Source: an uncultured Elusimicrobiales bacterium (GTDB lineage: Bacteria; Elusimicrobiota; Elusimicrobia; Elusimicrobiales; Elusimicrobiaceae). Taken from it: a DNA stretch of 64,000 nucleotides. Positions 1 to 64,000 of this stretch are shown piece by piece (within the stretch, counting starts at the first letter, position 1; each line of letters starts with the position of its first letter). A program made the position numbers and the translations under genes. The DNA lies in the NCBI GenBank assembly GCA_944324645.1, contig CALUXB010000002.1:124001-188000 (forward strand). Direction: 5' to 3'. The notes beneath the pieces are model-generated. The model was not told the DNA's origin, did not search any database, and saw only the letters and a program-made list of their open reading frames with translations.

Positions 1-1123
1 GCAATTCTTTTTTTGTTTTAGCGTCGGAGGAATGGACGGAAGCCACCCGCAGTTCCCCATAGGTAAGCGTGCCCGTCTTGTCAAAAAATACGGCATCTGC
101 CTCAGCCAATGCATCTAACGCACCCAATTCCTGCAGTACAATTTGGCGCCGCCGCGCCCCCAAACGCACAAACCACGCCGGAAAAACTGCACAAAAGAAA
201 AAAGAAAGCGGGCAAGAAAGCCCCATTATCAACAAAAAAATACCTACCGTATGCAAAGGCCGGCGGTAATCCCCGGCCCAATAAAAATACAGATACCCCG
301 CCACCCCCAGCACCGATGCCAACAACAACAGCCACAAGGCATACTTATCTAGGGGATCTTTGCGGATACAGCGTCGGCGTTCACTATTTTTGATTGCATT
401 AATAATACCGGCAATGACGGATTCAGAAAGTCCCTTTTTAACCTTGACCATAATTTCCGCCCGTTTATTGAGCGTGCCGGCATATACGCGGCTGCCCAAC
501 GTTTTGGCCGCCGGCAACATATTGCCGGTAATCAAGCTTTCATCAATTGCCGTATCTCCTTTAATAATCTCTCCTTCACAAGGCACTCGCTCCCCGGCTT
601 TGACACGCAAAATATCCCCCTCTTTGAGCTCACGGGCAAAAGCCATCATTTCCCTCCGGCCCTGCATTAAACGGCCAGACTTAGGCAAGAAATCGTCCAA
701 CTTTTTGATAAACACTTTGGTCCGCTCTTTGCTGCGGGCTGCCCGCAAGCCCGTCCATAAATACAAAACTACCACACAAGAGAGAGCAATATATAAATCC
801 GGCACCGCACCGGCCAATGGACTTAAAAAGAAAGTTTTAGACAGCCCGTAACAAAACGCCGCCAATACACATACACACGCCAGCACAGAAAGAGTAACGC
901 GAAAGCGTTCTAGGTCCCGCCACGCATTTTTAAACATTACATCGGCACAAAAAAGAAGGTTTAATAAGACTAAAACAAATACACCGGAAGCAGAACTATG
1001 CAACATCAGCAAATAGCTAATCATTACCAAAAAACAGACAGACAAAAAGAACCTGTAAGAGTAGGCTTTGGCAGGAACAGACAGGGCCGCGGCTTCGGCA
1101 GCGGCATTTTTATGGGAAGGCAT
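1..1123 (-). CDS. Heavy-metal (P1B-type) transporting ATPase, C-terminus outside window
   Basis: Integral-membrane cation pump, partial: about 374 codons are visible and the nucleotide-binding domain lies beyond the left edge. Order seen: hydrophobic N-terminal segments (residues ~25-100), the actuator domain, a hydrophobic pair, a CPL motif in the presumed metal-binding helix (C304-P305-L306), then the phosphorylation motif DKTGTLT with D348. No N-terminal CxxC metal-binding domain is present. The actuator loop reads TGN (T199-N201) where the family has TGE, so the glutamate needed for dephosphorylation is missing. CPL is not one of the common CPC/CPH/SPC types, so the ion cannot be named. 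It starts 5 nt after the stop of the TPR lipoprotein gene and is probably co-transcribed with ileS-lspA-TPR. I chose the ATG at 1121-1123 because a start at 935-937 would remove two membrane segments. Confidence 0.85.
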   Translation of the reverse strand, partial: MPSHKNAAAEAAALSVPAKAYSYRFFLSVCFLVMISYLLMLHSSASGVFVLVLLNLLFCADVMFKNAWRDLERFRVTLSVLACVCVLAAFCYGLSKTFFLSPLAGAVPDLYIALSCVVVLYLWTGLRAARSKERTKVFIKKLDDFLPKSGRLMQGRREMMAFARELKEGDILRVKAGERVPCEGEIIKGDTAIDESLITGNMLPAAKTLGSRVYAGTLNKRAEIMVKVKKGLSESVIAGIINAIKNSERRRCIRKDPLDKYALWLLLLASVLGVAGYLYFYWAGDYRRPLHTVGIFLLIMGLSCPLSFFFCAVFPAWFVRLGARRRQIVLQELGALDALAEADAVFFDKTGTLTYGELRVASVHSSDAKTKKEL

Positions 1124-1128
1124 AAAAA

Positions 1129-2130
1129 TTATCTCTGGTTTTGTAAGTCAAAAAAGCGGTCAGTCACTATACGCTTGCGTCCCTCTTCCGTGGTCATCAA
1201 ACGAATTTTACCCTGATAACGAAGCGCACGTTTCGGGTCCAACCGACGGGCAGCCAAATAGTGCTGTGTTGCTTCTACGGGGGACTCTAAAGCCAGCATA
1301 TCGCCCAACATTTCATAAGCAGGAGCATAGGTAGGGGCAAGCAGTTTTGCGCGGTCTGCATAAGAAATAGCTTGTTCCGTCTCCCCTTTGTTAAACAGAA
1401 GCTCGGCTGCATAGAAATAAGGCATAGCGTAGTTTGGATTTAAAGCAATAGCCTGTTGGAAATCATCCATTGCATTTTGGTAATACCCCATCTTCATAAA
1501 GGCACGGCCCCGTTCCAAATACGGACGGGGATTTTGCGGGTCCAGCTCCATCATTTGGCTATAGTCTTCTGCAGCGTTCTGATAATATCCGGCACCAAAT
1601 TGCGCCAAACCGCGGTTTAAATATAAAAGAGCGGAGGTAGGATTTAACTGCTCTGCGGCAGAAAAGTCGGTTAAGGCGTCCCCCATTTTGCCTTGTTTGC
1701 TTTTGGCTACAGCCCGGTTGAGAATTGCCATAAAATAAGTGGGCCGCAGTTGCAAGGCTTGATTCAAACTGACAATGGCTTCTTGATAATTTCCTTCATC
1801 AATATACAAAGCGCCTAAGTTGTTAAAGATTTCCGGTCTGGGATAGTTTAACTCTATAGCACGGATATAATCGCGCTTGGCAAATTCCCGGTTTTTAGCA
1901 AGCTCTTCGCGGTCTTTTACTTTCAACCGTTCATAGGCCAAACCACGGCTGGCATAGGCGGCGTAATTGTCCGGATTATTTTTGATAATGGTAGAGTAAT
2001 AGCGAATGGCTTTTGCAAAATCCCCTTTACTGGAAGCGACCTGCGCTTTGCGAAATAAAGAGGCTTCACTCCCTCCGCCACACGCAGCCAATACCAAAGC
2101 AGACAAAACAATTAACCCAAGTTTTCTCAT
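1129..2130 (-). CDS. TPR-repeat lipoprotein
   Basis: 333-residue exported lipoprotein. A short signal peptide ends in the lipobox LAAC (C17), so the mature protein should be lipid-anchored. The rest is a run of about seven to eight tetratricopeptide repeats (recurring A..Y.RGLA, NNLGALY, YLNRGLAQFG and YLERGRAFMK patterns at ~34-residue intervals), a protein-interaction scaffold. The start codon overlaps the end of lspA (ATGA, 2127-2130) and is preceded by an AGGGAGGA ribosome binding site. Its neighbour LspA is the peptidase that would process it. The partner is unknown. Confidence 0.85.
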   Translation of the reverse strand: MRKLGLIVLSALVLAACGGGSEASLFRKAQVASSKGDFAKAIRYYSTIIKNNPDNYAAYASRGLAYERLKVKDREELAKNREFAKRDYIRAIELNYPRPEIFNNLGALYIDEGNYQEAIVSLNQALQLRPTYFMAILNRAVAKSKQGKMGDALTDFSAAEQLNPTSALLYLNRGLAQFGAGYYQNAAEDYSQMMELDPQNPRPYLERGRAFMKMGYYQNAMDDFQQAIALNPNYAMPYFYAAELLFNKGETEQAISYADRAKLLAPTYAPAYEMLGDMLALESPVEATQHYLAARRLDPKRALRYQGKIRLMTTEEGRKRIVTDRFFDLQNQR

Positions 2131-2621
2131 TTTTCCTCCCTTTCCGGCTTTTTGCCTATCCCCAAAAGAGCCAAGGCCAACATCACCCCGCCCACGGTAA
2201 TGAAACTGTCAGCCGCGTTAAAAACGGGCCAAACCCTTAAGTCAATAAAGTCCACAACAAAACCTAAAGTTATTCTATCATAAAGATTGCCCAATGCACC
2301 GCCCAAAATGAAGACCAGTCCCCATTTAACCAGCGGCCCGTAACCGCAGAGCTCTCTCCAGCTTTTGATTAAATAAGCCAAAATTACCAGCGTAATCAGT
2401 ATCAGCAGCAGGTTTCCCCCCTGCATCATACCAAAAGCCGCGCCGGTGTTTTGCACATAACGCAAATGCAAAAACGGCGCGACTATAATATCTTGGTTTG
2501 ACAGAAACTCCAACGTCAGGCGTTTGCTTAGCCGGTCTACTGCCAACAGAACAAGCAACACCACCCACACCGGGCGGTTGACACGCAGCCAAGCCAAAAT
2601 ACGCTCCCACACGTTACGCAA
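2127..2621 (-). CDS. lspA: Lipoprotein signal peptidase (signal peptidase II)
   Basis: Inner-membrane aspartyl protease that cleaves prolipoproteins just before the lipidated Cys. At 164 residues it has the usual family length, with four membrane helices. The two catalytic-Asp motifs are visible: GNLYDR (D115) and FNAADS (D138). It overlaps the 3' end of ileS by 8 nt and the next gene by 4 nt, giving the widespread ileS-lspA pairing. Several predicted substrates with LAAC-type lipoboxes occur in this window (TPR protein, two OmpA-like proteins). Confidence 0.96.
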   Translation of the reverse strand: MRNVWERILAWLRVNRPVWVVLLVLLAVDRLSKRLTLEFLSNQDIIVAPFLHLRYVQNTGAAFGMMQGGNLLLILITLVILAYLIKSWRELCGYGPLVKWGLVFILGGALGNLYDRITLGFVVDFIDLRVWPVFNAADSFITVGGVMLALALLGIGKKPEREEK

Positions 2622-5433
2622 CGGGTTGTTCCTCCTCTATAGAGATGCCTTCCCGCTCCAGCACTTCGGCGCAGCGGTCACACAAATCGCTGTGCGCGCG
2701 GCCGCTTTGTCCCACTTCTTTTTTCCATTGCCAACAGCGGGCGCATTTTTGCCCTTCGGCGTGCTGTACCACAATTTCCAGCGGCATAGCGCCTTCTGTT
2801 ACAGACACGGCCGACACAATGAAAATCTCCGGCCACAGGGCGGCGTTGTCGGTCAAAAATTGACGCGTTTTATCATCATTGGTTTTAAAGATGACCTGCG
2901 CTTCCAGCGAAGAGCCAATCTGCCCTTTTTGGCGCGTTTCTTCCAGCGCTTTTTGCACGTCCTCGCGGATTTGGCGGATTTTGCTCCATTTTTCTTCCAG
3001 TGCTTTATCCGCCGTCAAAGAAGCGTGCTGCGGCATATCGGAGAGGAAAATGCTCTTGGGCAATTTTTTCCCGGCGGGAATTTTTAAAAGTTCTTGCCAA
3101 GCTTCTTCACAGGTAAAGCACAGCACCGGCGCCGTCAGCTGTAAAAGCGTGCGCACGATTTCACACAACGCCGTCTGCGCGCTGCGCCGCGCCGGGGAAG
3201 AGGCCCCCAGTGTATAGAGGCGGTCTTTGGAAGCGTCTAAGAGGAAAGAGGACAAATCCAAAATACAAAAGTCCGTAATAGCGCGCATTGCGCGGCGGAA
3301 GTTGAACTCTTCATATCCGGCGCGCACTTCGCTGATCAGCTGGTCTAAGCGACCCAGCATATAGCGGTCCATTTCCGCCAATTTATCTGCGGGCACGGCG
3401 TGTTTTTCAGGCTCAAAGTCCGAAAGATTTCCCAGCGCATAGCGAATGGTGTTGCGCAGTTTGCGGTAGGTATCCACCGGTCCGCCCAAAATTTCATCGG
3501 AAATGCGCACATCGCCCTGATAGTCCGAAAACGCCACCCACAGGCGTAAAATATCTGCGCCGTATTTATTGATGACGTCTTGCGGGTCCACGCTGTTGCC
3601 CAAAGACTTGTGCATCGGGCGGCCCTGCTGGTCCAGCACCATACCGTGCGTTAAAATGGTTTTAAACGGGGCGGTGCCTTCCAACGTATAAGAGGGGATA
3701 TACGAACTTTGGAACCAGCCGCGGTGCTGGTCGGACCCTTCGGAATACACGTCCGCCGGGAAATCCAGGCCGCGGTCTTTAAGTACCGCCGCCCAAGATA
3801 CGCCGCTGTCCAGCCACACGTCCAAAATATCGGTTTCTTTTCTAAATTCCGTTCCGCCGCAGGCACAATGATAGCCCTGCGGCATCAGTTTTTCCACCGG
3901 GTCGGTGAACCAAAAATCAGAGCCTTCTTTCATTGCGCGTTCTTTGATAAACTCAAAGAGCTTATGATCTACCTGGGGTTTGCCGCATTTTTTGCAGTAT
4001 AAGATCGTAACCGGGGTTCCCCAGAAGCGCTGGCGGGACAAACACCAATCCGGCCGCAGGCCAATCATAGAGCGCATACGCTCCTGCCCGGCGGCGGGAT
4101 AGAATTTGACATTATCCAAATTTTTCATTAGTTTTTCGCGCAGGCCGTCTTTGTCAATGCTCATAAACCACTGTTCCGTCGCACGGAAAATAATGGGGTT
4201 ATGACAGCGCCAACAATGCGGATAGCTGTGGGTGATTTCCTGCTCTTTAATCAAGCTGCCCAGCTCGTCCAATTTTTTTACCATCAGCGGGTTGGCTTTA
4301 AAAACGTGCATTCCTTCAAACACGCCCGCGTCTTTAGTGTAGCAGCCCTTTTCGTCCACGGGGCAGAACGTCTCCAGGCCCCATTGTTTGCCGGCGCGGA
4401 AGTCGTCCTCGCCGTGGCCCGGGGCAATATGTACAATACCCACACCGGTGTCCATAGTTACAAAATCCGTCCAAATAATGGGGTTTTGTTTTTGCGTCAG
4501 CGGGTGGTAATATTTCAGCCCTACCAAATTTTCACCGCGCACGGCAGACACTTTTTTCGCATCAAGGCCGGTATTTTTCAAAAATTCTTCCGCCAGTTTG
4601 TCCGCCACCACATAATATTCCTGCGTGTTGGCGTCCTGCAAGACGGCGTAGTCTTCTTCTTTATTTACCGCCGCGGCCATATTGGAAGGAATAGTCCACG
4701 GGGTAGTGGTCCATACGCCTAAAGAAACGGGCTTGGTAAAATCCAAATCACCAAACACCTCTCGGGTTGGATTGACCAGTTTAAAACGCAGATAAATGGA
4801 AGAGGAAGCCACATCTTTATATTCTGTTTCTGCGTCGGCCAAGGCCGTTTCACAGTGGGAACACCAGGTAATGGTTTTTTGGCCTTTATAAACGTAGCCC
4901 TTTTCAATCAAGTCCAAAAACACTGCAATGGTGATGCCTTCGTAGCGTTTGTCCATCGTAAGATAGGGGGTATCCCACTCGCCCTGTACACCCAAGCGTT
5001 TAAAACCCTGGCGCTGCAAGTCAATAAATTTGGCGGCAAAAGCACGCGCTTTTTTGCGGAACTCCGGCACGTCAGTCACGTGTTTTTTGTCTATTTTCAG
5101 CTCTTTCATCAGGGCTTGCTCAATAGGCAGGCCATGGCAGTCCCACCCCGGCACATATGGCGTATAAAAACCCATCAACGTGCGGCTTTTTAAAATAATA
5201 TCCTTAATAGTTTTGTCCAGTGCGTGCCCAATATGAATTTGCCCGTTGGCATACGGAGGCCCATCGTGCAAAACAAAATGTTTGCCTGCTTCGTTTTTCT
5301 TTAAAATAGCGTCGTAGAGGTTAATTTCTTTCCAAAAATCCAAAATTTTAGGTTCTTTTTGCGACAGACCTGCACGCATAGGGAAATCCGTCTTGGGCAG
5401 CAAAACGGTGGAAGAATATTTATTTTTAGCCAT
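2614..5433 (-). CDS. ileS: Isoleucyl-tRNA synthetase
   Basis: Class I aminoacyl-tRNA synthetase charging tRNA-Ile in the cytoplasm. 939 residues, the expected bacterial length. The HIGH motif is at residues 67-70 and the KMSKS loop appears as MHKSLGN, a common IleS variant. The large editing domain is present. The C-terminal zinc-binding region has CARCW and CDRC. The start follows a purine-rich AGAGAG site. It heads an operon with lspA, the TPR lipoprotein and the P-type ATPase. A TATAAT at 5586-5591 (minus) would give a leader of about 150 nt; I found no T-box core motif in it. Confidence 0.97.
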   Translation of the reverse strand: MAKNKYSSTVLLPKTDFPMRAGLSQKEPKILDFWKEINLYDAILKKNEAGKHFVLHDGPPYANGQIHIGHALDKTIKDIILKSRTLMGFYTPYVPGWDCHGLPIEQALMKELKIDKKHVTDVPEFRKKARAFAAKFIDLQRQGFKRLGVQGEWDTPYLTMDKRYEGITIAVFLDLIEKGYVYKGQKTITWCSHCETALADAETEYKDVASSSIYLRFKLVNPTREVFGDLDFTKPVSLGVWTTTPWTIPSNMAAAVNKEEDYAVLQDANTQEYYVVADKLAEEFLKNTGLDAKKVSAVRGENLVGLKYYHPLTQKQNPIIWTDFVTMDTGVGIVHIAPGHGEDDFRAGKQWGLETFCPVDEKGCYTKDAGVFEGMHVFKANPLMVKKLDELGSLIKEQEITHSYPHCWRCHNPIIFRATEQWFMSIDKDGLREKLMKNLDNVKFYPAAGQERMRSMIGLRPDWCLSRQRFWGTPVTILYCKKCGKPQVDHKLFEFIKERAMKEGSDFWFTDPVEKLMPQGYHCACGGTEFRKETDILDVWLDSGVSWAAVLKDRGLDFPADVYSEGSDQHRGWFQSSYIPSYTLEGTAPFKTILTHGMVLDQQGRPMHKSLGNSVDPQDVINKYGADILRLWVAFSDYQGDVRISDEILGGPVDTYRKLRNTIRYALGNLSDFEPEKHAVPADKLAEMDRYMLGRLDQLISEVRAGYEEFNFRRAMRAITDFCILDLSSFLLDASKDRLYTLGASSPARRSAQTALCEIVRTLLQLTAPVLCFTCEEAWQELLKIPAGKKLPKSIFLSDMPQHASLTADKALEEKWSKIRQIREDVQKALEETRQKGQIGSSLEAQVIFKTNDDKTRQFLTDNAALWPEIFIVSAVSVTEGAMPLEIVVQHAEGQKCARCWQWKKEVGQSGRAHSDLCDRCAEVLEREGISIEEEQPVA

Positions 5434-5617
5434 ATTTTTCTCTCTTATATAAGGATATATTTTATTATACGAAATATAGAGAAGCTCTGACAGGTAGCCC
5501 TCCCGCTTTATCTAAGCCAAAACAGAGGAATACGTCCTTTAAAAACTTGGTTTCCCTTGAAAACGCCTGCCGCCTAAAAGCCCAAATTATACCGTTATTT
5601 TTAACGATAAAACCCAT

Positions 5618-5648
5618 AAAAAAGCCCCGGCCTTTTATTGGCCGGGGC
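5618..5648 (-). terminator. Rho-independent terminator of the first pilin-like gene
   Basis: A perfect 9-bp GC stem (5624-5632 with 5640-5648, 7-nt loop) is followed on the minus strand by six T. It lies 21 nt past the pilin-like stop codon. Confidence 0.9.
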
Positions 5649-5668
5649 GGAAACACCGACAGAAATTA

Positions 5669-6214
5669 CTAGTCCATAGGAAACCCGCAAACAATACTGC
5701 CACAGTTTGCTGGCTCGCGGCCGGAAACCTCCCGGCAAATTTTTTTAGCAAGGTTATATTTTGCACTATCGCTGCTTTCTACCGTGCAATAATGTCTGCC
5801 TTTTAGGTTACGGTCATTTGTTTCCAGCGGGTGCCAGGAATAATACAAGCCGGGCAAATAATTAGGCATTTGGAAACGGACTTGGGATATCATTCCCTCG
5901 GCGTTTCGCACTATGACAATTTGTATGCTGGGCGTAGATGCCGGCTTTCCAATATCCAATTCATCTAAGCTGTCCGGGTGCTTACCATTTTGCATATAAT
6001 AACGCTCCAAACTTAGCATAATAGGCCGCGCCGCCGCCTGCAGCTGGGTAAAACGCGCCCGATATACAGACACACGATACTGCGGATAGGCCACCGCCGC
6101 CAATATAGCTATAATCAACGCCACCACCAAAAGTTCCACAAGTGTAAAGCCCCCTAATGGGCTTTTTGCGGACTTTTTAGGACAAGGAATATTTTTTGTA
6201 TCCATTTTATTCAT
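5669..6214 (-). CDS. Type IV pilin-like protein (prepilin, class III leader)
   Basis: 181-residue prepilin or minor pilin. A basic leader ends in Gly before GFTLVELLVV, so PilD-type cleavage would leave an N-terminal Phe with Glu at position 5, followed by the hydrophobic N-helix. The C-terminal half has four Cys (CTVES..., KKICREV, PANCGS, IVCGF) that could form disulfides. I chose the ATG at 6214: the only longer start is a TTG two codons upstream, and the ATG sits exactly 6 nt from a -10 element. There is no Shine-Dalgarno sequence. A PilT retraction ATPase is encoded at 13475. The second pilin-like gene at 35777 shares the leader and an almost identical promoter, but its body differs. Which pilus role it has (major, minor or pseudopilin) cannot be decided here. 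Confidence 0.88.
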   Translation of the reverse strand: MNKMDTKNIPCPKKSAKSPLGGFTLVELLVVALIIAILAAVAYPQYRVSVYRARFTQLQAAARPIMLSLERYYMQNGKHPDSLDELDIGKPASTPSIQIVIVRNAEGMISQVRFQMPNYLPGLYYSWHPLETNDRNLKGRHYCTVESSDSAKYNLAKKICREVSGREPANCGSIVCGFPMD

Positions 6215-6248
6215 AAGCAAAATCTATCAAAAAAAAAAAATGAGTCAA
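6212..6248 (-). promoter_or_regulatory. Leaderless pilin promoter with T12 spacer
   Basis: On the minus strand: -35 TTGACT (6248-6243), CA, twelve T (6240-6229), GA, -10 TAGATT (6226-6221), six bases, ATG (6214). The spacer is 16 nt. The expected transcription start falls on or next to the A of the ATG, and no ribosome binding site fits in the gap. The same architecture recurs at 36365-36401. Confidence 0.75.
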
Positions 6249-6341
6249 GCCTTCTCTGACACCCCGCCCAACAAGCCCTCTTCTCAAAGCCTCTTTAATA
6301 TGCTATGCTGGTAGTCCACCCTGGTGGAGGAGGCTGTGTTT

Positions 6342-7655
6342 ATGAGAATGATTGATATCATTATTAAAAAACGCAACAAAAAACAACTAAGTGCCGAAGA
6401 ATTCAATTTTGTCGCCCAGGCCGCAGCTAAAGGAACCGTTCCGGATTATCAGCTGTCGGCCTTTTTGATGGCCTGTTTTTTAAATCCGCTTTCAGACAAA
6501 GAAACTGCCTTATTTACCAAAGCGATGGCCCACTCGGGTGCGCGGCTGGATTTTAGCGATATTGATATGCCCAAAGTGGACAAACACTCCACCGGCGGCG
6601 TGGGGGACGGAGTATCCTTGCCGCTGGCCCCGTTGGTGGCTTGCGCAGGAGTAGCGGTGCCGATGATGTCGGGCCGCGGGCTGGGGCATACCGGCGGAAC
6701 TTTGGACAAACTGGAATCTATTAAAAATTTTGAAATCCGTATGCCGGCTAATCTCATTCATCGCCAAATCCAAAAGTTGGGCGTTTGTATGTTTGGCCAG
6801 ACCAAAGACTTGGCCCCGGCAGACCGCAAGCTCTACTCTCTTCGCGACGCTACCGGCACGGTGGAAAGCCGCCCGCTGATTGTGGCCAGCATCTTGTCTA
6901 AAAAATACGCCGAAGGGGTGGACAGCCTGCTTATGGACGTAAAATACGGCTCCGGCGCGTTTATGCAAAAATTGCAAGACAGTAAAAAGTTGGCTAAAGC
7001 GTTGGTATCCACCGCCAAACTGCTGGGCTTAAATTGCCGTGCCTTGATTACCTATATGGACCAACCTCTTGGGCGCGCTGTGGGCAACGCCAATGAAATG
7101 TATCAGACGATACAAATTTTAAAAGGAAACAAAGACTTGGCGCCAGACTTCTATGAAGCCGTGATTGAAACCGGGGCGCATATGCTGGTCATCAGCGGGC
7201 GCGAAAAGAATTTGGACAAAGCGCGCCAACTGCTGGAAGGCTATATTGCAGACGGCAGCGCTTTAGAAAAATTCCGCCAAATGGTCAAATGGCAAGGAGG
7301 CAACCCCAAAGTAGTGGACGAGCCGGAAAAACATCTCAAAAATGCCAAACTTTCCTATGAATTTAAAGCAGACAAGAAAGGTTATGTCGGCTTTATTGAC
7401 GCCAAACTGACGGGCCGCGCCGGCGTGCTGCTGGGGGCAGGACGCGACCGTATGGAAGACGAAATTGACTACGGGGCTGGCATTTGGCTGCATAAAAAAG
7501 CTGGAGACGCCGTCAAAAAAGGCGATGTTATTGCCACGCTTTATGCGTCCGATTCCAAACGCCTCCAAGCCGGTGCGGAGCTGTTTGCGCAGGCCGTTAA
7601 AATCACGGCTGCCAAACCAAAACCCTATCGCTTGGTACACAGCATTATCAAATAA
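6342..7655 (+). CDS. Pyrimidine-nucleoside / thymidine phosphorylase
   Basis: Cytoplasmic enzyme that splits pyrimidine nucleosides with phosphate into base and (deoxy)ribose-1-phosphate, for nucleoside salvage. 437 residues. The family signature KHSTGGVGD is at 81-89, with SGRGLGHTGGTLDKLE following; the C-terminal GRAGVLLGAGR and HKKAGDAVKKGDVI segments match the PYNP_C domain. I chose the ATG at 6342 over an upstream GTG at 6324 because a strong GGAGGAGG site lies just before it. PYNP and DeoA types cannot be separated by eye, so no symbol is given. The lipoprotein-like hydrolase gene follows after 10 nt. Confidence 0.93.
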   Translation: MRMIDIIIKKRNKKQLSAEEFNFVAQAAAKGTVPDYQLSAFLMACFLNPLSDKETALFTKAMAHSGARLDFSDIDMPKVDKHSTGGVGDGVSLPLAPLVACAGVAVPMMSGRGLGHTGGTLDKLESIKNFEIRMPANLIHRQIQKLGVCMFGQTKDLAPADRKLYSLRDATGTVESRPLIVASILSKKYAEGVDSLLMDVKYGSGAFMQKLQDSKKLAKALVSTAKLLGLNCRALITYMDQPLGRAVGNANEMYQTIQILKGNKDLAPDFYEAVIETGAHMLVISGREKNLDKARQLLEGYIADGSALEKFRQMVKWQGGNPKVVDEPEKHLKNAKLSYEFKADKKGYVGFIDAKLTGRAGVLLGAGRDRMEDEIDYGAGIWLHKKAGDAVKKGDVIATLYASDSKRLQAGAELFAQAVKITAAKPKPYRLVHSIIK

Positions 7656-7665
7656 GGGGGAACAT

Positions 7666-8379
7666 ATGAAAACAATGGCCCTGCTGACAGGGATATTGCT
7701 ATTCATAGCGGGAGGATGCACTATGCAAAAGCCACAAGGTGACCTATACCAAACGTCCGCCGGGGACGTATATGTATTGCCACTGGGCCACGGCTCAGTG
7801 CAAATCAGCTGGAACGGGAAAACCATTCAGGTGGATCCGTACTCCTCTATAGCAGATTATGCAACGCTGCCCAAAGCGGATTTGGTCCTGATTACGCACG
7901 ACCACTACGACCACCTGGATCAAAAAGCTTGGAAAGAAACCCAAAAAGAGGGAACCGTTTTTGTCGCTTCCCCATCGGCGGCTAAAGATTTGCCTTCTGG
8001 GGCAACCGCGCTGGAAAACGAGCAAAGCTTTACCTGGCAAGGCGTCCAAATAGACGCTGTGCCGGCTTACAATATCCAGCACAAACAGCCCAACGGCAAA
8101 TTCTGGCACCCCAAAGGCTGGGGCAACGGCTATGTGCTGCACTTTGGGGATTTCCGCCTCTATCTGGCAGGCGATACAGAGAATATCCCCGAAATGGCTT
8201 CCATCGCCGGGGTGGACGTAGCTTTCCTGCCCAAAAACCTACCTTACACAATGACAGATGAAATGTTTGTGGACGCCGCCAAACGCCTGAAGCCCAAAGT
8301 GCTTTATCCATACCACTATGAAAGTGTGGATAAGATAAAGCTGCAATCGGCAGTAGGCCCCAACATTAAAATTAAATAA
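7666..8379 (+). CDS. Exported metallo-beta-lactamase-fold hydrolase (UlaG-like)
   Basis: 237 residues. The N-terminal hydrophobic signal ends at GGC (C18), a weak lipobox, so it is either a lipoprotein or a cleaved exported protein. The zinc-binding HxHxDH motif is clear (H78, H80, D82, H83), and a second-half metal ligand occurs in LAGDTE. The shape is that of the UlaG-like L_lactamase_B family; the substrate is unknown. The start at 7666 follows an AGGGGG site; a longer open frame from 7465 overlaps the phosphorylase gene and is not used. It is probably co-transcribed with the phosphorylase gene and ends at a strong terminator. Confidence 0.88.
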   Translation: MKTMALLTGILLFIAGGCTMQKPQGDLYQTSAGDVYVLPLGHGSVQISWNGKTIQVDPYSSIADYATLPKADLVLITHDHYDHLDQKAWKETQKEGTVFVASPSAAKDLPSGATALENEQSFTWQGVQIDAVPAYNIQHKQPNGKFWHPKGWGNGYVLHFGDFRLYLAGDTENIPEMASIAGVDVAFLPKNLPYTMTDEMFVDAAKRLKPKVLYPYHYESVDKIKLQSAVGPNIKIK

Positions 8380-8407
8380 GACCGTAGCCTCTTGAAATAA
8401 AAGGTAA

Positions 8408-8434
8408 AAGCCCCCGCTTGCTGGGGGCTTTTTT
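8408..8434 (+). terminator. Rho-independent terminator after the MBL-fold gene
   Basis: An 8-bp stem (8408-8415 with 8423-8430) with a 7-nt loop and a run of six T. It ends the phosphorylase/hydrolase operon. Confidence 0.92.
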
Positions 8435-8580
8435 ACATATTCCCCTCCAGCATAGAATTGCTCTTAAACAGGATAATATTTCCCGCCGCCACAGAAACAC
8501 TTGAACCCGTTTTGACAAAAAATCCCACACACGAAGGCAAAATTTAGTAAAGTGTACTATCTTTGTGTTTAGGAGGCAAA

Positions 8581-10032
8581 ATGACGCAAGACCAAATTAT
8601 ACAAGAAAAACAACCCGTGGCCTTGTGGTTGGTGTTCCTGACGGAAATGTGGGAACGTTTCAGCTACTACGCTATGCGCAGTATCCTTATTCTTTATATG
8701 GTGTACCTGCTGCAAATGGACAAAACCGGCGCCGCCAATATATACGGCACATTTACCAGCCTGGTCTATTTGTCCACCTTGTTAGGGGGCTTTTTGGCGG
8801 ACCGCTATTTAGGGCAGCGCTGGTCCATTATTTTAGGCTCGGTTCTGATTGCCGGGGGAATGTTTGTAATGAGCATTCCTACCGTAGGTATGCTTTATAC
8901 CGCAATGGGACTGCTGATTTTGGGTAACGGCTTTTTTAAGCCCAATGTAACGGCTATTGTCGGGCAGCTGTATGAAAAAAATGACCCGCGGCGTGATGGC
9001 GGCTTCACCATTTTTTATATGAGCGTCAATATCGGCGCGTTCTTTGGGCCGCTGGCGGTAGGATATTTTGCTTCCCAAAACAACTATAAAGCGGCCTTCT
9101 GGATTGCGGGCATTGGTATGCTACTGGGGCTGGCAACCTTTATTTTCGGGCAGAAAAAGTTCCTCTCCGGCAAAGGGCTTCCCCCCGCCGAAAAACCGAC
9201 CTTTTATAAAGACCCGGCGGTGTGGGCCATTTTGCTGGGTGCGGGCGTGATTGCGCTGTATATGAAAGGCTGCCAAACCACCGCTTGGATTTGTGCCGCG
9301 GTACTAGCGGCGGCTTATATAGTCTATATGAAAACCCGCAAACAGCCCCAGAACCAAAATCAAACCCCGCTGACGACGGAAGAAAAACAGAAAATCGCTG
9401 TCATTGCCATTATGGCTTTTTTCACCATTTTCTTCTGGGCGGCGTTTGAACAGGCGGGCGCAGCGCTGAATCTGTTCGCCTACGAATATACAAACCGCGT
9501 GATTACGCTGGGCTCGTGGAGCTGGGAAATACCAGCCAACTGGTTCCAGTCTTTAAACCCGCTCTACATCGTCATCTTTGCACCGTTGTTTTCCAAACTG
9601 TGGATCAGCCTGGCAAAAAAAGGCAAAGAGCCTTCCACCCCGGCTAAGTTTGTGGTGTCTTTGTGGCTGCTGGCGGCAGGCTTTGCCGTGATGCTTTTGG
9701 GAGCGTTTGCCTTGATAGGAAATGCCAAAATCAGCCTGTTTTACCTGGCTTTTACTTATCTGTTCCACACGTTTGGCGAATTATGCATATCCCCGGTGGG
9801 CAAGTCTATGGTGACTAAGCTGGCCCCGGCGCGTTTTGTGTCGCTCTTAATGGGGGTGTGGTTTCTCTCTAACGCCGCCGCCAATAAATTGGCGGGGGTT
9901 TATTCCGGCTACTTCCAAAAAATCAGCAACGTGCAGTTTTTCCTGTGGCTGGTGGTAGTGCCGTTGGTGGTGTCAGGCATATTGCTTGCCAGTATGAAAG
10001 GCATCAAAAAATGGATGCACGGCGTGCACTAA
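8581..10032 (+). CDS. Proton-dependent oligopeptide transporter (POT/PTR2 family)
   Basis: Inner-membrane proton-coupled di/tripeptide importer of the major facilitator superfamily. 483 residues with about 14 hydrophobic segments. The POT signature ExxERFxYY is visible (EMWERFSYY), as are FYMSVNIGAFFGPL and GFFKPNVTAIVGQLY, the PTR2 motifs. Start chosen at 8581, 5 nt after a consensus AGGAGG (8571-8576). It is a single-gene unit with its own terminator. Together with the Dpp/Opp system and the peptidases in this window it fits peptide scavenging. Confidence 0.95.
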   Translation: MTQDQIIQEKQPVALWLVFLTEMWERFSYYAMRSILILYMVYLLQMDKTGAANIYGTFTSLVYLSTLLGGFLADRYLGQRWSIILGSVLIAGGMFVMSIPTVGMLYTAMGLLILGNGFFKPNVTAIVGQLYEKNDPRRDGGFTIFYMSVNIGAFFGPLAVGYFASQNNYKAAFWIAGIGMLLGLATFIFGQKKFLSGKGLPPAEKPTFYKDPAVWAILLGAGVIALYMKGCQTTAWICAAVLAAAYIVYMKTRKQPQNQNQTPLTTEEKQKIAVIAIMAFFTIFFWAAFEQAGAALNLFAYEYTNRVITLGSWSWEIPANWFQSLNPLYIVIFAPLFSKLWISLAKKGKEPSTPAKFVVSLWLLAAGFAVMLLGAFALIGNAKISLFYLAFTYLFHTFGELCISPVGKSMVTKLAPARFVSLLMGVWFLSNAAANKLAGVYSGYFQKISNVQFFLWLVVVPLVVSGILLASMKGIKKWMHGVH

Positions 10033-10050
10033 TTGATTTTGCCAAACAAA

Positions 10051-10075
10051 ACCCCGCCGTTTGGCGGGGTTTTTT
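10051..10075 (+). terminator. Rho-independent terminator of the POT transporter gene
   Basis: An 8-bp GC stem (10051-10058 with 10063-10070), a GTTT loop and six T. It starts 19 nt after the stop codon. Confidence 0.92.
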
Positions 10076-10108
10076 ATTGGGCAAATTGTCCCCTTTTTCA
10101 ATCCGCCT

Positions 10109-10678
10109 TTAAGAGAGCGTTTTGTCTGCAGGAGCAGGATTGCTTTGGAGGCGGCTGTATATACAACCACAGTAGGTTTGGTTATAAATCTGCATTTCAC
10201 GCATAAGAGCGGTTTTAAGCTCTTGCGTGCCCCCTTTGCGCCAGTTGGTCAAATCGTATGCAATACCCTCTTTCTGTGCCGCCAGCACCGCCTGTTCATT
10301 GACTTGGTCTAAATCTTTATGGCGGGAAATGCCCAACACCGAGGAAAAAGCCGTAAAGCCGTTTTCTTTGGCGTAGCGGGCCGCCCGCTCCAGCCGCAGT
10401 CTAAAACATACCGAACAACGCTTCCCGCGCTCCGGCTCCCCCTCCAAACCTTCTACAGCCTGTTGCCAGACCTGCGGCTCATAGGGAAGCTCTGCAAACG
10501 GCACGCCAAAACGTGCGCAGACGCGTTTATTCTCCGCCAAGCGCTTTTGATATTCCGCTTCCGTATCAATATTGGGGTTATAAAACAAAACAGTAAAAGT
10601 GCGGCCTTCCCGGGCCAGCTTTTCAATCACCCCGCACGAGCACGGCGCACAACAAGACAAAAGAAGCAGTTTTTCCAT
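10109..10678 (-). CDS. queH: Epoxyqueuosine reductase QueH
   Basis: Final-step enzyme of queuosine synthesis, reducing epoxyqueuosine to queuosine in tRNA; QueH is the non-cobalamin alternative to QueG. 189 residues. The adjacent Cys pair with further Cys (C9, C10, C13, C15), the FYNPNI segment, and RCSVCFRLRLERAA match the family's iron-sulfur/metal-binding motifs. QueD and QueE, which make the deazapurine precursor, are encoded at 31271-32236. The ATG is 6 nt from a TATAAT and has no ribosome binding site, so the mRNA is probably leaderless. Confidence 0.93.
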   Translation of the reverse strand: MEKLLLLSCCAPCSCGVIEKLAREGRTFTVLFYNPNIDTEAEYQKRLAENKRVCARFGVPFAELPYEPQVWQQAVEGLEGEPERGKRCSVCFRLRLERAARYAKENGFTAFSSVLGISRHKDLDQVNEQAVLAAQKEGIAYDLTNWRKGGTQELKTALMREMQIYNQTYCGCIYSRLQSNPAPADKTLS

Positions 10679-10924
10679 ATCTAAATTATAGCAGTTACCC
10701 TAGGCCGAACAAACACCTCTGCTCAGAAATCCCCTAGAGCCAAACACAGCACACGCAGCCCCTAGACAGAAACGCAGACCCGCTCAGAAAGCCCCTGGGC
10801 GCACCCTTCCGGATTTCTGCTTTGTGCTGTGCAAGTCCAACCGTACGCAACATTTTATTGAGCCACTTCCTCTTTTGTGTCTGCTATGAAACAGGCTAAA
10901 ACGAAAGCGTGCTGCTTGAATATA
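10679..10924. other. Intergenic stretch with an imperfect direct repeat
   Basis: No convincing gene on either strand. A 17-nt unit at 10721-10737 recurs at 10782-10798 with two mismatches (core GCTCAGAAA.CCCCT), 61 nt apart. Its function is unknown. The queH promoter occupies the left end. Confidence 0.4.
10685..10690 (-). promoter_or_regulatory. -10 element of leaderless queH promoter
   Basis: TGC-TATAAT (extended -10) ends 6 nt before the queH ATG with no Shine-Dalgarno between. The -35 region is weak (TTGTTC-like). Confidence 0.65.
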
Positions 10925-10955
10925 CAAAAAAGCCCCGCCTCAAACAGGCGGGGCT
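10925..10955 (-). terminator. Rho-independent terminator of rpsA
   Basis: A perfect 10-bp stem (10931-10940 with 10946-10955), 5-nt loop, then T6 on the minus strand. It ends the long division/translation block. Confidence 0.93.
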
Positions 10956-10972
10956 TTCAATTACGCTCTAAA

Positions 10973-12163
10973 CTATTTCTCTTCGGTTTCTTCCGTATTG
11001 AAAGAATCTTCCAAGAGCTGGCCCAAAGTCGGGCGCGGGGCTTGCTTTAAGTACTGCGCCACCACTTTGCGGTTTTGCACCTGGTCATACTTTTTCACAG
11101 AGAGATTGACCGTAAATGTTTCCGGGTCTACGCCAACCACCAAAGCCGGAATTACATCGCCCACATTGGCGTTGAAATCGCGTCCCATTTCAAAGGGGCT
11201 GATAAACGCTTTGGTATTGTTTTTGCCGATGGTGCATTCCACCCCGTTTTCAGCGTCCACCTTGGTGATGGTGGCTTTGACGGAGCTCTTGTACGGATAG
11301 CGGCGTTTGAGTGCGTCAGCCGGGTTGAGGAAAAGCTGTTTAAGGCCAAATTCCAATTTCTGGGCTTCTTGGTCCAGTTTTAACAATTTGGCTTTCAAGC
11401 GCTGGCCGCGGCGGAAGTTGGCCAAAGAAGCTTCCGGCTCTTTCCAGGCGATATTTTCCAAATTTACCACGCCTTCAATGCCGTGGAAGCGCAGGAACAG
11501 GCGGTCTTTGTCCACTTTGGCTACGACTACGCGCAGCACCTCGCCTTCTTTAATTTGGCCCAGCACTTCGGTGCGGCGGACGGCTTCGTCCTCTTCCAGC
11601 ACCTGCTTGCGAGAAACAATCAGTTTCTGTTTTTCTTTAGAAAATTCCACAATAACGGCTTTAATCTTGGCCCCAACAGGCAAATAGTGTTTGTAGGCCG
11701 TGTGCAGCTCAGACAAAGACAGCGGCATAAACCCGCTTACGCCAAAAACGTCCACAATATAGCCGCCTTTTACGGTCTGCAAAATCACGCCTTTGACGCG
11801 TTCTTTGTTTTCATAAGCTTGTTTGCAAATATCCCAACCCTGCATCTCTAACGCTTTTTTGTGGGACAAAATAGAATGTCTTTCGTCATTACCGCGTTTG
11901 ACCAGTACGGCGGAAACTTTATCCCCCACAGCGGGCAACGTTTTGCCGTCAAATTCAGACACGGCAATAGCGCCTTCTTTTTTGGCGCCGGTATCCACTA
12001 GGACGTAATCCCCTGTAATTTGTACAACCGTCACTTCCACAATTTCGCGTTTGTTTAAGTGTTCCGATAAAGACTCTTGTTGTGCAATCAACTCGTCCAT
12101 CGTCATTTCGGGCTCGTTGGTTGTTTCTTCGGTATTTTTGATTTCTTCGTTAGTCGTAGTCAT
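10973..12163 (-). CDS. rpsA: 30S ribosomal protein S1 (four S1 domains)
   Basis: RNA-binding protein that helps the 30S subunit capture mRNA. 396 residues with four S1/OB-fold repeats (starting near residues 37, 123, 205 and 290), shorter than the six-domain proteobacterial S1. An acidic, Thr/Glu-rich N-terminus precedes the first domain and an acidic tail closes the protein. It is the last gene of the cmk-plsC-rpsA string, an arrangement found in many bacteria, with a 48-nt gap after plsC. S1 composition matters for initiation, and many mRNAs here seem to lack leaders. Confidence 0.92.
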   Translation of the reverse strand: MTTTNEEIKNTEETTNEPEMTMDELIAQQESLSEHLNKREIVEVTVVQITGDYVLVDTGAKKEGAIAVSEFDGKTLPAVGDKVSAVLVKRGNDERHSILSHKKALEMQGWDICKQAYENKERVKGVILQTVKGGYIVDVFGVSGFMPLSLSELHTAYKHYLPVGAKIKAVIVEFSKEKQKLIVSRKQVLEEDEAVRRTEVLGQIKEGEVLRVVVAKVDKDRLFLRFHGIEGVVNLENIAWKEPEASLANFRRGQRLKAKLLKLDQEAQKLEFGLKQLFLNPADALKRRYPYKSSVKATITKVDAENGVECTIGKNNTKAFISPFEMGRDFNANVGDVIPALVVGVDPETFTVNLSVKKYDQVQNRKVVAQYLKQAPRPTLGQLLEDSFNTEETEEK

Positions 12164-12211
12164 AAGTCCTTATTTACGCCGCACCCCGCGGGGCGGGCGC
12201 GTTCCCTCCGT

Positions 12212-12805
12212 TTAGATAGTAATTGAATTTATTTTTTCCATTATTTCATTAGCAAATTGTTTATACTGCGCTTTGGGCTCCAACGCCGGGTCTTTGACCG
12301 GGGTAAAAGGCTGCCCGAATTTGACGCGTATCTTGCGCACCCAGGGCCAGCCAAACGTGCCTTCCACTTTGACGGGCAGCACCGGAGCGCCTGTTTTATA
12401 CACCAAAAAACCTATGCCGCTTTTGGGTTTTTGCGGTTTGCCGGTTTTGGAGCGTGTTCCTTCCGGAAACATCACAATACTCTCCCCCCGGTTTAAGGCT
12501 TCAATAGCGCCTTCCAGCGCGCCAAAATCGCCTATGGTGCGTTTGCGGTCCACAGAAATATAACCGCAGCGCCGGAAAAACCACCCCAGCACAGGGATAG
12601 AAAACAGCTCTTTTTTAGCCATAAAGCGCGAATCGCGCACTAGCCCGGCAAAAGCACCGATGGCTGGGGGATCTGCGTTGGACAAATGGTTACCCGCAAT
12701 GATTAAAGCGCCGGTCGGGGGAATGTTTTCCAGCCCTTCCGCCTTGAAATCGTAGCACGTTTTAAAGAACACCCTTGCACTAAATTTTACCAAATTAAGC
12801 AGCAT
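12212..12805 (-). CDS. plsC: 1-acyl-sn-glycerol-3-phosphate acyltransferase
   Basis: Membrane-associated enzyme that acylates lysophosphatidic acid to phosphatidic acid in phospholipid synthesis. 197 residues. The catalytic HX4D motif is NHLSNADP (H40, D45), and the acceptor motif FPEGTRS follows. It overlaps the end of cmk by 11 nt, implying translational coupling. Confidence 0.94.
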   Translation of the reverse strand: MLLNLVKFSARVFFKTCYDFKAEGLENIPPTGALIIAGNHLSNADPPAIGAFAGLVRDSRFMAKKELFSIPVLGWFFRRCGYISVDRKRTIGDFGALEGAIEALNRGESIVMFPEGTRSKTGKPQKPKSGIGFLVYKTGAPVLPVKVEGTFGWPWVRKIRVKFGQPFTPVKDPALEPKAQYKQFANEIMEKINSITI

Positions 12806-13478
12806 ACTTGTTGATTTCCTTGACTACAGCGTCTATTACTTGCGGCATAGTCATATCAGAAGTATCTATTTGCACCGCATCCGGCGCCGGCTTAAGCGGG
12901 GAGGCGGCGCGGGTGCTGTCGCGCAAGTCCCGCTCTTTAATGGAGGCTAAAATTTGCTCATAATCTGCCGGCACGCCTTGGGCCAAAAGCTGCTTTACGC
13001 GGCGGTCGGCGCGCACCTCTGGTGCGGCGGTCAGATAAATTTTTACCTCAGCGTCTGGGAACACCACCGTGCCGATATCACGCCCTTCCAAAATAATGCC
13101 GCCGTCTTTGCCGGCCTGGCGCATTTTCTCCGTCAGTACCGCGCGGGCTGCGGCGTGGGTAGAAGCTTTGCTGGCGGTTTGGGCCACTTCATCTAAATTT
13201 AATTTATCTCCCAAATACTCGCCGTTGACCCACATCTTCAGCGTAGCGTCTGGCTGGCGTTTAAACACAAAATCCAGCTGTTGGGCCACCGCCAGCACGG
13301 CTTGAGCGTCCGATGCGTCTATATGCTGGGCAAATACGTGATAGGCTAACGCGCGGTACAAACCGCCCGTACTCAAAAAACCGTATCCCAGTTGTTGCGC
13401 CACCGCTCTGCCGACGGAGGATTTCCCCGTCCCGGCGGTGCCGTCTATGGCTACTACGGGGCCTTTTATACGGCTCAT
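12795..13478 (-). CDS. cmk: Cytidylate kinase
   Basis: Phosphorylates CMP/dCMP with ATP. 227 residues, typical bacterial length. The P-loop is DGTAGTGKSS near residues 12-21, and the later EGRDIGTVVFPDAEVKIYL segment is characteristic. It overlaps pilT by 4 nt (ATGA) and plsC by 11 nt, so pilT, cmk and plsC are tightly coupled. Confidence 0.95.
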   Translation of the reverse strand: MSRIKGPVVAIDGTAGTGKSSVGRAVAQQLGYGFLSTGGLYRALAYHVFAQHIDASDAQAVLAVAQQLDFVFKRQPDATLKMWVNGEYLGDKLNLDEVAQTASKASTHAAARAVLTEKMRQAGKDGGIILEGRDIGTVVFPDAEVKIYLTAAPEVRADRRVKQLLAQGVPADYEQILASIKERDLRDSTRAASPLKPAPDAVQIDTSDMTMPQVIDAVVKEINKYAA

Positions 13479-14560
13479 GCTTCCTCCAAATTGTCAGTCA
13501 CACCGCGGATTGCCATCATCACCCCATCGGGGCTGGAAGCAGCAGCCAAAATTTGCTCCATATCCACTTTATTCTCTTTATATAACTTGGCTAAGGACTG
13601 GTCAAAGGTATTCATACCGTAATAATCCCCGCCCTGCAGCGCTTTGTAGAGATCGCTGGAGCGATTTTCTAAAATCAACTTACGCACCTGGGGGGTGCTG
13701 ACCATAATTTCCAAAGCCGGCATCATACCCGGTTTAATGGTGGGCAGCAAACGCTGGCAGATAATGCCTTTGGTAAGCTCCGAAAGTTGCAAACGCACTT
13801 GCTGGTGCTGCTCAATAGGGAAGGCTTCCGTCAAGCGGGCCAAAGTTTGGGTAACGTTGACTGTGTGCATTGTAGAAAGCACCAGCTGCCCGGTTTCTGC
13901 TGCGGCGATGGCGGCTTTCATTACTTCAGCGTCGCGCAATTCACCAATCATAATGATATCCGGGTCTTGGCGCATAGCCGCGCGCAGCGCACCGGTGTAA
14001 GAAGGGGTATCCACCCCCAGCTCCAGCTGGCTGATAATGCATTGGTTTTCCGTATGCACAAATTCAATAGGGTCTTCAATAGTCAGAATATGCCCGTTGC
14101 GTGTGCGGTTGATATAGTCAATCATCGCCGCCAATGTGGAGGTTTTGCCCGAGCCGGTCATACCCGTTACAATGATTAGACCGCGGCGGTTGTCGGCAAT
14201 TTTTTTAAGCACTTCTTCCGGCAGATTTAACTCTTTAAAAGAAGGAATTTTCAGCGGGATATGGCGAATGGCCATTGCAATTTTGGCTGACTGGCGAAAC
14301 ACGTTAAAACGAAAACGCCCATAGGATTTGGCGTCCAAAGAAAAGTCCACCGTGCTGTACTGCTCAAAAATTTTTCGTTCGCGCTCCCCCATACACGCGT
14401 AAGCCATTTTTTTGGCTTCATCGTTGGAAACAAACGAATCATCTATCGGTTTAATTTTGCCGTTTAAACGAACATACGCGTTGGAATTGCCGCGAATGTG
14501 CAGACCGCTGGCCTTGTTGTCCACCACCGTTCTAAGCAAACTTTGTAATCCTACCGCCAT
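13475..14560 (-). CDS. pilT: Type IV pilus retraction ATPase PilT
   Basis: Cytoplasmic hexameric ATPase that drives pilus retraction. 361 residues. Walker A is TGMTGSGKT (residues ~132-140); the Asp box TIEDPIEF, Walker B (DPDIIMIGELRD) and the His box (STMHT) are all present. It lies 9 nt after ftsZ and overlaps cmk by 4 nt, so a motility ATPase is embedded in a division/translation operon. The pilin-like substrates at 5669 and 35777 are elsewhere. The AIRGVT motif typical of PilT is near the C-terminus. Confidence 0.95.
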   Translation of the reverse strand: MAVGLQSLLRTVVDNKASGLHIRGNSNAYVRLNGKIKPIDDSFVSNDEAKKMAYACMGERERKIFEQYSTVDFSLDAKSYGRFRFNVFRQSAKIAMAIRHIPLKIPSFKELNLPEEVLKKIADNRRGLIIVTGMTGSGKTSTLAAMIDYINRTRNGHILTIEDPIEFVHTENQCIISQLELGVDTPSYTGALRAAMRQDPDIIMIGELRDAEVMKAAIAAAETGQLVLSTMHTVNVTQTLARLTEAFPIEQHQQVRLQLSELTKGIICQRLLPTIKPGMMPALEIMVSTPQVRKLILENRSSDLYKALQGGDYYGMNTFDQSLAKLYKENKVDMEQILAAASSPDGVMMAIRGVTDNLEEA

Positions 14561-14569
14561 AATCCCTCC

Positions 14570-15721
14570 TTAACGGGTTTTTGCCGTTTTTTTGCGGCGC
14601 AAAAAAGCGGGAATAAGCATACTGTCCTCCGGCTCCTGCTCTGCTTTGGGCTCGTCAAACGTGGCAAATACGTTTTTCTTCAAATCATAGGTTTGCGGCG
14701 TTTGCGGTTCTATGGGCCGGCGGGCGTTAAACATATTGGCTTTTTCCGCGCTAAAGCCGGTGGCAATCACCGTCACTTTAAACACGCCGTTTAAACTGCT
14801 GTCATACGAATGACCAAACATCACGATAGAGTCGTTGCTGGCGTATTGGCGGATAAGGTTCATCACTTCGCCCTGCTCCATTAGCGTCAGGTTTTCATCG
14901 GCCAAAAAATGTACAATAAAGCCTTTGGCCCCGCGGATATCGGCATTTTCCAAAAGCGGAGAAGAAATGGCTTTCTTTACCGCCGCCAAATGCCGCCCCG
15001 GGCCGCTGGCTTCCCCAATGCCGATAAGTGATTTGTGCGAATTGCACATCACCTTGCGGATATCGTTAAAATCAATGTTGACTTCGCCCGGTTTGGTAAT
15101 CACTTCCGCAATGCCTTTTACCGCCTGCAGCAGCACCTCATCCACCATTTTAAACGCATCGCGCGAAGAGGTTTCCGGGTCAATATTGGCGAAAAGTTTT
15201 TCATTGGGCACGATAATCATAGAGTCCACATACTTCTGCATTTCTTTAATGCCCTCATCGGCCTGCTTTTCGCGCACATATCCTTCAAAATTGAACGGAC
15301 GGGTTACTACGCCGATAACCAGCAAATCATCTCCGTAAAGTTCCTTGGCCAGCTTCGCCAAATACGGTGCCACGCCCGTGCCGGTGCCACCGCCCATACC
15401 GGCAGTGATAAACAGCAGGTCGCTCTGGCCGATAATCAGTTTGAGTTTTTCTTTAGACTCTTCTGCAGCGCGGCGGCCCTTTTCCGGGTCTCCGCCCACG
15501 CCCAGCCCTTTGGTAATTTTCTCTCCCACCTGCACCAGGTACGGGGCTTTGTTGCGGCGTAAATCCTGCGCGTCGGTATTGACGGCAATAAAATCAATAT
15601 CTTTCAGGCCGGCGCTGACCATATGGTTAATGGCGTTTCCGCCACCGCCGCCCACACCGATTACTTTAATTTTGGCCTTTTTGGTTTCAAACAAATCGGC
15701 CGGCATAAATAAATCGCTCAT
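14570..15721 (-). CDS. ftsZ: Cell division protein FtsZ
   Basis: Tubulin-like GTPase forming the Z ring at mid-cell. 383 residues. The glycine-rich nucleotide loop GVGGGGGNAINHM is near residue 22 and the tubulin signature GGGTGTG at 110-116. The conserved C-terminal peptide is IPAFLRRK, the docking site for FtsA and other partners, after a short linker. It follows ftsA by 18 nt and precedes pilT by 9 nt. Confidence 0.98.
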   Translation of the reverse strand: MSDLFMPADLFETKKAKIKVIGVGGGGGNAINHMVSAGLKDIDFIAVNTDAQDLRRNKAPYLVQVGEKITKGLGVGGDPEKGRRAAEESKEKLKLIIGQSDLLFITAGMGGGTGTGVAPYLAKLAKELYGDDLLVIGVVTRPFNFEGYVREKQADEGIKEMQKYVDSMIIVPNEKLFANIDPETSSRDAFKMVDEVLLQAVKGIAEVITKPGEVNIDFNDIRKVMCNSHKSLIGIGEASGPGRHLAAVKKAISSPLLENADIRGAKGFIVHFLADENLTLMEQGEVMNLIRQYASNDSIVMFGHSYDSSLNGVFKVTVIATGFSAEKANMFNARRPIEPQTPQTYDLKKNVFATFDEPKAEQEPEDSMLIPAFLRRKKTAKTR

Positions 15722-15739
15722 ACGTCTCTCCCGACGGAA

Positions 15740-16990
15740 TCAACCGCCGAATAAATCCATTCCTTTCAGCATACGGCCCAGTTTGCCCAACAACGAGCCG
15801 CCTTTATCGTAACTGTCCCGGCTGTAGTCGTCATAGCCGGAATTGTCGGAGGCATAGACGGCCAGCGCCATAGCGGTGCTGTAAACCGGATCAAAAAATT
15901 GGTCGTCGCTGGTAATCAAATCACGCTGGACCACGCCGCGGCGCACTTCTTTAAGGCCCAAAATGTTTACGGCCTGATCGGTCATCCCCGGCATTTGGCT
16001 GCCGCCGCCGGTTAATACGCCCACCACGGGGAAGTTCTTGTAGCCCGACGTAGCCACGCAATGCTGAATTTGTTCAAACAATTCCTCCACGCGCGGCTGA
16101 ATGATATCCAAAATATAGCTTTTTTTGATATTGTGGGTACTGCGGCCGTCCAAAGAAGGAACGGGCACTTCGCCTTCTTCATCCAAAAACGTCGGGAAGG
16201 CCACGCCGTATTTTTCTTTAATTTCTTTGGCGTTATGACGGGAAGTGTGCAGCACGCGGGACAAATCGCTGGTAATCAAATCGCAGCCGTAAGGAATATC
16301 GCGCGAAAACTTGAGCATACCGTCTATATAAATACCGACGGACATCGTTTCCCCGCCCAAATCAATAATCATCGCGCCAATGTCTTTTTCTTCCTGACTC
16401 AGCACACATTCGCCCAGCGGCACCAGCCCGTAAAACGTGCCGTCAATTTTATAACCCGGGCGCTGAATGGCCTTGGCCAAGTTGTTCAAATGCGTGGAAG
16501 AACCCGTGGTAATGTGCACGTCCACTTCCAGCAAAGAGCCTTCCATCCCTTCGGGGTTATTAATGCCGCGCAATTTGTCAATGGAAAACCCCTGCGTGAT
16601 CACGTTGACGATTTCATTATCGTTTTTGATGGGCATTGCTTTGGCGTTTTCCACGGCCAGTTCCATATCCGCCTGCGTAATTTCTTTATCCAGACGGGAA
16701 ATGTTATACGTGCCGTGATTGCAAAAAGACTCCAAATGTGCCCCGCGCACGCCCACAAAAAGGCTGCCGATGTCTTTATTAAGTTCCCGCTCAATGCCGC
16801 CCAGCAGCTGTGTTACCGCGGCGGAAGTTTCGCGAATGTCTGACACGACGCCCCCGCGCACCCCTTTGCAAGGCACGCTGCGGCCGGCCAGAATTTGTAA
16901 AGTATTAGTTTCAAAGTCGTGAGCTGCGGCAACGGCCGTCAGTTTTCCGCTGCCGACGTCCAGCCCCGCAATGATGTTTGTTTTTGCCAT
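15740..16990 (-). CDS. ftsA: Cell division protein FtsA
   Basis: Actin-like ATPase that tethers FtsZ to the membrane. 416 residues. The phosphate-1 motif GLDVGSGKL, the later IIDLGGETMSVGIY and the VLTGGGSQMPG loop fit the fold. The C-terminal end KLGRMLKGMDLFGG looks like the amphipathic membrane-targeting helix. It is between ftsQ and ftsZ in the usual order. Confidence 0.96.
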   Translation of the reverse strand: MAKTNIIAGLDVGSGKLTAVAAAHDFETNTLQILAGRSVPCKGVRGGVVSDIRETSAAVTQLLGGIERELNKDIGSLFVGVRGAHLESFCNHGTYNISRLDKEITQADMELAVENAKAMPIKNDNEIVNVITQGFSIDKLRGINNPEGMEGSLLEVDVHITTGSSTHLNNLAKAIQRPGYKIDGTFYGLVPLGECVLSQEEKDIGAMIIDLGGETMSVGIYIDGMLKFSRDIPYGCDLITSDLSRVLHTSRHNAKEIKEKYGVAFPTFLDEEGEVPVPSLDGRSTHNIKKSYILDIIQPRVEELFEQIQHCVATSGYKNFPVVGVLTGGGSQMPGMTDQAVNILGLKEVRRGVVQRDLITSDDQFFDPVYSTAMALAVYASDNSGYDDYSRDSYDKGGSLLGKLGRMLKGMDLFGG

Positions 16991-17031
16991 AAATCACCTG
17001 CTGTTAAAAACTCTTACGTATATTATAAAAA

Positions 17032-17853
17032 TTAATGGCCTGTCTGTCTTAAAAAAACTTTTCCGTCGTCAAAATAGGCAAAATCCAGCTCGTGCGGCAC
17101 CGACAGGCTGCGCTGCGTGCACAAGGCTTCTATTTGGGCGGCGCGGCGAGCTTTGGCTTTTAAGTTTTTGGCAGGGCCGAAATTGATAATGCTGTCGTCC
17201 GGCAAATACATACGCACGGTGTCTTTGTCGGCATTAAAACGCAGAAAGGCAAAATCCAGCTGATCTTTTAGTTTAAGCGTGCTTTGCACCAGTTCTACAA
17301 ACTCGCTGCCCAATTGGGCCGGGACATTGCCTTCCAGCTCCACAAAAGGCACTTGGGCAAGCGGGTCCGGGTTGGGGTCTGTATAGACGGTGCTGTCCTC
17401 GTCAATAAAGCGCACGGAGCCGTCGGGCAGCACAAACTTGGCCACCGCTTCGCGCCGTTTGGCCGTAATTTTAAGCTTGCCGGACCAAAGCCCTCTTTTT
17501 ACGGATATTTGCCGAATCTGGGGATATTTGCGGCCCAGTTCCTGTTCCAGCGCGGCGGCGTCTGCCAGAGAAAAAGTTTTGTCCAGTTTGGCATTGCCGG
17601 CATTTTGCAATTGTTTGGCCAGCTCTCCGTCCACGCCGGAAATACTGACGGCTTTTGGCGTCCATTTACCGATGCGCGAAGCCGAAAAAGCCCGATACGC
17701 TTTGGAAGCGCCCACATAACCGGCAAAACACAAAGCCACAAAAAACAAAAACAAAAGAAAAGGTTTAAGAGAGGAGAAGGAAAAGCGCTTCCGGACTTTT
17801 TTCTTGCGGCCTAAAGAAGAAGCCGAAGGACGATAGTAATCATACTTTTTCAT
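17032..17853 (-). CDS. ftsQ: Cell division protein FtsQ (POTRA domain)
   Basis: Bitopic inner-membrane divisome protein. 273 residues: a very basic cytoplasmic N-terminus (RKKKVRKR), one membrane helix (~residues 31-50), then a POTRA domain beginning at VSISGV and the FtsQ beta-domain. Sequence similarity in this family is low, so the call rests on topology and position just before ftsA. Its start is only 21 nt from the mature 3' end of tRNA-Leu on the same strand. Confidence 0.88.
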   Translation of the reverse strand: MKKYDYYRPSASSLGRKKKVRKRFSFSSLKPFLLFLFFVALCFAGYVGASKAYRAFSASRIGKWTPKAVSISGVDGELAKQLQNAGNAKLDKTFSLADAAALEQELGRKYPQIRQISVKRGLWSGKLKITAKRREAVAKFVLPDGSVRFIDEDSTVYTDPNPDPLAQVPFVELEGNVPAQLGSEFVELVQSTLKLKDQLDFAFLRFNADKDTVRMYLPDDSIINFGPAKNLKAKARRAAQIEALCTQRSLSVPHELDFAYFDDGKVFLRQTGH

Positions 17854-17874
17854 ACCGGAGCCCTAAAAAAGAAA

Positions 17875-17957
17875 TGGGCGGAAAGGGAGTTGAACCCTTA
17901 AGGACTTTCGTCCACACGGTCCTGAGCCGTGCGCGTCTGCCATTCCGCCACCCGCCC
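17875..17957 (-). tRNA. tRNA-Leu (anticodon CAG)
   Basis: 83-nt class II tRNA on the minus strand. The acceptor stem GGGCGGG pairs with TCCGCCC; the anticodon stem-loop CACGG-CTCAGGA-CCGTG has anticodon CAG, reading CUG. A long variable arm (GGAC...GTCC) and a T arm with GGTTCAACTCC are present. The CCA end is not encoded, so the cca gene product is required. Confidence 0.95.
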
Positions 17958-17969
17958 ATCACAGAATAT

Positions 17970-17998
17970 ATTTTAGAAAATTGCGCCGCGTTTTGCAA
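17970..17998 (-). promoter_or_regulatory. Promoter of tRNA-Leu
   Basis: -35 TTGCAA (17998-17993), 17-nt spacer, -10 TAAAAT (17975-17970); the -10 ends 12 nt before the mature tRNA 5' end. Confidence 0.6.
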
Positions 17999-18167
17999 GA
18001 AAGCCCCTTTTTACCGTCGTAAAAACAAGTATCTTATCTATGGGCACAGGTAACGCCTTAGAGGCTTCTTTACAAAACGAACTGTTTTTCAAACTTCAAC
18101 AGCCAAACTGCGCCCCCTGCAAAACGCAGAACAGAAAGTGCTGGGTTTGCCTATTGACGCCTGGAAT

Positions 18168-18713
18168 CTATTGTATATGCTGCCCGCCGATATTGTGCAT
18201 AATACAGTCATCTCCGTCTTTTTCTTTTAAATGCACGTGAATAATATCGTCAAACGCCGTTGCAACATATAAGCCCACAAAATCAGCACATACCGGCAGA
18301 CAATGATGCCCCCGGTCCACCAAGGTTAAAAATTCCGTCTTTTTGGCCCGGCCAAACCCCGCCAAAGCGTTCAGTGCGCACAATATGGTACGGCCCGAAT
18401 AAAGCACATCATCAGCCAAGATGACTGTTTTGCCTGCTATATCCAGCCCCAACGAAGTGCTTTTAAGCAATGGGTCTTGGGCTACCAGTGTTAAGTCATC
18501 CCGGTAAAAAGAAATATCCAGCTCCGCCATTTGCACCACTGAGCCGGTGAGTTGCTCAATACGCTGCTGCAAACGGCGGGCAATATGCGCCCCGCGTGTT
18601 TTAATGCCCACCAAACAATACGATGCGTTGTCCGGATGCTGTTGCACAATATCGTGAGCTAGTTTGTCTAATAAAACGGATACTTCAGCAGCGTCTGCAA
18701 TCATTTTTTCCAT
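18168..18713 (-). CDS. pyrR: PyrR: uracil phosphoribosyltransferase / pyr attenuator
   Basis: Phosphoribosyltransferase-fold protein of 181 residues. The PRPP-binding loop DDVLYSGRT is at 101-109; ELDISFYRDDL and LVDRGH are PyrR hallmarks. In other bacteria PyrR makes UMP from uracil and can regulate pyr mRNAs. No pyr biosynthesis genes are next to it here, so whether it regulates is open. It has a GGGAGGA ribosome binding site and follows smpB by 23 nt. Confidence 0.92.
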   Translation of the reverse strand: MEKMIADAAEVSVLLDKLAHDIVQQHPDNASYCLVGIKTRGAHIARRLQQRIEQLTGSVVQMAELDISFYRDDLTLVAQDPLLKSTSLGLDIAGKTVILADDVLYSGRTILCALNALAGFGRAKKTEFLTLVDRGHHCLPVCADFVGLYVATAFDDIIHVHLKEKDGDDCIMHNIGGQHIQ

Positions 18714-18736
18714 AGAGTTTCCTCCCTCTGAAGCGG

Positions 18737-19207
18737 TTAAAAACGAATGGAATTTTTAAATCCTTTTTCCATCTCGCGGTTTAAGTCTTTTTTCTTCAGG
18801 CTTTCGCGTTTATCGTACAGATGTTTGCCTTTGGCCAAGGCCACTTTTACTTTAGCCCAGCCCTTTTTAAAATAAATTTCCAGCGGCACCAAAGTTTGCC
18901 CTTTAATCTCCGCCCCGGCGTGTAATTTGCGTATTTCCCGCTTATTTAAAAGCAGCCGGCGCGCGCGGGTGGGGTCCGGCTCGGAAAGAGAATTAAATTT
19001 ATAGGGCTTGACGTACATATTCAAAATATCCGCCTGCCCGTTTTCCACCCGCACAAAAGCCCCCTCCAGGCTGACTTCTTTCTGTCGGACTGATTTTACT
19101 TCCGGCCCTAACAAAGAAAGCCCCGCCTCAAAGGTTTCTAAAATAAAATAATCGTGATAAGCCTTACGGTTGGAACACACAACCAAAACGCCTTCTTTTT
19201 TCGTCAT
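18737..19207 (-). CDS. smpB: SsrA-binding protein SmpB
   Basis: tmRNA partner in trans-translation, which rescues stalled ribosomes. 156 residues, typical length; the N-terminal NRKAYHDYFILETFEAG and the basic C-terminal tail match the family. No ssrA gene is visible in this window. The ATG lies 6 nt after a TATGAT hexamer and has no Shine-Dalgarno, so it appears leaderless. Confidence 0.96.
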   Translation of the reverse strand: MTKKEGVLVVCSNRKAYHDYFILETFEAGLSLLGPEVKSVRQKEVSLEGAFVRVENGQADILNMYVKPYKFNSLSEPDPTRARRLLLNKREIRKLHAGAEIKGQTLVPLEIYFKKGWAKVKVALAKGKHLYDKRESLKKKDLNREMEKGFKNSIRF

Positions 19208-19213
19208 AGCTAT

Positions 19214-19219
19214 ATCATA
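19214..19219 (-). promoter_or_regulatory. -10 element of leaderless smpB promoter
   Basis: TGC-TATGAT (extended -10) ends 6 nt before the smpB ATG; no ribosome binding site. No good -35 is seen. Confidence 0.55.
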
Positions 19220-19305
19220 GCAAATTTATATTTTATCTCTGCCGCTAAATATCCGCTTCGTTTAATCTAGGCTAGCCAGCAGCCCAAAAGCCAGCTTTAT
19301 GTGGC

Positions 19306-19327
19306 AAAAAACCCGCCTTGCGGCGGG
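19306..19327 (-). terminator. Rho-independent terminator of era
   Basis: A 6-bp CCCGCC/GGCGGG stem (19312-19317 with 19322-19327), 4-nt loop, then T6 on the minus strand, 5 nt after the era stop. Confidence 0.88.
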
Positions 19328-19332
19328 ATTTT

Positions 19333-20250
19333 TCAGTCACGTTCTATATATCCAAAACGTTCCAAAAACTTGGGGTCATCGCGCCAATTGGGGCTGACCA
19401 CCACTTGCAGTTCCAACCGGTATGGACGGCCCAAAAATTCTTCAATACGCTTTTGAGCGCGCTGGCGCAGCTGGGCGATGGCGGCACCGCCTTTGCCAAT
19501 TAAAATAGGCTTTTGGCTTTCCCGTTCCACGTGGATAATAGCGCGGATAAAATTTTTATTACCCAAATCTTCTGTAAATTTTTCCACTTCTACCTGCGTG
19601 CTATAGGGAATTTCTTTTTGGTACAGTTTAAAAATCTGCTCGCGGATAAACTCCGCCGCGTAAAACCGCTCCCAGCGGTCCGTCCATTGGCCCTGCGGAA
19701 AGTAGGCCGGGCTTTGCGGCATAGCCTGTGCCACCGCCTCTTTTAGCGCTTGCACTCCCTCTGCGCGCGGGGCGCACACCCGAAACACTTTGCTGATACA
19801 AGGCAGTTTTTGGCAAAGCTCTTTTTCCAAATTTTTCAGCGTTTCGGCATCTTGGGCTAGGTCCGTTTTAGTCAGCACCAAATAGACGGGACAAAATACC
19901 TGTGAAATCTTTTCAAACAATTCCTGATGGGCCGGCAAATCCGGCGCGGCAGCATCCACCAGCAGCAACACCAAATCGGCATCTTCTCCTACGGCGCGTT
20001 CCACACACGCCGCCATTGTCTGCTGCAGTTTATAGCGCGGACGCAAAAAGCCAGGCGTATCTACAAAAACAACTTGGTAATCCGCCCCTTCAATAATAGC
20101 CAATATATTTTGGCGGGTGGTTTGCGGTTTGTCTGTGACCGGGGAAAGAAGCCCACCGGCCAATGCGTTGAGCAGGGTGGACTTGCCCGCATTGGGCAGC
20201 CCCGCTAACACGGCAAAACCACTATGGAAATGTTCTGATTGTGTGCTCAT
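19333..20250 (-). CDS. era: GTPase Era
   Basis: Essential GTPase that binds the 3' end of 16S rRNA in 30S assembly. 305 residues. G1 is GLPNAGKST, G3 DTPG, G4 TKTD; the C-terminal KH domain has GKGGAAIAQLRQRA and the family's ending after VVVSPNWRDDPKFLERFGY. The ATG is 6 nt from TACAAT without a ribosome binding site. It is transcribed alone up to a terminator. Confidence 0.96.
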   Translation of the reverse strand: MSTQSEHFHSGFAVLAGLPNAGKSTLLNALAGGLLSPVTDKPQTTRQNILAIIEGADYQVVFVDTPGFLRPRYKLQQTMAACVERAVGEDADLVLLLVDAAAPDLPAHQELFEKISQVFCPVYLVLTKTDLAQDAETLKNLEKELCQKLPCISKVFRVCAPRAEGVQALKEAVAQAMPQSPAYFPQGQWTDRWERFYAAEFIREQIFKLYQKEIPYSTQVEVEKFTEDLGNKNFIRAIIHVERESQKPILIGKGGAAIAQLRQRAQKRIEEFLGRPYRLELQVVVSPNWRDDPKFLERFGYIERD

Positions 20251-20256
20251 ATGTAT

Positions 20257-20262
20257 ATTGTA
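20257..20262 (-). promoter_or_regulatory. -10 element of leaderless era promoter
   Basis: TACAAT ends exactly 6 nt before the era ATG; no Shine-Dalgarno and no clear -35. Confidence 0.5.
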
Positions 20263-20291
20263 CCTGATTTTTAGCGCGTTGGCGGCCCATT

Positions 20292-20322
20292 AAAAACCCC
20301 GCTCTGCAAGCACAGAACGGGG
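20292..20322 (-). terminator. Rho-independent terminator of the ankyrin gene
   Basis: Stem CCCCG (20297-20301) with CGGGG (20318-20322), continued by TCTG/CAGA after a mismatch, then T5 on the minus strand. Confidence 0.8.
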
Positions 20323-20340
20323 ATTTGAAAAACAGCTTGT

Positions 20341-21636
20341 TTATTCAAAGCGCAAGTTCCACTTAACTTGCTGGGTATAGGCCCGATTGCGCTCCAACGC
20401 CTGCTGGGCTTCTATTTGAGCTGCAGTTACCCCTCCTTTATTTTTGATATCCATACGGGCACCGTTCTTTTTCAGATATTGTGCCATTCGGTGGTGAGCG
20501 TGGCGCACGGCATAGTGCAGCGGGGTGTCTCCTTCTGCATTAGCCACATTGACATTGGCCCCTTTTTCCACCAGCAACTTCAACATAGAAAAGTTACCTT
20601 GCAATACGACATAGTGCAGCGGTGTATTTCCATTAAAAGCAGTTTTATTCAAATCGGCCCCGTTGGCAATCAAGACCAAGACCGCATCTTGCCGGTTGAA
20701 ACGCGCCGCTTCAATTAACGGGGTGCGGCCATCGCTATCCAGCTGTTCATTGACATCCGCCCCGGCATAGATTAAATCTACTGTGGTCTTTACATCGTTT
20801 TTTCTGACGGCGCGGTGCAACGGAAAATTTTTGCGCAGCTCTTCCCCTTCCAGCTGCAACACAGCACGTACTCTCCGGTCTGTGGTTAAGTCCGCTGGAG
20901 TTTTGCCTTCTGCATCTTTCATAAACGGGTTCGCACCTTGGTTCAGCAGCAATACCACTCCCTCCAAATCATTGCGCAAAGCCATTTCGTGCAAAGCAGT
21001 ACGTTTGGTTTCTTGACGGACTCTGTTGACATCAAACCATTGCGCATAGTACGCAGTCAAAGGTTCATTGTTTTGCTCTGCAGCCGCCACCAATGCATCT
21101 ACGCTGGGTTGGGCTGCTTTCTCAGAGCGTCCGCGGAAAAACTGAGCCAATTCCACATCACTTTCAAAGGCTAAATAGCTTGGTTGCGCCTTTCCGTCTT
21201 TGCACAAGCTTTTCCGAGCCAATGCCGTCAGATAATCGGTGCCGGCGGACGGGCAAGCCACATCTTTAAAGTCAATGCCTTTGCGCACCAAAAATTTAAC
21301 GCTGTCGGCATCACCTGTACGAAGAGTTAAATTAAATACACTGTTGCCGTCTTTATCCTGGGCATTCACATCGGCGCCGCTCTGTACCAGTTGGCGGATA
21401 TGGCTGCGCAATTTTTGGGTTTGTAACGCTTCCGGCGATTTCAAAAAGCGCAACAATTCCTGCGTAGCTGCTTGACGCAGGCTGGCCGCGGCTTGCTGGC
21501 GAATTTGTTGGTCCAATACTTTTAATTGACGTTTGGTTTGCTCTTGCGCTACAACCTCTGCATTGGCAGAACCTGCAGGCAGGCTCAACCCTAACGACAG
21601 TGCTGCTGCCATAATGGCATATATCTTTTTATTCAT
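20341..21636 (-). CDS. Exported ankyrin-repeat protein
   Basis: 431 residues with a signal peptide (cleavage likely after GSANA, about residue 26). An N-terminal coiled, Gln-rich helix is followed by two groups of ankyrin repeats: one near residues 85-140, then at least five in the C-terminal half (patterns such as GRTPLIEAARFN, GNTPLHYVVLQG, GDTPLHYAVRHA, each with GA.VN or GADLN turns). It is predicted to act in the periplasm or outside the cell as a binding scaffold. Start taken at 21636 after AAGGGG; the longer frame to 21714 lacks support. It follows the large exported protein gene with about 130 nt between them. Confidence 0.85.
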   Translation of the reverse strand: MNKKIYAIMAAALSLGLSLPAGSANAEVVAQEQTKRQLKVLDQQIRQQAAASLRQAATQELLRFLKSPEALQTQKLRSHIRQLVQSGADVNAQDKDGNSVFNLTLRTGDADSVKFLVRKGIDFKDVACPSAGTDYLTALARKSLCKDGKAQPSYLAFESDVELAQFFRGRSEKAAQPSVDALVAAAEQNNEPLTAYYAQWFDVNRVRQETKRTALHEMALRNDLEGVVLLLNQGANPFMKDAEGKTPADLTTDRRVRAVLQLEGEELRKNFPLHRAVRKNDVKTTVDLIYAGADVNEQLDSDGRTPLIEAARFNRQDAVLVLIANGADLNKTAFNGNTPLHYVVLQGNFSMLKLLVEKGANVNVANAEGDTPLHYAVRHAHHRMAQYLKKNGARMDIKNKGGVTAAQIEAQQALERNRAYTQQVKWNLRFE

Positions 21637-21769
21637 CTGTCTGTTCCCCTTGGTTATTTTAAAGAATGTACTATTGCTTCTTATATTTAGAATAGAAAAC
21701 AGCAAGCAAAACAACCAGGGTCCTTAGACCTAGAATGCAAAGAAAAAAGACCTAGTTATAGGACCTATC

Positions 21770-24655
21770 TTAAGGTAAGCCCACGGCAGCACCACTTCGT
21801 ACCATCTCTTCCAACGCACCAGATACAAGCGTTTGGTACGCCACCGTGTTTTGAACAGGGATATAGAGTCTAGATGAGTTTTTCCCTTTTGGGCGGGCCA
21901 AGACACGGAAACTGCGCTCTAAGCCAGATATAGGAATGCGGTAATTTAAAATCACACGTTCTTGCCCATTACGAATCCCACCTGTAACAGGAAGATATTT
22001 ATCTGTATGAAGATGCAAATGAAATTTATTAGCCACTTCGTGTTCTCCTACGCGCAGCCAAATACGACCTTGCGGCGGATATAATAAAATAGTGCCGTTT
22101 TTGTCCAAAATATAACGGCAGGGTTCAGTAGGAGAACAATTTAATATATCTTGATAAAGACGAGCTGCATCTCTAGTTGTAATTCTCTTTCCGGACTCCG
22201 CTGCAATATTGGCCGTACCTTTTGTATGCATCGCCCACGGAGAACGACTGGCATTAATCCGCGACGCTATATTGGGCAGCTCTTTTAAAGTACCGGGATA
22301 CAAGACTTCTTCAAAAGCCAGCGTAATATGTTTCGGAACGAAAGAAGCGGCCGTTACCGTTTCTTTGTTTCCCAAATAATATATCCGTATCCCGGGGCGT
22401 ACTTGCGGCCGGCCGGTGGAGGATGCATAGGCCTTAATAATATCCGCTTTCATTTCCAATAGCTGTTCTACCCGTTCAAAAACCGCTTTTTTCAATGCTT
22501 TTCCATCCGAAAGTGTTTCGGCCCGGAGCAATACTTGTTTAATATCTTTCAAAGCATCCGGCGTAAGTTTATAGGTATTTCGCAGATAGCCCAGCAAAAC
22601 ATCTATCCGCTGACTCAGAAATCCTGTATCCGTGCGCACTAACACGGCAGGAGCGTCGGCCTGCAATTTCTGAGCTTTTGCCTTTGCTCTGGCTTTACGC
22701 GCGGCCTTGCTGTTTTTCTTCAGGGGGGCTGCAGTAGGCTTCTCCTCTACAGCAAAGTGCCGTTTAAACGTTTGTACCAACCGCTCCCCACCTTGTTTAT
22801 AGAGCTGTTTTTCTATATCCGGAGTAAAAATTTGACCGCGTTTAAGAATGGTCTGTTTGGGCGCTGCAGAAGCGGCTTTTGTTTCAGGCAATATTTGTGC
22901 CACAGAGGCAGGAGTTTTGGCTGCAACAGGGGTAATCGGTTTCACAGCCGCCTGTGGTACGCCAGGCAGCACTTTAGCACCATAAGACCAAACCGGCTCT
23001 TGCGCTAAAGTGGCAACGCCGCTCATTTTTCCAATAAGAACTTGCCGCCAACTGCTAGTGCCATACTTTCTTATACGTCCCAACCGCAATACCCGGTTAT
23101 AGGAAATAGCGGTAGCCTTTATTCCGTTGCCGGCCGCCCCGGCACGCGCCACTTTAAAAGCACGCCCCATTTGATTTAAGGCCTGCACACCGGATACGCC
23201 GGCTTTTACCACCCCAATCACAGCAGTTACCAAACCGACAACCATTAAAGCATAATCCAAATATCCTGCCACGCGGGAGGCTGTTTTCCAGCCTTGATAT
23301 TGGCTTAATTCCTTATCGGAAGGAGTGCTGCGTTGTACAATTTCTTTTATCTGCCCCTTGCCGCTTTTCTTATATCCGGCAGCCAAGCGGTTTTCCACAT
23401 CCAGTTTAGTATAAGGATCTAAATCAAATTTTCCGGCAAAATACAGCTGGGCTATAGCATATCCAGTAATACTTTCCCCCCATTTTTGCACCCGCTCCTG
23501 CAAGGCCTGCCAATTTGGGCGGGTATCTGTATAGTGGCCCTTCCCGCTGCCGTCCAATTCCCAACCGAAGCGGGCCATATTTCTGATGCGATATCCCCCC
23601 GCCAGAGCGCCCGCCATAAATACAGGAAATTGCACCGTCAAAAAACCACTTTCTCCCACCACCAACAACTGCCCCGCCAAGCGGTCCAACACTTCTTGGG
23701 CGCGTTGTCCTTCTTCATTACTGCTGCAAGACAAGCCTCCCAAATATTCCCCCAAGTCCATCCATACATTTCCAAGGCCATTTCCGTTCGGATTTTGATA
23801 AAAGCTATATTCGTGGCCTACCGCCCAATCCCCGCCGTAATATAATGACTGGGCTGCTTTTACCCAGTCCTGAAAACTCACAAAAGAAAAATCCCGGCCA
23901 AATAACCCCACCCGCGGCTGTTGATGTGCTATTTCGTGTAATTTGGCAACTAAAATATCTTCCCCGCCCATAGTTATCAGCCCGGAACTTACCAGCATAA
24001 TCAGAGAAGGGGCTAATACGCCGTTATATCCTTGTTCCAGCAAATCTCCAATCAACTGGGCATCGGCGCTGTTTCCCTCTTCTCCCAGCACAATCAAAGC
24101 ACTGGCTGCTTTTAAAACTTCCTCACATTCTTCTGCTTTTTTATTTCCCTTTCCCAGCAGCCCAGGCACCCAACCCAATTCCCGGCAGCTGTACATATGG
24201 GTTTGTATCTCTTGGCGCAAAACAGAAACGGCCCACGCTTTTACATCTTCTTCCAGCAAACCTGCCGCCCCGAATAAAGGCAGGGCCTCTTTTGCCATTC
24301 TTACAGCCCAGGCAGAATATGTTTTGCGCTGTTCATAAATTTGCCTGCCTAAAGAACGGATATAATTTTCTGTCTCTTGCACCGCTTGTTGTTGTTCTAT
24401 ATTGGAAGCTGCTTGATAGGCTTTTTGAAAAAATTCTTCTGTTAATAAACTTTCATAATTCTTTTGAAGGTTTGTTTTGTCTTCAGGGCTGGAGGCTTGT
24501 ATTAACAGCTCGCTAAGAGCTGTTTCTAACATTGCAGCATAATATTGTTTAAAAATTTCATATTCGTTGGCGTTATTGGCAGAAAGAGACAACATTTTTA
24601 CCGTCGCGTCCACTTCTTTTTGCAAATGATAGAACTGCAGTCCTTTTTGGTGCAT
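21770..24655 (-). CDS. Large exported protein of unknown function, main reading frame
   Basis: 961 codons from the first ATG in this frame, but that ATG (24655) has no ribosome binding site and the frame is open only a few codons further upstream. A signal peptide sits in the adjacent frame just upstream (24573-24872), so the intact protein was probably about 1,030 residues. Visible parts: an N-terminal helical region with HEAT-like periodicity (~residues 180-250, containing an incidental-looking HEIAH at 240-244), a hydrophobic stretch near 470-490, a Pro/Ala-rich linker, a very basic Lys/Ala-rich segment near 650-670, and a C-terminal domain with a single CSPTEPC pair. I recognise no family. 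It may be a decayed gene, a frameshifted sequence, or one expressed by recoding. Confidence 0.7.
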   Translation of the reverse strand: MHQKGLQFYHLQKEVDATVKMLSLSANNANEYEIFKQYYAAMLETALSELLIQASSPEDKTNLQKNYESLLTEEFFQKAYQAASNIEQQQAVQETENYIRSLGRQIYEQRKTYSAWAVRMAKEALPLFGAAGLLEEDVKAWAVSVLRQEIQTHMYSCRELGWVPGLLGKGNKKAEECEEVLKAASALIVLGEEGNSADAQLIGDLLEQGYNGVLAPSLIMLVSSGLITMGGEDILVAKLHEIAHQQPRVGLFGRDFSFVSFQDWVKAAQSLYYGGDWAVGHEYSFYQNPNGNGLGNVWMDLGEYLGGLSCSSNEEGQRAQEVLDRLAGQLLVVGESGFLTVQFPVFMAGALAGGYRIRNMARFGWELDGSGKGHYTDTRPNWQALQERVQKWGESITGYAIAQLYFAGKFDLDPYTKLDVENRLAAGYKKSGKGQIKEIVQRSTPSDKELSQYQGWKTASRVAGYLDYALMVVGLVTAVIGVVKAGVSGVQALNQMGRAFKVARAGAAGNGIKATAISYNRVLRLGRIRKYGTSSWRQVLIGKMSGVATLAQEPVWSYGAKVLPGVPQAAVKPITPVAAKTPASVAQILPETKAASAAPKQTILKRGQIFTPDIEKQLYKQGGERLVQTFKRHFAVEEKPTAAPLKKNSKAARKARAKAKAQKLQADAPAVLVRTDTGFLSQRIDVLLGYLRNTYKLTPDALKDIKQVLLRAETLSDGKALKKAVFERVEQLLEMKADIIKAYASSTGRPQVRPGIRIYYLGNKETVTAASFVPKHITLAFEEVLYPGTLKELPNIASRINASRSPWAMHTKGTANIAAESGKRITTRDAARLYQDILNCSPTEPCRYILDKNGTILLYPPQGRIWLRVGEHEVANKFHLHLHTDKYLPVTGGIRNGQERVILNYRIPISGLERSFRVLARPKGKNSSRLYIPVQNTVAYQTLVSGALEEMVRSGAAVGLP

Positions 24656-24872
24656 AAAGGCGTTTGGAAATTATTTGGCCTTGTATCGCCTGCTGTATGC
24701 CGCCATCGTAGGAGGAAGTATAAGAGTTAATAAAAAAAGGAACTGTAAGATGCGCGCCGGCTCCCGCCTCATTCTGCTGAGAGCGCACGGCCCTCAGCGC
24801 TTGCCCATAAGCAGGGGCAAGAGCAGACCACACCAAACAACAACTAAGAAAACCCGCAAGTATTTTTGTCAT
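24573..24872 (-). pseudogene. N-terminal signal-peptide fragment of the large exported protein
   Basis: 99-codon frame starting MTKILAGFLSCCLVWSALA with a classical signal peptide (cleavage likely after AYGQA or nearby). The text stays protein-like to about IQQAIQGQIIS and then turns into unrelated residues, exactly where the 961-codon frame becomes open after its TAA at about 24672. Moving one base forward around the ATAATTTCCAAA stretch joins the two frames smoothly. I therefore read it as the 5' part of the same gene. Confidence 0.65.
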
Positions 24873-25204
24873 AACACGAAATGATATACAGTCTGTCTTT
24901 TATATTGTCGCTTTTCTATATGACAAGCAAAAGGGCCAAAAGACCTATATGAAACAGTCTTTTGGCCCCACATACAAATGATTTAAAAAGATTAGAAGAA
25001 ACGTATAAAAATAAGCAAGCTCCAGACAACAAAAGCCCCAATAAAAGCGTGTTTTCTCCAGACACTCCGCCGGCGCAAAAGCAATGCAAACTGCCCCAAC
25101 CAATTGCTCTGACAAACGTTTTGCGCTGTCCACAGAATAAGCTCCTCCGTTTATACGTCTCCATTTGTATTATAGAAAAAAATGAGCCAAGTATGACGTT
25201 TCCG
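24873..25204. other. Intergenic stretch, possible small ORF
   Basis: The promoter of the large exported protein must lie at its left end. On the minus strand a GTG-initiated 62-codon frame (24945-25133) is preceded by GGAGGAG and encodes a mostly hydrophobic peptide. A second overlapping frame (ending at 24916) also has a membrane-like segment. Neither resembles a known family and either may be chance or a decayed gene. Confidence 0.3.
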
Positions 25205-25205
25205 C

Positions 25206-25228
25206 AAAAAACCCGCCTAAAGGCGGGT
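25206..25228 (-). terminator. Rho-independent terminator of the flavin reductase gene
   Basis: A perfect 8-bp stem ACCCGCCT/AGGCGGGT (25211-25218 with 25221-25228) followed by T-rich sequence on the minus strand, 53 nt after the stop. Confidence 0.85.
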
Positions 25229-25281
25229 GTAAAAAACACAGTATTACTCTGACTATAATGCAGGCGACCAAGCAGAATAAT

Positions 25282-25788
25282 TTATTCTGTACGGTAAGAG
25301 GAGGTGATTTCTCCAAAATAAAAAGTATGGTGGTCCCCAGGCATCTTGCCGTAACATTGTTTATACAAGTCTTCTTGCATTGTTTGCGAAGTCATTTCCG
25401 TTTTACAGAGAACTTTGCATTCATATTGCAACGCTTTGCAGGCAATCAGAGGAACCGACACCGTTTTGCCCGGGATTAAACTAAAATCACAGGCTTTCAT
25501 TTTATCCGTATCCCGGCCGGATTTAGTGCCGCAAAAAGCCAGCTCTTTGCTCATATCTTCTAGCGGCAGCGTAACGGTAAATTCCCCATTTTTCTCCAAC
25601 AATTCGTGCGTAAAGCGGTTATGGCGCACCATAACAGCAAGCACCGGTTTGCGCCACGACCACCCCAAATACCCCCAACCAATAGTCATCGTATTAGTTT
25701 TCTCTTCAGCACAAGTAGTTAAAAAAGCCCCCTGGCGCAGAATCTGCAATACTTGCCGGGCTTGTTCATCAAATTCCATTTCTTCCAT
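25282..25788 (-). CDS. Flavin reductase-like (FMN-binding) domain protein
   Basis: 168-residue cytoplasmic protein with the split-barrel flavin-binding fold: TIGWGYLGWSWRKPVLAVMVR and the FTVTLP segment correspond to the FMN-contact strands. Several Cys are present. In anaerobes such proteins often act as flavoredoxins; the partner is unknown. Start at 25788 after a strong GGAGGAG site; the upstream TTG-initiated extension is not used. It is a single-gene unit. Confidence 0.85.
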   Translation of the reverse strand: MEEMEFDEQARQVLQILRQGAFLTTCAEEKTNTMTIGWGYLGWSWRKPVLAVMVRHNRFTHELLEKNGEFTVTLPLEDMSKELAFCGTKSGRDTDKMKACDFSLIPGKTVSVPLIACKALQYECKVLCKTEMTSQTMQEDLYKQCYGKMPGDHHTFYFGEITSSYRTE

Positions 25789-26171
25789 AACTCCTCCTTT
25801 TTTGCATAGTAGCAAATTTTTGCTAGGGCAGCGGCCCTCTTTTAAATTGTTTCAACTGTCTCTACCGGCGGGGGCACACGATAAACGCCGCCCCTATCTT
25901 TAAAAACTGCAATTTTTCCAGGTACTTCATTCTGGGCATAGCCGCCCGGTCCACAGACAGTTTTTTACTAGCTCAATATCCGGAGCCGACAACCGCTGCC
26001 TGTACCGTTTTGTAGCGCAAAAATTGTAACCCAAGCCCATTTGCCAATAACAAATGTTTTCCTGCCTATGCAGCCTACACCGCCTACTCTCTAAGAACAA
26101 ACAACTATTTCCGGCCCGCCAATAGGGCGGCCCCAAACACATACACCGGCCCGGCAGCATTTTCAAAACAT
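25789..26171. other. Intergenic stretch without a supported gene
   Basis: About 380 nt. A 79-codon frame (25927-26166, minus) has no ribosome binding site and an unlikely composition rich in Cys and Arg. Nothing else is recognised apart from the flavin reductase upstream region. Confidence 0.5.
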
Positions 26172-26200
26172 AAAAAAACCGCCCGGCTGCCCGGGCGGTT
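26172..26200 (-). terminator. Rho-independent terminator of trxB
   Basis: A perfect 10-bp stem (26177-26186 with 26191-26200), CTGC loop, flanked by A on both sides so T-runs follow in either orientation. It ends the DUF4321-maf-trxB operon. Confidence 0.9.
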
Positions 26201-26217
26201 AAAAAAACAAGCCTTTA

Positions 26218-27144
26218 TCAGCGGTGCAAATTCACATAAGCCGCCGCCGAAATGCCAGCCTTGGCCCCGCTGCCAGCGGCTACAGAAGCTTGGCGGAATT
26301 CACTTTCCGTGCAATCCCCCGCCGCAAAAATGCCTTCTATATTGGTGCGTTGGTGGGTGTCCACCTTTACCAGACCGCTTTCATCCAGCTCTACGCAGCT
26401 TCCCTTCAGCCACGCCGTTTGAGGCACCGCACCCACCGCCACAAAAATGCCCGCGCACGACACTTCTGTTTTTTCTTGGGTTTGCACATTGCGCAATATA
26501 GCCCCGGTTACGCTTTCCTGGCCCAGCACTTCATCTACCACGCAATTCAAGCGCATAGAAATAGCCGGCGTATTTTTTACTTTTTCCACCGTTACCGCAT
26601 CTGCGCGAAAGCCTTCACGGCGGTGCACCAACGTTACTTTGGGGCAAAACTGGCAAAGAAACAACGCATCCTCAAAAGCGGTATTTCCGCCGCCGACTAC
26701 AATAACCTCTTTGCCTTTAAAAAAGAACCCGTCACACGTAGCACAGGCAGACACGCCGTGCCCTTTCAGTGCTTCTTCCCCTTTTACACCCAGCCAGCGC
26801 GCGCTGGCCCCGGCGGCAATTACCACCGCCGTCGCTTGGTACTGTTCCCCGCCGGCAGAAGTTAAAATAAACGGGGATTTATCCCCCTCCAACTTAACAA
26901 TTTCATCGGTGGTAATTTCTACCCCCAGCCGTTTGCACTGTTTGTGCATATTGTCCATCAGTTCAAAACCGGGTACGGGATTTACAAAACCGGCATAATT
27001 TTCAATATCGTTTGTTTGCAAGAGCTGCCCGCCGGGCATAGCTCCGCCGGCAATCACAGTTTTCAGCCCTGCGCGTACGGCATACACCGCCGCACTGCAG
27101 CCGGCCGGACCGGCGCCGATGATTAACAAATCAGTTTGCTTCAT
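26218..27144 (-). CDS. trxB: Thioredoxin reductase
   Basis: FAD/NADPH enzyme that keeps thioredoxin reduced. 308 residues. The FAD loop GAGPAG is at 10-15, the redox pair CATC at C134/C137, the NADPH site GGGNTAFED, and the final FAD motif IFAAGDC. It overlaps maf by 14 nt and has its own AAGGAG site. Confidence 0.95.
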   Translation of the reverse strand: MKQTDLLIIGAGPAGCSAAVYAVRAGLKTVIAGGAMPGGQLLQTNDIENYAGFVNPVPGFELMDNMHKQCKRLGVEITTDEIVKLEGDKSPFILTSAGGEQYQATAVVIAAGASARWLGVKGEEALKGHGVSACATCDGFFFKGKEVIVVGGGNTAFEDALFLCQFCPKVTLVHRREGFRADAVTVEKVKNTPAISMRLNCVVDEVLGQESVTGAILRNVQTQEKTEVSCAGIFVAVGAVPQTAWLKGSCVELDESGLVKVDTHQRTNIEGIFAAGDCTESEFRQASVAAGSGAKAGISAAAYVNLHR

Positions 27145-27694
27145 AATTAAACTCCTTAAGCATTTGGGTAAATAATTCTACAGGGAAACCTACCACATTG
27201 CTGCGGCTGCCCCGCATTTTTTCTATAAAATGGTCGTCTTTGTCTTGCACAGCGTAAGCGCCGGCTTTATCTAAATGTTTGCCGGCCATTGCTTTTAATT
27301 CCGCAAGCGGCAACGCGCGCGCTTTGCAATAGGTTTTAGCTACGCCGCGCACTATTTTCTTAGATTGCAAATGTATCAGTGTCACGCCGGTATAGACCGT
27401 TTGCCACACGCCGTTTAACTTACGCAAAATGCGCAGGGCATCTTTTTCATCTTTGGGTTTGCCGATGACTTCCCCCCCGCAAAACACCAGCGTATCGGCG
27501 CCGATGACCAATGCGTCCGGGTATTTCTGCGCCACTTCCAGCGCTTTTTTGGCAGACAAGTCGGCCACTTTTAAATGCGGGCGTTTATAAGGCGTGCACT
27601 CCGGTCCCACAGCCGGGCAGACCGTAAAAGAAAAGCCCAAGCCTTTGAGTATTTCTATGCGGCGCGGGGAACGAGAAGCCAAAACCAGTTTCAT
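27131..27694 (-). CDS. maf: Maf-family nucleotide pyrophosphatase
   Basis: Cytoplasmic house-cleaning nucleotide pyrophosphatase linked to septum inhibition. 187 residues. The N-terminal LASRSPRR motif and the GADTLVF segment are diagnostic. I chose the ATG at 27694; the longer open frame runs into the upstream DUF4321 gene. It starts 1 nt after that gene's stop and overlaps trxB by 14 nt. Confidence 0.93.
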   Translation of the reverse strand: MKLVLASRSPRRIEILKGLGFSFTVCPAVGPECTPYKRPHLKVADLSAKKALEVAQKYPDALVIGADTLVFCGGEVIGKPKDEKDALRILRKLNGVWQTVYTGVTLIHLQSKKIVRGVAKTYCKARALPLAELKAMAGKHLDKAGAYAVQDKDDHFIEKMRGSRSNVVGFPVELFTQMLKEFNYEAN

Positions 27695-27695
27695 A

Positions 27696-27914
27696 TTATT
27701 TGCGCACAAATTTGGAAATGACCAAATAGCCCAGCACCAGCCCGATAGCTCCGCAAATGCTGATGTGCAAAGACAGCGGGTGAATGCCAATGGCATAAAC
27801 GCGGTTTAAAGCACCTGCCATTTGCGCCGGCAGAAAAGCCGCCAGCCACTCCAGGCCCAGCGCAATCAGTCCGCCCACTACCAAAGTTAATACGGCAAAA
27901 ACAATTCCTCTCAT
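27696..27914 (-). CDS. Small membrane protein, DUF4321-like
   Basis: 72 residues with two hydrophobic helices (~5-29 and ~48-68). The pattern, with a Gly-rich first helix and a final GAIGLVLGYLVISKF helix, resembles DUF4321, a small family often found beside maf. Its function is unknown. It has a good AAGGAG site and is translationally coupled to maf. Confidence 0.65.
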   Translation of the reverse strand: MRGIVFAVLTLVVGGLIALGLEWLAAFLPAQMAGALNRVYAIGIHPLSLHISICGAIGLVLGYLVISKFVRK

Positions 27915-27973
27915 AGTTTCTCCTTTTTTTAATAGTAGTATAAATCCGCCCCCGCGTGCAAAAACCGTTGGGT

Positions 27974-29221
27974 TTAATGTAAGGCAGAGGAACTTTCTTC
28001 AACCATAGCCGGTTTGGAAAAGCGACCGTTTTCTTCGTCGCTCAAATCTCCCTTAAGCATATAAAAACCCCAGCCGGCCAAAAGCGCCACTACCCCCACA
28101 ATCAGCCACGGACCGGGCAAATAAAGCGGGGCCACATATTGCCCCAACCAGCCCGCCGCAAAAAATCCCAAAGAAGAGCCCATATTATAAAACAACAACA
28201 GCAGGCCCAAATATCGGCCGCGCGTTTGGGCAGAGGCAATATTAGACACCAACGTCTGTTCTCCCGGAGACACAATCAACTCTCCCAACGCCGCCAGCAA
28301 CACCCCAAACGCAATAGGAGTAAAACTGCCAAAAAAACCGACGGACCCATATCCCACTGCATACAACACACACCCCAGCAACATCGCAGACGTCAAACGC
28401 ATACGCACCATAAGGCGGCTGGCGTGATACTGCAAGAAAACTACGGCCAGCCCATTGATGGTAAAAAACCACCCTATATAATTCTCCGGCATATGCAGAT
28501 AAGTGTTGCAATGCACAGAAAGTCCCACCATCAACTGAGAATTGACGGCTGTAATCAGCAGTACATACCAACATATTTTGGAAAGTCTCTTATCTTTTAA
28601 AGACCACACGATAGACAAAAACTGGGGCCGGCGATGGGCTGCACGGGCCGCGGCGGAATCGTCTGGTATAATACGGTCTAGATAATATATTACCCCCGCA
28701 CAAGCCAACGCCGTCAGATAAAAGGCATAACTGTAAGACCAACGCACTAAGAACCCGCCCACAGCTGGTCCTAAAGCCCAACCCAAATTAATTCCGATCC
28801 GGATAAAACCAAAAGCTTCCACACGTTGTTGAGGAGATGTCTTATCGCTCACCCAAGCATTGGAAACCGGGCGGAAAACCGCCCCCCAAAAAGTAGTCAA
28901 AAAATAAAACAACAGCACCCAGCCAACCGCCGCCTTATACTGTATGCACAGGGCCATTATCATCATCACTATAATTTCTATAGTCAACCCACAAATCATC
29001 AGCCTTTTGCGGCCAAACGCATCAGACAATTCCCCCGCCAACGCGCTGGCAAAACTGCGGCTAAAGGCAGACAACGCGATAATCAGCCCGGTCATCGCGG
29101 CCGAAAGCCCCTTTTGACTGATTAAATAAACAGTAAAAAACGGCAAAGAAAGACCGTAGCCAAATAATAATAACCCATTGGCTACGGCCAAAGAAATCAT
29201 CGCGCGGCGCACTTGCTTCAT
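27974..29221 (-). CDS. Major facilitator superfamily transporter (MdtG-like)
   Basis: Inner-membrane secondary transporter, 415 residues, 12 hydrophobic helices. The MFS motif between helices 2 and 3 appears as GELSDAFGRKRLM, and the drug-efflux-like motif C region as GPAVGG. Likely an efflux pump; the substrate is unknown. No ribosome binding site: the ATG lies 7 nt after a -10 that is paired with a good -35, so it is probably leaderless. Confidence 0.88.
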   Translation of the reverse strand: MKQVRRAMISLAVANGLLLFGYGLSLPFFTVYLISQKGLSAAMTGLIIALSAFSRSFASALAGELSDAFGRKRLMICGLTIEIIVMMIMALCIQYKAAVGWVLLFYFLTTFWGAVFRPVSNAWVSDKTSPQQRVEAFGFIRIGINLGWALGPAVGGFLVRWSYSYAFYLTALACAGVIYYLDRIIPDDSAAARAAHRRPQFLSIVWSLKDKRLSKICWYVLLITAVNSQLMVGLSVHCNTYLHMPENYIGWFFTINGLAVVFLQYHASRLMVRMRLTSAMLLGCVLYAVGYGSVGFFGSFTPIAFGVLLAALGELIVSPGEQTLVSNIASAQTRGRYLGLLLLFYNMGSSLGFFAAGWLGQYVAPLYLPGPWLIVGVVALLAGWGFYMLKGDLSDEENGRFSKPAMVEESSSALH

Positions 29222-29228
29222 ATAAGAT

Positions 29229-29257
29229 ATTTTAATAAATACACACAGCCAAGTAAA
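29229..29257 (-). promoter_or_regulatory. Leaderless promoter of the MFS gene
   Basis: -35 TTTACT (29257-29252), 17-nt spacer, -10 TAAAAT (29234-29229), then 7 nt to the ATG with no Shine-Dalgarno. Confidence 0.6.
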
Positions 29258-29286
29258 AGCAAAATCCGCAAATATAAATTTCCCAT

Positions 29287-29313
29287 AAAAATCCCCCGTC
29301 TATTAGACGGGGG
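29287..29313 (-). terminator. Rho-independent terminator of the Cys-rich secreted protein gene
   Basis: A 9-bp stem CCCCCGTCT/AGACGGGGG (29293-29301 with 29305-29313), ATT loop, then a T-rich tail on the minus strand. Confidence 0.88.
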
Positions 29314-29321
29314 ACAGATTT

Positions 29322-30410
29322 TTACTGTAGCCCTAAATCAGGTGGGTTAGTGGCATAGCGGGTACAAGTCTCATCACCCCAGAAACAAGAATACACATTT
29401 AAACCCCAAATATTTGAGCCAGAGCAAGTTAAATTCGTGTAATATTTTGCATCCATATTACTGCGGCACGCTTCACATACGCTGCCAGGCGCACAACCGG
29501 AAGGAATGCCTTGCCGGGGGATATATCCCAAACAAGCAGAAGAAGCCTCTTGGAATGTATAAGTACTAATACAAGACTGCACTGGGGTATTTAACGGCGT
29601 GTCACAAAAAGCTCCTAATTCTGTGTACTTAAATTTCTCAAAAGTAGCGGTAGAAAGACAAGGGAAAGCCTCTTCCTCGTCATCCACGCACGTACAAGTA
29701 TCTTCATCTAACGTTTGTCCAGAAGAACACGTTTTATTACAGGAAGAGCCATTACTTTCGCATTTACAAGTAGCCGTATTTAAAGTGGTGCCAGACGTAC
29801 AAAATACGTTTGCACAGGGATTCAGTTCCAGAGAAGGGCACTTATTGAAAGCCAAGACTTGGTACAAACCTTCTTCCGTTTTAATAGGGGTCCACTTCAG
29901 CCCTGTGCACGATTTACCCGGCTGAGGAATCTTGTTATTTCCCAAAATGAAGCCACTAGAAGAATTGCCATCATAATCAACGGCCGCTACTCCCCCACCA
30001 TCAATAGAAACATTTCCTAAGCGCAGCACATTTGCCCGCACCCGGACGGAAGTATTATTGAGATTATTAATAGTGGATGTAACGCTAGAGGTTTCATCCT
30101 CAAAAGCGGCCGTCCCCTGACTGTTCAGCGTCCCTGCCACGAAACGCGTATAGGGCATATATAAAGAACTTTCTACCGTAGTTGTGTCAAACTGGTAGTT
30201 TCTATTGTTCTCAAAGTCTATGGTTCCTGCAGCCTGCACAGTTACTGCTTGCGCCTCAATGCCTCCCTTGCTGTTTAAGGTATCTGAAATTTTTAAATTT
30301 TCATAACGACCAAGCCGGGAAGGATTAAAACTGACGGAATCTATTGTTTCCGCCGGCAACCACGCCGCGGTGAAAAAAACCCCCGCCACAAGATATAAAC
30401 ATTTTTTCAT
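29322..30410 (-). CDS. Secreted Cys-rich protein with beta-helix-like N-terminus
   Basis: 362 residues with a signal peptide (cleavage likely after WLPAE). Residues ~25-165 are Asn/Thr/Ser-rich with short repeating beta-type segments (TLNSKGG, AGTLNSQG, LRLGNVSIDGG), suggesting a solenoid. Then come two knottin-like units of the pattern CxxGxTLxxxTCxC (near residues 205-250), an acidic DDEEE stretch, and a long C-terminal part with many more Cys. I recognise no family; an extracellular or cell-surface role is inferred. The AAAGGGG site supports the start. A 17-nt-spaced promoter lies upstream. Confidence 0.8.
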   Translation of the reverse strand: MKKCLYLVAGVFFTAAWLPAETIDSVSFNPSRLGRYENLKISDTLNSKGGIEAQAVTVQAAGTIDFENNRNYQFDTTTVESSLYMPYTRFVAGTLNSQGTAAFEDETSSVTSTINNLNNTSVRVRANVLRLGNVSIDGGGVAAVDYDGNSSSGFILGNNKIPQPGKSCTGLKWTPIKTEEGLYQVLAFNKCPSLELNPCANVFCTSGTTLNTATCKCESNGSSCNKTCSSGQTLDEDTCTCVDDEEEAFPCLSTATFEKFKYTELGAFCDTPLNTPVQSCISTYTFQEASSACLGYIPRQGIPSGCAPGSVCEACRSNMDAKYYTNLTCSGSNIWGLNVYSCFWGDETCTRYATNPPDLGLQ

Positions 30411-30445
30411 AAAAGCCCCTTTACTGCTTATATTTATACAAGAAA

Positions 30446-30474
30446 AATGTACAAAAAAACAATTCTCAGGTCAA
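30446..30474 (-). promoter_or_regulatory. Promoter of the Cys-rich secreted protein gene
   Basis: -35 TTGACC (30474-30469), 17-nt spacer containing seven T, -10 TACATT (30451-30446). The -10 matches that of the second pilin promoter, but here a normal leader with a ribosome binding site follows. Confidence 0.55.
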
Positions 30475-30524
30475 GTTGCAAACATCCAGAATGCTCCAGA
30501 TTTTTATATACTAATAGTATAAAT

Positions 30525-31268
30525 ATGATTCGTCTTTATTTCCAGTCTATTTTTTCTTTTAGCGCTTATCACCATTTCCGCACCTTGGGGCCGTGGCGAA
30601 CGGCATTTTTTGTTTTTTACATATGGTTGTTGGGTCTTTTGTTCAGCAATCTCTGGTTTGCCTGGAACATACACCAACAGCTGCCCGCTTTTTTAAAAAC
30701 CGTGCCGGAAGTAACCTTTGAAAAAGGCACCCTTACCAAGCCGGACCACGCCGTATCTGTTGCCATTCCCCAAGCCGATTTGTCTATCGTGTTTGATACC
30801 CAGACCAAAGAGCCCCCCACCCAAGAAGATTTTTTAAATAAACGCATTATGGCCTTTGTAACAGGCAACCGCGTATATATGCCTTCCGTACAGGGGGTGC
30901 AAAGCCAAGCGCTGCCTCCTATGGTCAATGTTACGCTTTCCCAACAATGGCTGCAAGAGAATGAGCCCGCCATACGCGGCACTTTGCAGGGGGCGGCATT
31001 TTTTGGCTCCGCTTTTGCACTGGGTATTTTTCTGTTGTTTTCCTTTCTCTTAGCAGCCTCTGTTGTGTATTTATGGAGCGGCTGGAAACGCACAAAAATC
31101 TCCGGGGCTGATGTCTTGCGCTGGGCGGCGCTTCTGCAGGGGCCGGCGCTGACGCTGTGGCTGGTCAATCTATGGTGGGGAGTGCCGCTGTTCCTGTTTG
31201 GTTTGTTTATTTTGTATATGATTTATATACAGCAAATTTTTAATCTTATGCCTGAGAAACAGAGGTAA
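30525..31268 (+). CDS. DUF1189-like membrane protein
   Basis: 247 residues: one membrane helix near residues 30-50, an extracytoplasmic domain (~55-160), then three hydrophobic helices (~165-245). Layout and the N-terminal F.....PW.....F pattern resemble DUF1189, whose function is unknown. The ATG at 30525 is preferred because the extension upstream overlaps the divergent promoter. No Shine-Dalgarno is visible; TAGTAT lies 4 nt upstream. queD follows 2 nt after the stop. Confidence 0.65.
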   Translation: MIRLYFQSIFSFSAYHHFRTLGPWRTAFFVFYIWLLGLLFSNLWFAWNIHQQLPAFLKTVPEVTFEKGTLTKPDHAVSVAIPQADLSIVFDTQTKEPPTQEDFLNKRIMAFVTGNRVYMPSVQGVQSQALPPMVNVTLSQQWLQENEPAIRGTLQGAAFFGSAFALGIFLLFSFLLAASVVYLWSGWKRTKISGADVLRWAALLQGPALTLWLVNLWWGVPLFLFGLFILYMIYIQQIFNLMPEKQR

Positions 31269-31270
31269 CT

Positions 31271-31618
31271 ATGCTTTTAAAAATTATCCGCAAATTCAGC
31301 TCCGCCCACCGTCTGCCGCATTATGACGGCCCCTGCCACAATCTGCACGGGCACACCTGGAAAGTGGTCTTTTTGATAGAAGGCCCTGTGCAGGCCAATG
31401 GTATGGTGGCGGATTTTAAACAATTAAAACCTTTGCTTGATAAGCAACTGCCGGACCACTGCTATTTAAATGACCTGCTGGAAAACCCAACGGCGGAAAA
31501 TCTGGCCCCGTATCTGTTTGACAAAGCCGCCGCCGCCCTCAAACCGCTGGGACTGACGCTTAAAACGCTGGAGCTGTGGGAAAATGAGAACGCAGCCGCC
31601 GTGTGGGAAGGCAAATAA
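31271..31618 (+). CDS. queD: 6-carboxy-5,6,7,8-tetrahydropterin synthase
   Basis: Converts dihydroneopterin triphosphate to 6-carboxytetrahydropterin, the second step to 7-deazaguanine and queuosine. 115 residues. Canonical motifs are intact: zinc ligands H13, H26 and H28 (in LHGH) and the catalytic Cys C22 (CHNLHGH), with LENPTAENLA and the C-terminal Glu (LELWE). This contrasts with the second PTPS-family gene at 33709, which lacks the Cys. It is followed 27 nt later by queE. Confidence 0.94.
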   Translation: MLLKIIRKFSSAHRLPHYDGPCHNLHGHTWKVVFLIEGPVQANGMVADFKQLKPLLDKQLPDHCYLNDLLENPTAENLAPYLFDKAAAALKPLGLTLKTLELWENENAAAVWEGK

Positions 31619-31645
31619 CACTTTCGCACAGCAAACGATTACTTT

Positions 31646-32236
31646 ATGCAAGATACACTCAAAGTAAATGAAATCTTTTATTCTTTGCAAGGCGAGGGTC
31701 CATACACCGGCATAGCCGCGGTGTTTTTGCGTTTGGCCGGCTGCAGTATGAATTGCCCGTTTTGCGACACGCGCTACGCTTTTGCCCAAGGGCGGGAACA
31801 GTCTTACCAAGACATAATAAAAGAGTTGGAGCAATACCCCTGCCGAAATGTCATTATTACCGGCGGGGAGCCCACCGAGCAAAACTTTGCCCCACTGGCG
31901 CGGCAGCTGAAACAGCGCGGCTGGACTATTCATATGGAGAGCAACGGCGCACAGGACGCAGACGTGTCTGACATTGATTTTTTGGTAATTTCCCCCAAAA
32001 AGCACGTCAGCAAAAATATGCTCTCCAAAGCCAATGCCATCAAAATCGTGGTGGGACAAGATACCAATTTGGAAGAATTAAAAACGTATTTCCCGTATGC
32101 AAGCACCGGCGCCGCCGTCTGCTTGCAACCGCAAAGCAACAAACAGGAGAATATAGATTTATGCGTAAAACTAATAAAACAAAATCCGTTTCTAAGGCTC
32201 AGCCTGCAAATGCACAAGCTGGCAAACATAAAATAA
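31646..32236 (+). CDS. queE: 7-carboxy-7-deazaguanine synthase (radical SAM)
   Basis: Radical-SAM enzyme that rearranges 6-carboxytetrahydropterin to 7-carboxy-7-deazaguanine. 196 residues, a compact QueE. The cluster motif CxxxCxxC is C33, C37, C40, and the early SLQGEGPYTG and later TGGEPTEQ segments are characteristic. Its last 25 codons overlap the start of folE in another frame. QueC and QueF are not in this window. Confidence 0.94.
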   Translation: MQDTLKVNEIFYSLQGEGPYTGIAAVFLRLAGCSMNCPFCDTRYAFAQGREQSYQDIIKELEQYPCRNVIITGGEPTEQNFAPLARQLKQRGWTIHMESNGAQDADVSDIDFLVISPKKHVSKNMLSKANAIKIVVGQDTNLEELKTYFPYASTGAAVCLQPQSNKQENIDLCVKLIKQNPFLRLSLQMHKLANIK

Positions 32237-32781
32237 CCCAAGAAAAAGTATTGCAAAACCTGCGGGAAATTTTAACCTATATTGGCGACGACCCCTCCCG
32301 CGAGGGCCTGTTGGAAACGCCCAAACGCATACTGCGCAGCTGGGACAAACTTTTTGGCGGCTATAAAATGCGCCCGCAGGACGTGCTGAAAACCTTTACG
32401 GAAGGCTCCTGTGATGAAATGGTGGTGCTAAAAGATATTGAATTTTACTCCACCTGTGAGCACCATTTGCAGCCGTTTTTTGGCTCAATCAGCATAGGCT
32501 ATTTGCCCAAAGGACGGGTATTGGGCATTTCCAAACTGGCAAGATTGGTGGAAGTTTTTGCCCGCCGCCTGCAGATACAAGAAAAACTGGTGGCCCAAAT
32601 TGCAGACAGCCTGATGCAAACCTTGCAGCCGCACGGCGTAATGGTGGTGTGCAAAGCCAAACATATGTGCATCAGCTCGCGCGGCATTGAAAAACATAAT
32701 GCTGTTATGGTTACCAGCGCCATACGCGGTGCGTTTAAAAAGATGGAAGTGCGCAACGAATTTTTGGAAATGATTAAATAA
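32161..32781 (+). CDS. folE: GTP cyclohydrolase I
   Basis: Makes 7,8-dihydroneopterin triphosphate from GTP, the shared first step for folate and queuosine. 206 residues. Zinc ligands lie in STCEHHL and CKAKHMC; FGSISIGYLPKGRVLGISKLAR is characteristic. The start at 32161 lies inside queE (76-nt overlap). I accept it because AGGAG (32147-32151) is well placed and no in-frame Met follows before the conserved domain. The extra N-terminal ~22 residues encoded in the overlap are basic and low in complexity. Confidence 0.93.
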   Translation: MRKTNKTKSVSKAQPANAQAGKHKITQEKVLQNLREILTYIGDDPSREGLLETPKRILRSWDKLFGGYKMRPQDVLKTFTEGSCDEMVVLKDIEFYSTCEHHLQPFFGSISIGYLPKGRVLGISKLARLVEVFARRLQIQEKLVAQIADSLMQTLQPHGVMVVCKAKHMCISSRGIEKHNAVMVTSAIRGAFKKMEVRNEFLEMIK

Positions 32782-32782
32782 T

Positions 32783-32809
32783 CCGCCGCCGCAGCCGCAC
32801 AGGCGGCGG
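32783..32809 (+). terminator. GC hairpin between folE and folP
   Basis: CCGCCGCC (32783-32790) pairs with GGCGGCGG (32802-32809) directly after the folE stop. There is no proper T-run after it, so it may be a weak terminator or an RNA-stability hairpin. Confidence 0.35.
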
Positions 32810-32917
32810 CTTGGTTTATTGCCATATAAAAGGGCCAAGATACACCGGCTAGAAATGCGCTTGTTTGTGAGTTAAAGCGGAGGCTCGGTTTATTAAAAAG
32901 CCCAGGACACACCCAAT

Positions 32918-33712
32918 ATGACCAAACAAATTATGGGCATTGTCAATGCCACGCCGGATTCTTTTTACGACGGAGACCCGCAAAATAATTTAGACTCTCT
33001 GCTTGCCAAATGCGCCCAGCATATTGCAGACGGAGCGGATATTTTGGACATTGGGGGCGAGTCCACCCGCCCCGGCGCCACCCCCGTCAGCGCAGAAGAA
33101 GAACTGGCACGCACGCTGGAGCTGATTACACAAGCCCGCGCGCGCTGGCCCCAAATGCTTATTTCTCAAGATACCTTTAAAATCCCGGTGGCGCTGGAAG
33201 GACTCAAAGCCGGCGTAAATATTATCAATGACGTCAGCGGCACGCCGGACCCGGAAATGTTTAAACTGGTTAAAGACTTCGGGGCGCAAATCGTCATTAT
33301 GCACAGCCGCGGCACCCCGCAGACTATGCAGGAAATGACCCAATATGATGACTTTTTGCAAGACATCAAAGATTTTTTGTCCGCCAAAATTGACCTGGCC
33401 CAAAAATATGGGCTGACTAAAGAGCAAATCATCATTGACCCCGGCTTTGGCTTTGCCAAAACGCGCGAGCAAAACTACTGCCTCTTGGCGCACGCGGATT
33501 TTTTTACTAATATGGGAGTGCGGCTTTTAATTGGGCTGTCGCACAAAAAGTTTTTAAGCCAACCCGGGGAAAAACCGCCCAAGCGCAAGACCCAAACGCT
33601 CTGCGCTAATTTTGCCGCCTTGCAAGCCGGGGCGGATATATTACGGGTGCACGACGTAAAAGAAACGAAAAAAGTTGTCAATTTCTTCTTAGAACTGGAG
33701 GCCAATTTATGA
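32918..33712 (+). CDS. folP: Dihydropteroate synthase
   Basis: Condenses the pterin pyrophosphate with p-aminobenzoate in folate synthesis; the target of sulfonamides. 264 residues. Pterin-site motifs are visible: GIVNATPDSFYDGD near the N-terminus, DIGGESTRPGA, NDVSG, and IIDPGFGFAKT. It overlaps the following PTPS gene by 4 nt (ATGA). Confidence 0.95.
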   Translation: MTKQIMGIVNATPDSFYDGDPQNNLDSLLAKCAQHIADGADILDIGGESTRPGATPVSAEEELARTLELITQARARWPQMLISQDTFKIPVALEGLKAGVNIINDVSGTPDPEMFKLVKDFGAQIVIMHSRGTPQTMQEMTQYDDFLQDIKDFLSAKIDLAQKYGLTKEQIIIDPGFGFAKTREQNYCLLAHADFFTNMGVRLLIGLSHKKFLSQPGEKPPKRKTQTLCANFAALQAGADILRVHDVKETKKVVNFFLELEANL

Positions 33713-34059
33713 GTAAAGTATATTTAACACAGGCAGGCTCTTTTACCGCTATGCACAGCCACGACGGCACCTTGGCAGAGCCGTTACACAAACACCTCTT
33801 CCGCTATGAAGCCACTTTTTACGGTGACATCAATGAAGAACGCTTTTTGGTGGACTTCCGCCAAATCAGCCAAATGTTCAAAAATGAACTGGAAAAAATG
33901 TTGGACGGCTCCGACCTGACCACTTTCTTGCCGTTTCCGACGGCAGAGTCCTTAGCCATTTGGCTTTACGACCGCATTAAGGCCAAAATGCCCAAACTCT
34001 ACAGCGTTAAAGTAGCCGAAGCAGAAGACCGCTGGGTGGAATACCGGGGAGAAGAATAG
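33709..34059 (+). CDS. Divergent PTPS-family protein, probable FolB substitute (PTPS-III-like)
   Basis: 116-residue member of the 6-pyruvoyl-tetrahydropterin synthase / QueD family. His ligands are kept (H16, H27, H29, as LHKH rather than LHGH), and a C-terminal Glu lies in VKVAEAEDRWVEY. The catalytic Cys is replaced by Ala (A23) with Glu next to it (E24). Known PTPS-III enzymes, which carry Glu in place of the Cys, cleave dihydroneopterin triphosphate directly to 6-hydroxymethyl-dihydropterin and replace FolB. It is fused by overlaps into folP-PTPS-folK, the slot where folB would be expected, and no folB is seen. The substitution role is inferred from that position and the Cys loss. Confidence 0.8.
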   Translation: MSKVYLTQAGSFTAMHSHDGTLAEPLHKHLFRYEATFYGDINEERFLVDFRQISQMFKNELEKMLDGSDLTTFLPFPTAESLAIWLYDRIKAKMPKLYSVKVAEAEDRWVEYRGEE

Positions 34060-34550
34060 TGGCGCTTGCGATACTGGGTCTGGGCAGCAACCAGGGTAAC
34101 CCCAAGCAAAATTTAGACCGGGCGGTAGAAGCGCTGAGGGACTTGGGGCAGGTTAAAGAAACAGCCCCCTATATTCTCTCCAAGCCGGAAGGATACGACG
34201 CCCAACCCGATTTCGTCAATACAGTGGTAGTACTATCTACTCCCTATAAACCGGTGGATTTGCTGCGCAAGCTAAAAGAACTGGAAAGCAAACTGGGCCG
34301 GGTGCCAACGTTTCGCAACGGACCGCGCGTGATTGATTTGGATATTTTATTTTACGATGACCAAATCATTTTTGACGATGAATCTATGCTCTTTGTCCCG
34401 CATCCGCGCTTGCACGAGAGGGAGTTTGTATTAAAGCCCTTAAGCTACTTATTGCCCGACTATATGCATCCCAAGCTGGGCAAAACGGTTACAGCACTCT
34501 ACCGCGAACTAATGCGCAATAAAGGTGTGCCTACTTGTAAAATTTTGTAA
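34059..34550 (+). CDS. folK: 6-hydroxymethyl-7,8-dihydropterin pyrophosphokinase
   Basis: Pyrophosphorylates hydroxymethyl-dihydropterin for FolP. 163 residues. LGLGSNQGNP at the N-terminus, the FxNG/RVxxxRNGPRVIDLDIL signature (here VPTFRNGPRVIDLDILFYDD), and PHPRLHEREFVLKPL are all present. It starts at a GTG overlapping the preceding TAG by one base, so it is translationally coupled to the PTPS gene. Confidence 0.94.
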   Translation: MALAILGLGSNQGNPKQNLDRAVEALRDLGQVKETAPYILSKPEGYDAQPDFVNTVVVLSTPYKPVDLLRKLKELESKLGRVPTFRNGPRVIDLDILFYDDQIIFDDESMLFVPHPRLHEREFVLKPLSYLLPDYMHPKLGKTVTALYRELMRNKGVPTCKIL

Positions 34551-34586
34551 AATAAAACGGATATCGGAGCTGAAGGAGATTTTTGT

Positions 34587-35015
34587 ATGAAAAAACTAAT
34601 GTTGCTTTGCACCGCCGCTTTGTTGCTGGCTGCTTGCCACACGGGCAATATCCAGCCGGGGCGCGTGGGGCAAATGTATTTCACCACCATAGCGTTTGAA
34701 GTCAACGGCGATGAAATAGAAATGTCTTCTTATAAATCTATAGACGAAGCCGTCAAAGTTTATCAAAAAAATCCTTCCGTTGTGATGGAAGTGCGCGGCT
34801 ATACCGATTCCAGCGGCAACGCCAAAAGCAATTTGCGCCTATCTCAAAAGCGTGCCCAGCGCGTGGCAAAAGCATTGCAAATCCGTGGGGTACCAGCGAA
34901 AAATATGAAAGTGCAAGGATATGGCTCTGAAAAGCCTATTGTATCCAACAATACGCCGGAAGGGCGCCAAAAAAACCGCCGTGTGGAAATAGAATTTCCG
35001 TACCCGGTCAATTAA
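34587..35015 (+). CDS. OmpA-like (Pal-type) lipoprotein, copy 1
   Basis: 142 residues. A signal peptide ends in the lipobox LAAC (C17). The C-terminal OmpA domain binds peptidoglycan in known members: RGYTDSSG, the NLRLSQKRAQRVAKAL helix, and QKNRRVEIEF are visible. It probably links the outer membrane to the wall. The GAAGGAG site lies upstream; the gene starts 36 nt after folK. A second paralogue follows. Confidence 0.9.
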   Translation: MKKLMLLCTAALLLAACHTGNIQPGRVGQMYFTTIAFEVNGDEIEMSSYKSIDEAVKVYQKNPSVVMEVRGYTDSSGNAKSNLRLSQKRAQRVAKALQIRGVPAKNMKVQGYGSEKPIVSNNTPEGRQKNRRVEIEFPYPVN

Positions 35016-35048
35016 TGTCGTAATAATTTGCTTACACAACAAAGGATC

Positions 35049-35080
35049 AGGTTCTCCTTTTAAAAGGGAAAAGAGAACCT
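35049..35080 (+). promoter_or_regulatory. Hairpin in the leader of the second OmpA-like lipoprotein
   Basis: AGGTTCTC (35049-35056) pairs with GAGAACCT (35073-35080); after a bulged C the stem extends with TTTT/AAAA around a 7-nt loop. It ends three bases before the AAGGAG ribosome binding site and has no T-run, so a role in mRNA stability or translation is more likely than termination. Confidence 0.5.
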
Positions 35081-35095
35081 AAAAGGAGAAAAAAA

Positions 35096-35557
35096 ATGAA
35101 GAAATTGACTGCAGTATTTGCCTTAACTCTTTTCTTGGCGGCTTGCCATCATAGCAAGACATCTACTATGTGCTACGACGATACTTGTGCCGCAGAAACT
35201 GGAGAAATAGTCTATATTGTTACCAATAATACCCCGGTCTTATTTGCGTTTGACAGCACAGAAATTAATGCCCATTTTAATTCCCAGCTGGATCAGATAG
35301 CACAAATGGCCCTGCAGAATGATTCCACTGAAGTGTTGATTAAAGGTTATACCGATGATGTCGGTGGCAATTCCTACAACTTTGCTCTTTCTGCCCGCCG
35401 CGCCAATGCGGTGGCGAATGCTCTGATGAAACGCGGCGTACCGGCCGAAAAAATCACTATCTCCGGTTATGGGGAGAACCAGCCAGCTGCCTCCAACCAA
35501 ACCGAAGAAGGCCGCCACGACAACCGCCGTGTAGAAACGGATTTCCTGGTGAAATAA
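35096..35557 (+). CDS. OmpA-like (Pal-type) lipoprotein, copy 2
   Basis: 153 residues. The lipobox is LAAC (C17). After a short linker with two extra Cys (CYDDTC), the OmpA domain has FAFDSTEI, KGYTDDVGG, SARRANAVANALMKRG and HDNRRVETDF, closer to Pal than copy 1. The AAGGAG site follows the leader hairpin. The two copies are clearly diverged, so the duplication is not recent. Confidence 0.9.
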   Translation: MKKLTAVFALTLFLAACHHSKTSTMCYDDTCAAETGEIVYIVTNNTPVLFAFDSTEINAHFNSQLDQIAQMALQNDSTEVLIKGYTDDVGGNSYNFALSARRANAVANALMKRGVPAEKITISGYGENQPAASNQTEEGRHDNRRVETDFLVK

Positions 35558-35572
35558 AAATAGCCTAACAAA

Positions 35573-35599
35573 AACCCGCGCTTAATGCGCGGGTTTTTT
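35573..35599 (+). terminator. Rho-independent terminator after the OmpA-like pair
   Basis: A 9-bp stem AACCCGCGC/GCGCGGGTT (35573-35581 with 35587-35595), TTAAT loop and a T run. Confidence 0.92.
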
Positions 35600-35776
35600 C
35601 TGTTTAATTGAGCATATTGTCTGTATTATAAAGCCTCTCTCCCTCATACTTTCCGTTCTTTCTCCCCACCAATCATTTGAGCAAAGGTTTCATAGAGCAA
35701 GCCTATTACTAAAAATACTGCACTCCCCCTTGGATCTCTTTCATTGGCCTAAGCAGTTCAAAGCAGACTTTTCTAT

Positions 35777-36367
35777 TTATGAAGAGTAGATATTATAACA
35801 ATACCGCTGGGCAGCCTGCTTTGAAAACCCCCAGGATTTTAACACCTTTCTCCACTCTTCGTGCTCACCCAATTCCACGCCGAAAACATCCCCTCCGCAT
35901 ATGTGCTCTATGCCGCCAATGCGCCGCTGCTCCTCGGTCAGTTCTGTAGATAAAGAAGTGCCAAAGCCGTTGCTCACATATTTGCCTGATGAAAACACAG
36001 CCCTCGCCACCAACAAAGCCGCAGATAAAATCATACCGTCCTCTTCATTTTCGGTGGCTACTATTTGCACGCAATCTGCTGTATAGTGGCCCATTTCCAG
36101 AACGCTCCCTTGTCGGATAACCCGGGGGAAAGTGGCCTGATAATCCAGCGAAAGCGAATTCAAACATTGTGTATAATATCCGTTTGCCGCCATAAACTCC
36201 CGCTCCGCATCCAGCAAACGTTTGGCCCAAATCTGTAATTTGGCAGAGCGGCTTTTCCACACCGCTTTCTCATACTGGGGCAAAGCAACAGCCGCCAATA
36301 TGCCGACAATCAAAACAACCACCAACAGCTCTATAAGCGCAAAACCGGCTCTTTTTTTATTCTTCAT
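35777..36367 (-). CDS. Type IV pilin-like protein, second copy
   Basis: 196-residue prepilin-like protein. Leader MKNKKRAG followed by FALIELLVVV: cleavage after Gly leaves Phe at +1 and Glu at +5, with the hydrophobic helix to about residue 30 and the PQYEKAVWKSRSAKL pattern after it. Four Cys occur in the globular part (CLNS, ADCVQ, HICGG, RYCYN). The body is only distantly similar to the gene at 5669, but the promoter is nearly identical. No Shine-Dalgarno is present; the ATG is 6 nt from the -10. Confidence 0.88.
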   Translation of the reverse strand: MKNKKRAGFALIELLVVVLIVGILAAVALPQYEKAVWKSRSAKLQIWAKRLLDAEREFMAANGYYTQCLNSLSLDYQATFPRVIRQGSVLEMGHYTADCVQIVATENEEDGMILSAALLVARAVFSSGKYVSNGFGTSLSTELTEEQRRIGGIEHICGGDVFGVELGEHEEWRKVLKSWGFSKQAAQRYCYNIYSS

Positions 36368-36401
36368 AGAGAAAATGTATCAAAAAAAAAAAACAAGTCA
36401 A
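36365..36401 (-). promoter_or_regulatory. Leaderless pilin promoter with T12 spacer, second copy
   Basis: On the minus strand: -35 TTGACT (36401-36396), TG, twelve T (36393-36382), GA, -10 TACATT (36379-36374), six bases, ATG (36367). Spacer 16 nt. Spacing and tract length are the same as at 6212-6248. Confidence 0.75.
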
Positions 36402-36440
36402 CCAGAGGCGTTTTTATAAGAAAAAACAGTCAATCAATAC

Positions 36441-36505
36441 AAAACACCCCAGATTAAACCGGGGTGTTTTGAAAAATAAAAATCCCGCGTCCTCTAGACG
36501 CGGGA
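36441..36505 (-). terminator. Tandem hairpins ending the CBM48-type gene
   Basis: First hairpin for minus transcripts: TCCCGCGTC/GACGCGGGA (36483-36491 with 36497-36505), followed by T-rich sequence. Second: AAAACACCCC/GGGGTGTTTT (36441-36450 with 36461-36470), a 10-bp stem ending in T4. The second could also act in the plus direction. Confidence 0.8.
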
Positions 36506-36522
36506 CAAGAGAAATAAAACTT

Positions 36523-37161
36523 TTACTCTACTACCAGTACGGAGCGTCCGTCTTTTTCCTCTGCATACGGGTCTAAGGTCTGCACGCCGTCTACAATATA
36601 GAGGAATTTATACGTTCCGGGCGCGATACCCAGCGTGATTTCCCAGTATCCGTCTTTCTTCTTCAAAGCGCGGGGCTTGGCCATCGTAAAACCGCTGACG
36701 ACGGACACTTTGTCCCCCTCGCCAAAATAACGGAACGTTACCTGGCGGTATTTGCTCTTGGGATTAGTCTTGATAATAATGCTTTCTTTTTTCTCCGCCG
36801 GTTTTACTTCTGCCTGCGGCTGCGGGGCGGGCTTTTCTTGCGTCACAGCAGGCACTTCTTCTTTAGGCTGCTGGGCAGGGGCCTGCGGGGTAACAGATAC
36901 TGTTTCTTCCACAACAACCTCTTCCACCGCAACCGGTTCGTCTTCTACTGCTTCTTGCACCACGGCGGCGGCTGCGGGCACATTCTCCGCCGGAGCTAAC
37001 AGACGGGCAGAAAGATTTTTGTACAAGAAAAAACCAAACACGCACAAAAACACCACGTCCACGATAATCAAAAACAGCCATATGTCTTTGTTGCCGCTTA
37101 AGGCGGGCATTTTCGCTTCAAACTCTGCCATTTCGGGAAGGTCTTTGTTTTCGTCTGCCAT
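36523..37161 (-). CDS. Single-pass membrane protein with C-terminal CBM48/AMPK-type domain
   Basis: 212 residues: an acidic cytoplasmic start, one membrane helix (~residues 27-48), a long Pro/Ala/Glu/Val-rich linker (~55-125), then an E-set immunoglobulin-like domain (~138-212). The last part has the AMPK/isoamylase N-terminal pattern: VTFRYFGEGDKVSVVSGF, DGYWEITLGIAPGTYKFLYIVDG and a final VLVVE. That fold binds glycogen or starch in known proteins; here it would sit outside the membrane. Substrate unproven. It starts 18 nt after tRNA-Gly on the same strand. Confidence 0.75.
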   Translation of the reverse strand: MADENKDLPEMAEFEAKMPALSGNKDIWLFLIIVDVVFLCVFGFFLYKNLSARLLAPAENVPAAAAVVQEAVEDEPVAVEEVVVEETVSVTPQAPAQQPKEEVPAVTQEKPAPQPQAEVKPAEKKESIIIKTNPKSKYRQVTFRYFGEGDKVSVVSGFTMAKPRALKKKDGYWEITLGIAPGTYKFLYIVDGVQTLDPYAEEKDGRSVLVVE

Positions 37162-37179
37162 AGAAGATACCTTAAAAAG

Positions 37180-37250
37180 AGCGGGCGAAGGGAATCGAAC
37201 CCTCGTCTAGAGCTTGGGAAGCTCCCATTCTACCATTGAACCACGCCCGC
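37180..37250 (-). tRNA. tRNA-Gly (anticodon CCC)
   Basis: 71-nt tRNA on the minus strand. The acceptor stem GCGGGCG pairs with CGCCCGC; the anticodon loop TTCCCAA gives CCC, reading GGG; the T arm has GGTTCGATTCC. CCA is not encoded. It lies between cca and the CBM48-type gene. Confidence 0.95.
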
Positions 37251-37276
37251 AAAAATTAGTTTCAAGCTGCGTTTAT

Positions 37277-37282
37277 ATTATA
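37277..37282 (-). promoter_or_regulatory. -10 element of tRNA-Gly promoter
   Basis: TATAAT 26 nt before the tRNA 5' end on the minus strand; the -35 region is weak. The 120 nt between here and the end of cca hold no gene. Confidence 0.45.
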
Positions 37283-37403
37283 CCAATTGTTACGCTTTTT
37301 TTGCACTTACTTATCATCATCGCAGCAGAAAACGGCGTTGCTTTTGCTCCCGTCAGAAAAAACAGCAGCAGGTGCTCTTTGCTTGCTGTTTGCGCAAATC
37401 ATT

Positions 37404-38933
37404 TTATTTTTTAACGGCGCCCCCCGCCGTATCGGAGCTGAAATGACGGCGTACAAAAGCCAGCGCGCCGGCCCGGTCGGTTACTTTCCCCTCTACCTGC
37501 GCCAGGGCCACCGCTTCCAAAATTTCCCCCACTTTGGGCGACGGAGAAAGCGCCAACGCTTCCATCACATCGCGCCCGTCTAGCAGTTTGCTGGGTTTGA
37601 TTTTTTTGGGGGAATCAAAATATTTTTTAAACAACAGAGACAACACTTGCATATGCCGCAGCGTCTTGCCCACATTGGCGGTTTTTTTGGCTTTTTCAAT
37701 GCTCATCAGTTTATCGCCGCTTTTAGGCAAAATGCGCCGCAGCTGTGCATCGGAAATATAGCTGGTATAATCGGCCCAGCACAAAAGCAGCATAGGCAGG
37801 GCGGCGGCGTCTAAATCGCGGAAAAATTTATAAGCGCCGCGGTCGGTAATTACATCGTTGCTGGCTAAATTGCTGGGGCGCAGATGCTCCCCAATCATCG
37901 CACAGATCAGGCGGCTGTCTGCCTTGCTGTAATGCAGGTGCTCTAAAATTGCACGCGCCATACGCGCGCCCTTTTGTTCGTGGTAGAAAAAGCGCAGGCG
38001 GTCCCCCACCATTTTGGCGGTGGCGGGTTTGGCCACATCGTGCAAAAGCACCGCCATTTTAAATAGAGATTTATCGGCAACTACGGCGGAAAGTTTTTTG
38101 TGGTATTTGGGAAAAGCCTTTTTCAAATTTTCCAGCAGCCACTCTTCCCGTTTAAAACAATCCAGCGTATGCTTGAGCACCCCGCCTTTGCCGTAGTAAC
38201 ATTCAGCACAGGTGCGCTGCGGCTCCAGCTCCGGGAACAAAGCCGTTAAAAGGCCCGTTTTTTCCATACGGAGAACTTGCTCATAAGCGCGGGGCGTATG
38301 AAAGAGGCGTTTTAATTCTTCCTGCACCCGCTCCCCGGCGGAGCGGACGATAAGCGCAGCGTCTTTTTTTATCTGTTTGAGCACAGACGGCGAAACGGAA
38401 AATTTCAGCTCCGCCGCATGGCGAAACACCCGCAGCATACGCAGTGGATCCTCTATAAACACACGCGGCCCGTTTAAACGGATTTGCCGGGCGGACAAAT
38501 CAGCCAAGCCGCCTTTAAAATCTATCAGGAATTTTTTTTGCAGGTTTTTCAGCCGCACTTGCGCTTTTTGTCCTTTGGCGGAAGTGATTTCCAATGTAAT
38601 GGGTGCCGTAACAGGATACGCCAGCGCATTAAACGTAAAGTCCCGCCGCAGCAAATCCTCTTTGAGGTTTTTGCCTTGAAAGGCGGTTAAATCTATTTGC
38701 AGGTTTTCTTTGCGCGTAACCAGCCGCCACACGCCAAACTGCGCGTCCATTTCAAACGCGGCGGCTTTGAGCGCTTTGGCTAAAGCCAGCGCGGCGGGTT
38801 TGACGCGTTCTTTAGGCAAGGCCAAATCTATGTCGCCGGAAGATTTTTTAAGCAAGCTGTCACGCACCGCGCCGCCTACATAATAAGCGTCCGGCACAAC
38901 TTGGCGCAGCACATCAGCCAGCGGCAACCCCAT
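37404..38933 (-). CDS. cca: CCA tRNA nucleotidyltransferase / poly(A) polymerase family, with HD domain
   Basis: Adds or repairs the 3' CCA of tRNAs. 509 residues. The nucleotidyltransferase signature is GGAVRDSLL with the catalytic DIDLAL; RRDFTFNALAY and the RMLRVFRHAAEL helix follow; an HD phosphohydrolase domain is in the middle (LLHDVAKP). Both tRNA genes in this window lack CCA, which fits. It starts 1 nt after fadD, so fadD-cca is an operon, and tRNA-Gly lies just downstream. By eye a poly(A) polymerase role cannot be excluded. Confidence 0.88.
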   Translation of the reverse strand: MGLPLADVLRQVVPDAYYVGGAVRDSLLKKSSGDIDLALPKERVKPAALALAKALKAAAFEMDAQFGVWRLVTRKENLQIDLTAFQGKNLKEDLLRRDFTFNALAYPVTAPITLEITSAKGQKAQVRLKNLQKKFLIDFKGGLADLSARQIRLNGPRVFIEDPLRMLRVFRHAAELKFSVSPSVLKQIKKDAALIVRSAGERVQEELKRLFHTPRAYEQVLRMEKTGLLTALFPELEPQRTCAECYYGKGGVLKHTLDCFKREEWLLENLKKAFPKYHKKLSAVVADKSLFKMAVLLHDVAKPATAKMVGDRLRFFYHEQKGARMARAILEHLHYSKADSRLICAMIGEHLRPSNLASNDVITDRGAYKFFRDLDAAALPMLLLCWADYTSYISDAQLRRILPKSGDKLMSIEKAKKTANVGKTLRHMQVLSLLFKKYFDSPKKIKPSKLLDGRDVMEALALSPSPKVGEILEAVALAQVEGKVTDRAGALAFVRRHFSSDTAGGAVKK

Positions 38934-38934
38934 A

Positions 38935-40560
38935 CTACTCTGCCGCCTCCTCCTGCGCGGCAGTTTGCGCGCGCTGTTTCATTTTTTCCAGGGCGTCTTC
39001 TCTGAGTTTGCGCTTGAGCACCTTGCGCAGGCTGTTTTTGGGCAATTCATCTAAAAATTCAAAATCACGCGGACGTTTATAGTTGTCCAAGTTTTGCTTC
39101 AAAAATTTACGGAATTGGTCATCGGTCAGTGTAGAGCCCTCAGATTTAACGGCGTAACACTTAATAAATTCGCCGCCTTTGCCGTCCGGCACACCGACAA
39201 TAGCGGATTCCTCAATTCCGGGGCAGGAATTAATAATCGCTTCCACCTGGGCGGAGAAAACCTTTAAGCCCTTGATGATAATCATATCTTTCTTGCGGTC
39301 TTTAATAAAGATAAAGCCGTCATCATCTACAGACACTATATCGCCGGTTTTAAACCAACCGTCCTGGGTAAAAGCATCGCGCGTGGCCTGCGGGTTGCCA
39401 AAATAGCCGCGGAACACATTGGGGCCTTTGACACACAGCTCCCCTTCTTGATTGCGGGGCACTTCGTTGCCTTCATCGTCCAGCACAATGGTGCTGACGG
39501 ACGGAATAGCCGGACCAACGGATTTAATTTTTTGCAATTCTTCTGTATTGACGCTGACCACCGGGCTGGTTTCGGTTAGGCCGTACCCTTCCAAAATCTT
39601 CACGCCGATTTTTTGCTCAAAGCGGTCTTTGATTTCCTGCGTCAGTGGGGCCGCACCGGAAACGGCAAAGCGCACGTTTTTAAACGGCCAAAATTGCAGA
39701 TAAAGCCGTTTAAAGCCTTTGGCTTCTTTGGAAAGTACCGCCAAAATTTGCGGTACAGCCAAAATCAGCGTCACTTTTTCACTTCCCATCGCAGAAAGCC
39801 AGGGCTTAGCGGGCATTACGTTTGCCACGATAACCACTTTTAAATTCAAATACAGCGGAATGACCACGCAGGTCGTCCAAGCAAAAGAGTGGAACATCGG
39901 CAGCAGGCAGAGGAAACAATCATCGTCATTAATTTTGAAAATCTGCGCGCAGGATATCACGTTGCTGGCCAAGTTGCCGTGGGTCAAAATAGCGCCTTTG
40001 GGCTGTCCTGTAGTGCCGGACGTATAAAGAATAAAGGCATCATCTTCGGTGCGGGCACAGGGGCCGGCGGTTTCATCGTGATAGGTGGATTTTTCTATCT
40101 GTTCCCAAAACTTTTGCACAAAAGGCTTGTCTTGGGCTGATTCAGGAATGGTATCGGTGGAAAAAATATATTTTAAATCCGGCAAAGAAGGCTGGGCTTT
40201 GAGGTAATGACGGATAAATTCCGCCTGTGTAACAATGGCCTTTGCGCCGGAGTTATTTAAAATAAACTGAATTTCTTCTTGTTTGGTGACCATAAAGTTC
40301 ATCGGAATACATACTGCCCCGATTTTATACAGCCCGTAGCTGGCTACCACTACGTCTATGGCATTGCGGTGTACAATGGCTACACGGTCCCCTTTGCGGA
40401 TACCGTGTTCCCAAAACATATCGGCAGCGCGGTCCACCTGCATAAGCAAATCCAAGTACGTTAGTTTCTTGCCGGTACCTGCTTCCACCAAAGCCACTTT
40501 CTGCGGAAAACGATAGGCACTGTCACTTAAAGAGGTGTATAAATCTTTTCTGCGTATCAT
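38935..40560 (-). CDS. Long-chain fatty acid-CoA ligase
   Basis: AMP-forming acyl-CoA synthetase, 541 residues, cytoplasmic or membrane-associated. The P-loop-like motif YTSGTTGQPKGAI, the YGLTETSPVVS adenine-site motif, the GWFKTGDI hinge, and the C-terminal catalytic Lys region (KNSLRKVLKRKLRE) are present. Fatty-acid chain specificity cannot be read. The ATG at 40560 has a TTGAGG site; a TTG five codons upstream is less likely. Confidence 0.9.
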   Translation of the reverse strand: MIRRKDLYTSLSDSAYRFPQKVALVEAGTGKKLTYLDLLMQVDRAADMFWEHGIRKGDRVAIVHRNAIDVVVASYGLYKIGAVCIPMNFMVTKQEEIQFILNNSGAKAIVTQAEFIRHYLKAQPSLPDLKYIFSTDTIPESAQDKPFVQKFWEQIEKSTYHDETAGPCARTEDDAFILYTSGTTGQPKGAILTHGNLASNVISCAQIFKINDDDCFLCLLPMFHSFAWTTCVVIPLYLNLKVVIVANVMPAKPWLSAMGSEKVTLILAVPQILAVLSKEAKGFKRLYLQFWPFKNVRFAVSGAAPLTQEIKDRFEQKIGVKILEGYGLTETSPVVSVNTEELQKIKSVGPAIPSVSTIVLDDEGNEVPRNQEGELCVKGPNVFRGYFGNPQATRDAFTQDGWFKTGDIVSVDDDGFIFIKDRKKDMIIIKGLKVFSAQVEAIINSCPGIEESAIVGVPDGKGGEFIKCYAVKSEGSTLTDDQFRKFLKQNLDNYKRPRDFEFLDELPKNSLRKVLKRKLREDALEKMKQRAQTAAQEEAAE

Positions 40561-40611
40561 AGAAACCTCAACCAATAAAATAAAGTGTTCTTTCTTTCAT
40601 TGTAACTTAAA

Positions 40612-41484
40612 TCAGCCCTGCCGGGGGTCTAAAATATCCCGAAATCCGTCCCCCAGCAAGTTCCAGCCTAATACAAACAAAAAGATAACTCCACCCGGTA
40701 TTACCACGGTGTACCAGTAGGCAAATGTATTGCCGCCGCTGCCCAGCACCCAGTTGCGCGCCATAGCAATCAACTGCCCCCAATCTGCCGTGCCCGGCTG
40801 GGCGCCAAGCCCCAGAAAAGACAAAGAAGCCGCCGTCAGCACAATATAACCAATATCCAGGCTGGCTACTACAACAGAAGGATAAATAGCATTGGGCAAA
40901 ATATGTTTCAGCAGCAGCCGGGGGCCGCGCGCGCCCAAAGCACGGGAAGCGGTTACAAAATCGCGCTGTTTAACAGAGAGCACGTCCCCGCGCACCAAAC
41001 GCGCATACGAAGGCCAAGCCACCGCCGTCAGCGCTATCATCATATTCCGTATATCCGGCCCCAGCATAGCGGCAATCACCATAGCCAACACCAAAGACGG
41101 AACGGCAAACACCACATCGGTAAAACGCATAATCACTTCATCCACCACGCCGCCAAAATACGCCGCGGCGGAACCTAAAAAAAGTCCTATTAAAAAAGCA
41201 AAAAACGTAACGGTAATACCAATTTTAAACGCCAAACGCGTGCCCCATACCACCCCGTAATACAAATCATATTGTTGCTCGGTAGTACCGAAAATATGCT
41301 CCGCTGAAGGCGGCTGCGGGGTAACATTGTAACTGCTTTGGGGCAGTTGGTAGGGATTATGAGCATTCTGCACGGGCGCCAGCACCGGGGCAAACAGCGC
41401 CACCAGTGCAAACAAAGCCACCAGCACAAACCCCACCAAAGAGGCTTTATTCTGACAGATACGTTTAAAAATACGCTTAGTCAC
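40612..41484 (-). CDS. dppC: Peptide ABC transporter permease (DppC/OppC type)
   Basis: 290-residue inner-membrane permease with six hydrophobic segments. The N-terminal KASLVGFVLVALFALVALF helix and the EAA-type loop (VTASRALGARGPRLLLKHILPN) are typical. It overlaps dppB by 8 nt. The operon is dppD-dppF-M20 peptidase-dppB-dppC on the minus strand; no substrate-binding protein gene is present on either side. Confidence 0.9.
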   Translation of the reverse strand: MTKRIFKRICQNKASLVGFVLVALFALVALFAPVLAPVQNAHNPYQLPQSSYNVTPQPPSAEHIFGTTEQQYDLYYGVVWGTRLAFKIGITVTFFAFLIGLFLGSAAAYFGGVVDEVIMRFTDVVFAVPSLVLAMVIAAMLGPDIRNMMIALTAVAWPSYARLVRGDVLSVKQRDFVTASRALGARGPRLLLKHILPNAIYPSVVVASLDIGYIVLTAASLSFLGLGAQPGTADWGQLIAMARNWVLGSGGNTFAYWYTVVIPGGVIFLFVLGWNLLGDGFRDILDPRQG

Positions 41485-42511
41485 TTAGTTTAATCCTCGG
41501 GTCCACTGCCGTATATAACACGTCGGAAACCAAATTGCCCAACACAAACAGCACCGCCACCATTAGTGAAAACCCCATAATGCCGGCAATATCCAATTGC
41601 TGGGCCGCCGTTACGCCAAAGCGGCCAATGCCCGGATAATCAAAAATCGTTTCCACAATTACCGTTCCCCCCAGCAAACGGATAAACTGTATCCCCGCCA
41701 GCGTAATCACGGGGATAACGGCATTTTTCCCCGCGTGCCGATAGACTACTGCGTGCTCCGGCAGCCCTTTGGCGCGGGCCGTGCGCACATAATCTTTGCC
41801 CAATTCCTCCAGCATAGACGAGCGCATCACGCGCACCATTAGCGCAAAAGACCCTATGCACAGTGTCACCGCCGGAAGCACCAAATGCCGCAGCACATCA
41901 AGAAATACTTTAAAATTGCCATTAAGCAAAGCGTCTATTAGTAAGAACCCCGTATAAGAATGAAAAGCCGGGGAATGGACTATCACATCTGTAGAAACCG
42001 AATATCCGCCGGGCGGAAACCACCCCAGCTTGCCGTAAAACAACATTAGCAGCAACAGCCCCAGCACAAAAATAGGCAGCGAAAATCCACCCACCGATAT
42101 CAGCCGGGCGCATACGTCCTGCCATTTGTCTTTTTTCACGGCGGACACCACCCCAAACCAAACCCCAAAAAACACCACCAGCACAATAGTAACCACCGCC
42201 AACTGTATCGTGGCGGGCAGATATTCTTTTATCGCCTGGGAAACCGGCATATTGGCGCTGTGGCTATAACCCAAATCTCCCTGTAACGCGCCGGAAAGCC
42301 AACGGCCATACTGCTTAAAGACATTGTCGCGCAAGCCATATTTTTGAATAACTTCTTCCAGCGCACCCATTTGACGCGGGTCCTTAATATAGAGGGACGC
42401 GCGCATCTCCGGGCTGAGGCGCTGGGTGAGAAAAAACAATAAAAACGTCACACCCAGCGCCACCAGCGGCAATAAAAGAAGTCTTCTTAAAATATAACGC
42501 AACATAAACAA
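41477..42511 (-). CDS. dppB: Peptide ABC transporter permease (DppB/OppB type)
   Basis: 344 residues, six hydrophobic segments. It begins with the typical MLRYILRRLLLL helix and has the EAA loop VRTARAKGLPEHAVVYRHAGKN. It pairs with DppC. It follows the M20 peptidase gene by 20 nt. Confidence 0.92.
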   Translation of the reverse strand: MFMLRYILRRLLLLPLVALGVTFLLFFLTQRLSPEMRASLYIKDPRQMGALEEVIQKYGLRDNVFKQYGRWLSGALQGDLGYSHSANMPVSQAIKEYLPATIQLAVVTIVLVVFFGVWFGVVSAVKKDKWQDVCARLISVGGFSLPIFVLGLLLLMLFYGKLGWFPPGGYSVSTDVIVHSPAFHSYTGFLLIDALLNGNFKVFLDVLRHLVLPAVTLCIGSFALMVRVMRSSMLEELGKDYVRTARAKGLPEHAVVYRHAGKNAVIPVITLAGIQFIRLLGGTVIVETIFDYPGIGRFGVTAAQQLDIAGIMGFSLMVAVLFVLGNLVSDVLYTAVDPRIKLSD

Positions 42512-42531
42512 CGTATTTTATTTATAAGGAT

Positions 42532-43683
42532 CTATTTCCCGTATGCCAACACCGTATCCAACACAATGGCAGCGGCTTGGTTAAATTCTTTAATATCCAG
42601 ATACTCCTGCGTCGTATGGCATTTCTGCACGCCCAGTCCCAGGTTGGGCATCAGCAACCCGTGCTGACACATCACATTGGCATCGCAGCCGCCGCCAGAG
42701 GCCATCGTTTTAAGATTTACGCCATTTTTCTTGGCTGCAGCTAACACCAATTTAACAGCGGGCGCATTTTTAGGCACATTCAAAGAGCCGTAACGGCGCG
42801 GTGTTTCTATAGTAATTTGCGGTTTGATTACTTTGCCGTCCACGCGTTTCGTGAAGGCTTTAGCCGCTTTAGCAAAACAATCTTTCATATGCTTAACTTG
42901 TTTGGCTAACTTTTTGGGGCAGAGGCTGCGCACTTCGGCCTTTAATTCCAAATACGGCATAACCACATTGGTCACTTCTCCGCCGTGCACTACACCAAAG
43001 TTGCAAACGGTTTCTTTGTCTATACGGCCCGTTTTCATCAAAGACAAAGCTTTAACAGCCACTTCTAAGGCGGAAATCCCTTTTTCCGGGCATACACCCG
43101 CGTGAGCCGCCACCCCTTTAATAGACACTTTAAAATCGTTCACTTCCGGCCCTTGAATTAACAATTCGTTCACACTTTCATTGTCCAAAATCAAACCGTC
43201 CGTACCTTTGATTTTGCTGTAATCCAAGTTTTTCGCTCCCGACATACCATTTTCTTCATTCAGTGTAAAAATAACCTGCACCGGGCTGTGCTCCGGCTTT
43301 TGTTCTTTAAGCGTGCGCAATACTTCTAGAATAATTGCCAAGCCTGCCTTGTCGTCTGCACCCAAAATGGTGGTACCATCACTGGTTATGCGGTTATGTT
43401 TGACCTGCGGTTTTATCCCCTTTCCCGGTTTAACCGTATCCATATGGGAAGAGAGCAAAAAGGCTTTGCCTCCGCGGGAACCTTTCAAAGTAGCAATAAT
43501 ATTGCCCTGCGCATTAGAACCGATTTTTTTACCAATTTTATCCACCCACACAGAGCAGCCTAATTGTTTCAGTTCTTCCGCCAAGTGTTTTTGTATAGCA
43601 CCTTCATTCCAGGATTCACTATCTATCACAACCAGTTTTAAGAAAGTGTCCAAAAGTCTTTTTTCATTGATTTTTACGTTCAT
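42532..43683 (-). CDS. M20 family metallopeptidase (peptidase T-like)
   Basis: Cytoplasmic two-zinc aminopeptidase/dipeptidase of 383 residues. Metal-site motifs: SSHMDTV, GADDKAG, the catalytic ENEENG-type pair (TLNEENGMSG), and a final CHTTQEY histidine. The interposed dimerisation domain has GVAAHAGVCPEKG. It lies inside the dpp operon, between the ATPase and permease genes, which suggests it cleaves the peptides imported. Start at 43683 after AGGAGG; the longer open frame is not used. Confidence 0.9.
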   Translation of the reverse strand: MNVKINEKRLLDTFLKLVVIDSESWNEGAIQKHLAEELKQLGCSVWVDKIGKKIGSNAQGNIIATLKGSRGGKAFLLSSHMDTVKPGKGIKPQVKHNRITSDGTTILGADDKAGLAIILEVLRTLKEQKPEHSPVQVIFTLNEENGMSGAKNLDYSKIKGTDGLILDNESVNELLIQGPEVNDFKVSIKGVAAHAGVCPEKGISALEVAVKALSLMKTGRIDKETVCNFGVVHGGEVTNVVMPYLELKAEVRSLCPKKLAKQVKHMKDCFAKAAKAFTKRVDGKVIKPQITIETPRRYGSLNVPKNAPAVKLVLAAAKKNGVNLKTMASGGGCDANVMCQHGLLMPNLGLGVQKCHTTQEYLDIKEFNQAAAIVLDTVLAYGK

Positions 43684-43697
43684 ATTTCCTCCTAAAA

Positions 43698-44693
43698 TCA
43701 TACCGCATAGCGGCTTTTTTCTTTTTGAAACGGCAAACGGACACAGGCGCAGAAACGGCTGTCCCCTTCCGTTTGCTGCGGCAGCGGACGGGCACATTGG
43801 GCTGCCTCATAATAGCGGCAGCGCGGCGCATAAGGACAAGGGCAACTGCTCCTGTTTGTTTCTATTTTCAAGGATACCGGCTCCCGGCTTTTTTGCAAGA
43901 CAGGGTCCGGCACCGGAACTGCGGCCAACAGAGCCTCTGTGTAAGGATGTTGCGGATTACATAACAGCTGCTCTGTGGGGGCACATTCCAAAATACGGCC
44001 TTGATACATAACGGCAATACGGTCGCACAAAAAACGGGCCACCGCAAAATCGTGCGAGATAAACAACATTCCCAGCGCGCGGGAACGGCTGATGTCTTTA
44101 AGCAAATTTAAAATTTGCGCCTGTACGGATACATCCAACGCAGACACCGGCTCATCAGCCACCAGCAGTTGCGGCTCCAACGCCAAAGCGCGTGCAATCG
44201 CTATGCGCTGGCGCTGCCCGCCGGAAAATTCGTGCGGCCAGCGGTCCAAATGTGCCGGGTCCAATCCCACCGCACGCACCAAAGAGTGCAAGGCCTTTTC
44301 TCTTTGTTCTTTATCCTTATGCAAACCGTGTATATCCCACGGCTCGCAAAGAATTTGCCGCATCGTCTGGCGCGGGTCCAGGCTAGAGTAAGGGTCTTGA
44401 AAGACCACCTGCACCTGCCGGCGCAACTTTTTAAAACCGGCTTTACTCAATTCTTTCAATTCCAATCCGTTCACTTGCACCGAGCCGGACTGATAACTTT
44501 CCAAGCCTAATAACACTTTAGCCAGCGTGGTCTTTCCACAGCCGGACTCTCCCACCAGTCCCACAATTTCCTGCGCACCTATCCGCAGCGTCACATTTTG
44601 CAACACTATTTTTTCTTCCGTCTTGCCCAAAAGCCACGCCCCGCGCCGCTGATAGGTTTTGTGTAAATGCTTAATTTCCACAGGATATTTCAT
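43698..44693 (-). CDS. dppF: Peptide ABC transporter ATP-binding protein (DppF/OppF type)
   Basis: 331 residues. Walker [11 protein letters not shown]-loop VFQDPYSSLDP, ABC signature [16 protein letters not shown], Walker B LLVADEPVSALD. The C-terminal oligopeptide/dipeptide domain has several Cys (SCPCPYAPRCRYYEAAQCARPLP pattern), a probable Fe-S site as in other DppF proteins. It overlaps dppD by 23 nt; start set at 44693, since the upstream extension is another frame of dppD. Confidence 0.93.
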   Translation of the reverse strand: MKYPVEIKHLHKTYQRRGAWLLGKTEEKIVLQNVTLRIGAQEIVGLVGESGCGKTTLAKVLLGLESYQSGSVQVNGLELKELSKAGFKKLRRQVQVVFQDPYSSLDPRQTMRQILCEPWDIHGLHKDKEQREKALHSLVRAVGLDPAHLDRWPHEFSGGQRQRIAIARALALEPQLLVADEPVSALDVSVQAQILNLLKDISRSRALGMLFISHDFAVARFLCDRIAVMYQGRILECAPTEQLLCNPQHPYTEALLAAVPVPDPVLQKSREPVSLKIETNRSSCPCPYAPRCRYYEAAQCARPLPQQTEGDSRFCACVRLPFQKEKSRYAV

Positions 44694-45666
44694 TCTGTTC
44701 CACCCACCAACAACGTACTGTATGGCCGTTATGCTCCACCAAGGGAGGAAGCACACGGCGGCATTGGTCCGCCGCATACGGGCAGCGCGGCGCAAACGGG
44801 CACCCCTGCTCCGGCGTACCCGGAGCCGGGGGATAACCTTCTATAGCCGGCAAATGTTCTTCCTTGCGTTTCAAGGATACCAAAGAGCCTAAAAGCCCCT
44901 GCGTATAAGGATGCATCGGCTGTGCAAATAAATTTTTTACTTCCGCGCGTTCCACGCAATAACCGCCATAAAGCACCAACACTTCATCTGCAATATCTGC
45001 CACGATGGCCAGGTTATGCGTGATAAATACGGCAGCCATAGCACTTTGACGCTGAAGTTTTTTAATTAATTTCAAAATTTGCGCCTGTATGGTTACATCT
45101 AATGCCGTGGTAGGCTCATCTGCTATCAAAACGCTGGGGTTTAAACACAAAGCCATAGCAATCATAATACGCTGGCGCTGGCCGCCGGAAAATTGAAAAG
45201 GATATTCGTTTAACCGCTGGCGCGCGTTAGGAATGCCTACTTTTTTCAATAGATGTACGGCCCGCGCCCGGGCGCGCAATCTAGAGCAAGAAGTATGAGC
45301 CAAAATAGTTTCTACCAACTGTTTGCCTATGGTGCGGATAGGATTGAGGCTGGTCATAGGGTCCTGGAAAATCATTGCCAACTGGGCCCCGCGTAATTTG
45401 CGCAACTCTTCCCCAGACAGAGAGAGGATATCCTGCCCCTGGTATAAGATACGCCCCGCTGTGATTTCCCCGCCTGGCGGAAGTAATTTAAGGATAGACA
45501 GCGCGTGTACCGTCTTGCCGCAGCCGGATTCCCCCACTACGGCCAACACTTTGCCTTTTTGCAACTGGTAGCTTAATCCCCGCAATACTTCCGTTTTTTC
45601 CTCACCATTACGGAAACAGATATGCAGGTTTTCTACGCTAAGTATTATATCTTCGCGCGCGTCCAT
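44671..45666 (-). CDS. dppD: Peptide ABC transporter ATP-binding protein (DppD/OppD type)
   Basis: 331 residues. Walker [23 protein letters not shown] signature [15 protein letters not shown], Walker [13 protein letters not shown]-terminal Cys cluster [14 protein letters not shown]. First gene of the operon. There is no ribosome binding site: a TATAAT ends 8 nt before the ATG, and a second TATAAT abuts it. Confidence 0.93.
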
Positions 45667-45680
45667 ATTATAGTATTATA
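45667..45680 (-). promoter_or_regulatory. Leaderless promoter -10 elements of the dpp operon
   Basis: TGC-TATAAT (45680-45675) ends 8 nt before the ATG at 45666; a second TATAAT (45672-45667) is directly adjacent. No Shine-Dalgarno; the -35 is weak. Confidence 0.55.
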
Positions 45681-45782
45681 GCAATTTAGCTCTTAGCCCA
45701 AAGGAAAGACTGTAAAAAATTCTGCTAAACTGGAATGTTTTTCATTATTGATAGTATGCCGCGCACTTTACATTGTTTTTGC

Positions 45783-45788
45783 TACACT
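45783..45788 (+). promoter_or_regulatory. -10 element of the DUF192 lipoprotein gene
   Basis: TGC-TACACT ends 6 nt (ATATAT) before the ATG at 45795; there is no ribosome binding site or good -35. Confidence 0.45.
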
Positions 45789-45794
45789 ATATAT

Positions 45795-46259
45795 ATGAAA
45801 CAATTTTTCTCTTTCCATTGGTCAGCTTTTTTATTTTTAGGCGTCTGCGCGCTGTTAGGCGCTTGCAATGAATATGCCCAAACAGACGTAACTTTCCCGG
45901 ACGGCTTTGTGGTGCGTGCCCGCATAGCCGACACGCCACAAAAAACAGAAAAAGGCTTGATGTTTGTAAAAAACTTGCCGGAAGACGAAGCGATGCTCTT
46001 TGTTTTTGACCAAGAAAACACTCAATATTTTTGGATGAAAAACACACTTATTGACTTAGATATTTTGTTTTTAAACCCTGAAGGCAAAATTAATGAGCTT
46101 TACGAACGGGTGCCACATACCTACACCTATACGCCGGACCATCAAATACCCGTTGTAGCAGGCAAAGCCCAGTACGTGCTGGAAGCCGCTGCCGGCACTA
46201 TTTCCCGCCACGGTCTGAAGAAAGGGAACCTCTTGCATTTTGAACGGACAAACTTATGA
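45795..46259 (+). CDS. DUF192 lipoprotein
   Basis: 154 residues. The signal ends in LLGAC, a good lipobox. The rest is the DUF192 domain (IADTPQKTEKGLMFVKNLPEDEAMLFVF, YFWMKNTLIDLDILFL), a small beta-rich family of unknown function found outside the membrane. A second DUF192 protein without a signal is at 52666. It overlaps the next gene by 4 nt. The start at 45795 is preferred over an upstream extension that would bury the signal peptide. Confidence 0.88.
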   Translation: MKQFFSFHWSAFLFLGVCALLGACNEYAQTDVTFPDGFVVRARIADTPQKTEKGLMFVKNLPEDEAMLFVFDQENTQYFWMKNTLIDLDILFLNPEGKINELYERVPHTYTYTPDHQIPVVAGKAQYVLEAAAGTISRHGLKKGNLLHFERTNL

Positions 46260-47728
46260 GAAAAGCCTTGTTTTTATTCTTCCTATGTGCATATGGTACT
46301 TTCTGTCAGGCCGTACCAGCCCCTGACACGCAAGAAATATATGAACAGGCAAAAAAGCATCTAATCCAGCTAATCCGCATAGACACGTCCCAACCGGAAC
46401 CCAACGAAACAGCCGCCGTGCGTTATATCTATAAAGAACTAAATAAACACCATATAGATTGGGACTTCCTCTCTCCGCGCAAAGGCTCTGCCAATTTGCT
46501 GGCCCGCATCAAAGGGAGCGACCCGCAAGAAAAACCCTTGTTGCTTATTTCTCACTTAGACACGCAACCTGCCGGCGAAGGATGGACCTACCCCCCTTTT
46601 AAAGCCACGCTGGAAGACGGACGCATTTACGGTTTGGGCAGCACAGACGCCAAAAATTATACTGCTATGCATTTGGCGCTCTTTACCTATATCAAAGACT
46701 CCGGCCTAACCCCCAAAAGAGATATTTTATTTCTCGTTACTTCCGGTGAAGAAGCCGGCAGCACCACTGGTCTGAAATGGCTGGGCGAAACCCAATGGGA
46801 CAAAATCAACGCGGGTTATGCTTTAAATGAAGGAGGCGGCATTATCCAGGATGAACCGCAAGGCACCACGCTTATTTTTGCCGAAGCCGGAACCAAAATG
46901 TATATGGACGTTAAAATTACCGCTTCCGGAGAAGCGGCACACTCGTCCGTTCCGGTGCCGAACAATGCAGTATATCGTCTTTCGCAAGCATTGGCACGGC
47001 TGCCCCAGTTTAACCCGTCGGCCCGGCTGACACCGGCTACGCTGGAATTTTTCCGCCGTATTGCTCCCCTGCAGGATGAAGACGGACAAACCACCATCCG
47101 TCTGTTGCTTTCCGATAATCCCAAAGACCAACAAATGGCGGCAGACATTATGGCTAAAGACCCCTTTTTGCGCACACAGCTTAAAGACACCATTAATCCC
47201 GTCAACCTTTCTTCCGGCACCGATACCGGTGCTGCCGCGGCAGAAGCCTCGGCCGTAATTAACGTCCGCCTGCTGCCCGGCACAAATCCGGACGCTTTTT
47301 TTGAAGAGCTGCGCGCTTTTTTGGGTCACGAAGACTATTTGTCTTTAGAAATTTTAGAACGTCCCCAGTTGCCCTTTCCTGTGCCTATGGACGGAACTGA
47401 CCGTTTGTTTGACGCTATTGCGCAAACAGCGGCCCAAATGTGGCCCGGGGCCGTTACCGTAGCGGGGATGAGTCCCGCTTCCGGTGATGGGGAATATTTG
47501 CGCCGTTTAGGCGTGATTACCTATGGGCTGGGGCCGGCAATGAACTCTCAAGGTCCGGCTTCTTCCCCCCACACGCCAGATGAATATATTTCCGAAAATG
47601 ATTACAAGGAGCAAATTGCTTTTTTTACTGCAGTCGTTTATAATTTTGCTTTAGGGCAGAGCGAACCGCTGACAATAGAGCAGCTACCGCTGCCCGCTGC
47701 AGAAACAACCATACAAAAAGCAAACTAA
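46256..47728 (+). CDS. Exported M20 family peptidase
   Basis: 490 residues with a signal peptide (cleavage near FCQAV). M20 metal-site motifs: SHLDTQP, GSTDAKN, SGEEAGS, plus the dimerisation region (GEAAHSSVPVP) and a late SPHTPDEY histidine. The length and layout fit periplasmic or outer carboxypeptidase/aminoacylase-like members. Its ATGA overlap with the DUF192 gene indicates coupling. The substrate is unknown. Confidence 0.9.
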   Translation: MRKALFLFFLCAYGTFCQAVPAPDTQEIYEQAKKHLIQLIRIDTSQPEPNETAAVRYIYKELNKHHIDWDFLSPRKGSANLLARIKGSDPQEKPLLLISHLDTQPAGEGWTYPPFKATLEDGRIYGLGSTDAKNYTAMHLALFTYIKDSGLTPKRDILFLVTSGEEAGSTTGLKWLGETQWDKINAGYALNEGGGIIQDEPQGTTLIFAEAGTKMYMDVKITASGEAAHSSVPVPNNAVYRLSQALARLPQFNPSARLTPATLEFFRRIAPLQDEDGQTTIRLLLSDNPKDQQMAADIMAKDPFLRTQLKDTINPVNLSSGTDTGAAAAEASAVINVRLLPGTNPDAFFEELRAFLGHEDYLSLEILERPQLPFPVPMDGTDRLFDAIAQTAAQMWPGAVTVAGMSPASGDGEYLRRLGVITYGLGPAMNSQGPASSPHTPDEYISENDYKEQIAFFTAVVYNFALGQSEPLTIEQLPLPAAETTIQKAN

Positions 47729-47733
47729 ATACT

Positions 47734-48603
47734 ATGGATAAACAAGTACAAAAACACTTATTTGCATTCCAACAGGCAGAAAAAACCGAAAGCGTCATTT
47801 ACGCCAAGTTGGCAGAATATGAAAAAAACCCGGACAACGCCCAAGTGCTTCGGGGCATCGCGGCCGCGGAAGCCCGCCACCACGATATTATCGCCCAACG
47901 GACCGGCCTGCAAGCCACCCCCTGCCGCTGGAAAATAACGTGGTATCTGTTTTTGGCGCGCACGCTGGGGCTTACCTTTGCCGTCAAACTAATGGAAAAC
48001 AATGAAGGCCAAGCCGCCGCCACCTATTTTAAATACAGCGAATTTCCTGAAATACAAAAGCTCTCTATGGAAGAAGAAGAGCACGAAAACGCGCTGCTGG
48101 GCTTAATCAATGAAGAGAAATTAAATTATATGGGCTCTGTAGTGCTGGGACTCAGCGACGCGTTGGTGGAATTTACCGGAGCGCTGGCCGGTTTTACTTT
48201 TGCTTTGCAAAGCCCTCAGCTGGTTGCTCTGACCGGGGCCATTACGGGCATTGCGGCGGCGTTGAGTATGGGTTCATCGGAATATCTTTCTTCCAAGACG
48301 GAAAAAGACCAAGGCAAACATCCCGTCAAAGCCGCCGTATATACTACCGGGGCCTATCTGCTGACTGTAGCTTTATTGGTGGCTCCCTATGCCCTGCTCA
48401 GTAATGTGTTTGTGGCATTAGGGCTGATGTTATGTTTTGCACTGTTGGTTATTGCGGCCTTTACATTTTATTACTCCGTAGCCAAAGAAGAAAACTTCAA
48501 ACACCGCTTCTTAGAAATGGCGGGGCTGAGCTTTGGCGTGGCGGCAGTCAGCTTCTGTATCGGCTATGTTTTACAGGCGTTAACCGGCATACAGGCCGGC
48601 TGA
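47734..48603 (+). CDS. Membrane ferritin-like protein with VIT1/CCC1 domain (MbfA-like)
   Basis: 289 residues. The N-terminal half (~1-130) is a ferritin/rubrerythrin-like four-helix region with metal-type Glu/His (AEARHHD, EEEEHENAL). The C-terminal half has five hydrophobic helices of the VIT1/CCC1 iron/manganese transporter type (GSVVLGLSDALVEFTGALAG, ALSMGSSEYLSSKTE). In related bacteria such MbfA proteins export iron. It follows the M20 gene by 5 nt without a clear ribosome binding site. Confidence 0.88.
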   Translation: MDKQVQKHLFAFQQAEKTESVIYAKLAEYEKNPDNAQVLRGIAAAEARHHDIIAQRTGLQATPCRWKITWYLFLARTLGLTFAVKLMENNEGQAAATYFKYSEFPEIQKLSMEEEEHENALLGLINEEKLNYMGSVVLGLSDALVEFTGALAGFTFALQSPQLVALTGAITGIAAALSMGSSEYLSSKTEKDQGKHPVKAAVYTTGAYLLTVALLVAPYALLSNVFVALGLMLCFALLVIAAFTFYYSVAKEENFKHRFLEMAGLSFGVAAVSFCIGYVLQALTGIQAG

Positions 48604-48645
48604 GGCCTCAATAGAAGGCACGAAAGCAACGCGCCGGCAATTTAG

Positions 48646-48672
48646 AAAAGGACGCCCCGTGCGTCCTTTTTT
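48646..48672 (+). terminator. Rho-independent terminator after the MbfA-like gene
   Basis: A 10-bp stem AAAAGGACGC/GCGTCCTTTT (48646-48655 with 48661-48670), 5-nt loop, T run. Confidence 0.92.
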
Positions 48673-48845
48673 ATCCTGCGACCACAGACGTACGTTTGGA
48701 GTTTTGAAAATAAAATCCGTTTAGAAAGTGCCTCCCCTCACAAAGTGCCCAACACCCGCCACGAAGCGGCTAAAGCCCGGCACAAAGCACCAAAGCCTCT
48801 TCCAGGCCGTTTAGCAACAGGCAAAACTGTGCAAAACTTTTGAAA
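48673..48845. other. Intergenic stretch without a supported gene
   Basis: The gap between the convergent MbfA-like and xth genes is about 300 nt including its two terminators. The sequence between the terminators holds no open frame or repeat that I can support. Confidence 0.5.
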
Positions 48846-48874
48846 CAAAAACCCCAGGCTTATAGCCCGGGGTT
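48846..48874 (-). terminator. Rho-independent terminator of xth
   Basis: Stem AACCCC/GGGGTT (48850-48855 with 48869-48874), one mismatch, then GGCT/AGCC, TAT loop; T run on the minus strand. Confidence 0.78.
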
Positions 48875-48905
48875 AAATAGACGTATCAACAACAAAAAAA
48901 TGCGG

Positions 48906-49676
48906 CTACAAATCGGCCGTAATCTCTATGGGGCAATGGTCTGACCCCATTACATCAGAGAGCATAGACGCACTTTTTAGTTTGCCCACGGACGGAGTAT
49001 CTATGAAAAAATAATCTATCCGCCAGCCCACATTTCTTTTGCGTGCGCCGGTTTTATAATCCCACCAGCTGTAATGGCCGCCGTCTTTGACAAAATGGCG
49101 GAACGTGTCGGCGTAGCCCTCAGTAAAAAAGCGGTCCAGCCAGGCACGTTCCTGCGGCAAAAAGCCGGTGTTTTTTTCGTTTTCTTTGGGGCGGGCCAAG
49201 TCTATAGGCATATGGGCGGTGTTCACGTCCCCGCACACAATAACTGTTTTGCCCGTTTTAAAAAGTTCTTTGCTTTTCTGTAAAAAGAAATCATAAAAGC
49301 GCAGTTTAAAATCTATGCGCTCCGGCCCTTGCCCGCCGTTTGGAAAATAAATGTTTAAAAAGAAAAAGGTGGGATACTCCAAAATTAACGTGCGTCCTTC
49401 GCGGTCAAACTCCTCGTTGCCCAGGCCATACTCCACGCGCAAAGGTTCCTGGCGGCTATAAACGGCTACCCCGCTGTAGCCTTTGCGCTCGGCAGAGCAA
49501 AAATAGCTGTGCCAGCCCTGCGGCGCGCGCAGCGCCGGGGAAAGCTGCTCCGGCAAAGCTTTGGTTTCCTGCAAGGCCAAAATATCAGCCCCGCACGTCT
49601 GCAAAAAATCAGCAAATCCTTTCTTTTCCACGGCGCGCAGGCCGTTCACATTCCACGAAATCAGTTTGGTCAACAC
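48906..49676 (-). CDS. xth: Exodeoxyribonuclease III / AP endonuclease
   Basis: DNA-repair nuclease that cuts at abasic sites. 256 residues. Family motifs: SWNVNGLRA, LALQETKA, GVAVYSRQEP, VCGDVNTAH, WRIDYFF and the final GSDHCPI. GTG start after AAGGAG. It is divergent from metK. Confidence 0.94.
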   Translation of the reverse strand: MLTKLISWNVNGLRAVEKKGFADFLQTCGADILALQETKALPEQLSPALRAPQGWHSYFCSAERKGYSGVAVYSRQEPLRVEYGLGNEEFDREGRTLILEYPTFFFLNIYFPNGGQGPERIDFKLRFYDFFLQKSKELFKTGKTVIVCGDVNTAHMPIDLARPKENEKNTGFLPQERAWLDRFFTEGYADTFRHFVKDGGHYSWWDYKTGARKRNVGWRIDYFFIDTPSVGKLKSASMLSDVMGSDHCPIEITADL

Positions 49677-49750
49677 GGAGAGAGCTCCTTAAATAGTATA
49701 ATAGGTATTATAATAAATTGCCCGCCTGCGGACCTTTTCAGGAGAGATAT

Positions 49751-50914
49751 ATGATTAAACAAGGCAAATGTTTTTTTACTTCGGAGTCCGTCTCCAAAGG
49801 ACACCCCGACAAAATCTGCGACCAGATTTCTGATTTAATTTTAGACGAGATTTTAAAGAAAGACCGCACCGCCCGCGTGGCCTGCGAAACTTACATTACC
49901 CGCGGCTTGGTGGTAGTGGGTGGAGAAATCACTACCAAAACGTGGGTGGACGTGGAGCACTTAGTGCGCGGCCTGCTTAAAGACATCGGCTATACCGACG
50001 CCAAATACGGCTTTAATGCAGACACCTGCGCCGTGGTTAACGTGATTGGCAAACAATCGCCTGACATCAGCCAAGGTGTAGATGTGGGCGGCGCCGGGGA
50101 CCAGGGCCTAATGGTCGGCTATGCCGTAGATGAAACGATGGAATATATGCCACTGCCGCTGGTGTTGGCTAATGACATTTTGAAAAACCTGGAACGGGCG
50201 CGCAAAACCAAAACCCTGCCTTACATTGGCCCCGACGCCAAGAGCCAAGTAACGGTGGAATACCAAGACGGCGAACCGGTGCGTGTAGATACGGTGGTGG
50301 TGTCCACACAACACACAGAGGATATTTTGGACCGCTCCGGCAATAAAATTACCGACAAATCCAAAAAAGAAATAGAAGCCGTAGCCATTATCCCCGCCAT
50401 TAAAAAATGGATGGATAAAGACACCCAAATTTTAATCAATCCCACCGGCAAATTCGTCATCGGCGGGCCGCAGAGTGACACCGGTATGACCGGACGCAAA
50501 ATCATTGTGGATACCTATGGCGGACGCTGCCCGCACGGCGGCGGCGCTTTCTCCGGCAAGGACCCCACCAAAGTGGACCGCTCCGCAGCCTATATGGCGC
50601 GCTACATCGCCAAAAACATCGTAGCAGCCAAACTGGCTAAAGAATGCACGGTGCAAATTGCTTATGCCATTGGCAAAGAAGACCCCGTGGGATTTTATGT
50701 AGATACAGATGGCACGGGCAAAATTGCCGATGAAAAACTGGCGCAGATTGCGCGCAAGGTGTTCCCGCTCACTCCGCGCGGCATTATTGAGCAGTTTAAA
50801 CTGCGCAACCCCATCTATCTGCAAACGGCGGCCTACGGGCATTTTGGACGCAAAGAGCTGCCCTGGGAAGCAACGGACAAAGTAAAAGCCTTGCAGGCAG
50901 CCGCCGGCAAATAA
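49751..50914 (+). CDS. metK: S-adenosylmethionine synthetase
   Basis: Makes SAM from methionine and ATP. 387 residues. [19 protein letters not shown], the methionine-binding [12 protein letters not shown] and the glycine-rich loop [16 protein letters not shown] are intact. Start at 49751 after AGGAGAG; an 11-codon extension is not used. A TATAAT at 49709-49714 may be its -10. I found no SAM riboswitch in the 74-nt gap to xth. Confidence 0.97.
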
Positions 50915-50926
50915 AGTTCTCCTCAA

Positions 50927-50952
50927 AACCCTCGCCCAAACGGGAGTTTTTT
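50927..50952 (+). terminator. Probable terminator of metK
   Basis: Stem AACCCTCG (50927-50934) with CGGGAGTT (50941-50948), one mismatch and one GU pair, then T6. Confidence 0.6.
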
Positions 50953-51111
50953 ATTTGCAAAGCATAACCGGGTAGAATTTGCCAACGCCGCTTGCCCTCA
51001 GTTTGCCTCCGCTTTGCCGAGTAGAGAGAGGCTGCGGAGGAGGCCCCATCCTAATATACACAAAAAGCTGTCTTTATTCTTTCCCGCCTCATTTGAAACA
51101 TACAGAACAAT

Positions 51112-51142
51112 AAAAAAACCCGCGCCTGTTTAATAAGCGCGG
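51112..51142 (-). terminator. Rho-independent terminator of the exported protein gene at 51160
   Basis: A 7-bp CCCGCGC/GCGCGGG stem (51119-51125 with 51136-51142), 10-nt loop, T7 on the minus strand. Confidence 0.82.
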
Positions 51143-51159
51143 GCTTTGTGTTAGAAAAT

Positions 51160-51741
51160 CTACATTATGTTGCCGAGGACACCTTTAAATACATCCCAAG
51201 AGCAATCCGGCAACTGCTCCAAGGTAATATACACATCGTCCATATATCTCTGGCATAATTCGTGAAAATATTTCCAATTGGCTACTTTTGGATATTTATT
51301 AGCATTATAACCCAAAGATTGGCTATCTTGCGGAAACATTTTGACCAAAGCATACATCAACGCGTGCCGGTGGTAATCCCCCACCGTAGCTTCCACCTCT
51401 TTATTATACATACGCTTTAAATCTTCAGACGTATAAAGACGGTTGGAATACATAACCAATTCAAAATACATACTAAGCCCTTCTACTACATTCGCTTCCG
51501 TCAGCGTTTCGTAGCCGGCATTATGCAAGCGTTCAGTCACTTTTTTCATCAAAGCCGGGATCTTATTCATTTGCTCCTGGGTTAATTGTGGATTAAAACC
51601 CGTATATTTCTTTTGTTCAGCAGCAGCCGAAGAGGTCCGGGCGGCCTTTTGCAAAGCAGCAGACACTTCTTCCACTGACGCAGCCTTCACAGAAGCAACA
51701 CAAAACAGCCCTATTATTGCAAACAGAACAAACTTTTTCAT
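51160..51741 (-). CDS. Exported protein of unknown function
   Basis: 193 residues with a signal peptide (cleavage likely after SVKAA). The mature part is mostly alpha-helical with an Ala/Ser-rich start, a Tyr-rich middle (MYFELVMYSNRLYT) and two Cys (HELCQRY, PDCSWD) near the C-terminus. I recognise no family. An AAGGAG site supports the start; it is a single-gene unit with its own terminator, downstream of the beta-barrel gene. Confidence 0.75.
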   Translation of the reverse strand: MKKFVLFAIIGLFCVASVKAASVEEVSAALQKAARTSSAAAEQKKYTGFNPQLTQEQMNKIPALMKKVTERLHNAGYETLTEANVVEGLSMYFELVMYSNRLYTSEDLKRMYNKEVEATVGDYHRHALMYALVKMFPQDSQSLGYNANKYPKVANWKYFHELCQRYMDDVYITLEQLPDCSWDVFKGVLGNIM

Positions 51742-51860
51742 ATATTTCTCCTTGTTCTTTAAATTCCCTTATTTATAAGATAAAAATTCCGTCTTTGTCT
51801 GACAAGAGCCAAAGGACCTACGCACAAATACAATCTAGACCTATTAGTATTTCGAACTTT

Positions 51861-52610
51861 TTAGAAACGCAAAGAGAGGGACGCTTCCGCTCCCAAACCA
51901 TAATAGGCATAGTTGGCCGCCAAACTTAAATCCAAATAGGCAGGCAGCTTGAAATTAAACCCGGCCGTAGCACGCGCCGTGGCCGCATATTCATTGGCGC
52001 CTTCCAGCTCAGGGGCATTGCTGGCCTGATTGATATGCAACGTGGTATAATCCACACCGCCGCCAATATAGGGTACAAAATATTTAAATTTCATAGATAA
52101 CACCAAACTGGCGTTATAATGCGTGGCGGAAAAATCCCGCGCGCTGGCGCTGTGGCCGGAAATAACTAACATCGGCTGGAAAGAGCCCAGCATTTCATTT
52201 GGCCGCGTAATACCCCAACGCAACCCGCCGCCGGCAATGGTCATCCCTTGGTAACTGCTGGCGCGGATAAATCCGTCTAAGCGAAACGGCATACCGATAT
52301 CGGCCTGCAGCCACGGGTAAAATACTTCTCCCACTTCATCGCGCTCACCTAAAGCGGTATGCGTAGTGTCATTTTTGCCTTTGCTCATCTTAAAAATCAT
52401 CGTGCCGCGCGGCCCTATTTGAAAACCGCCCCATCCCAACACACGCCCGGTGGTATAGGTACCCGATCCGATAAGACCACCCAAATCTTTGGTAAATGCA
52501 CGCACATTATCCTGCGATACATTGGCGGAAAAGTCGTCCCAAATATTACGCGCCTCTACAGGCAAACATAAAGCCGCAGCGGCCAAAACCGTTAAAAATA
52601 GTTTTTTCAT
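51861..52610 (-). CDS. Outer-membrane beta-barrel protein
   Basis: 249 residues with a signal peptide (cleavage likely after PVEA). The mature part alternates polar and hydrophobic residues in strands with many Gly/Tyr, and the protein ends in SLSLRF, a terminal-Phe signal for outer-membrane assembly. About 10-12 strands are likely. The cargo or function is unknown. I chose the ATG at 52610: it has a GAGGA site at a good distance, unlike the in-frame ATG at 52616. Confidence 0.82.
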   Translation of the reverse strand: MKKLFLTVLAAAALCLPVEARNIWDDFSANVSQDNVRAFTKDLGGLIGSGTYTTGRVLGWGGFQIGPRGTMIFKMSKGKNDTTHTALGERDEVGEVFYPWLQADIGMPFRLDGFIRASSYQGMTIAGGGLRWGITRPNEMLGSFQPMLVISGHSASARDFSATHYNASLVLSMKFKYFVPYIGGGVDYTTLHINQASNAPELEGANEYAATARATAGFNFKLPAYLDLSLAANYAYYGLGAEASLSLRF

Positions 52611-52665
52611 TTGCATTTCCTCATATTCACAGTATAGCCCGTTCTTTCCTGTTACGCAAGCCGTT

Positions 52666-53001
52666 TTATTTAAAATCCACCCGCTGGCCCACTTGCACCC
52701 GGCCCTGCAAAGTGCCGCCGGGCATTTCCAAAGTTTGCACCGCGTGCGCAAAAATGGGGCTCATACGCCAAGGTTTCATATTTTCTTTTACATACAAAAC
52801 CGTACCATCTTCGGCTAAAAAAAGCACATCAATAGCAAAGCGCATAAAACACGTATGTATCTGCGGACAAGGCGCTAACAGCAAGGCGCGCCCTTGCGGC
52901 AAAGAGGCACGAAACATCAGCCCTTTGAGCCTTTTAAAAAAACTAAAGGCGGGCTCCACCTCTTGGGCTAATACCGTGCCGTCTTCTAAAACACATTTCA
53001 T
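52666..53001 (-). CDS. DUF192 family protein
   Basis: 111 residues without a signal peptide: DUF192 pattern with FFKRLKGLMFRASLPQGRALLL, HTCFMRFAIDVLFL and a final VQVGQRVDFK. Function unknown; the family is a small beta barrel. It overlaps the preceding gene by 4 nt (ATGA), so it is the last gene of the M24-M24-efp cluster. Confidence 0.88.
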   Translation of the reverse strand: MKCVLEDGTVLAQEVEPAFSFFKRLKGLMFRASLPQGRALLLAPCPQIHTCFMRFAIDVLFLAEDGTVLYVKENMKPWRMSPIFAHAVQTLEMPGGTLQGRVQVGQRVDFK

Positions 53002-53450
53002 AGATTTTTCTCCGCCAAGCGGATCAAATATTTTTTGACTTGCTTTTCTAACTTCTTATCTTTAAAAATTGCTTCTTGTGGAGTTTTAACAGAAAAACCT
53101 TCTTTATTTTTAAACACCAAAAACGTTAAAGTAATCTCATTATTAAAATCCACATCCGCTATCAGCATATTTTCATTGGTAAATGCTTTGCGGTAATCCG
53201 CCGACACAAAGTGCACGTCCTGCACCGAATAGCGGCAGTCTTTTTTACATTGAAGCAGGAAATCATATACGTCTTTTTCTAACACTTTGACGTTCTTATA
53301 TTTTCCGCCTGTCTGCGGCAAGAGCAGCACGCCGTTTTCCAGTTTTACGTCTTTTACGTCCAATACATTCCCGTAGGAAAAAGTAAAAGCGCACGCCGGT
53401 ACGCAGAACAACAAGAATAACAACACCGGCGCGCGCTTTAACCAAAACAT
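52998..53450 (-). CDS. Exported protein of unknown function
   Basis: 150 residues with a signal peptide (cleavage likely after VPACA). The mature domain is mixed alpha/beta, has two Cys (LQCKKDC) and ends in a very basic helix. No family recognised. It overlaps efp by one base and the DUF192 gene by 4 nt. Confidence 0.75.
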   Translation of the reverse strand: MFWLKRAPVLLFLLFCVPACAFTFSYGNVLDVKDVKLENGVLLLPQTGGKYKNVKVLEKDVYDFLLQCKKDCRYSVQDVHFVSADYRKAFTNENMLIADVDFNNEITLTFLVFKNKEGFSVKTPQEAIFKDKKLEKQVKKYLIRLAEKNL

Positions 53451-54022
53451 TATTTGGGCTCCACCACGCGCTCCACATAAGAGCCGGTGCGGGTGTCCAC
53501 CAAGATTTTGTCGCCTTCATTAATAAAAAGCGGTACCTTGATTTCCGCGCCCGTTTCCAACGTGGCCATTTTGGTCATATTGGCTACCGTATCGCCTTTT
53601 ACGCCAGGCACGGTGGAGGCAATGGTGAGGGGCACTTTAATGGGCAGCTCCATATTGAGCAGCTGACCGTTAATATAAATACCCGTCGTTTCCATATTAT
53701 CTTTCAAATATTTTTTCTGGTCTTTGAGCTTTTCTATGGGCACAGAAACCTGCTCATAGTTTTCGCTGTTCATAAATACCGCCATATCGCCCTCGTCATA
53801 CAAATACGTGAACGGGCGTTTTTCCACTTCCACTTCTTTAAATTTATCTTCGGGCCGGTAGGCCGTTTCAATCAAAGAACCGGTGTGAATATTGCGCAGT
53901 TTTACGCGCACCACGGCGCGGGCCTGGCTTTTGCGGTGATGTTGGAACTCAATGATTTCTACAATCTGTCCGTTTTCATCTTCAAAAATCAGTCCGTCGT
54001 GGAACTGGGTGGTGTTAATCAT
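53450..54022 (-). CDS. efp: Elongation factor P with non-canonical tip loop
   Basis: Relieves ribosome stalling at polyproline. 190 residues, three beta-barrel domains, full length. The loop that contacts the P-site tRNA reads HHRKSQARA: aligned to canonical HVKPGKGAA, the functional Lys is replaced by Gln (Q33), and the Pro-Gly pair is lost. The C-terminal domain looks normal. No epmA/epmB, earP or ymfI-like modification gene is beside it. It follows two M24 peptidases, an association known for efp. AGAGG ribosome binding site. Confidence 0.95.
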   Translation of the reverse strand: MINTTQFHDGLIFEDENGQIVEIIEFQHHRKSQARAVVRVKLRNIHTGSLIETAYRPEDKFKEVEVEKRPFTYLYDEGDMAVFMNSENYEQVSVPIEKLKDQKKYLKDNMETTGIYINGQLLNMELPIKVPLTIASTVPGVKGDTVANMTKMATLETGAEIKVPLFINEGDKILVDTRTGSYVERVVEPK

Positions 54023-54061
54023 AACTTGTACCTCTTTGCGGGCGGCCTTTCGGCAAGCCCG

Positions 54062-55117
54062 TTAATTTTTCGTCAAATTTTTACTGCCGGTGTGGGTTAC
54101 CTGGTAGCTGTCTTCTAAACGCACGCCAAATTTGCCCGGCAAATAAATGCCCGGCTCTACGGTAACTACATAGTTTTCTTCCAGTTCTCCCACCGCGCCG
54201 GCACGCTCAGTAGGAGCTTCGTGCACTTCCAAACCGATGCTATGGCCCGTGGTGTGAATATAATAGGGCCCATATCCGGCATCTTCAATTACGTCCCGTG
54301 CGGCTTTATCCACTTGGGCGACAGGCAACCCCGCACGCAACAAACCGGCAGCCGCTTCTTTAGCCATAGCAACAATGTGCCAAATTTTCGTATATTCTGC
54401 CGGCTCTTTGTCCCCGTGCCACCAGCTGCGGGTAATATCGGAGCAATAGCCTTTATAAAAACAGCCAAAGTCCATCAAAATAGCGTCGTTCTTTTTCAGC
54501 TTGCGCTTGGCAGAAGGGGTATGGTGGCAATCGGCACAATTTTCCCCAAAGCACACAATGTTAAAAGGTACGCTGTCTGCCCCGCGCTTGAGCATTGCCA
54601 CCGCCATTAGCACACGCACGTCTTCTTCGCTCATACCGGTTTTGATTTGGGGTTTTACTTCGTTAAACGCTTCGGCAGCTATACGGCAGGCCTTTTTAAC
54701 TAAATCCATTTCATCGGCATATTTTACCTTGCGCATCTCGGCCACGCCCCCTTCTAAGCGGCACAAACCTGCACGGGCCAATTGCTCGCCACGGGCAAAA
54801 TCTGCTGTTTGGGGATCAAAAGCCAAGCGGGTCAATTTCTTCTCTACCGCCAACTCTAAAGCCGCCCCCAACATATCGCCTGCTACCGCTTGCACCGTAA
54901 AAAACCCCGCTGCCGGAGCCATTTTAGGCACAATCATTTTTTTAGTCAGACAATATGCTTTGCGCGGAGTCAACAAGAAAACCGCCTCTTCGGCGTCTAT
55001 TTCTATGCCGGAAAAATAACGCAACTCCAACGCACTTAAACAGAGATATCCGTCTAATTGCGCATTTTTAAGGAACTTCTGAAAGTCTTTTAAACGCTGG
55101 GCACTTAGATTTTTCAT
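54062..55117 (-). CDS. M24 Xaa-Pro peptidase, copy 2
   Basis: 351 residues, pita-bread fold. Metal ligands fit M24: MDFGCFYKGYCSDITRSWW (two Asp), HTTGHSIGLEVHE (His), and VTVEPGIYLPGKFGVRLED (two Glu). An N-terminal creatinase-like domain spans ~1-125. It is a clear paralogue of the next gene upstream, with near-identical stretches around the second Asp and C-terminal Glu. It starts 2 nt after that gene's stop. Confidence 0.92.
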   Translation of the reverse strand: MKNLSAQRLKDFQKFLKNAQLDGYLCLSALELRYFSGIEIDAEEAVFLLTPRKAYCLTKKMIVPKMAPAAGFFTVQAVAGDMLGAALELAVEKKLTRLAFDPQTADFARGEQLARAGLCRLEGGVAEMRKVKYADEMDLVKKACRIAAEAFNEVKPQIKTGMSEEDVRVLMAVAMLKRGADSVPFNIVCFGENCADCHHTPSAKRKLKKNDAILMDFGCFYKGYCSDITRSWWHGDKEPAEYTKIWHIVAMAKEAAAGLLRAGLPVAQVDKAARDVIEDAGYGPYYIHTTGHSIGLEVHEAPTERAGAVGELEENYVVTVEPGIYLPGKFGVRLEDSYQVTHTGSKNLTKN

Positions 55118-55119
55118 AA

Positions 55120-56181
55120 TTACTTACGGGTCAAAATATCCGCCCCTGTGTCCGTAATCACCGTGGTATCTTCCAACCGCACCCCGAACTTGCCCGGCAG
55201 ATAAATGCCCGGCTCCACCGTAACCACGTTGCCTTTTTTCAGCACGGCATTGGTGGTTTGGTCGTTGCAGGGCTCTTCGTGTATTTCCATACCCACGCCG
55301 TGGCCCAAACGGTGCGTAAAATACTCTCCGTATCCGGCATCGGTAATAATGCCGCGGGCGGTAGCGTCCACTTTTTGGGCCGCCACACCGGGTTTTTCCG
55401 CCGCGATACCGCTCTGGCGGGCTTTATCTACAATATGCCAAATTTTGGTATATTCTTCCGGCTCTTTGTCTCCGTGCCACCAACTGCGGGTGATATCTGA
55501 GCAATAACCGTTATAGATACAGCCAAAGTCCATCAGCACCGCTTCATTGTCTTTGAGTTTGCGGTGGGATGTTTCGTGATGCGGATTGGCCGTATTTTCA
55601 CCAAAAGCAATAATAGTTAAAAAAGAAGTGGCAGATGCGCCTTTTATGCGCATAAACTTTTCCATTTCTGCCGCTACTTCAAATTCGCTGACGCCCGTTT
55701 TAAGCAAAGGCTTGATATACTCGTAGGTTTCATAAGCGATGCGGCAACTGTCACGCAAAATAGCCAGTTCATACTCATCTTTTGTTTGGCGCAACAAAGA
55801 GATATGACTGTCCGTCTCCACAAATCCGGAAGCTTTGAATAAACTGCCCGCCATATAATTTTCCTTTTCGGCGTCAAACCCTACGCGTTTTAAACCCAAA
55901 CGCGCCGCTGCTGCTACGGCTGCGGCAGTTCTTTCTTTATCTTGCCCGATTACTTCAATAAAAGGAAACATCTTTTTTAAAGGAGCTTCATACAATTGCC
56001 GAGTAAAACATATCAGCCCGCCTTCATAGAGCAAAAGCACCGTTTCCCCGGCATAGAAATAAAAACCCAAAATATAGAACTGGTCTATATTGTTTGTAAT
56101 TACCAATCCGTCCAGCCCTGCGGTTTTCATCAACTCTTTAAGGGCTGCTGTTTTTTCTAAAACTCTTTGTTGTGACACCAT
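55120..56181 (-). CDS. M24 Xaa-Pro peptidase, copy 1
   Basis: 353 residues. Same layout: creatinase-like N-domain, MDFGCIYNGYCSDITRSWW, HRLGHGVGMEIHEEP and VTVEPGIYLPGKFGVRLED. Cleaves X-Pro peptides in known families. AAGGAG site. It heads the operon with its copy, efp, an exported protein and DUF192. Confidence 0.93.
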   Translation of the reverse strand: MVSQQRVLEKTAALKELMKTAGLDGLVITNNIDQFYILGFYFYAGETVLLLYEGGLICFTRQLYEAPLKKMFPFIEVIGQDKERTAAAVAAAARLGLKRVGFDAEKENYMAGSLFKASGFVETDSHISLLRQTKDEYELAILRDSCRIAYETYEYIKPLLKTGVSEFEVAAEMEKFMRIKGASATSFLTIIAFGENTANPHHETSHRKLKDNEAVLMDFGCIYNGYCSDITRSWWHGDKEPEEYTKIWHIVDKARQSGIAAEKPGVAAQKVDATARGIITDAGYGEYFTHRLGHGVGMEIHEEPCNDQTTNAVLKKGNVVTVEPGIYLPGKFGVRLEDTTVITDTGADILTRK

Positions 56182-56346
56182 AGCGTTTTACTCCTTTTTC
56201 CTCTAGTAATATGATAACACTTTTTCATCGTCAGAGCAACGCGTGCGCGCGCAATCTTTTTGTTCCGCTGCCTCTGCCGCTTACCCCCTTGCACGTTCTG
56301 CCCGGTAATTATATATAATAAACTATATTGCATCGCCTAAACGAAT

Positions 56347-57921
56347 ATGGCTATGAAACAATTTCTCTTCGTTGCGCTATTGGCGTGTGCCAGTACGCTC
56401 AATGCGGCAGTTTTTACATCTGAGGACGGCCGATTTACCATAGATTTGCCTTCCGGTTGGAATTTGGCGCAAAAACCAGCCTCCGGTTCGGTGCTTTCTA
56501 TTGTAAAAGGCTCTGCCCGCATTGATATTAAATCCGTGCCCGAATGCAAAACCGAAGCTTGCATTGAACAAAAAACCCAGTCTGATTTAGTAGAAGTCAA
56601 AAATAAAAAAATGCAGGTGGTGGGCAACACCTATACGGGCGAAGAGATTAAGCGCATTGATTTTTCCACCGGGGAACCTTTTTTTTACATCAGTTTTTTT
56701 ACTTCCAAAAATGATTTCAGCTCCGGCTATTTTCTCATAAACGGGCACGCCTATTCCGTGTTGGCTAAAGATTTATCTTATGCTCAAACGGATTTGCTTT
56801 TCTCTTTAATCTCCCCCGCACAAACAGCGCCGGCTGCGCAACCCGTATTAGAAATGGACCTTGCTGATTCCCGTGCCTATGACATAGAAGCTATGCCGGC
56901 GGTTTCCCAAGAGGTCTTGCTTACTGAACAGCCGCTTCAGGCCGTAGAAATACCCCCGGCAGAACAGGTGCAAAGCGCGCCAGCCCCCAAAACAACTGCC
57001 AAGCGGCCGCGCACGCTGGTTACGCGCAATATGCCGCCGTATATTCAACAATTGGGCCACGGATTTGATGTTTTCGTCATTCTGCTGTTTTTGTATATGT
57101 TGACCCAAATAGGTGCTTTGGCTGTGCGCCCTTCCTTAAAAAAGAAAACGGCAGCGCAACAAGTCAACCCACACTCGCCCTATCCCATTAAATTCCGCAG
57201 GCTCTATGGCACCCCGTCGCTGATTTACCGTGCAAGAGACAACCAAGGAAACGTGCTGATTTCTTTGTCGGGGCGGTGGGATAGTTTATTCCTTTTTGGC
57301 GGATTAATATTAATTATAGCTGCCGTGCTGGTAATGGCCTTTACCGGCGTATTGGAAAGCACGCGCGTTGTTCACTTAAGCGCGTTCACTTATAATACGG
57401 TCTATTCCGCTGTTTCGCTGGTCATTCCGCTGGGGTTTGTGATTTTCATCTGCGGTATTTTATGGTCCCAGTTGGTGTTGCGCCAATTTGCACTTTATGA
57501 TGCAAAAGGACACAAAGCCGTTTATGTAATGCAGCGCGGATTCGGACTCAAAAAAGAGTGTTATGTAGCCTACTTTGTTAAATCCAAAGAGATTTTGCTA
57601 ATGGAGCGCAAACGCTTTTCTTACCTGCGCCGCTGGCAATTGCTAGATAAACAGCGCCGCGTATTGGCCCATATTACAGAAGACAGTCCGGCCCGGGCCA
57701 TTATCCGCAAATTTACAGGACATCTGTGGGGGCTATTGCGGGCCAATTACCAGATACAAGGGCCTATGGACAGCCAAGGTGCTATAGAAAGCAGTCAGAC
57801 GCTTTTTAACCGTTTTTCCTGCAATATGGATAAACCCCAAGCGCTTTCAGCGCGTGACTTATTGGTTGCTTCTTTAATTATTAATATTCGCGACCGGGAT
57901 AAATGGTATCCGTGGTTTTAA
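56347..57921 (+). CDS. Large membrane protein of unknown function
   Basis: 524 residues: signal peptide (cleavage likely after TLNAA), an N-terminal PsbP/DUF1795-like domain beginning at FTSEDGRFTIDLPSGW (~22-160), a Pro/Ala/Gln-rich linker, then three hydrophobic helices (~235-255, 312-335, 352-375). The C-terminal soluble part (~380-524) has RQFALYDAKGHKAVYV and RRWQLLDKQRRVLAHI patterns that recall Tubby/scramblase-like folds, which I cannot confirm. No ribosome binding site; a TATAAT at 56314-56319 lies 27 nt upstream. A second in-frame ATG is at 56353. Confidence 0.7.
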   Translation: MAMKQFLFVALLACASTLNAAVFTSEDGRFTIDLPSGWNLAQKPASGSVLSIVKGSARIDIKSVPECKTEACIEQKTQSDLVEVKNKKMQVVGNTYTGEEIKRIDFSTGEPFFYISFFTSKNDFSSGYFLINGHAYSVLAKDLSYAQTDLLFSLISPAQTAPAAQPVLEMDLADSRAYDIEAMPAVSQEVLLTEQPLQAVEIPPAEQVQSAPAPKTTAKRPRTLVTRNMPPYIQQLGHGFDVFVILLFLYMLTQIGALAVRPSLKKKTAAQQVNPHSPYPIKFRRLYGTPSLIYRARDNQGNVLISLSGRWDSLFLFGGLILIIAAVLVMAFTGVLESTRVVHLSAFTYNTVYSAVSLVIPLGFVIFICGILWSQLVLRQFALYDAKGHKAVYVMQRGFGLKKECYVAYFVKSKEILLMERKRFSYLRRWQLLDKQRRVLAHITEDSPARAIIRKFTGHLWGLLRANYQIQGPMDSQGAIESSQTLFNRFSCNMDKPQALSARDLLVASLIINIRDRDKWYPWF

Positions 57922-57940
57922 ATTTGTTAAGTTCCAATTC

Positions 57941-57978
57941 AAATCCGTCCCCCGCTGTTGGCGGGGGACGGATTTTTT
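57941..57978 (+). terminator. Strong rho-independent terminator
   Basis: A perfect 15-bp stem (57941-57955 with 57961-57975), TGTTG loop, and T6, after the large membrane protein gene. Confidence 0.95.
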
Positions 57979-58108
57979 AGAAGAAGCAACCGTTGGTCTA
58001 GCAGTTCCGGCAATATTGTCTTTATAAAGTCTGCTTCTTGCAAAACGCAAGCGCATTACTCCCCAGAACCGCCCCAGCCATCAGCCCGACAGCCCGCCCC
58101 AAAATATT

Positions 58109-58567
58109 TTAGTCCGCCTTTTCTTTTTTGAAACGGTTTAAGTATGGGCTATAATCAGGCAGCACTTTGGTATATTCTTGGGAAAAAAGAGGAGAAGAAA
58201 TCAAAAAATCCGCCGTAGCACGGTTACAGGCCACCGGAATATTCCACACCGCCGCCAGACGCAGTAAAGCTTTAATATCCGGGTCGTGTGGCAGCTGGTT
58301 AAGAGGATCCCAAAAGAAAATCAATATATGAATATTTCCTTCCGAAATAGCCGCGCCGATTTGTTGGTCCCCCCCAAACGGACCGCTGTTAAAACAATGC
58401 ACCGGGCATTGCAACACTTCACTAAGCAAAGTGCCTGTCGTGCCGGTGGCAAACAAATGGTGCTGCACTAAAGAGCCTTTATTATATTGGGCCCACTCCA
58501 TCAAATCTTTCTTTTTGTTATCGTGTGCCACTAAGGCAATATTTTTCTTCTTTGGAATGATGAACAT
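58109..58567 (-). CDS. mgsA: Methylglyoxal synthase
   Basis: Converts dihydroxyacetone phosphate to methylglyoxal and phosphate, a glycolytic bypass when phosphate is short. 152 residues, the usual length. The N-terminal [15 protein letters not shown] (H15, D16), the phosphate loop [21 protein letters not shown] (D67), and [18 protein letters not shown] are diagnostic. I chose the ATG at 58567 after a G-rich site; the longer frame upstream overlaps dacB. Confidence 0.95.
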
Positions 58568-58629
58568 ACACCCCCCTTTGGGGCTATTGTAGCATTTCTC
58601 CGCACTTTCTTTGCGCGCGGCAAGTTTGC

Positions 58630-58635
58630 TATCCT
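58630..58635 (+). promoter_or_regulatory. -10 element of dacB
   Basis: TGC-TATCCT ends 9 nt before the ATG at 58645; no ribosome binding site, so a very short or absent leader is likely. Confidence 0.4.
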
Positions 58636-58644
58636 TAATTATAT

Positions 58645-60114
58645 ATGCGTATCTTTTTGTTATTATTGGCATTTGCTTATTATGCTTTCCCTCTCTGGGC
58701 TAACAACGACCTTACTGCCCAAGTGCAAAACCTGGCACAGCGCCCGGTGTTGCGTGGGGCTTCTTGGGCGGCTGCTGCCCGCTATGTGAACGGGCAATCC
58801 CTTTTTTCCTTACAATCGGATTTGCGTTTAGCCCCGGCTTCTACTTTAAAATTGCTGACTTCCGCCGCCGCATTAGAAACTTTTGGTCCTATGTATCGTT
58901 TTGAAACTTCCCTGTATGCCGACGCTTTGACAGACTCAAATGGAGTTTTACAGGGCAACCTTTATGTCCGCGGAGGGGGAGACCCCACTCTCGGTTCAGA
59001 CCGTGTTACAGGCAGTCTATCCGCCACGGAGCTGCTAAAAAACTGGAGCCGCCAAATCCGCGCCCGGGGGATTAAAAAAATAACCGGCAACATTTATGCC
59101 GACATCTCTTTATTTTCCGGTCCTTCTTTGCCAGACAAAACCAACTGGCAAAATATGGGCAACTATTTTGCCGCCCCGGCTACCGCTTTGGCTTTTAACG
59201 ATAACTCCTTTGAAATCACTTTTGCACCCCAATCCCAAGACGGAGCTACGGTGCTTGTCCAATCCGTATGGCCGCAAACGGAAGGTTTAAAAATTCACTC
59301 CTTTGTTACCGCCAGCGCCAAAGACCGGCGCGACAACGCCTACGCCTATGCCGCGCCGGGCCAATATGACATAGAAATTTACGGCACGGTGCCCACTTCC
59401 CGCCTCAAAGGCCAGCATATTAAAGCCGCCCTGCCAGATGCACCGCAACTGCTGGTTGATTTGCTGACGCAGCAGCTGGAAACAGACGGCGTGGAGGTAG
59501 AAGGAGGCGCTATCTTATTGGAAACCGCCCCCGATTATACTCCTATGCACCTGCTTTTTACGCACCGCTCCCCCGCGCTTAAAGATATCATCTATATTGT
59601 AAATAAACGCAGTTTTAACTTTTACGCCGAAATGTTGCTGCGTATGTTGGCGGTGCAGGCCGGGCACAGCGGCACTATTGCCGAAGGCATTAACCAGTTA
59701 TATGCTTTTTTACAGCAGAACGCCATTTCCACGCAAGATGTGCTGCTTTATGATGGCAGCGGCCTTTCGCGCGACAATCAAATTACCGTCCAAACTTTGC
59801 TGGATGTGTTGGAATTGATGGCCAAAAGTCCTAATTTTACCTATTACTATACTTCTCTGGCCACGCCTGATGACCGCGGGGATTTGTTGTTGCTGCGCTA
59901 TTTTTTGCATCCGTTCAAGCGAACCCAAGACATACACGTTAAAGGCGGCACCATTGACGGCGTAAAAGCCCAAGCCGGTTACGCCAAAGACCGCAACGGC
60001 CAACTGATTGCCTTTGCCTTTATTGCCAACAATATGGTGGCTAAAGACGAAAGTATAAACCGCTTTTATGAAGAATTGCTAAAGCTGTTGCTGGGCCTGC
60101 CTGCAGAAAAATAA
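58645..60114 (+). CDS. dacB: D-alanyl-D-alanine carboxypeptidase / endopeptidase (PBP4 family)
   Basis: Periplasmic S13 penicillin-binding protein that trims peptidoglycan peptides. 489 residues with a signal peptide (cleavage near PLWAN). SxxK is STLK (S66, K69); the SxN motif is SFN in [10 protein letters not shown]; the third motif reads KGG (K433-G435) instead of the usual KTG. Otherwise the C-terminal [15 protein letters not shown] context is normal. It is divergent from mgsA and ends at a strong terminator. Confidence 0.92.
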
Positions 60115-60132
60115 TTTCACGCTAGATTGACC

Positions 60133-60170
60133 AAAAGCCCGCTTGTACAAACAAGCGGGCTTTTCTTTTT
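60133..60170 (+). terminator. Rho-independent terminator of dacB
   Basis: A perfect 14-bp stem (60133-60146 with 60151-60164), ACAA loop and a T-rich tail. Symmetry suggests it also ends the histidine kinase transcript from the other side. Confidence 0.92.
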
Positions 60171-60256
60171 ATTTGCTCAAACTAGCCTAATCAGCAGACG
60201 GGGCAACAAAACTGCCTCTTATAAAAAGGCTTACTTCAGGATCTTTTCAAAAACTT

Positions 60257-61219
60257 TTAAGCACTATACGCTGTCGGCTCCATCGGGATACGGAACCAAA
60301 ACAGAGCCCCTTGGCCTAGCCCGGGGCTGTCTACGCCAATTTCGCCATTGTGTGCATTGACAATTTCCTGCGCAATAGAAAGACCCAGTCCCCAGCCCTG
60401 TTTGCGGCCGGAGCGGTCTTTGTCTGATTGGTGAAATTTTTGGAAAATTTTACTTTGCTCATCATACGCAATGCCGGGCCCTTCATCCCCTATATGACAG
60501 ACCAATGAGCCGTTTTGTACAAAATAGCGGATTTCAATACGACCGCCCTGCGGCGAAAATTTAATGGCATTACCCAACAAGTTATTCAACACCTGAGAAA
60601 TGCGGAAGCGGTCTGCAAAAACTGTTACATCGTTGGGATATTCGTATTTAGTCAGAAAAATGCCTTTCTTTTGGGCATTGACCTGCTGCAAGGTGAAAAC
60701 ATCGTTAAGCAGCTGATTAAAGTTAAAATTTTTGAAATCCATTTTAAACTTGCCCGACTCTATCATAGAAATATCCATTAAATCAGCCATCAGCTGGTTC
60801 ATATTGTCGGTAGCTTTTAAAATATTGTTTAAAGCCATTTGCTCGTTGTTGCCGCCGCCCTGCGGGCTATCCATCATAAGCACCGAAGTAAAACCCTGAA
60901 TAGAAGTCAAGGGCTGGCGCAGGTCGTGAGCGACGATAGACATAAATTTAGAGCGGATTTCACTTAAACGGTTAAGCTCTTGGTTAGAAAGCTTTAATTT
61001 TTCCACCATACTTTCCAGCATACTGACTTTGCCGGAAAGCTGCATCTGCAGCGCGACTATTTGTTGCTGGTAATTATGTTCCGCCTTCATTACTACGCGT
61101 TTCATTTTTCGCATAGCAAAACGCCGCGCTATCCAAAAAGTCAACAATAAAAGCGCGGCGGTCAACACCGTGTAATAGATAGGGTAGCTGAGTTGTCTGA
61201 TATATTCTATGATTAGCAT
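60257..61219 (-). CDS. Orphan sensor histidine kinase
   Basis: 320 residues: one N-terminal membrane helix (~13-32), a coiled-coil signalling helix (~40-90), the dimerisation H box AHDLRQPLTS (H98), then N (NLLGNAIKFS), G1 (DEGPGIA), F and G2 (GWGLGLSIAQE) boxes. It lacks a periplasmic sensor domain, so it senses in or near the membrane or through a partner. No response regulator is adjacent. The ATG lies 6 nt after TATAAT with no ribosome binding site. Confidence 0.93.
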   Translation of the reverse strand: MLIIEYIRQLSYPIYYTVLTAALLLLTFWIARRFAMRKMKRVVMKAEHNYQQQIVALQMQLSGKVSMLESMVEKLKLSNQELNRLSEIRSKFMSIVAHDLRQPLTSIQGFTSVLMMDSPQGGGNNEQMALNNILKATDNMNQLMADLMDISMIESGKFKMDFKNFNFNQLLNDVFTLQQVNAQKKGIFLTKYEYPNDVTVFADRFRISQVLNNLLGNAIKFSPQGGRIEIRYFVQNGSLVCHIGDEGPGIAYDEQSKIFQKFHQSDKDRSGRKQGWGLGLSIAQEIVNAHNGEIGVDSPGLGQGALFWFRIPMEPTAYSA

Positions 61220-61225
61220 ACAGGT

Positions 61226-61231
61226 ATTATA
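61226..61231 (-). promoter_or_regulatory. -10 element of leaderless histidine kinase promoter
   Basis: TATAAT ends exactly 6 nt before the ATG (61219); no Shine-Dalgarno is in the gap. Confidence 0.6.
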
Positions 61232-61232
61232 G

Positions 61233-61865
61233 CTATTTTATAGGCTTTGCCAAGATGTTTTCCAACTCCGCCCGGGCCACCGCTTCTTCCCGCAATAAAT
61301 GCGGCGCCGGGCCTGTCAAATCAATTACAGAAGAGGCACGCGCGCCCAATGTACCCCCAGTCAAAATTAAATCTGCTTTTCCGCCAAAAAAATATTCCAC
61401 TTCCTTTTCATCCGTAAAAACCGGCCGTCCGTGCAAATTGGCGCTGGTGGACGCCAGCGGATTTTTTAACTTCCCCAACAGCCGCGCTAATGACGGATGC
61501 GCAGGTACGCGCAAACCAAGCCCCTCAAAACCGCGCCGCAAAGGGGTCCCCTTTTCATTGGGGCGCAAAATCATTGTCAGCGCACCAGGCCAATAGGCCC
61601 GGGCCAGTTTTTCCGCGTCCTCATTCCATTGCACAATCTGCCGCGCCTGCGCGGTTGTACCCACCAAAATTTGCAGGGCAGCAGAAGCGGGCCGCTGTTT
61701 AATTTCATAAATACGCCCGATGGCTTCTTCATCAAACGCATTGGCACCAATGCCATATACCGTATCGGTAGGATAGACCACCACGGCACCGCCGTCTATC
61801 AGCGCGGCCGCTTCCGCCAATTGCTGCGGTGTCATTGTATTAATAGGGAAAATCCGGCTCTTCAT
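61233..61865 (-). CDS. L-threonylcarbamoyladenylate synthase (TsaC/Sua5/YrdC)
   Basis: First enzyme of tRNA t6A synthesis, making threonylcarbamoyl-AMP. 210 residues. YPTDTVYGIGANAF, IKQRP, the LASTSANLHGRP segment and RASSVIDL are the family signature. Start at 61865 after AAGGAAGAG, overlapping rsmI by 26 nt; a longer frame is not used. The C-terminal Sua5 domain is absent, so it is TsaC-like. Confidence 0.93.
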   Translation of the reverse strand: MKSRIFPINTMTPQQLAEAAALIDGGAVVVYPTDTVYGIGANAFDEEAIGRIYEIKQRPASAALQILVGTTAQARQIVQWNEDAEKLARAYWPGALTMILRPNEKGTPLRRGFEGLGLRVPAHPSLARLLGKLKNPLASTSANLHGRPVFTDEKEVEYFFGGKADLILTGGTLGARASSVIDLTGPAPHLLREEAVARAELENILAKPIK

Positions 61866-62547
61866 TTTGCTCTTCCTTATGCTCCGGCAAGCCAATCACT
61901 ATTACAAACTCCCCCTGCACCTTTTTGCGCTTTTCCAAATCTGCCGCCACAGACGCCGCCGTGCCGCGCAGCCACTCTTCATATACTTTGGATATTTCAC
62001 GCGCCGCCACCACCGGCGTATCAGGCCCCAATGTCTGCGCAATTAGCTGAAGCAGTCTAATCACGCGAAACGGCGACTCATATACAATGACCGGATGTTC
62101 TTGCCCGTAAGCGGCGCCAAGCAATTTGGCAGCTTTGCCATTTTTGCGCGGCAGAAACCCTAAAAAGGTAAAAGCTCCGCCGGTAAATCCCGCCCCGGCC
62201 AATGCACAGGCAACCGCGCTGGGCCCGGGCAGCGAAGTAATAGGCAGGCCCTCTGCGGCGGCGGCCTTAACCAACTTCCACCCCGGGTCTGAAATACAGG
62301 GCGTGCCGCAGTCCGACACCAAAGCGCAATGCTTGCCCTGCTTTAAAAGTTCTAGACAACGGCGCACGGAAGCGTCGTCGTTTTCATTGTAACGCACTGT
62401 GGGCTTAGAAATGCCAAAATGCGTCAGCAAAATCTGGGTGCGGCGTGTGTCCTCACACAGCACACAATCCACGCTTTTAAGCGTATCCAGCGCGCGCAGC
62501 GTAATATCCTGCAAGTTCCCCAGCGGGGTAGGTACGATAGAAAGCAT
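61840..62547 (-). CDS. rsmI: 16S rRNA (cytidine-1402 2'-O) methyltransferase
   Basis: SAM-dependent SPOUT-unrelated tetrapyrrole-methylase-fold enzyme that modifies C1402 in the decoding centre. 235 residues. VPTPLGNLQDITLRALDTL, CEDTRRTQILL, DCGTPCISDPG, LPGPSAV and FLGFLPRK are characteristic. The ATG lies 6 nt after TATACT with no ribosome binding site. Confidence 0.95.
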   Translation of the reverse strand: MLSIVPTPLGNLQDITLRALDTLKSVDCVLCEDTRRTQILLTHFGISKPTVRYNENDDASVRRCLELLKQGKHCALVSDCGTPCISDPGWKLVKAAAAEGLPITSLPGPSAVACALAGAGFTGGAFTFLGFLPRKNGKAAKLLGAAYGQEHPVIVYESPFRVIRLLQLIAQTLGPDTPVVAAREISKVYEEWLRGTAASVAADLEKRKKVQGEFVIVIGLPEHKEEQNEEPDFPY

Positions 62548-62553
62548 AAAATT

Positions 62554-62559
62554 AGTATA
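62554..62559 (-). promoter_or_regulatory. -10 element of leaderless rsmI promoter
   Basis: TATACT ends exactly 6 nt before the rsmI ATG; no Shine-Dalgarno and no clear -35. Confidence 0.5.
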
Positions 62560-62649
62560 TAAAATTCCGCCGGCCCCTGCCCCGTATTCCTATAGTAAAA
62601 ATTGCATAAAAAATGCTATGCTGATATATATATTTGAGAAGAGGTGCTT

Positions 62650-63234
62650 ATGGAGAAAAAAGAAATTGCCTTTTTGGCGGCCCGCTACGCAGATGAAAAA
62701 AAGGCCGAAAATATTAAAGTGATAGATTTAAATGGCCTGTCTTCGCTGTGTGACTATATTGTGCTGGCCACCGTTACGTCTAAACCGCATATGGAAGCGG
62801 TGGAAGATGAAATCAGCACCCAACTCAAAAAAATCGGCGTTTATAAATCAAACCGCGACGGCGGCGAAAGTATGATTTGGCGCGTGTCCGATTACGGGTC
62901 TTTTTTGGTGCATATTATGACTCAAGAAGCCCGCGATTTTTATGCGTTGGACAAAATCTTCAGCTTCGGTACGGAATTGAATTACAAAAAGCCCAAAGCA
63001 ACTAAAAAACCGACGGCAAAAAAGACCGCCGCCAAAAAAACCGCTTCTAAAAAAACCGCGCCGAAAAAAGCGGTCTCCAAAGCCGACGCTAAAAAAACAG
63101 CTAAAAAATCCGCCGCTAAAAAAACTACAACGAAAGCGACGGCTAAAAAAACAACCCAAACTTCCGCCAAAAAAGCGGCACCTAAAAAGACCGCCAAAGC
63201 GACGAAGAAATCCACAAAAAAAGGTGCCAAATAA
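62650..63234 (+). CDS. rsfS: Ribosomal silencing factor RsfS with histone-H1-like Lys/Ala tail
   Basis: RsfS binds uL14 and blocks subunit joining in starved cells. 194 residues, much longer than the ~110-120 of the family. Residues ~1-114 are a normal RsfS (LCDYIVLATVTSKPHMEA, GESMIWRVSDYGSFLVHIM, DKIFSFG). From ~115 on comes an ~80-residue tail made almost only of Lys, Ala, Thr and Ser in KKTA/AKKT units, as in histone H1-like DNA- or RNA-binding tails. Start at 62650 after AGAAGAGG. argS follows 3 nt after the stop. Confidence 0.92.
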   Translation: MEKKEIAFLAARYADEKKAENIKVIDLNGLSSLCDYIVLATVTSKPHMEAVEDEISTQLKKIGVYKSNRDGGESMIWRVSDYGSFLVHIMTQEARDFYALDKIFSFGTELNYKKPKATKKPTAKKTAAKKTASKKTAPKKAVSKADAKKTAKKSAAKKTTTKATAKKTTQTSAKKAAPKKTAKATKKSTKKGAK

Positions 63235-63237
63235 ACT

Positions 63238-64000
63238 ATGTTTGACCATTTAAAAAAAGAAATTGAATTAAAACTTTCCAGCGCGCCCGTTTTTACCGGT
63301 GCGGCTTTGCCGGCGGTGGAATTTTCCCCCGCACCGGAACATACTGGGGCAGATTTGTCTTTAAACTGGGCTATGTCTGCTGCCAAAGTGTTACACAAAA
63401 ACCCAATGGAAATTGCCAAACAGGCTGTGGTGCTTTTGCGCGAAGTCAACGGAGTGGAAGATGCCACCGTGGCTGCCCCCGGATTTATTAATATCCGCCT
63501 GGAAGAGGCCTTTATTATTGCCGCCGCCAAAGACCGCCGCATCAAAGAAAACAGCCACGGCTACGGCGCCAAAAACAAAATTTTAATTGAATTTGTATCC
63601 GCTAACCCCACCGGCCCGCTGCACGTAGCTTCCGGACGCGGCGCGGCGCTGGGTGACAGCTTGGTGCGCATTCACCGCGCGCTGGGCTATTTATGCGACA
63701 GCGAATATTACGTCAACGACGCAGGCAATCAAGCCCAGCTGCTGGCCGAATCTTTAAAAGCCCGCATTGAGGGCAAAGAACCGCCGGAGAATGGCTACCA
63801 CGGCTCTTATCTGATTGAAATGGCCAAAAAAGCGCCCAAAGATTTACAAGAAAAAGACTATGGCAAATGGGCTATGGAGTACCTGATTAAAACCCAGCAA
63901 GAAGATATGGAAGCCTTCCGCGTTCAGTTCACCCGCTGGTTTCGTGAATCAGAACTGCATCAAGAAGGGGCTGTGGAAGCGGCGCTGAAAAATTTGGAAG
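63238..64000 (+). CDS. argS: Arginyl-tRNA synthetase, C-terminus outside window
   Basis: Class I synthetase for tRNA-Arg. 254 codons are visible. The N-terminal Add1-like domain (tRNA D-loop contact) is followed by FVSANPTGPLHVASGRGAALGD, which holds the HIGH-type motif as HVAS, then YVNDAGNQ, an ArgS hallmark. The KMSKS region lies beyond the edge. It starts 3 nt after rsfS without its own clear ribosome binding site, so it is probably coupled. Confidence 0.94.
   Translation, partial: MFDHLKKEIELKLSSAPVFTGAALPAVEFSPAPEHTGADLSLNWAMSAAKVLHKNPMEIAKQAVVLLREVNGVEDATVAAPGFINIRLEEAFIIAAAKDRRIKENSHGYGAKNKILIEFVSANPTGPLHVASGRGAALGDSLVRIHRALGYLCDSEYYVNDAGNQAQLLAESLKARIEGKEPPENGYHGSYLIEMAKKAPKDLQEKDYGKWAMEYLIKTQQEDMEAFRVQFTRWFRESELHQEGAVEAALKNLE

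Follow-up and report, generated by a model that had tools for sequence, protein, structure and literature searches.

An elongation factor P with glutamine at the loop tip, conserved in Elusimicrobia and recurrent in other phyla

Results

The efp locus

The 64,000-nt stretch of Elusimicrobiaceae DNA analysed here (the window) comes from a gut bacterium near Candidatus Avelusimicrobium, with 97% protein identity to A. excrementipullorum. On its minus strand lies efp (53450..54022), encoding a 190-aa elongation factor P (EF-P) with the loop that we call Q-type. Its KOW-like N domain and two OB-type domains are recognized by the three EF-P Pfam models (PF08207, 48.5 bits; PF01132, 67.1; PF09285, 91.9), and the protein scores 214.2 bits against the TIGR00038 efp equivalog, above the cut-off of 185.8. 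PDB matches are EF-Ps, with E-values down to 4.8e-20, and the best solved relatives are all EF-P. The AlphaFold2 model has a mean pLDDT of 84.8, with about 68 in the loop block. The genome assembly (9 contigs, 1.51 Mb in total, 91.49% complete) gave one efp match, and nearly all Q-type relatives at 98–99% completeness also have a single efp.

Upstream of efp is an M24 peptidase of the creatinase/prolidase type (54062..55117, minus strand), which belongs to the conserved efp neighbourhood and shows no sign of a role in EF-P modification, followed by a tandem paralog (55120..56181, minus strand); both were assigned with Pfam/NCBIfam. This tandem of Xaa-Pro type peptidases (54062-56181), directly upstream of efp, is conserved in Elusimicrobiaceae. 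Downstream, an uncharacterised 150-aa gene has a start that overlaps the end of efp (52998..53450, minus strand), and its product had zero Pfam or NCBIfam matches at E <= 0.001. Homologs of this protein adjoin efp only in Elusimicrobiales among the loci examined, and are absent beside the Q-type efp of family f7 and of other phyla examined. With a DUF192 protein these genes make up the neighbourhood and, as originally noted, no known modification gene is among them.

Glutamine at the tip of the beta3-beta4 loop

Codons 28–36 (CAT CAC CGC AAA AGC CAG GCC CGC GCC, 53941..53915) specify the beta3-beta4 loop HHRKSQARA (53915..53941, minus strand), placed by codon reading and AlphaFold2. The window loop QHHRKSQARAVVR aligns with zero gaps to the K-type Elusimicrobiota loop QHHKPGKGGAVMR, HHRKSQARA pairs gap-free with QHHKPGKGGA from sister families, and the same holds for the PGKG-type EF-Ps of Clostridium, Staphylococcus and other solved structures. 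Gln33 (codon CAG, 53924..53926, minus strand) therefore falls on the column of the tip lysine, Lys34 in E. coli and Lys32 in B. subtilis, and Lys31 lies at −2. Arg30 (53933..53935, minus strand), at −3, marks the only loop position that is basic in every Q-type EF-P examined. In the AlphaFold2 model, beta3 spans residues 20–28, the loop 29–37 and beta4 38–44, with residue 33 at the centre; the equivalent loop in a K-type sister model (29–35) is centred on K32. The canonical active form of EF-P has Lys or Arg at the loop tip, where the window protein has Q33.

The original prediction, that the tip is Gln rather than Lys or Arg and that the flanking Pro-Gly has been lost (RKSQA), is thus borne out by the gap-free alignment, the CAG codon and the position of Q33 in the middle of the modelled loop, structure prediction being among the checks it had proposed. 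We found no second canonical efp in the genome or in the window's order as sampled, and alignment with other Elusimicrobiota EF-Ps leaves Lys31 at −2 and does not move it to the tip.

Distribution within Elusimicrobiota

Gln occupies the tip in 78/78 distinct Elusimicrobiota Q-type sequences, and Arg at −3 and Ser at −1 are likewise invariant, except for one truncated record at −3. The neighbouring positions vary: −2 is Lys in 65/78 and Met in 13/78, and +2 is basic (Arg or Lys) in 64/78 and Ala in 14/78. Loops read in the window's order follow HHRKSQ[AS][RK]A, those of f7 are HHRKSQ[AS]AA or RMSQSR/K, and that of family f5 is HHRMSQSAA; [HNQ]HKPGKG is found in all 44 of the phylum's K-type sequences. 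Q-type tips are encoded by CAG (64) and CAA (40), and the fixation of Gln across the clade with both codons excludes a sequencing error.

In an EF-P tree built with the loop masked, the Elusimicrobiota Q-types form one clade (support 0.95), and in a ValRS tree all 19 of the Q-type genomes sampled group together (support 1.0). The agreement of the two trees points to long vertical retention. The Gln tip has stayed fixed from the ancestor of much of the class Elusimicrobia onward, and the simplest reading is that a single switch from Lys to Gln occurred within the class and was passed on vertically. In family f8 a K-type (G089) occurs alongside Q-types.

Six relatives carry an extra EF-P paralog with the loop H[TA]G[GA]G[KR][TSA]G: four in f5, one in f27 (G202) and one in f7 (G190) (loci L129, L130, L131, L132, L133 and L059). 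In the four f5 genomes it sits beside the Q-type EF-P; in G190, which also has a Q-type, its tip is Arg. No such paralog was found among the genomes sampled from the window's order. A stranger tip than Gln occurs in two related Elusimicrobia, G125 (f9, L063) and G200 (f25, L121). Their EF-P, apparently the sole one in each genome, has the loop QNHKMAAEEAVMR, which places Ala on the tip column with two Glu directly after it; the two genomes agree, with a tree support of 0.997. Giant proteins are suggested by 18 called genes totalling 45,993 aa in 140 kb of G125 (contig C23, L336-L342), and by 47 called genes totalling 37,817 aa in 120 kb of G233 (contig C17, L304-L309).

Independent origins in other phyla

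The genome scan also returned Gln-tip EF-Ps in a Caldimicrobium and a Zixiibacteriota genome. The Thermodesulfobacteria order sampled contains 9 Q-tip and 21 K-tip distinct sequences, and some of their loops differ at the tip alone (Q-tip QHSKVAQGQATVR, K-tip QHSKVAKGQATVR; KVAK to KVAQ). The Zixiibacteriota class sampled contains 20 Q-tip and 10 R-tip distinct sequences (QHARTAQRRANVWT and QHEKTARRRANVWT, respectively), the change being from R or K to Q. Genomes of either group with an EF-P match have one match each. Lys (AAR) and Gln (CAR) codons are one base apart, and Gln and Arg codons can be too (CGA/CAA).

Like the 78 Elusimicrobiota sequences, the 9 Thermodesulfobacteria and 20 Zixiibacteriota Q-type sequences are invariant for Gln, and every Q-type combines a basic −3 with Ser or Ala at −1 and a residue other than Pro at −2. 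Gln-tip EF-P arose separately in Elusimicrobia, Thermodesulfobacteria and Zixiibacteriota, giving at least three origins, and each time the loop was remodelled along the same lines, with [RK] at −3, [SA] at −1 and Q at the tip, and with Pro missing from −2. The count of tip changes inside Zixiibacteriota is uncertain.

Modification genes

With the EpmA model (TIGR00462), 0/120 genomes of the phylum scored over the cut-off, compared with 2/14 control genomes, and the matches within the phylum are tRNA-synthetase-like or tRNA-synthetase-sized proteins. EpmB (TIGR03821) was over the cut-off in 0/60 genomes and in one control. The EarP search (PF10093) gave 0/120 genomes, a weak negative since zero control genomes matched. 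Beta-lysylated (EpmA-type) EF-P combines a tip Lys in PGKG with epmA and epmB, rhamnosylated (EarP-type) EF-P a tip Arg with earP, and a hypusine-type factor an acceptor Lys at the tip with deoxyhypusine synthase. The window protein belongs to none of these types: its loop is RKSQA, its tip is Gln where the EarP type has Arg (the gene part of this comparison being weak), and the tip is without Lys.

A deoxyhypusine-synthase-like protein (PF01916) was found in 32/32 sampled genomes of the window's family and in most other Q-type genomes, whereas PGKG-type families gave no match or a weak match only, a contrast that holds even within f8. In the window's own genome its gene lies at G000:C3:78161-79042 (L453:4084-5163). 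To our knowledge, the Gln amide is not an acceptor of deoxyhypusine-synthase chemistry. By family model (NF002699, 587 bits, cut-off 500) the protein is a 1,9-bis(guanidino)-5-aza-nonane (caldomycin) synthase, a family represented by an enzyme of the Thermus homospermidine route (PMC10981699), and in f7 its gene adjoins an agmatinase-family gene. It is present in two genomes whose EF-P loop is without Lys (G071 and G095) and missing from several RKSQ genomes. We therefore rejected this polyamine-route enzyme as the EF-P modifier, and do not tie it to EF-P; its tracking of Q-type genomes, which is tight enough to note, probably reflects shared ancestry.

In Thermodesulfobacteria the gene for BpsA (PF01861), a branched-chain polyamine synthase, lies upstream of efp at a distance of a few bases (L212:542-1597, L357-L376). 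In the order sampled, this adjacency is seen in all Q-tip genomes and in some K-tip genomes. BpsA was rejected as an explanation of the Q tip, because it accompanies some K-tip efp genes and none of the Elusimicrobia efp loci checked has it.

Polyproline load

ValRS retains its PPP motif in 19/19 Q-type ValRS sequences read (IVIPPPNITG in the window's own genome, L262). In a screen based on crude ORF calls in samples of 60–448 kb, and thus no precise measurement, the observed/expected ratio of Pro-Pro was 0.87–1.18 in six Q-type genomes from other families than the window's, including two f5 genomes that also have a second EF-P, and 0.87–1.03 in six K-type genomes; one Q-type sample contains 34 PPP in 36,606 aa. 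Most Q-type bacteria thus still make polyproline proteins, and the normal loads, together with the retained ValRS PPP, suggest that Q-type EF-P is probably functional. The window's own genome, sampled as the window plus L146-L165 (about 30% of the genome, and one genome of the family), has Pro-Pro at 0.68 of expectation (95% interval 0.57–0.78), below all other Elusimicrobia sampled, and 4 PPP observed vs 11.3 expected. This depletion could mean a weaker EF-P in this family. Loss of polyproline as the way in which Q-type EF-P is tolerated fits this one own-family genome and fails in other Q-type families; we rejected it. YebC/ABCF motif searches in the sampled part of the genome gave no matches, an uninformative negative since the other motifs tried did not match either.

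Discussion

According to models of EF-P action, the CCA end of tRNA-Pro is held steady by a long, positively charged and usually modified side chain. We favour, with slightly better than even confidence, the reading that the window protein is a genuine, functional Gln-tip EF-P that acts unmodified with a re-shaped loop. Such a loop would do the proline-bond work by itself, a strategy comparable, though not in sequence, to that of modification-free actinobacterial EF-P and EfpL. The Lys/Gln swap in an otherwise unchanged loop (QHSKVAKGQATVR and QHSKVAQGQATVR) suggests that the Pro-less loop operates independently of an enzyme-modified amine. E. coli EF-P is inactive as K34Q, P32S/G or G33A/S (PMC6544042), so Gln alone is insufficient in a canonical loop; unlike these single mutants, natural Q loops alter −2, −1 and the tip together. 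We hold with somewhat greater assurance the broader view that Q-types are a repeatedly evolved class that would aid proline peptide bonds with no charged tip, through either a plain Gln plus backbone or a novel modification of the amide. Our literature search found no paper on how Gln-tip EF-Ps work, nor on Elusimicrobiota EF-P in particular, and these proteins probably work in a way nobody has studied.

The original prediction proposed that Lys31 and Arg35, two residues to either side of the tip, might replace the missing charge. The window protein has both residues, as does every sequence of its family that was examined, and −3 is always basic in Q-types. K-type relatives carry a basic −3 too, however, so that residue is no compensation. 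Position −2 is Met in 13/78 Elusimicrobiota Q-types, Val in Thermodesulfobacteria (KVAQGQ), and Lys in neither of the other two phyla; +2 is Ala in 14/78 and Gln in the KVAQGQ loops; and f5 (HHRMSQSAA) has neither Lys at −2 nor a basic +2. As a general mechanism this substitution is not supported by the alignments, and we regard it as improbable. More improbable still is an artefact or misalignment, with another residue as the true tip, a broken gene or an overlooked canonical efp. An assembly just 91.5% complete leaves some room for it; the gap-free alignment, the modelled loop centre, the invariance of Gln over dozens of independent assemblies and the single efp of nearly all the more complete relatives have already largely refuted it.

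A modification of Gln33, for example amide methylation or an amide-linked extension added by a not-yet-known enzyme, is unlikely, yet among the alternatives we take it most seriously. Release factors carry an amide methylation on the Gln of GGQ, the known Lys and Arg modifications of EF-P fall on the same position, and Gln is strictly fixed while its neighbours vary. Most tested EF-Ps gain activity through tip modification, and unmodified K34Q has no activity in E. coli (PMC6544042). Nonetheless, there is no candidate enzyme, PF01916 being a caldomycin synthase missing from several Q-type genomes, and the interchange of Lys and Gln in one loop context speaks against a residue-specific enzyme there. 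Somewhat less credible is that Q-type EF-P has been weakened or retired from polyproline work, with ABCF ATPases (YfmR/Uup) or YebC-family proteins taking over. YfmR or YebC2 each supports B. subtilis without EF-P (PMC11990639), which, with the inactivity of E. coli K34Q and the Pro-Pro depletion of the window's own genome, is consistent with such a handover. The other Q-type families show no depletion, however, strict conservation of the loop throughout the class leaves no sign of drift, and three or more origins share common features, all of which argue against this reading.

A conserved Gln-tip EF-P in polyproline-bearing bacteria means either that a reshaped loop can dispense with the charge or that there is a new protein modification. 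Ready-made test pairs are available in the three independent lineages, in one of which K-tip sisters differ by a single loop residue.

Comparison with known EF-P types

Lys-type PGKG EF-Ps (E. coli Lys34, B. subtilis Lys32, K-type Elusimicrobiota) share with the window protein the three domains, the length and position of the loop, a basic −3 and a single housekeeping efp. The window protein differs in having Gln for Lys, and no EpmA or EpmB was found; in Elusimicrobiota Q-types, Lys or Met replaces Pro at −2 and Ser replaces Gly at −1. Arg-type EF-P, rhamnosylated by EarP in Pseudomonas and Neisseria, is also without Pro at −2, but the window tip is Gln, not Arg, and EarP was undetected (a weak negative). 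EfpL (YeiP) and actinobacterial EF-P dispense with tip modification by means of an altered loop, as we propose for Q-types, and neither has a tip Gln. The actinobacterial protein retains Lys at the tip. EfpL occurs as a second copy beside EF-P and has an extended loop (more than seven residues) tipped by Arg, whereas the window EF-P has a Gln tip, is a single copy, shows no loop insertion in the alignment and scores 108 bits against TIGR02178 (EfpL; cut-off 264).

Asn, Gln, Met, Ser and Gly tips are known to exist (Sieber et al. 2024, PMC11611912), and Gln tips made up 0.6% of 1166 EF-Ps, never with Pro at −2 (Volkwein et al. 2019, PMC6544042). The window EF-P, with the same tip and the same absence of Pro at −2, falls into this Q-tip class. 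The earlier Q-tip EF-Ps were only counted; here we describe the retention of the Gln tip across a clade, its repeated origins and the accompanying [RK]-x-[SA]-Q pattern. Gln-tip EF-P is thus a known rare class, of which the members described here are new and unusually well-supported.
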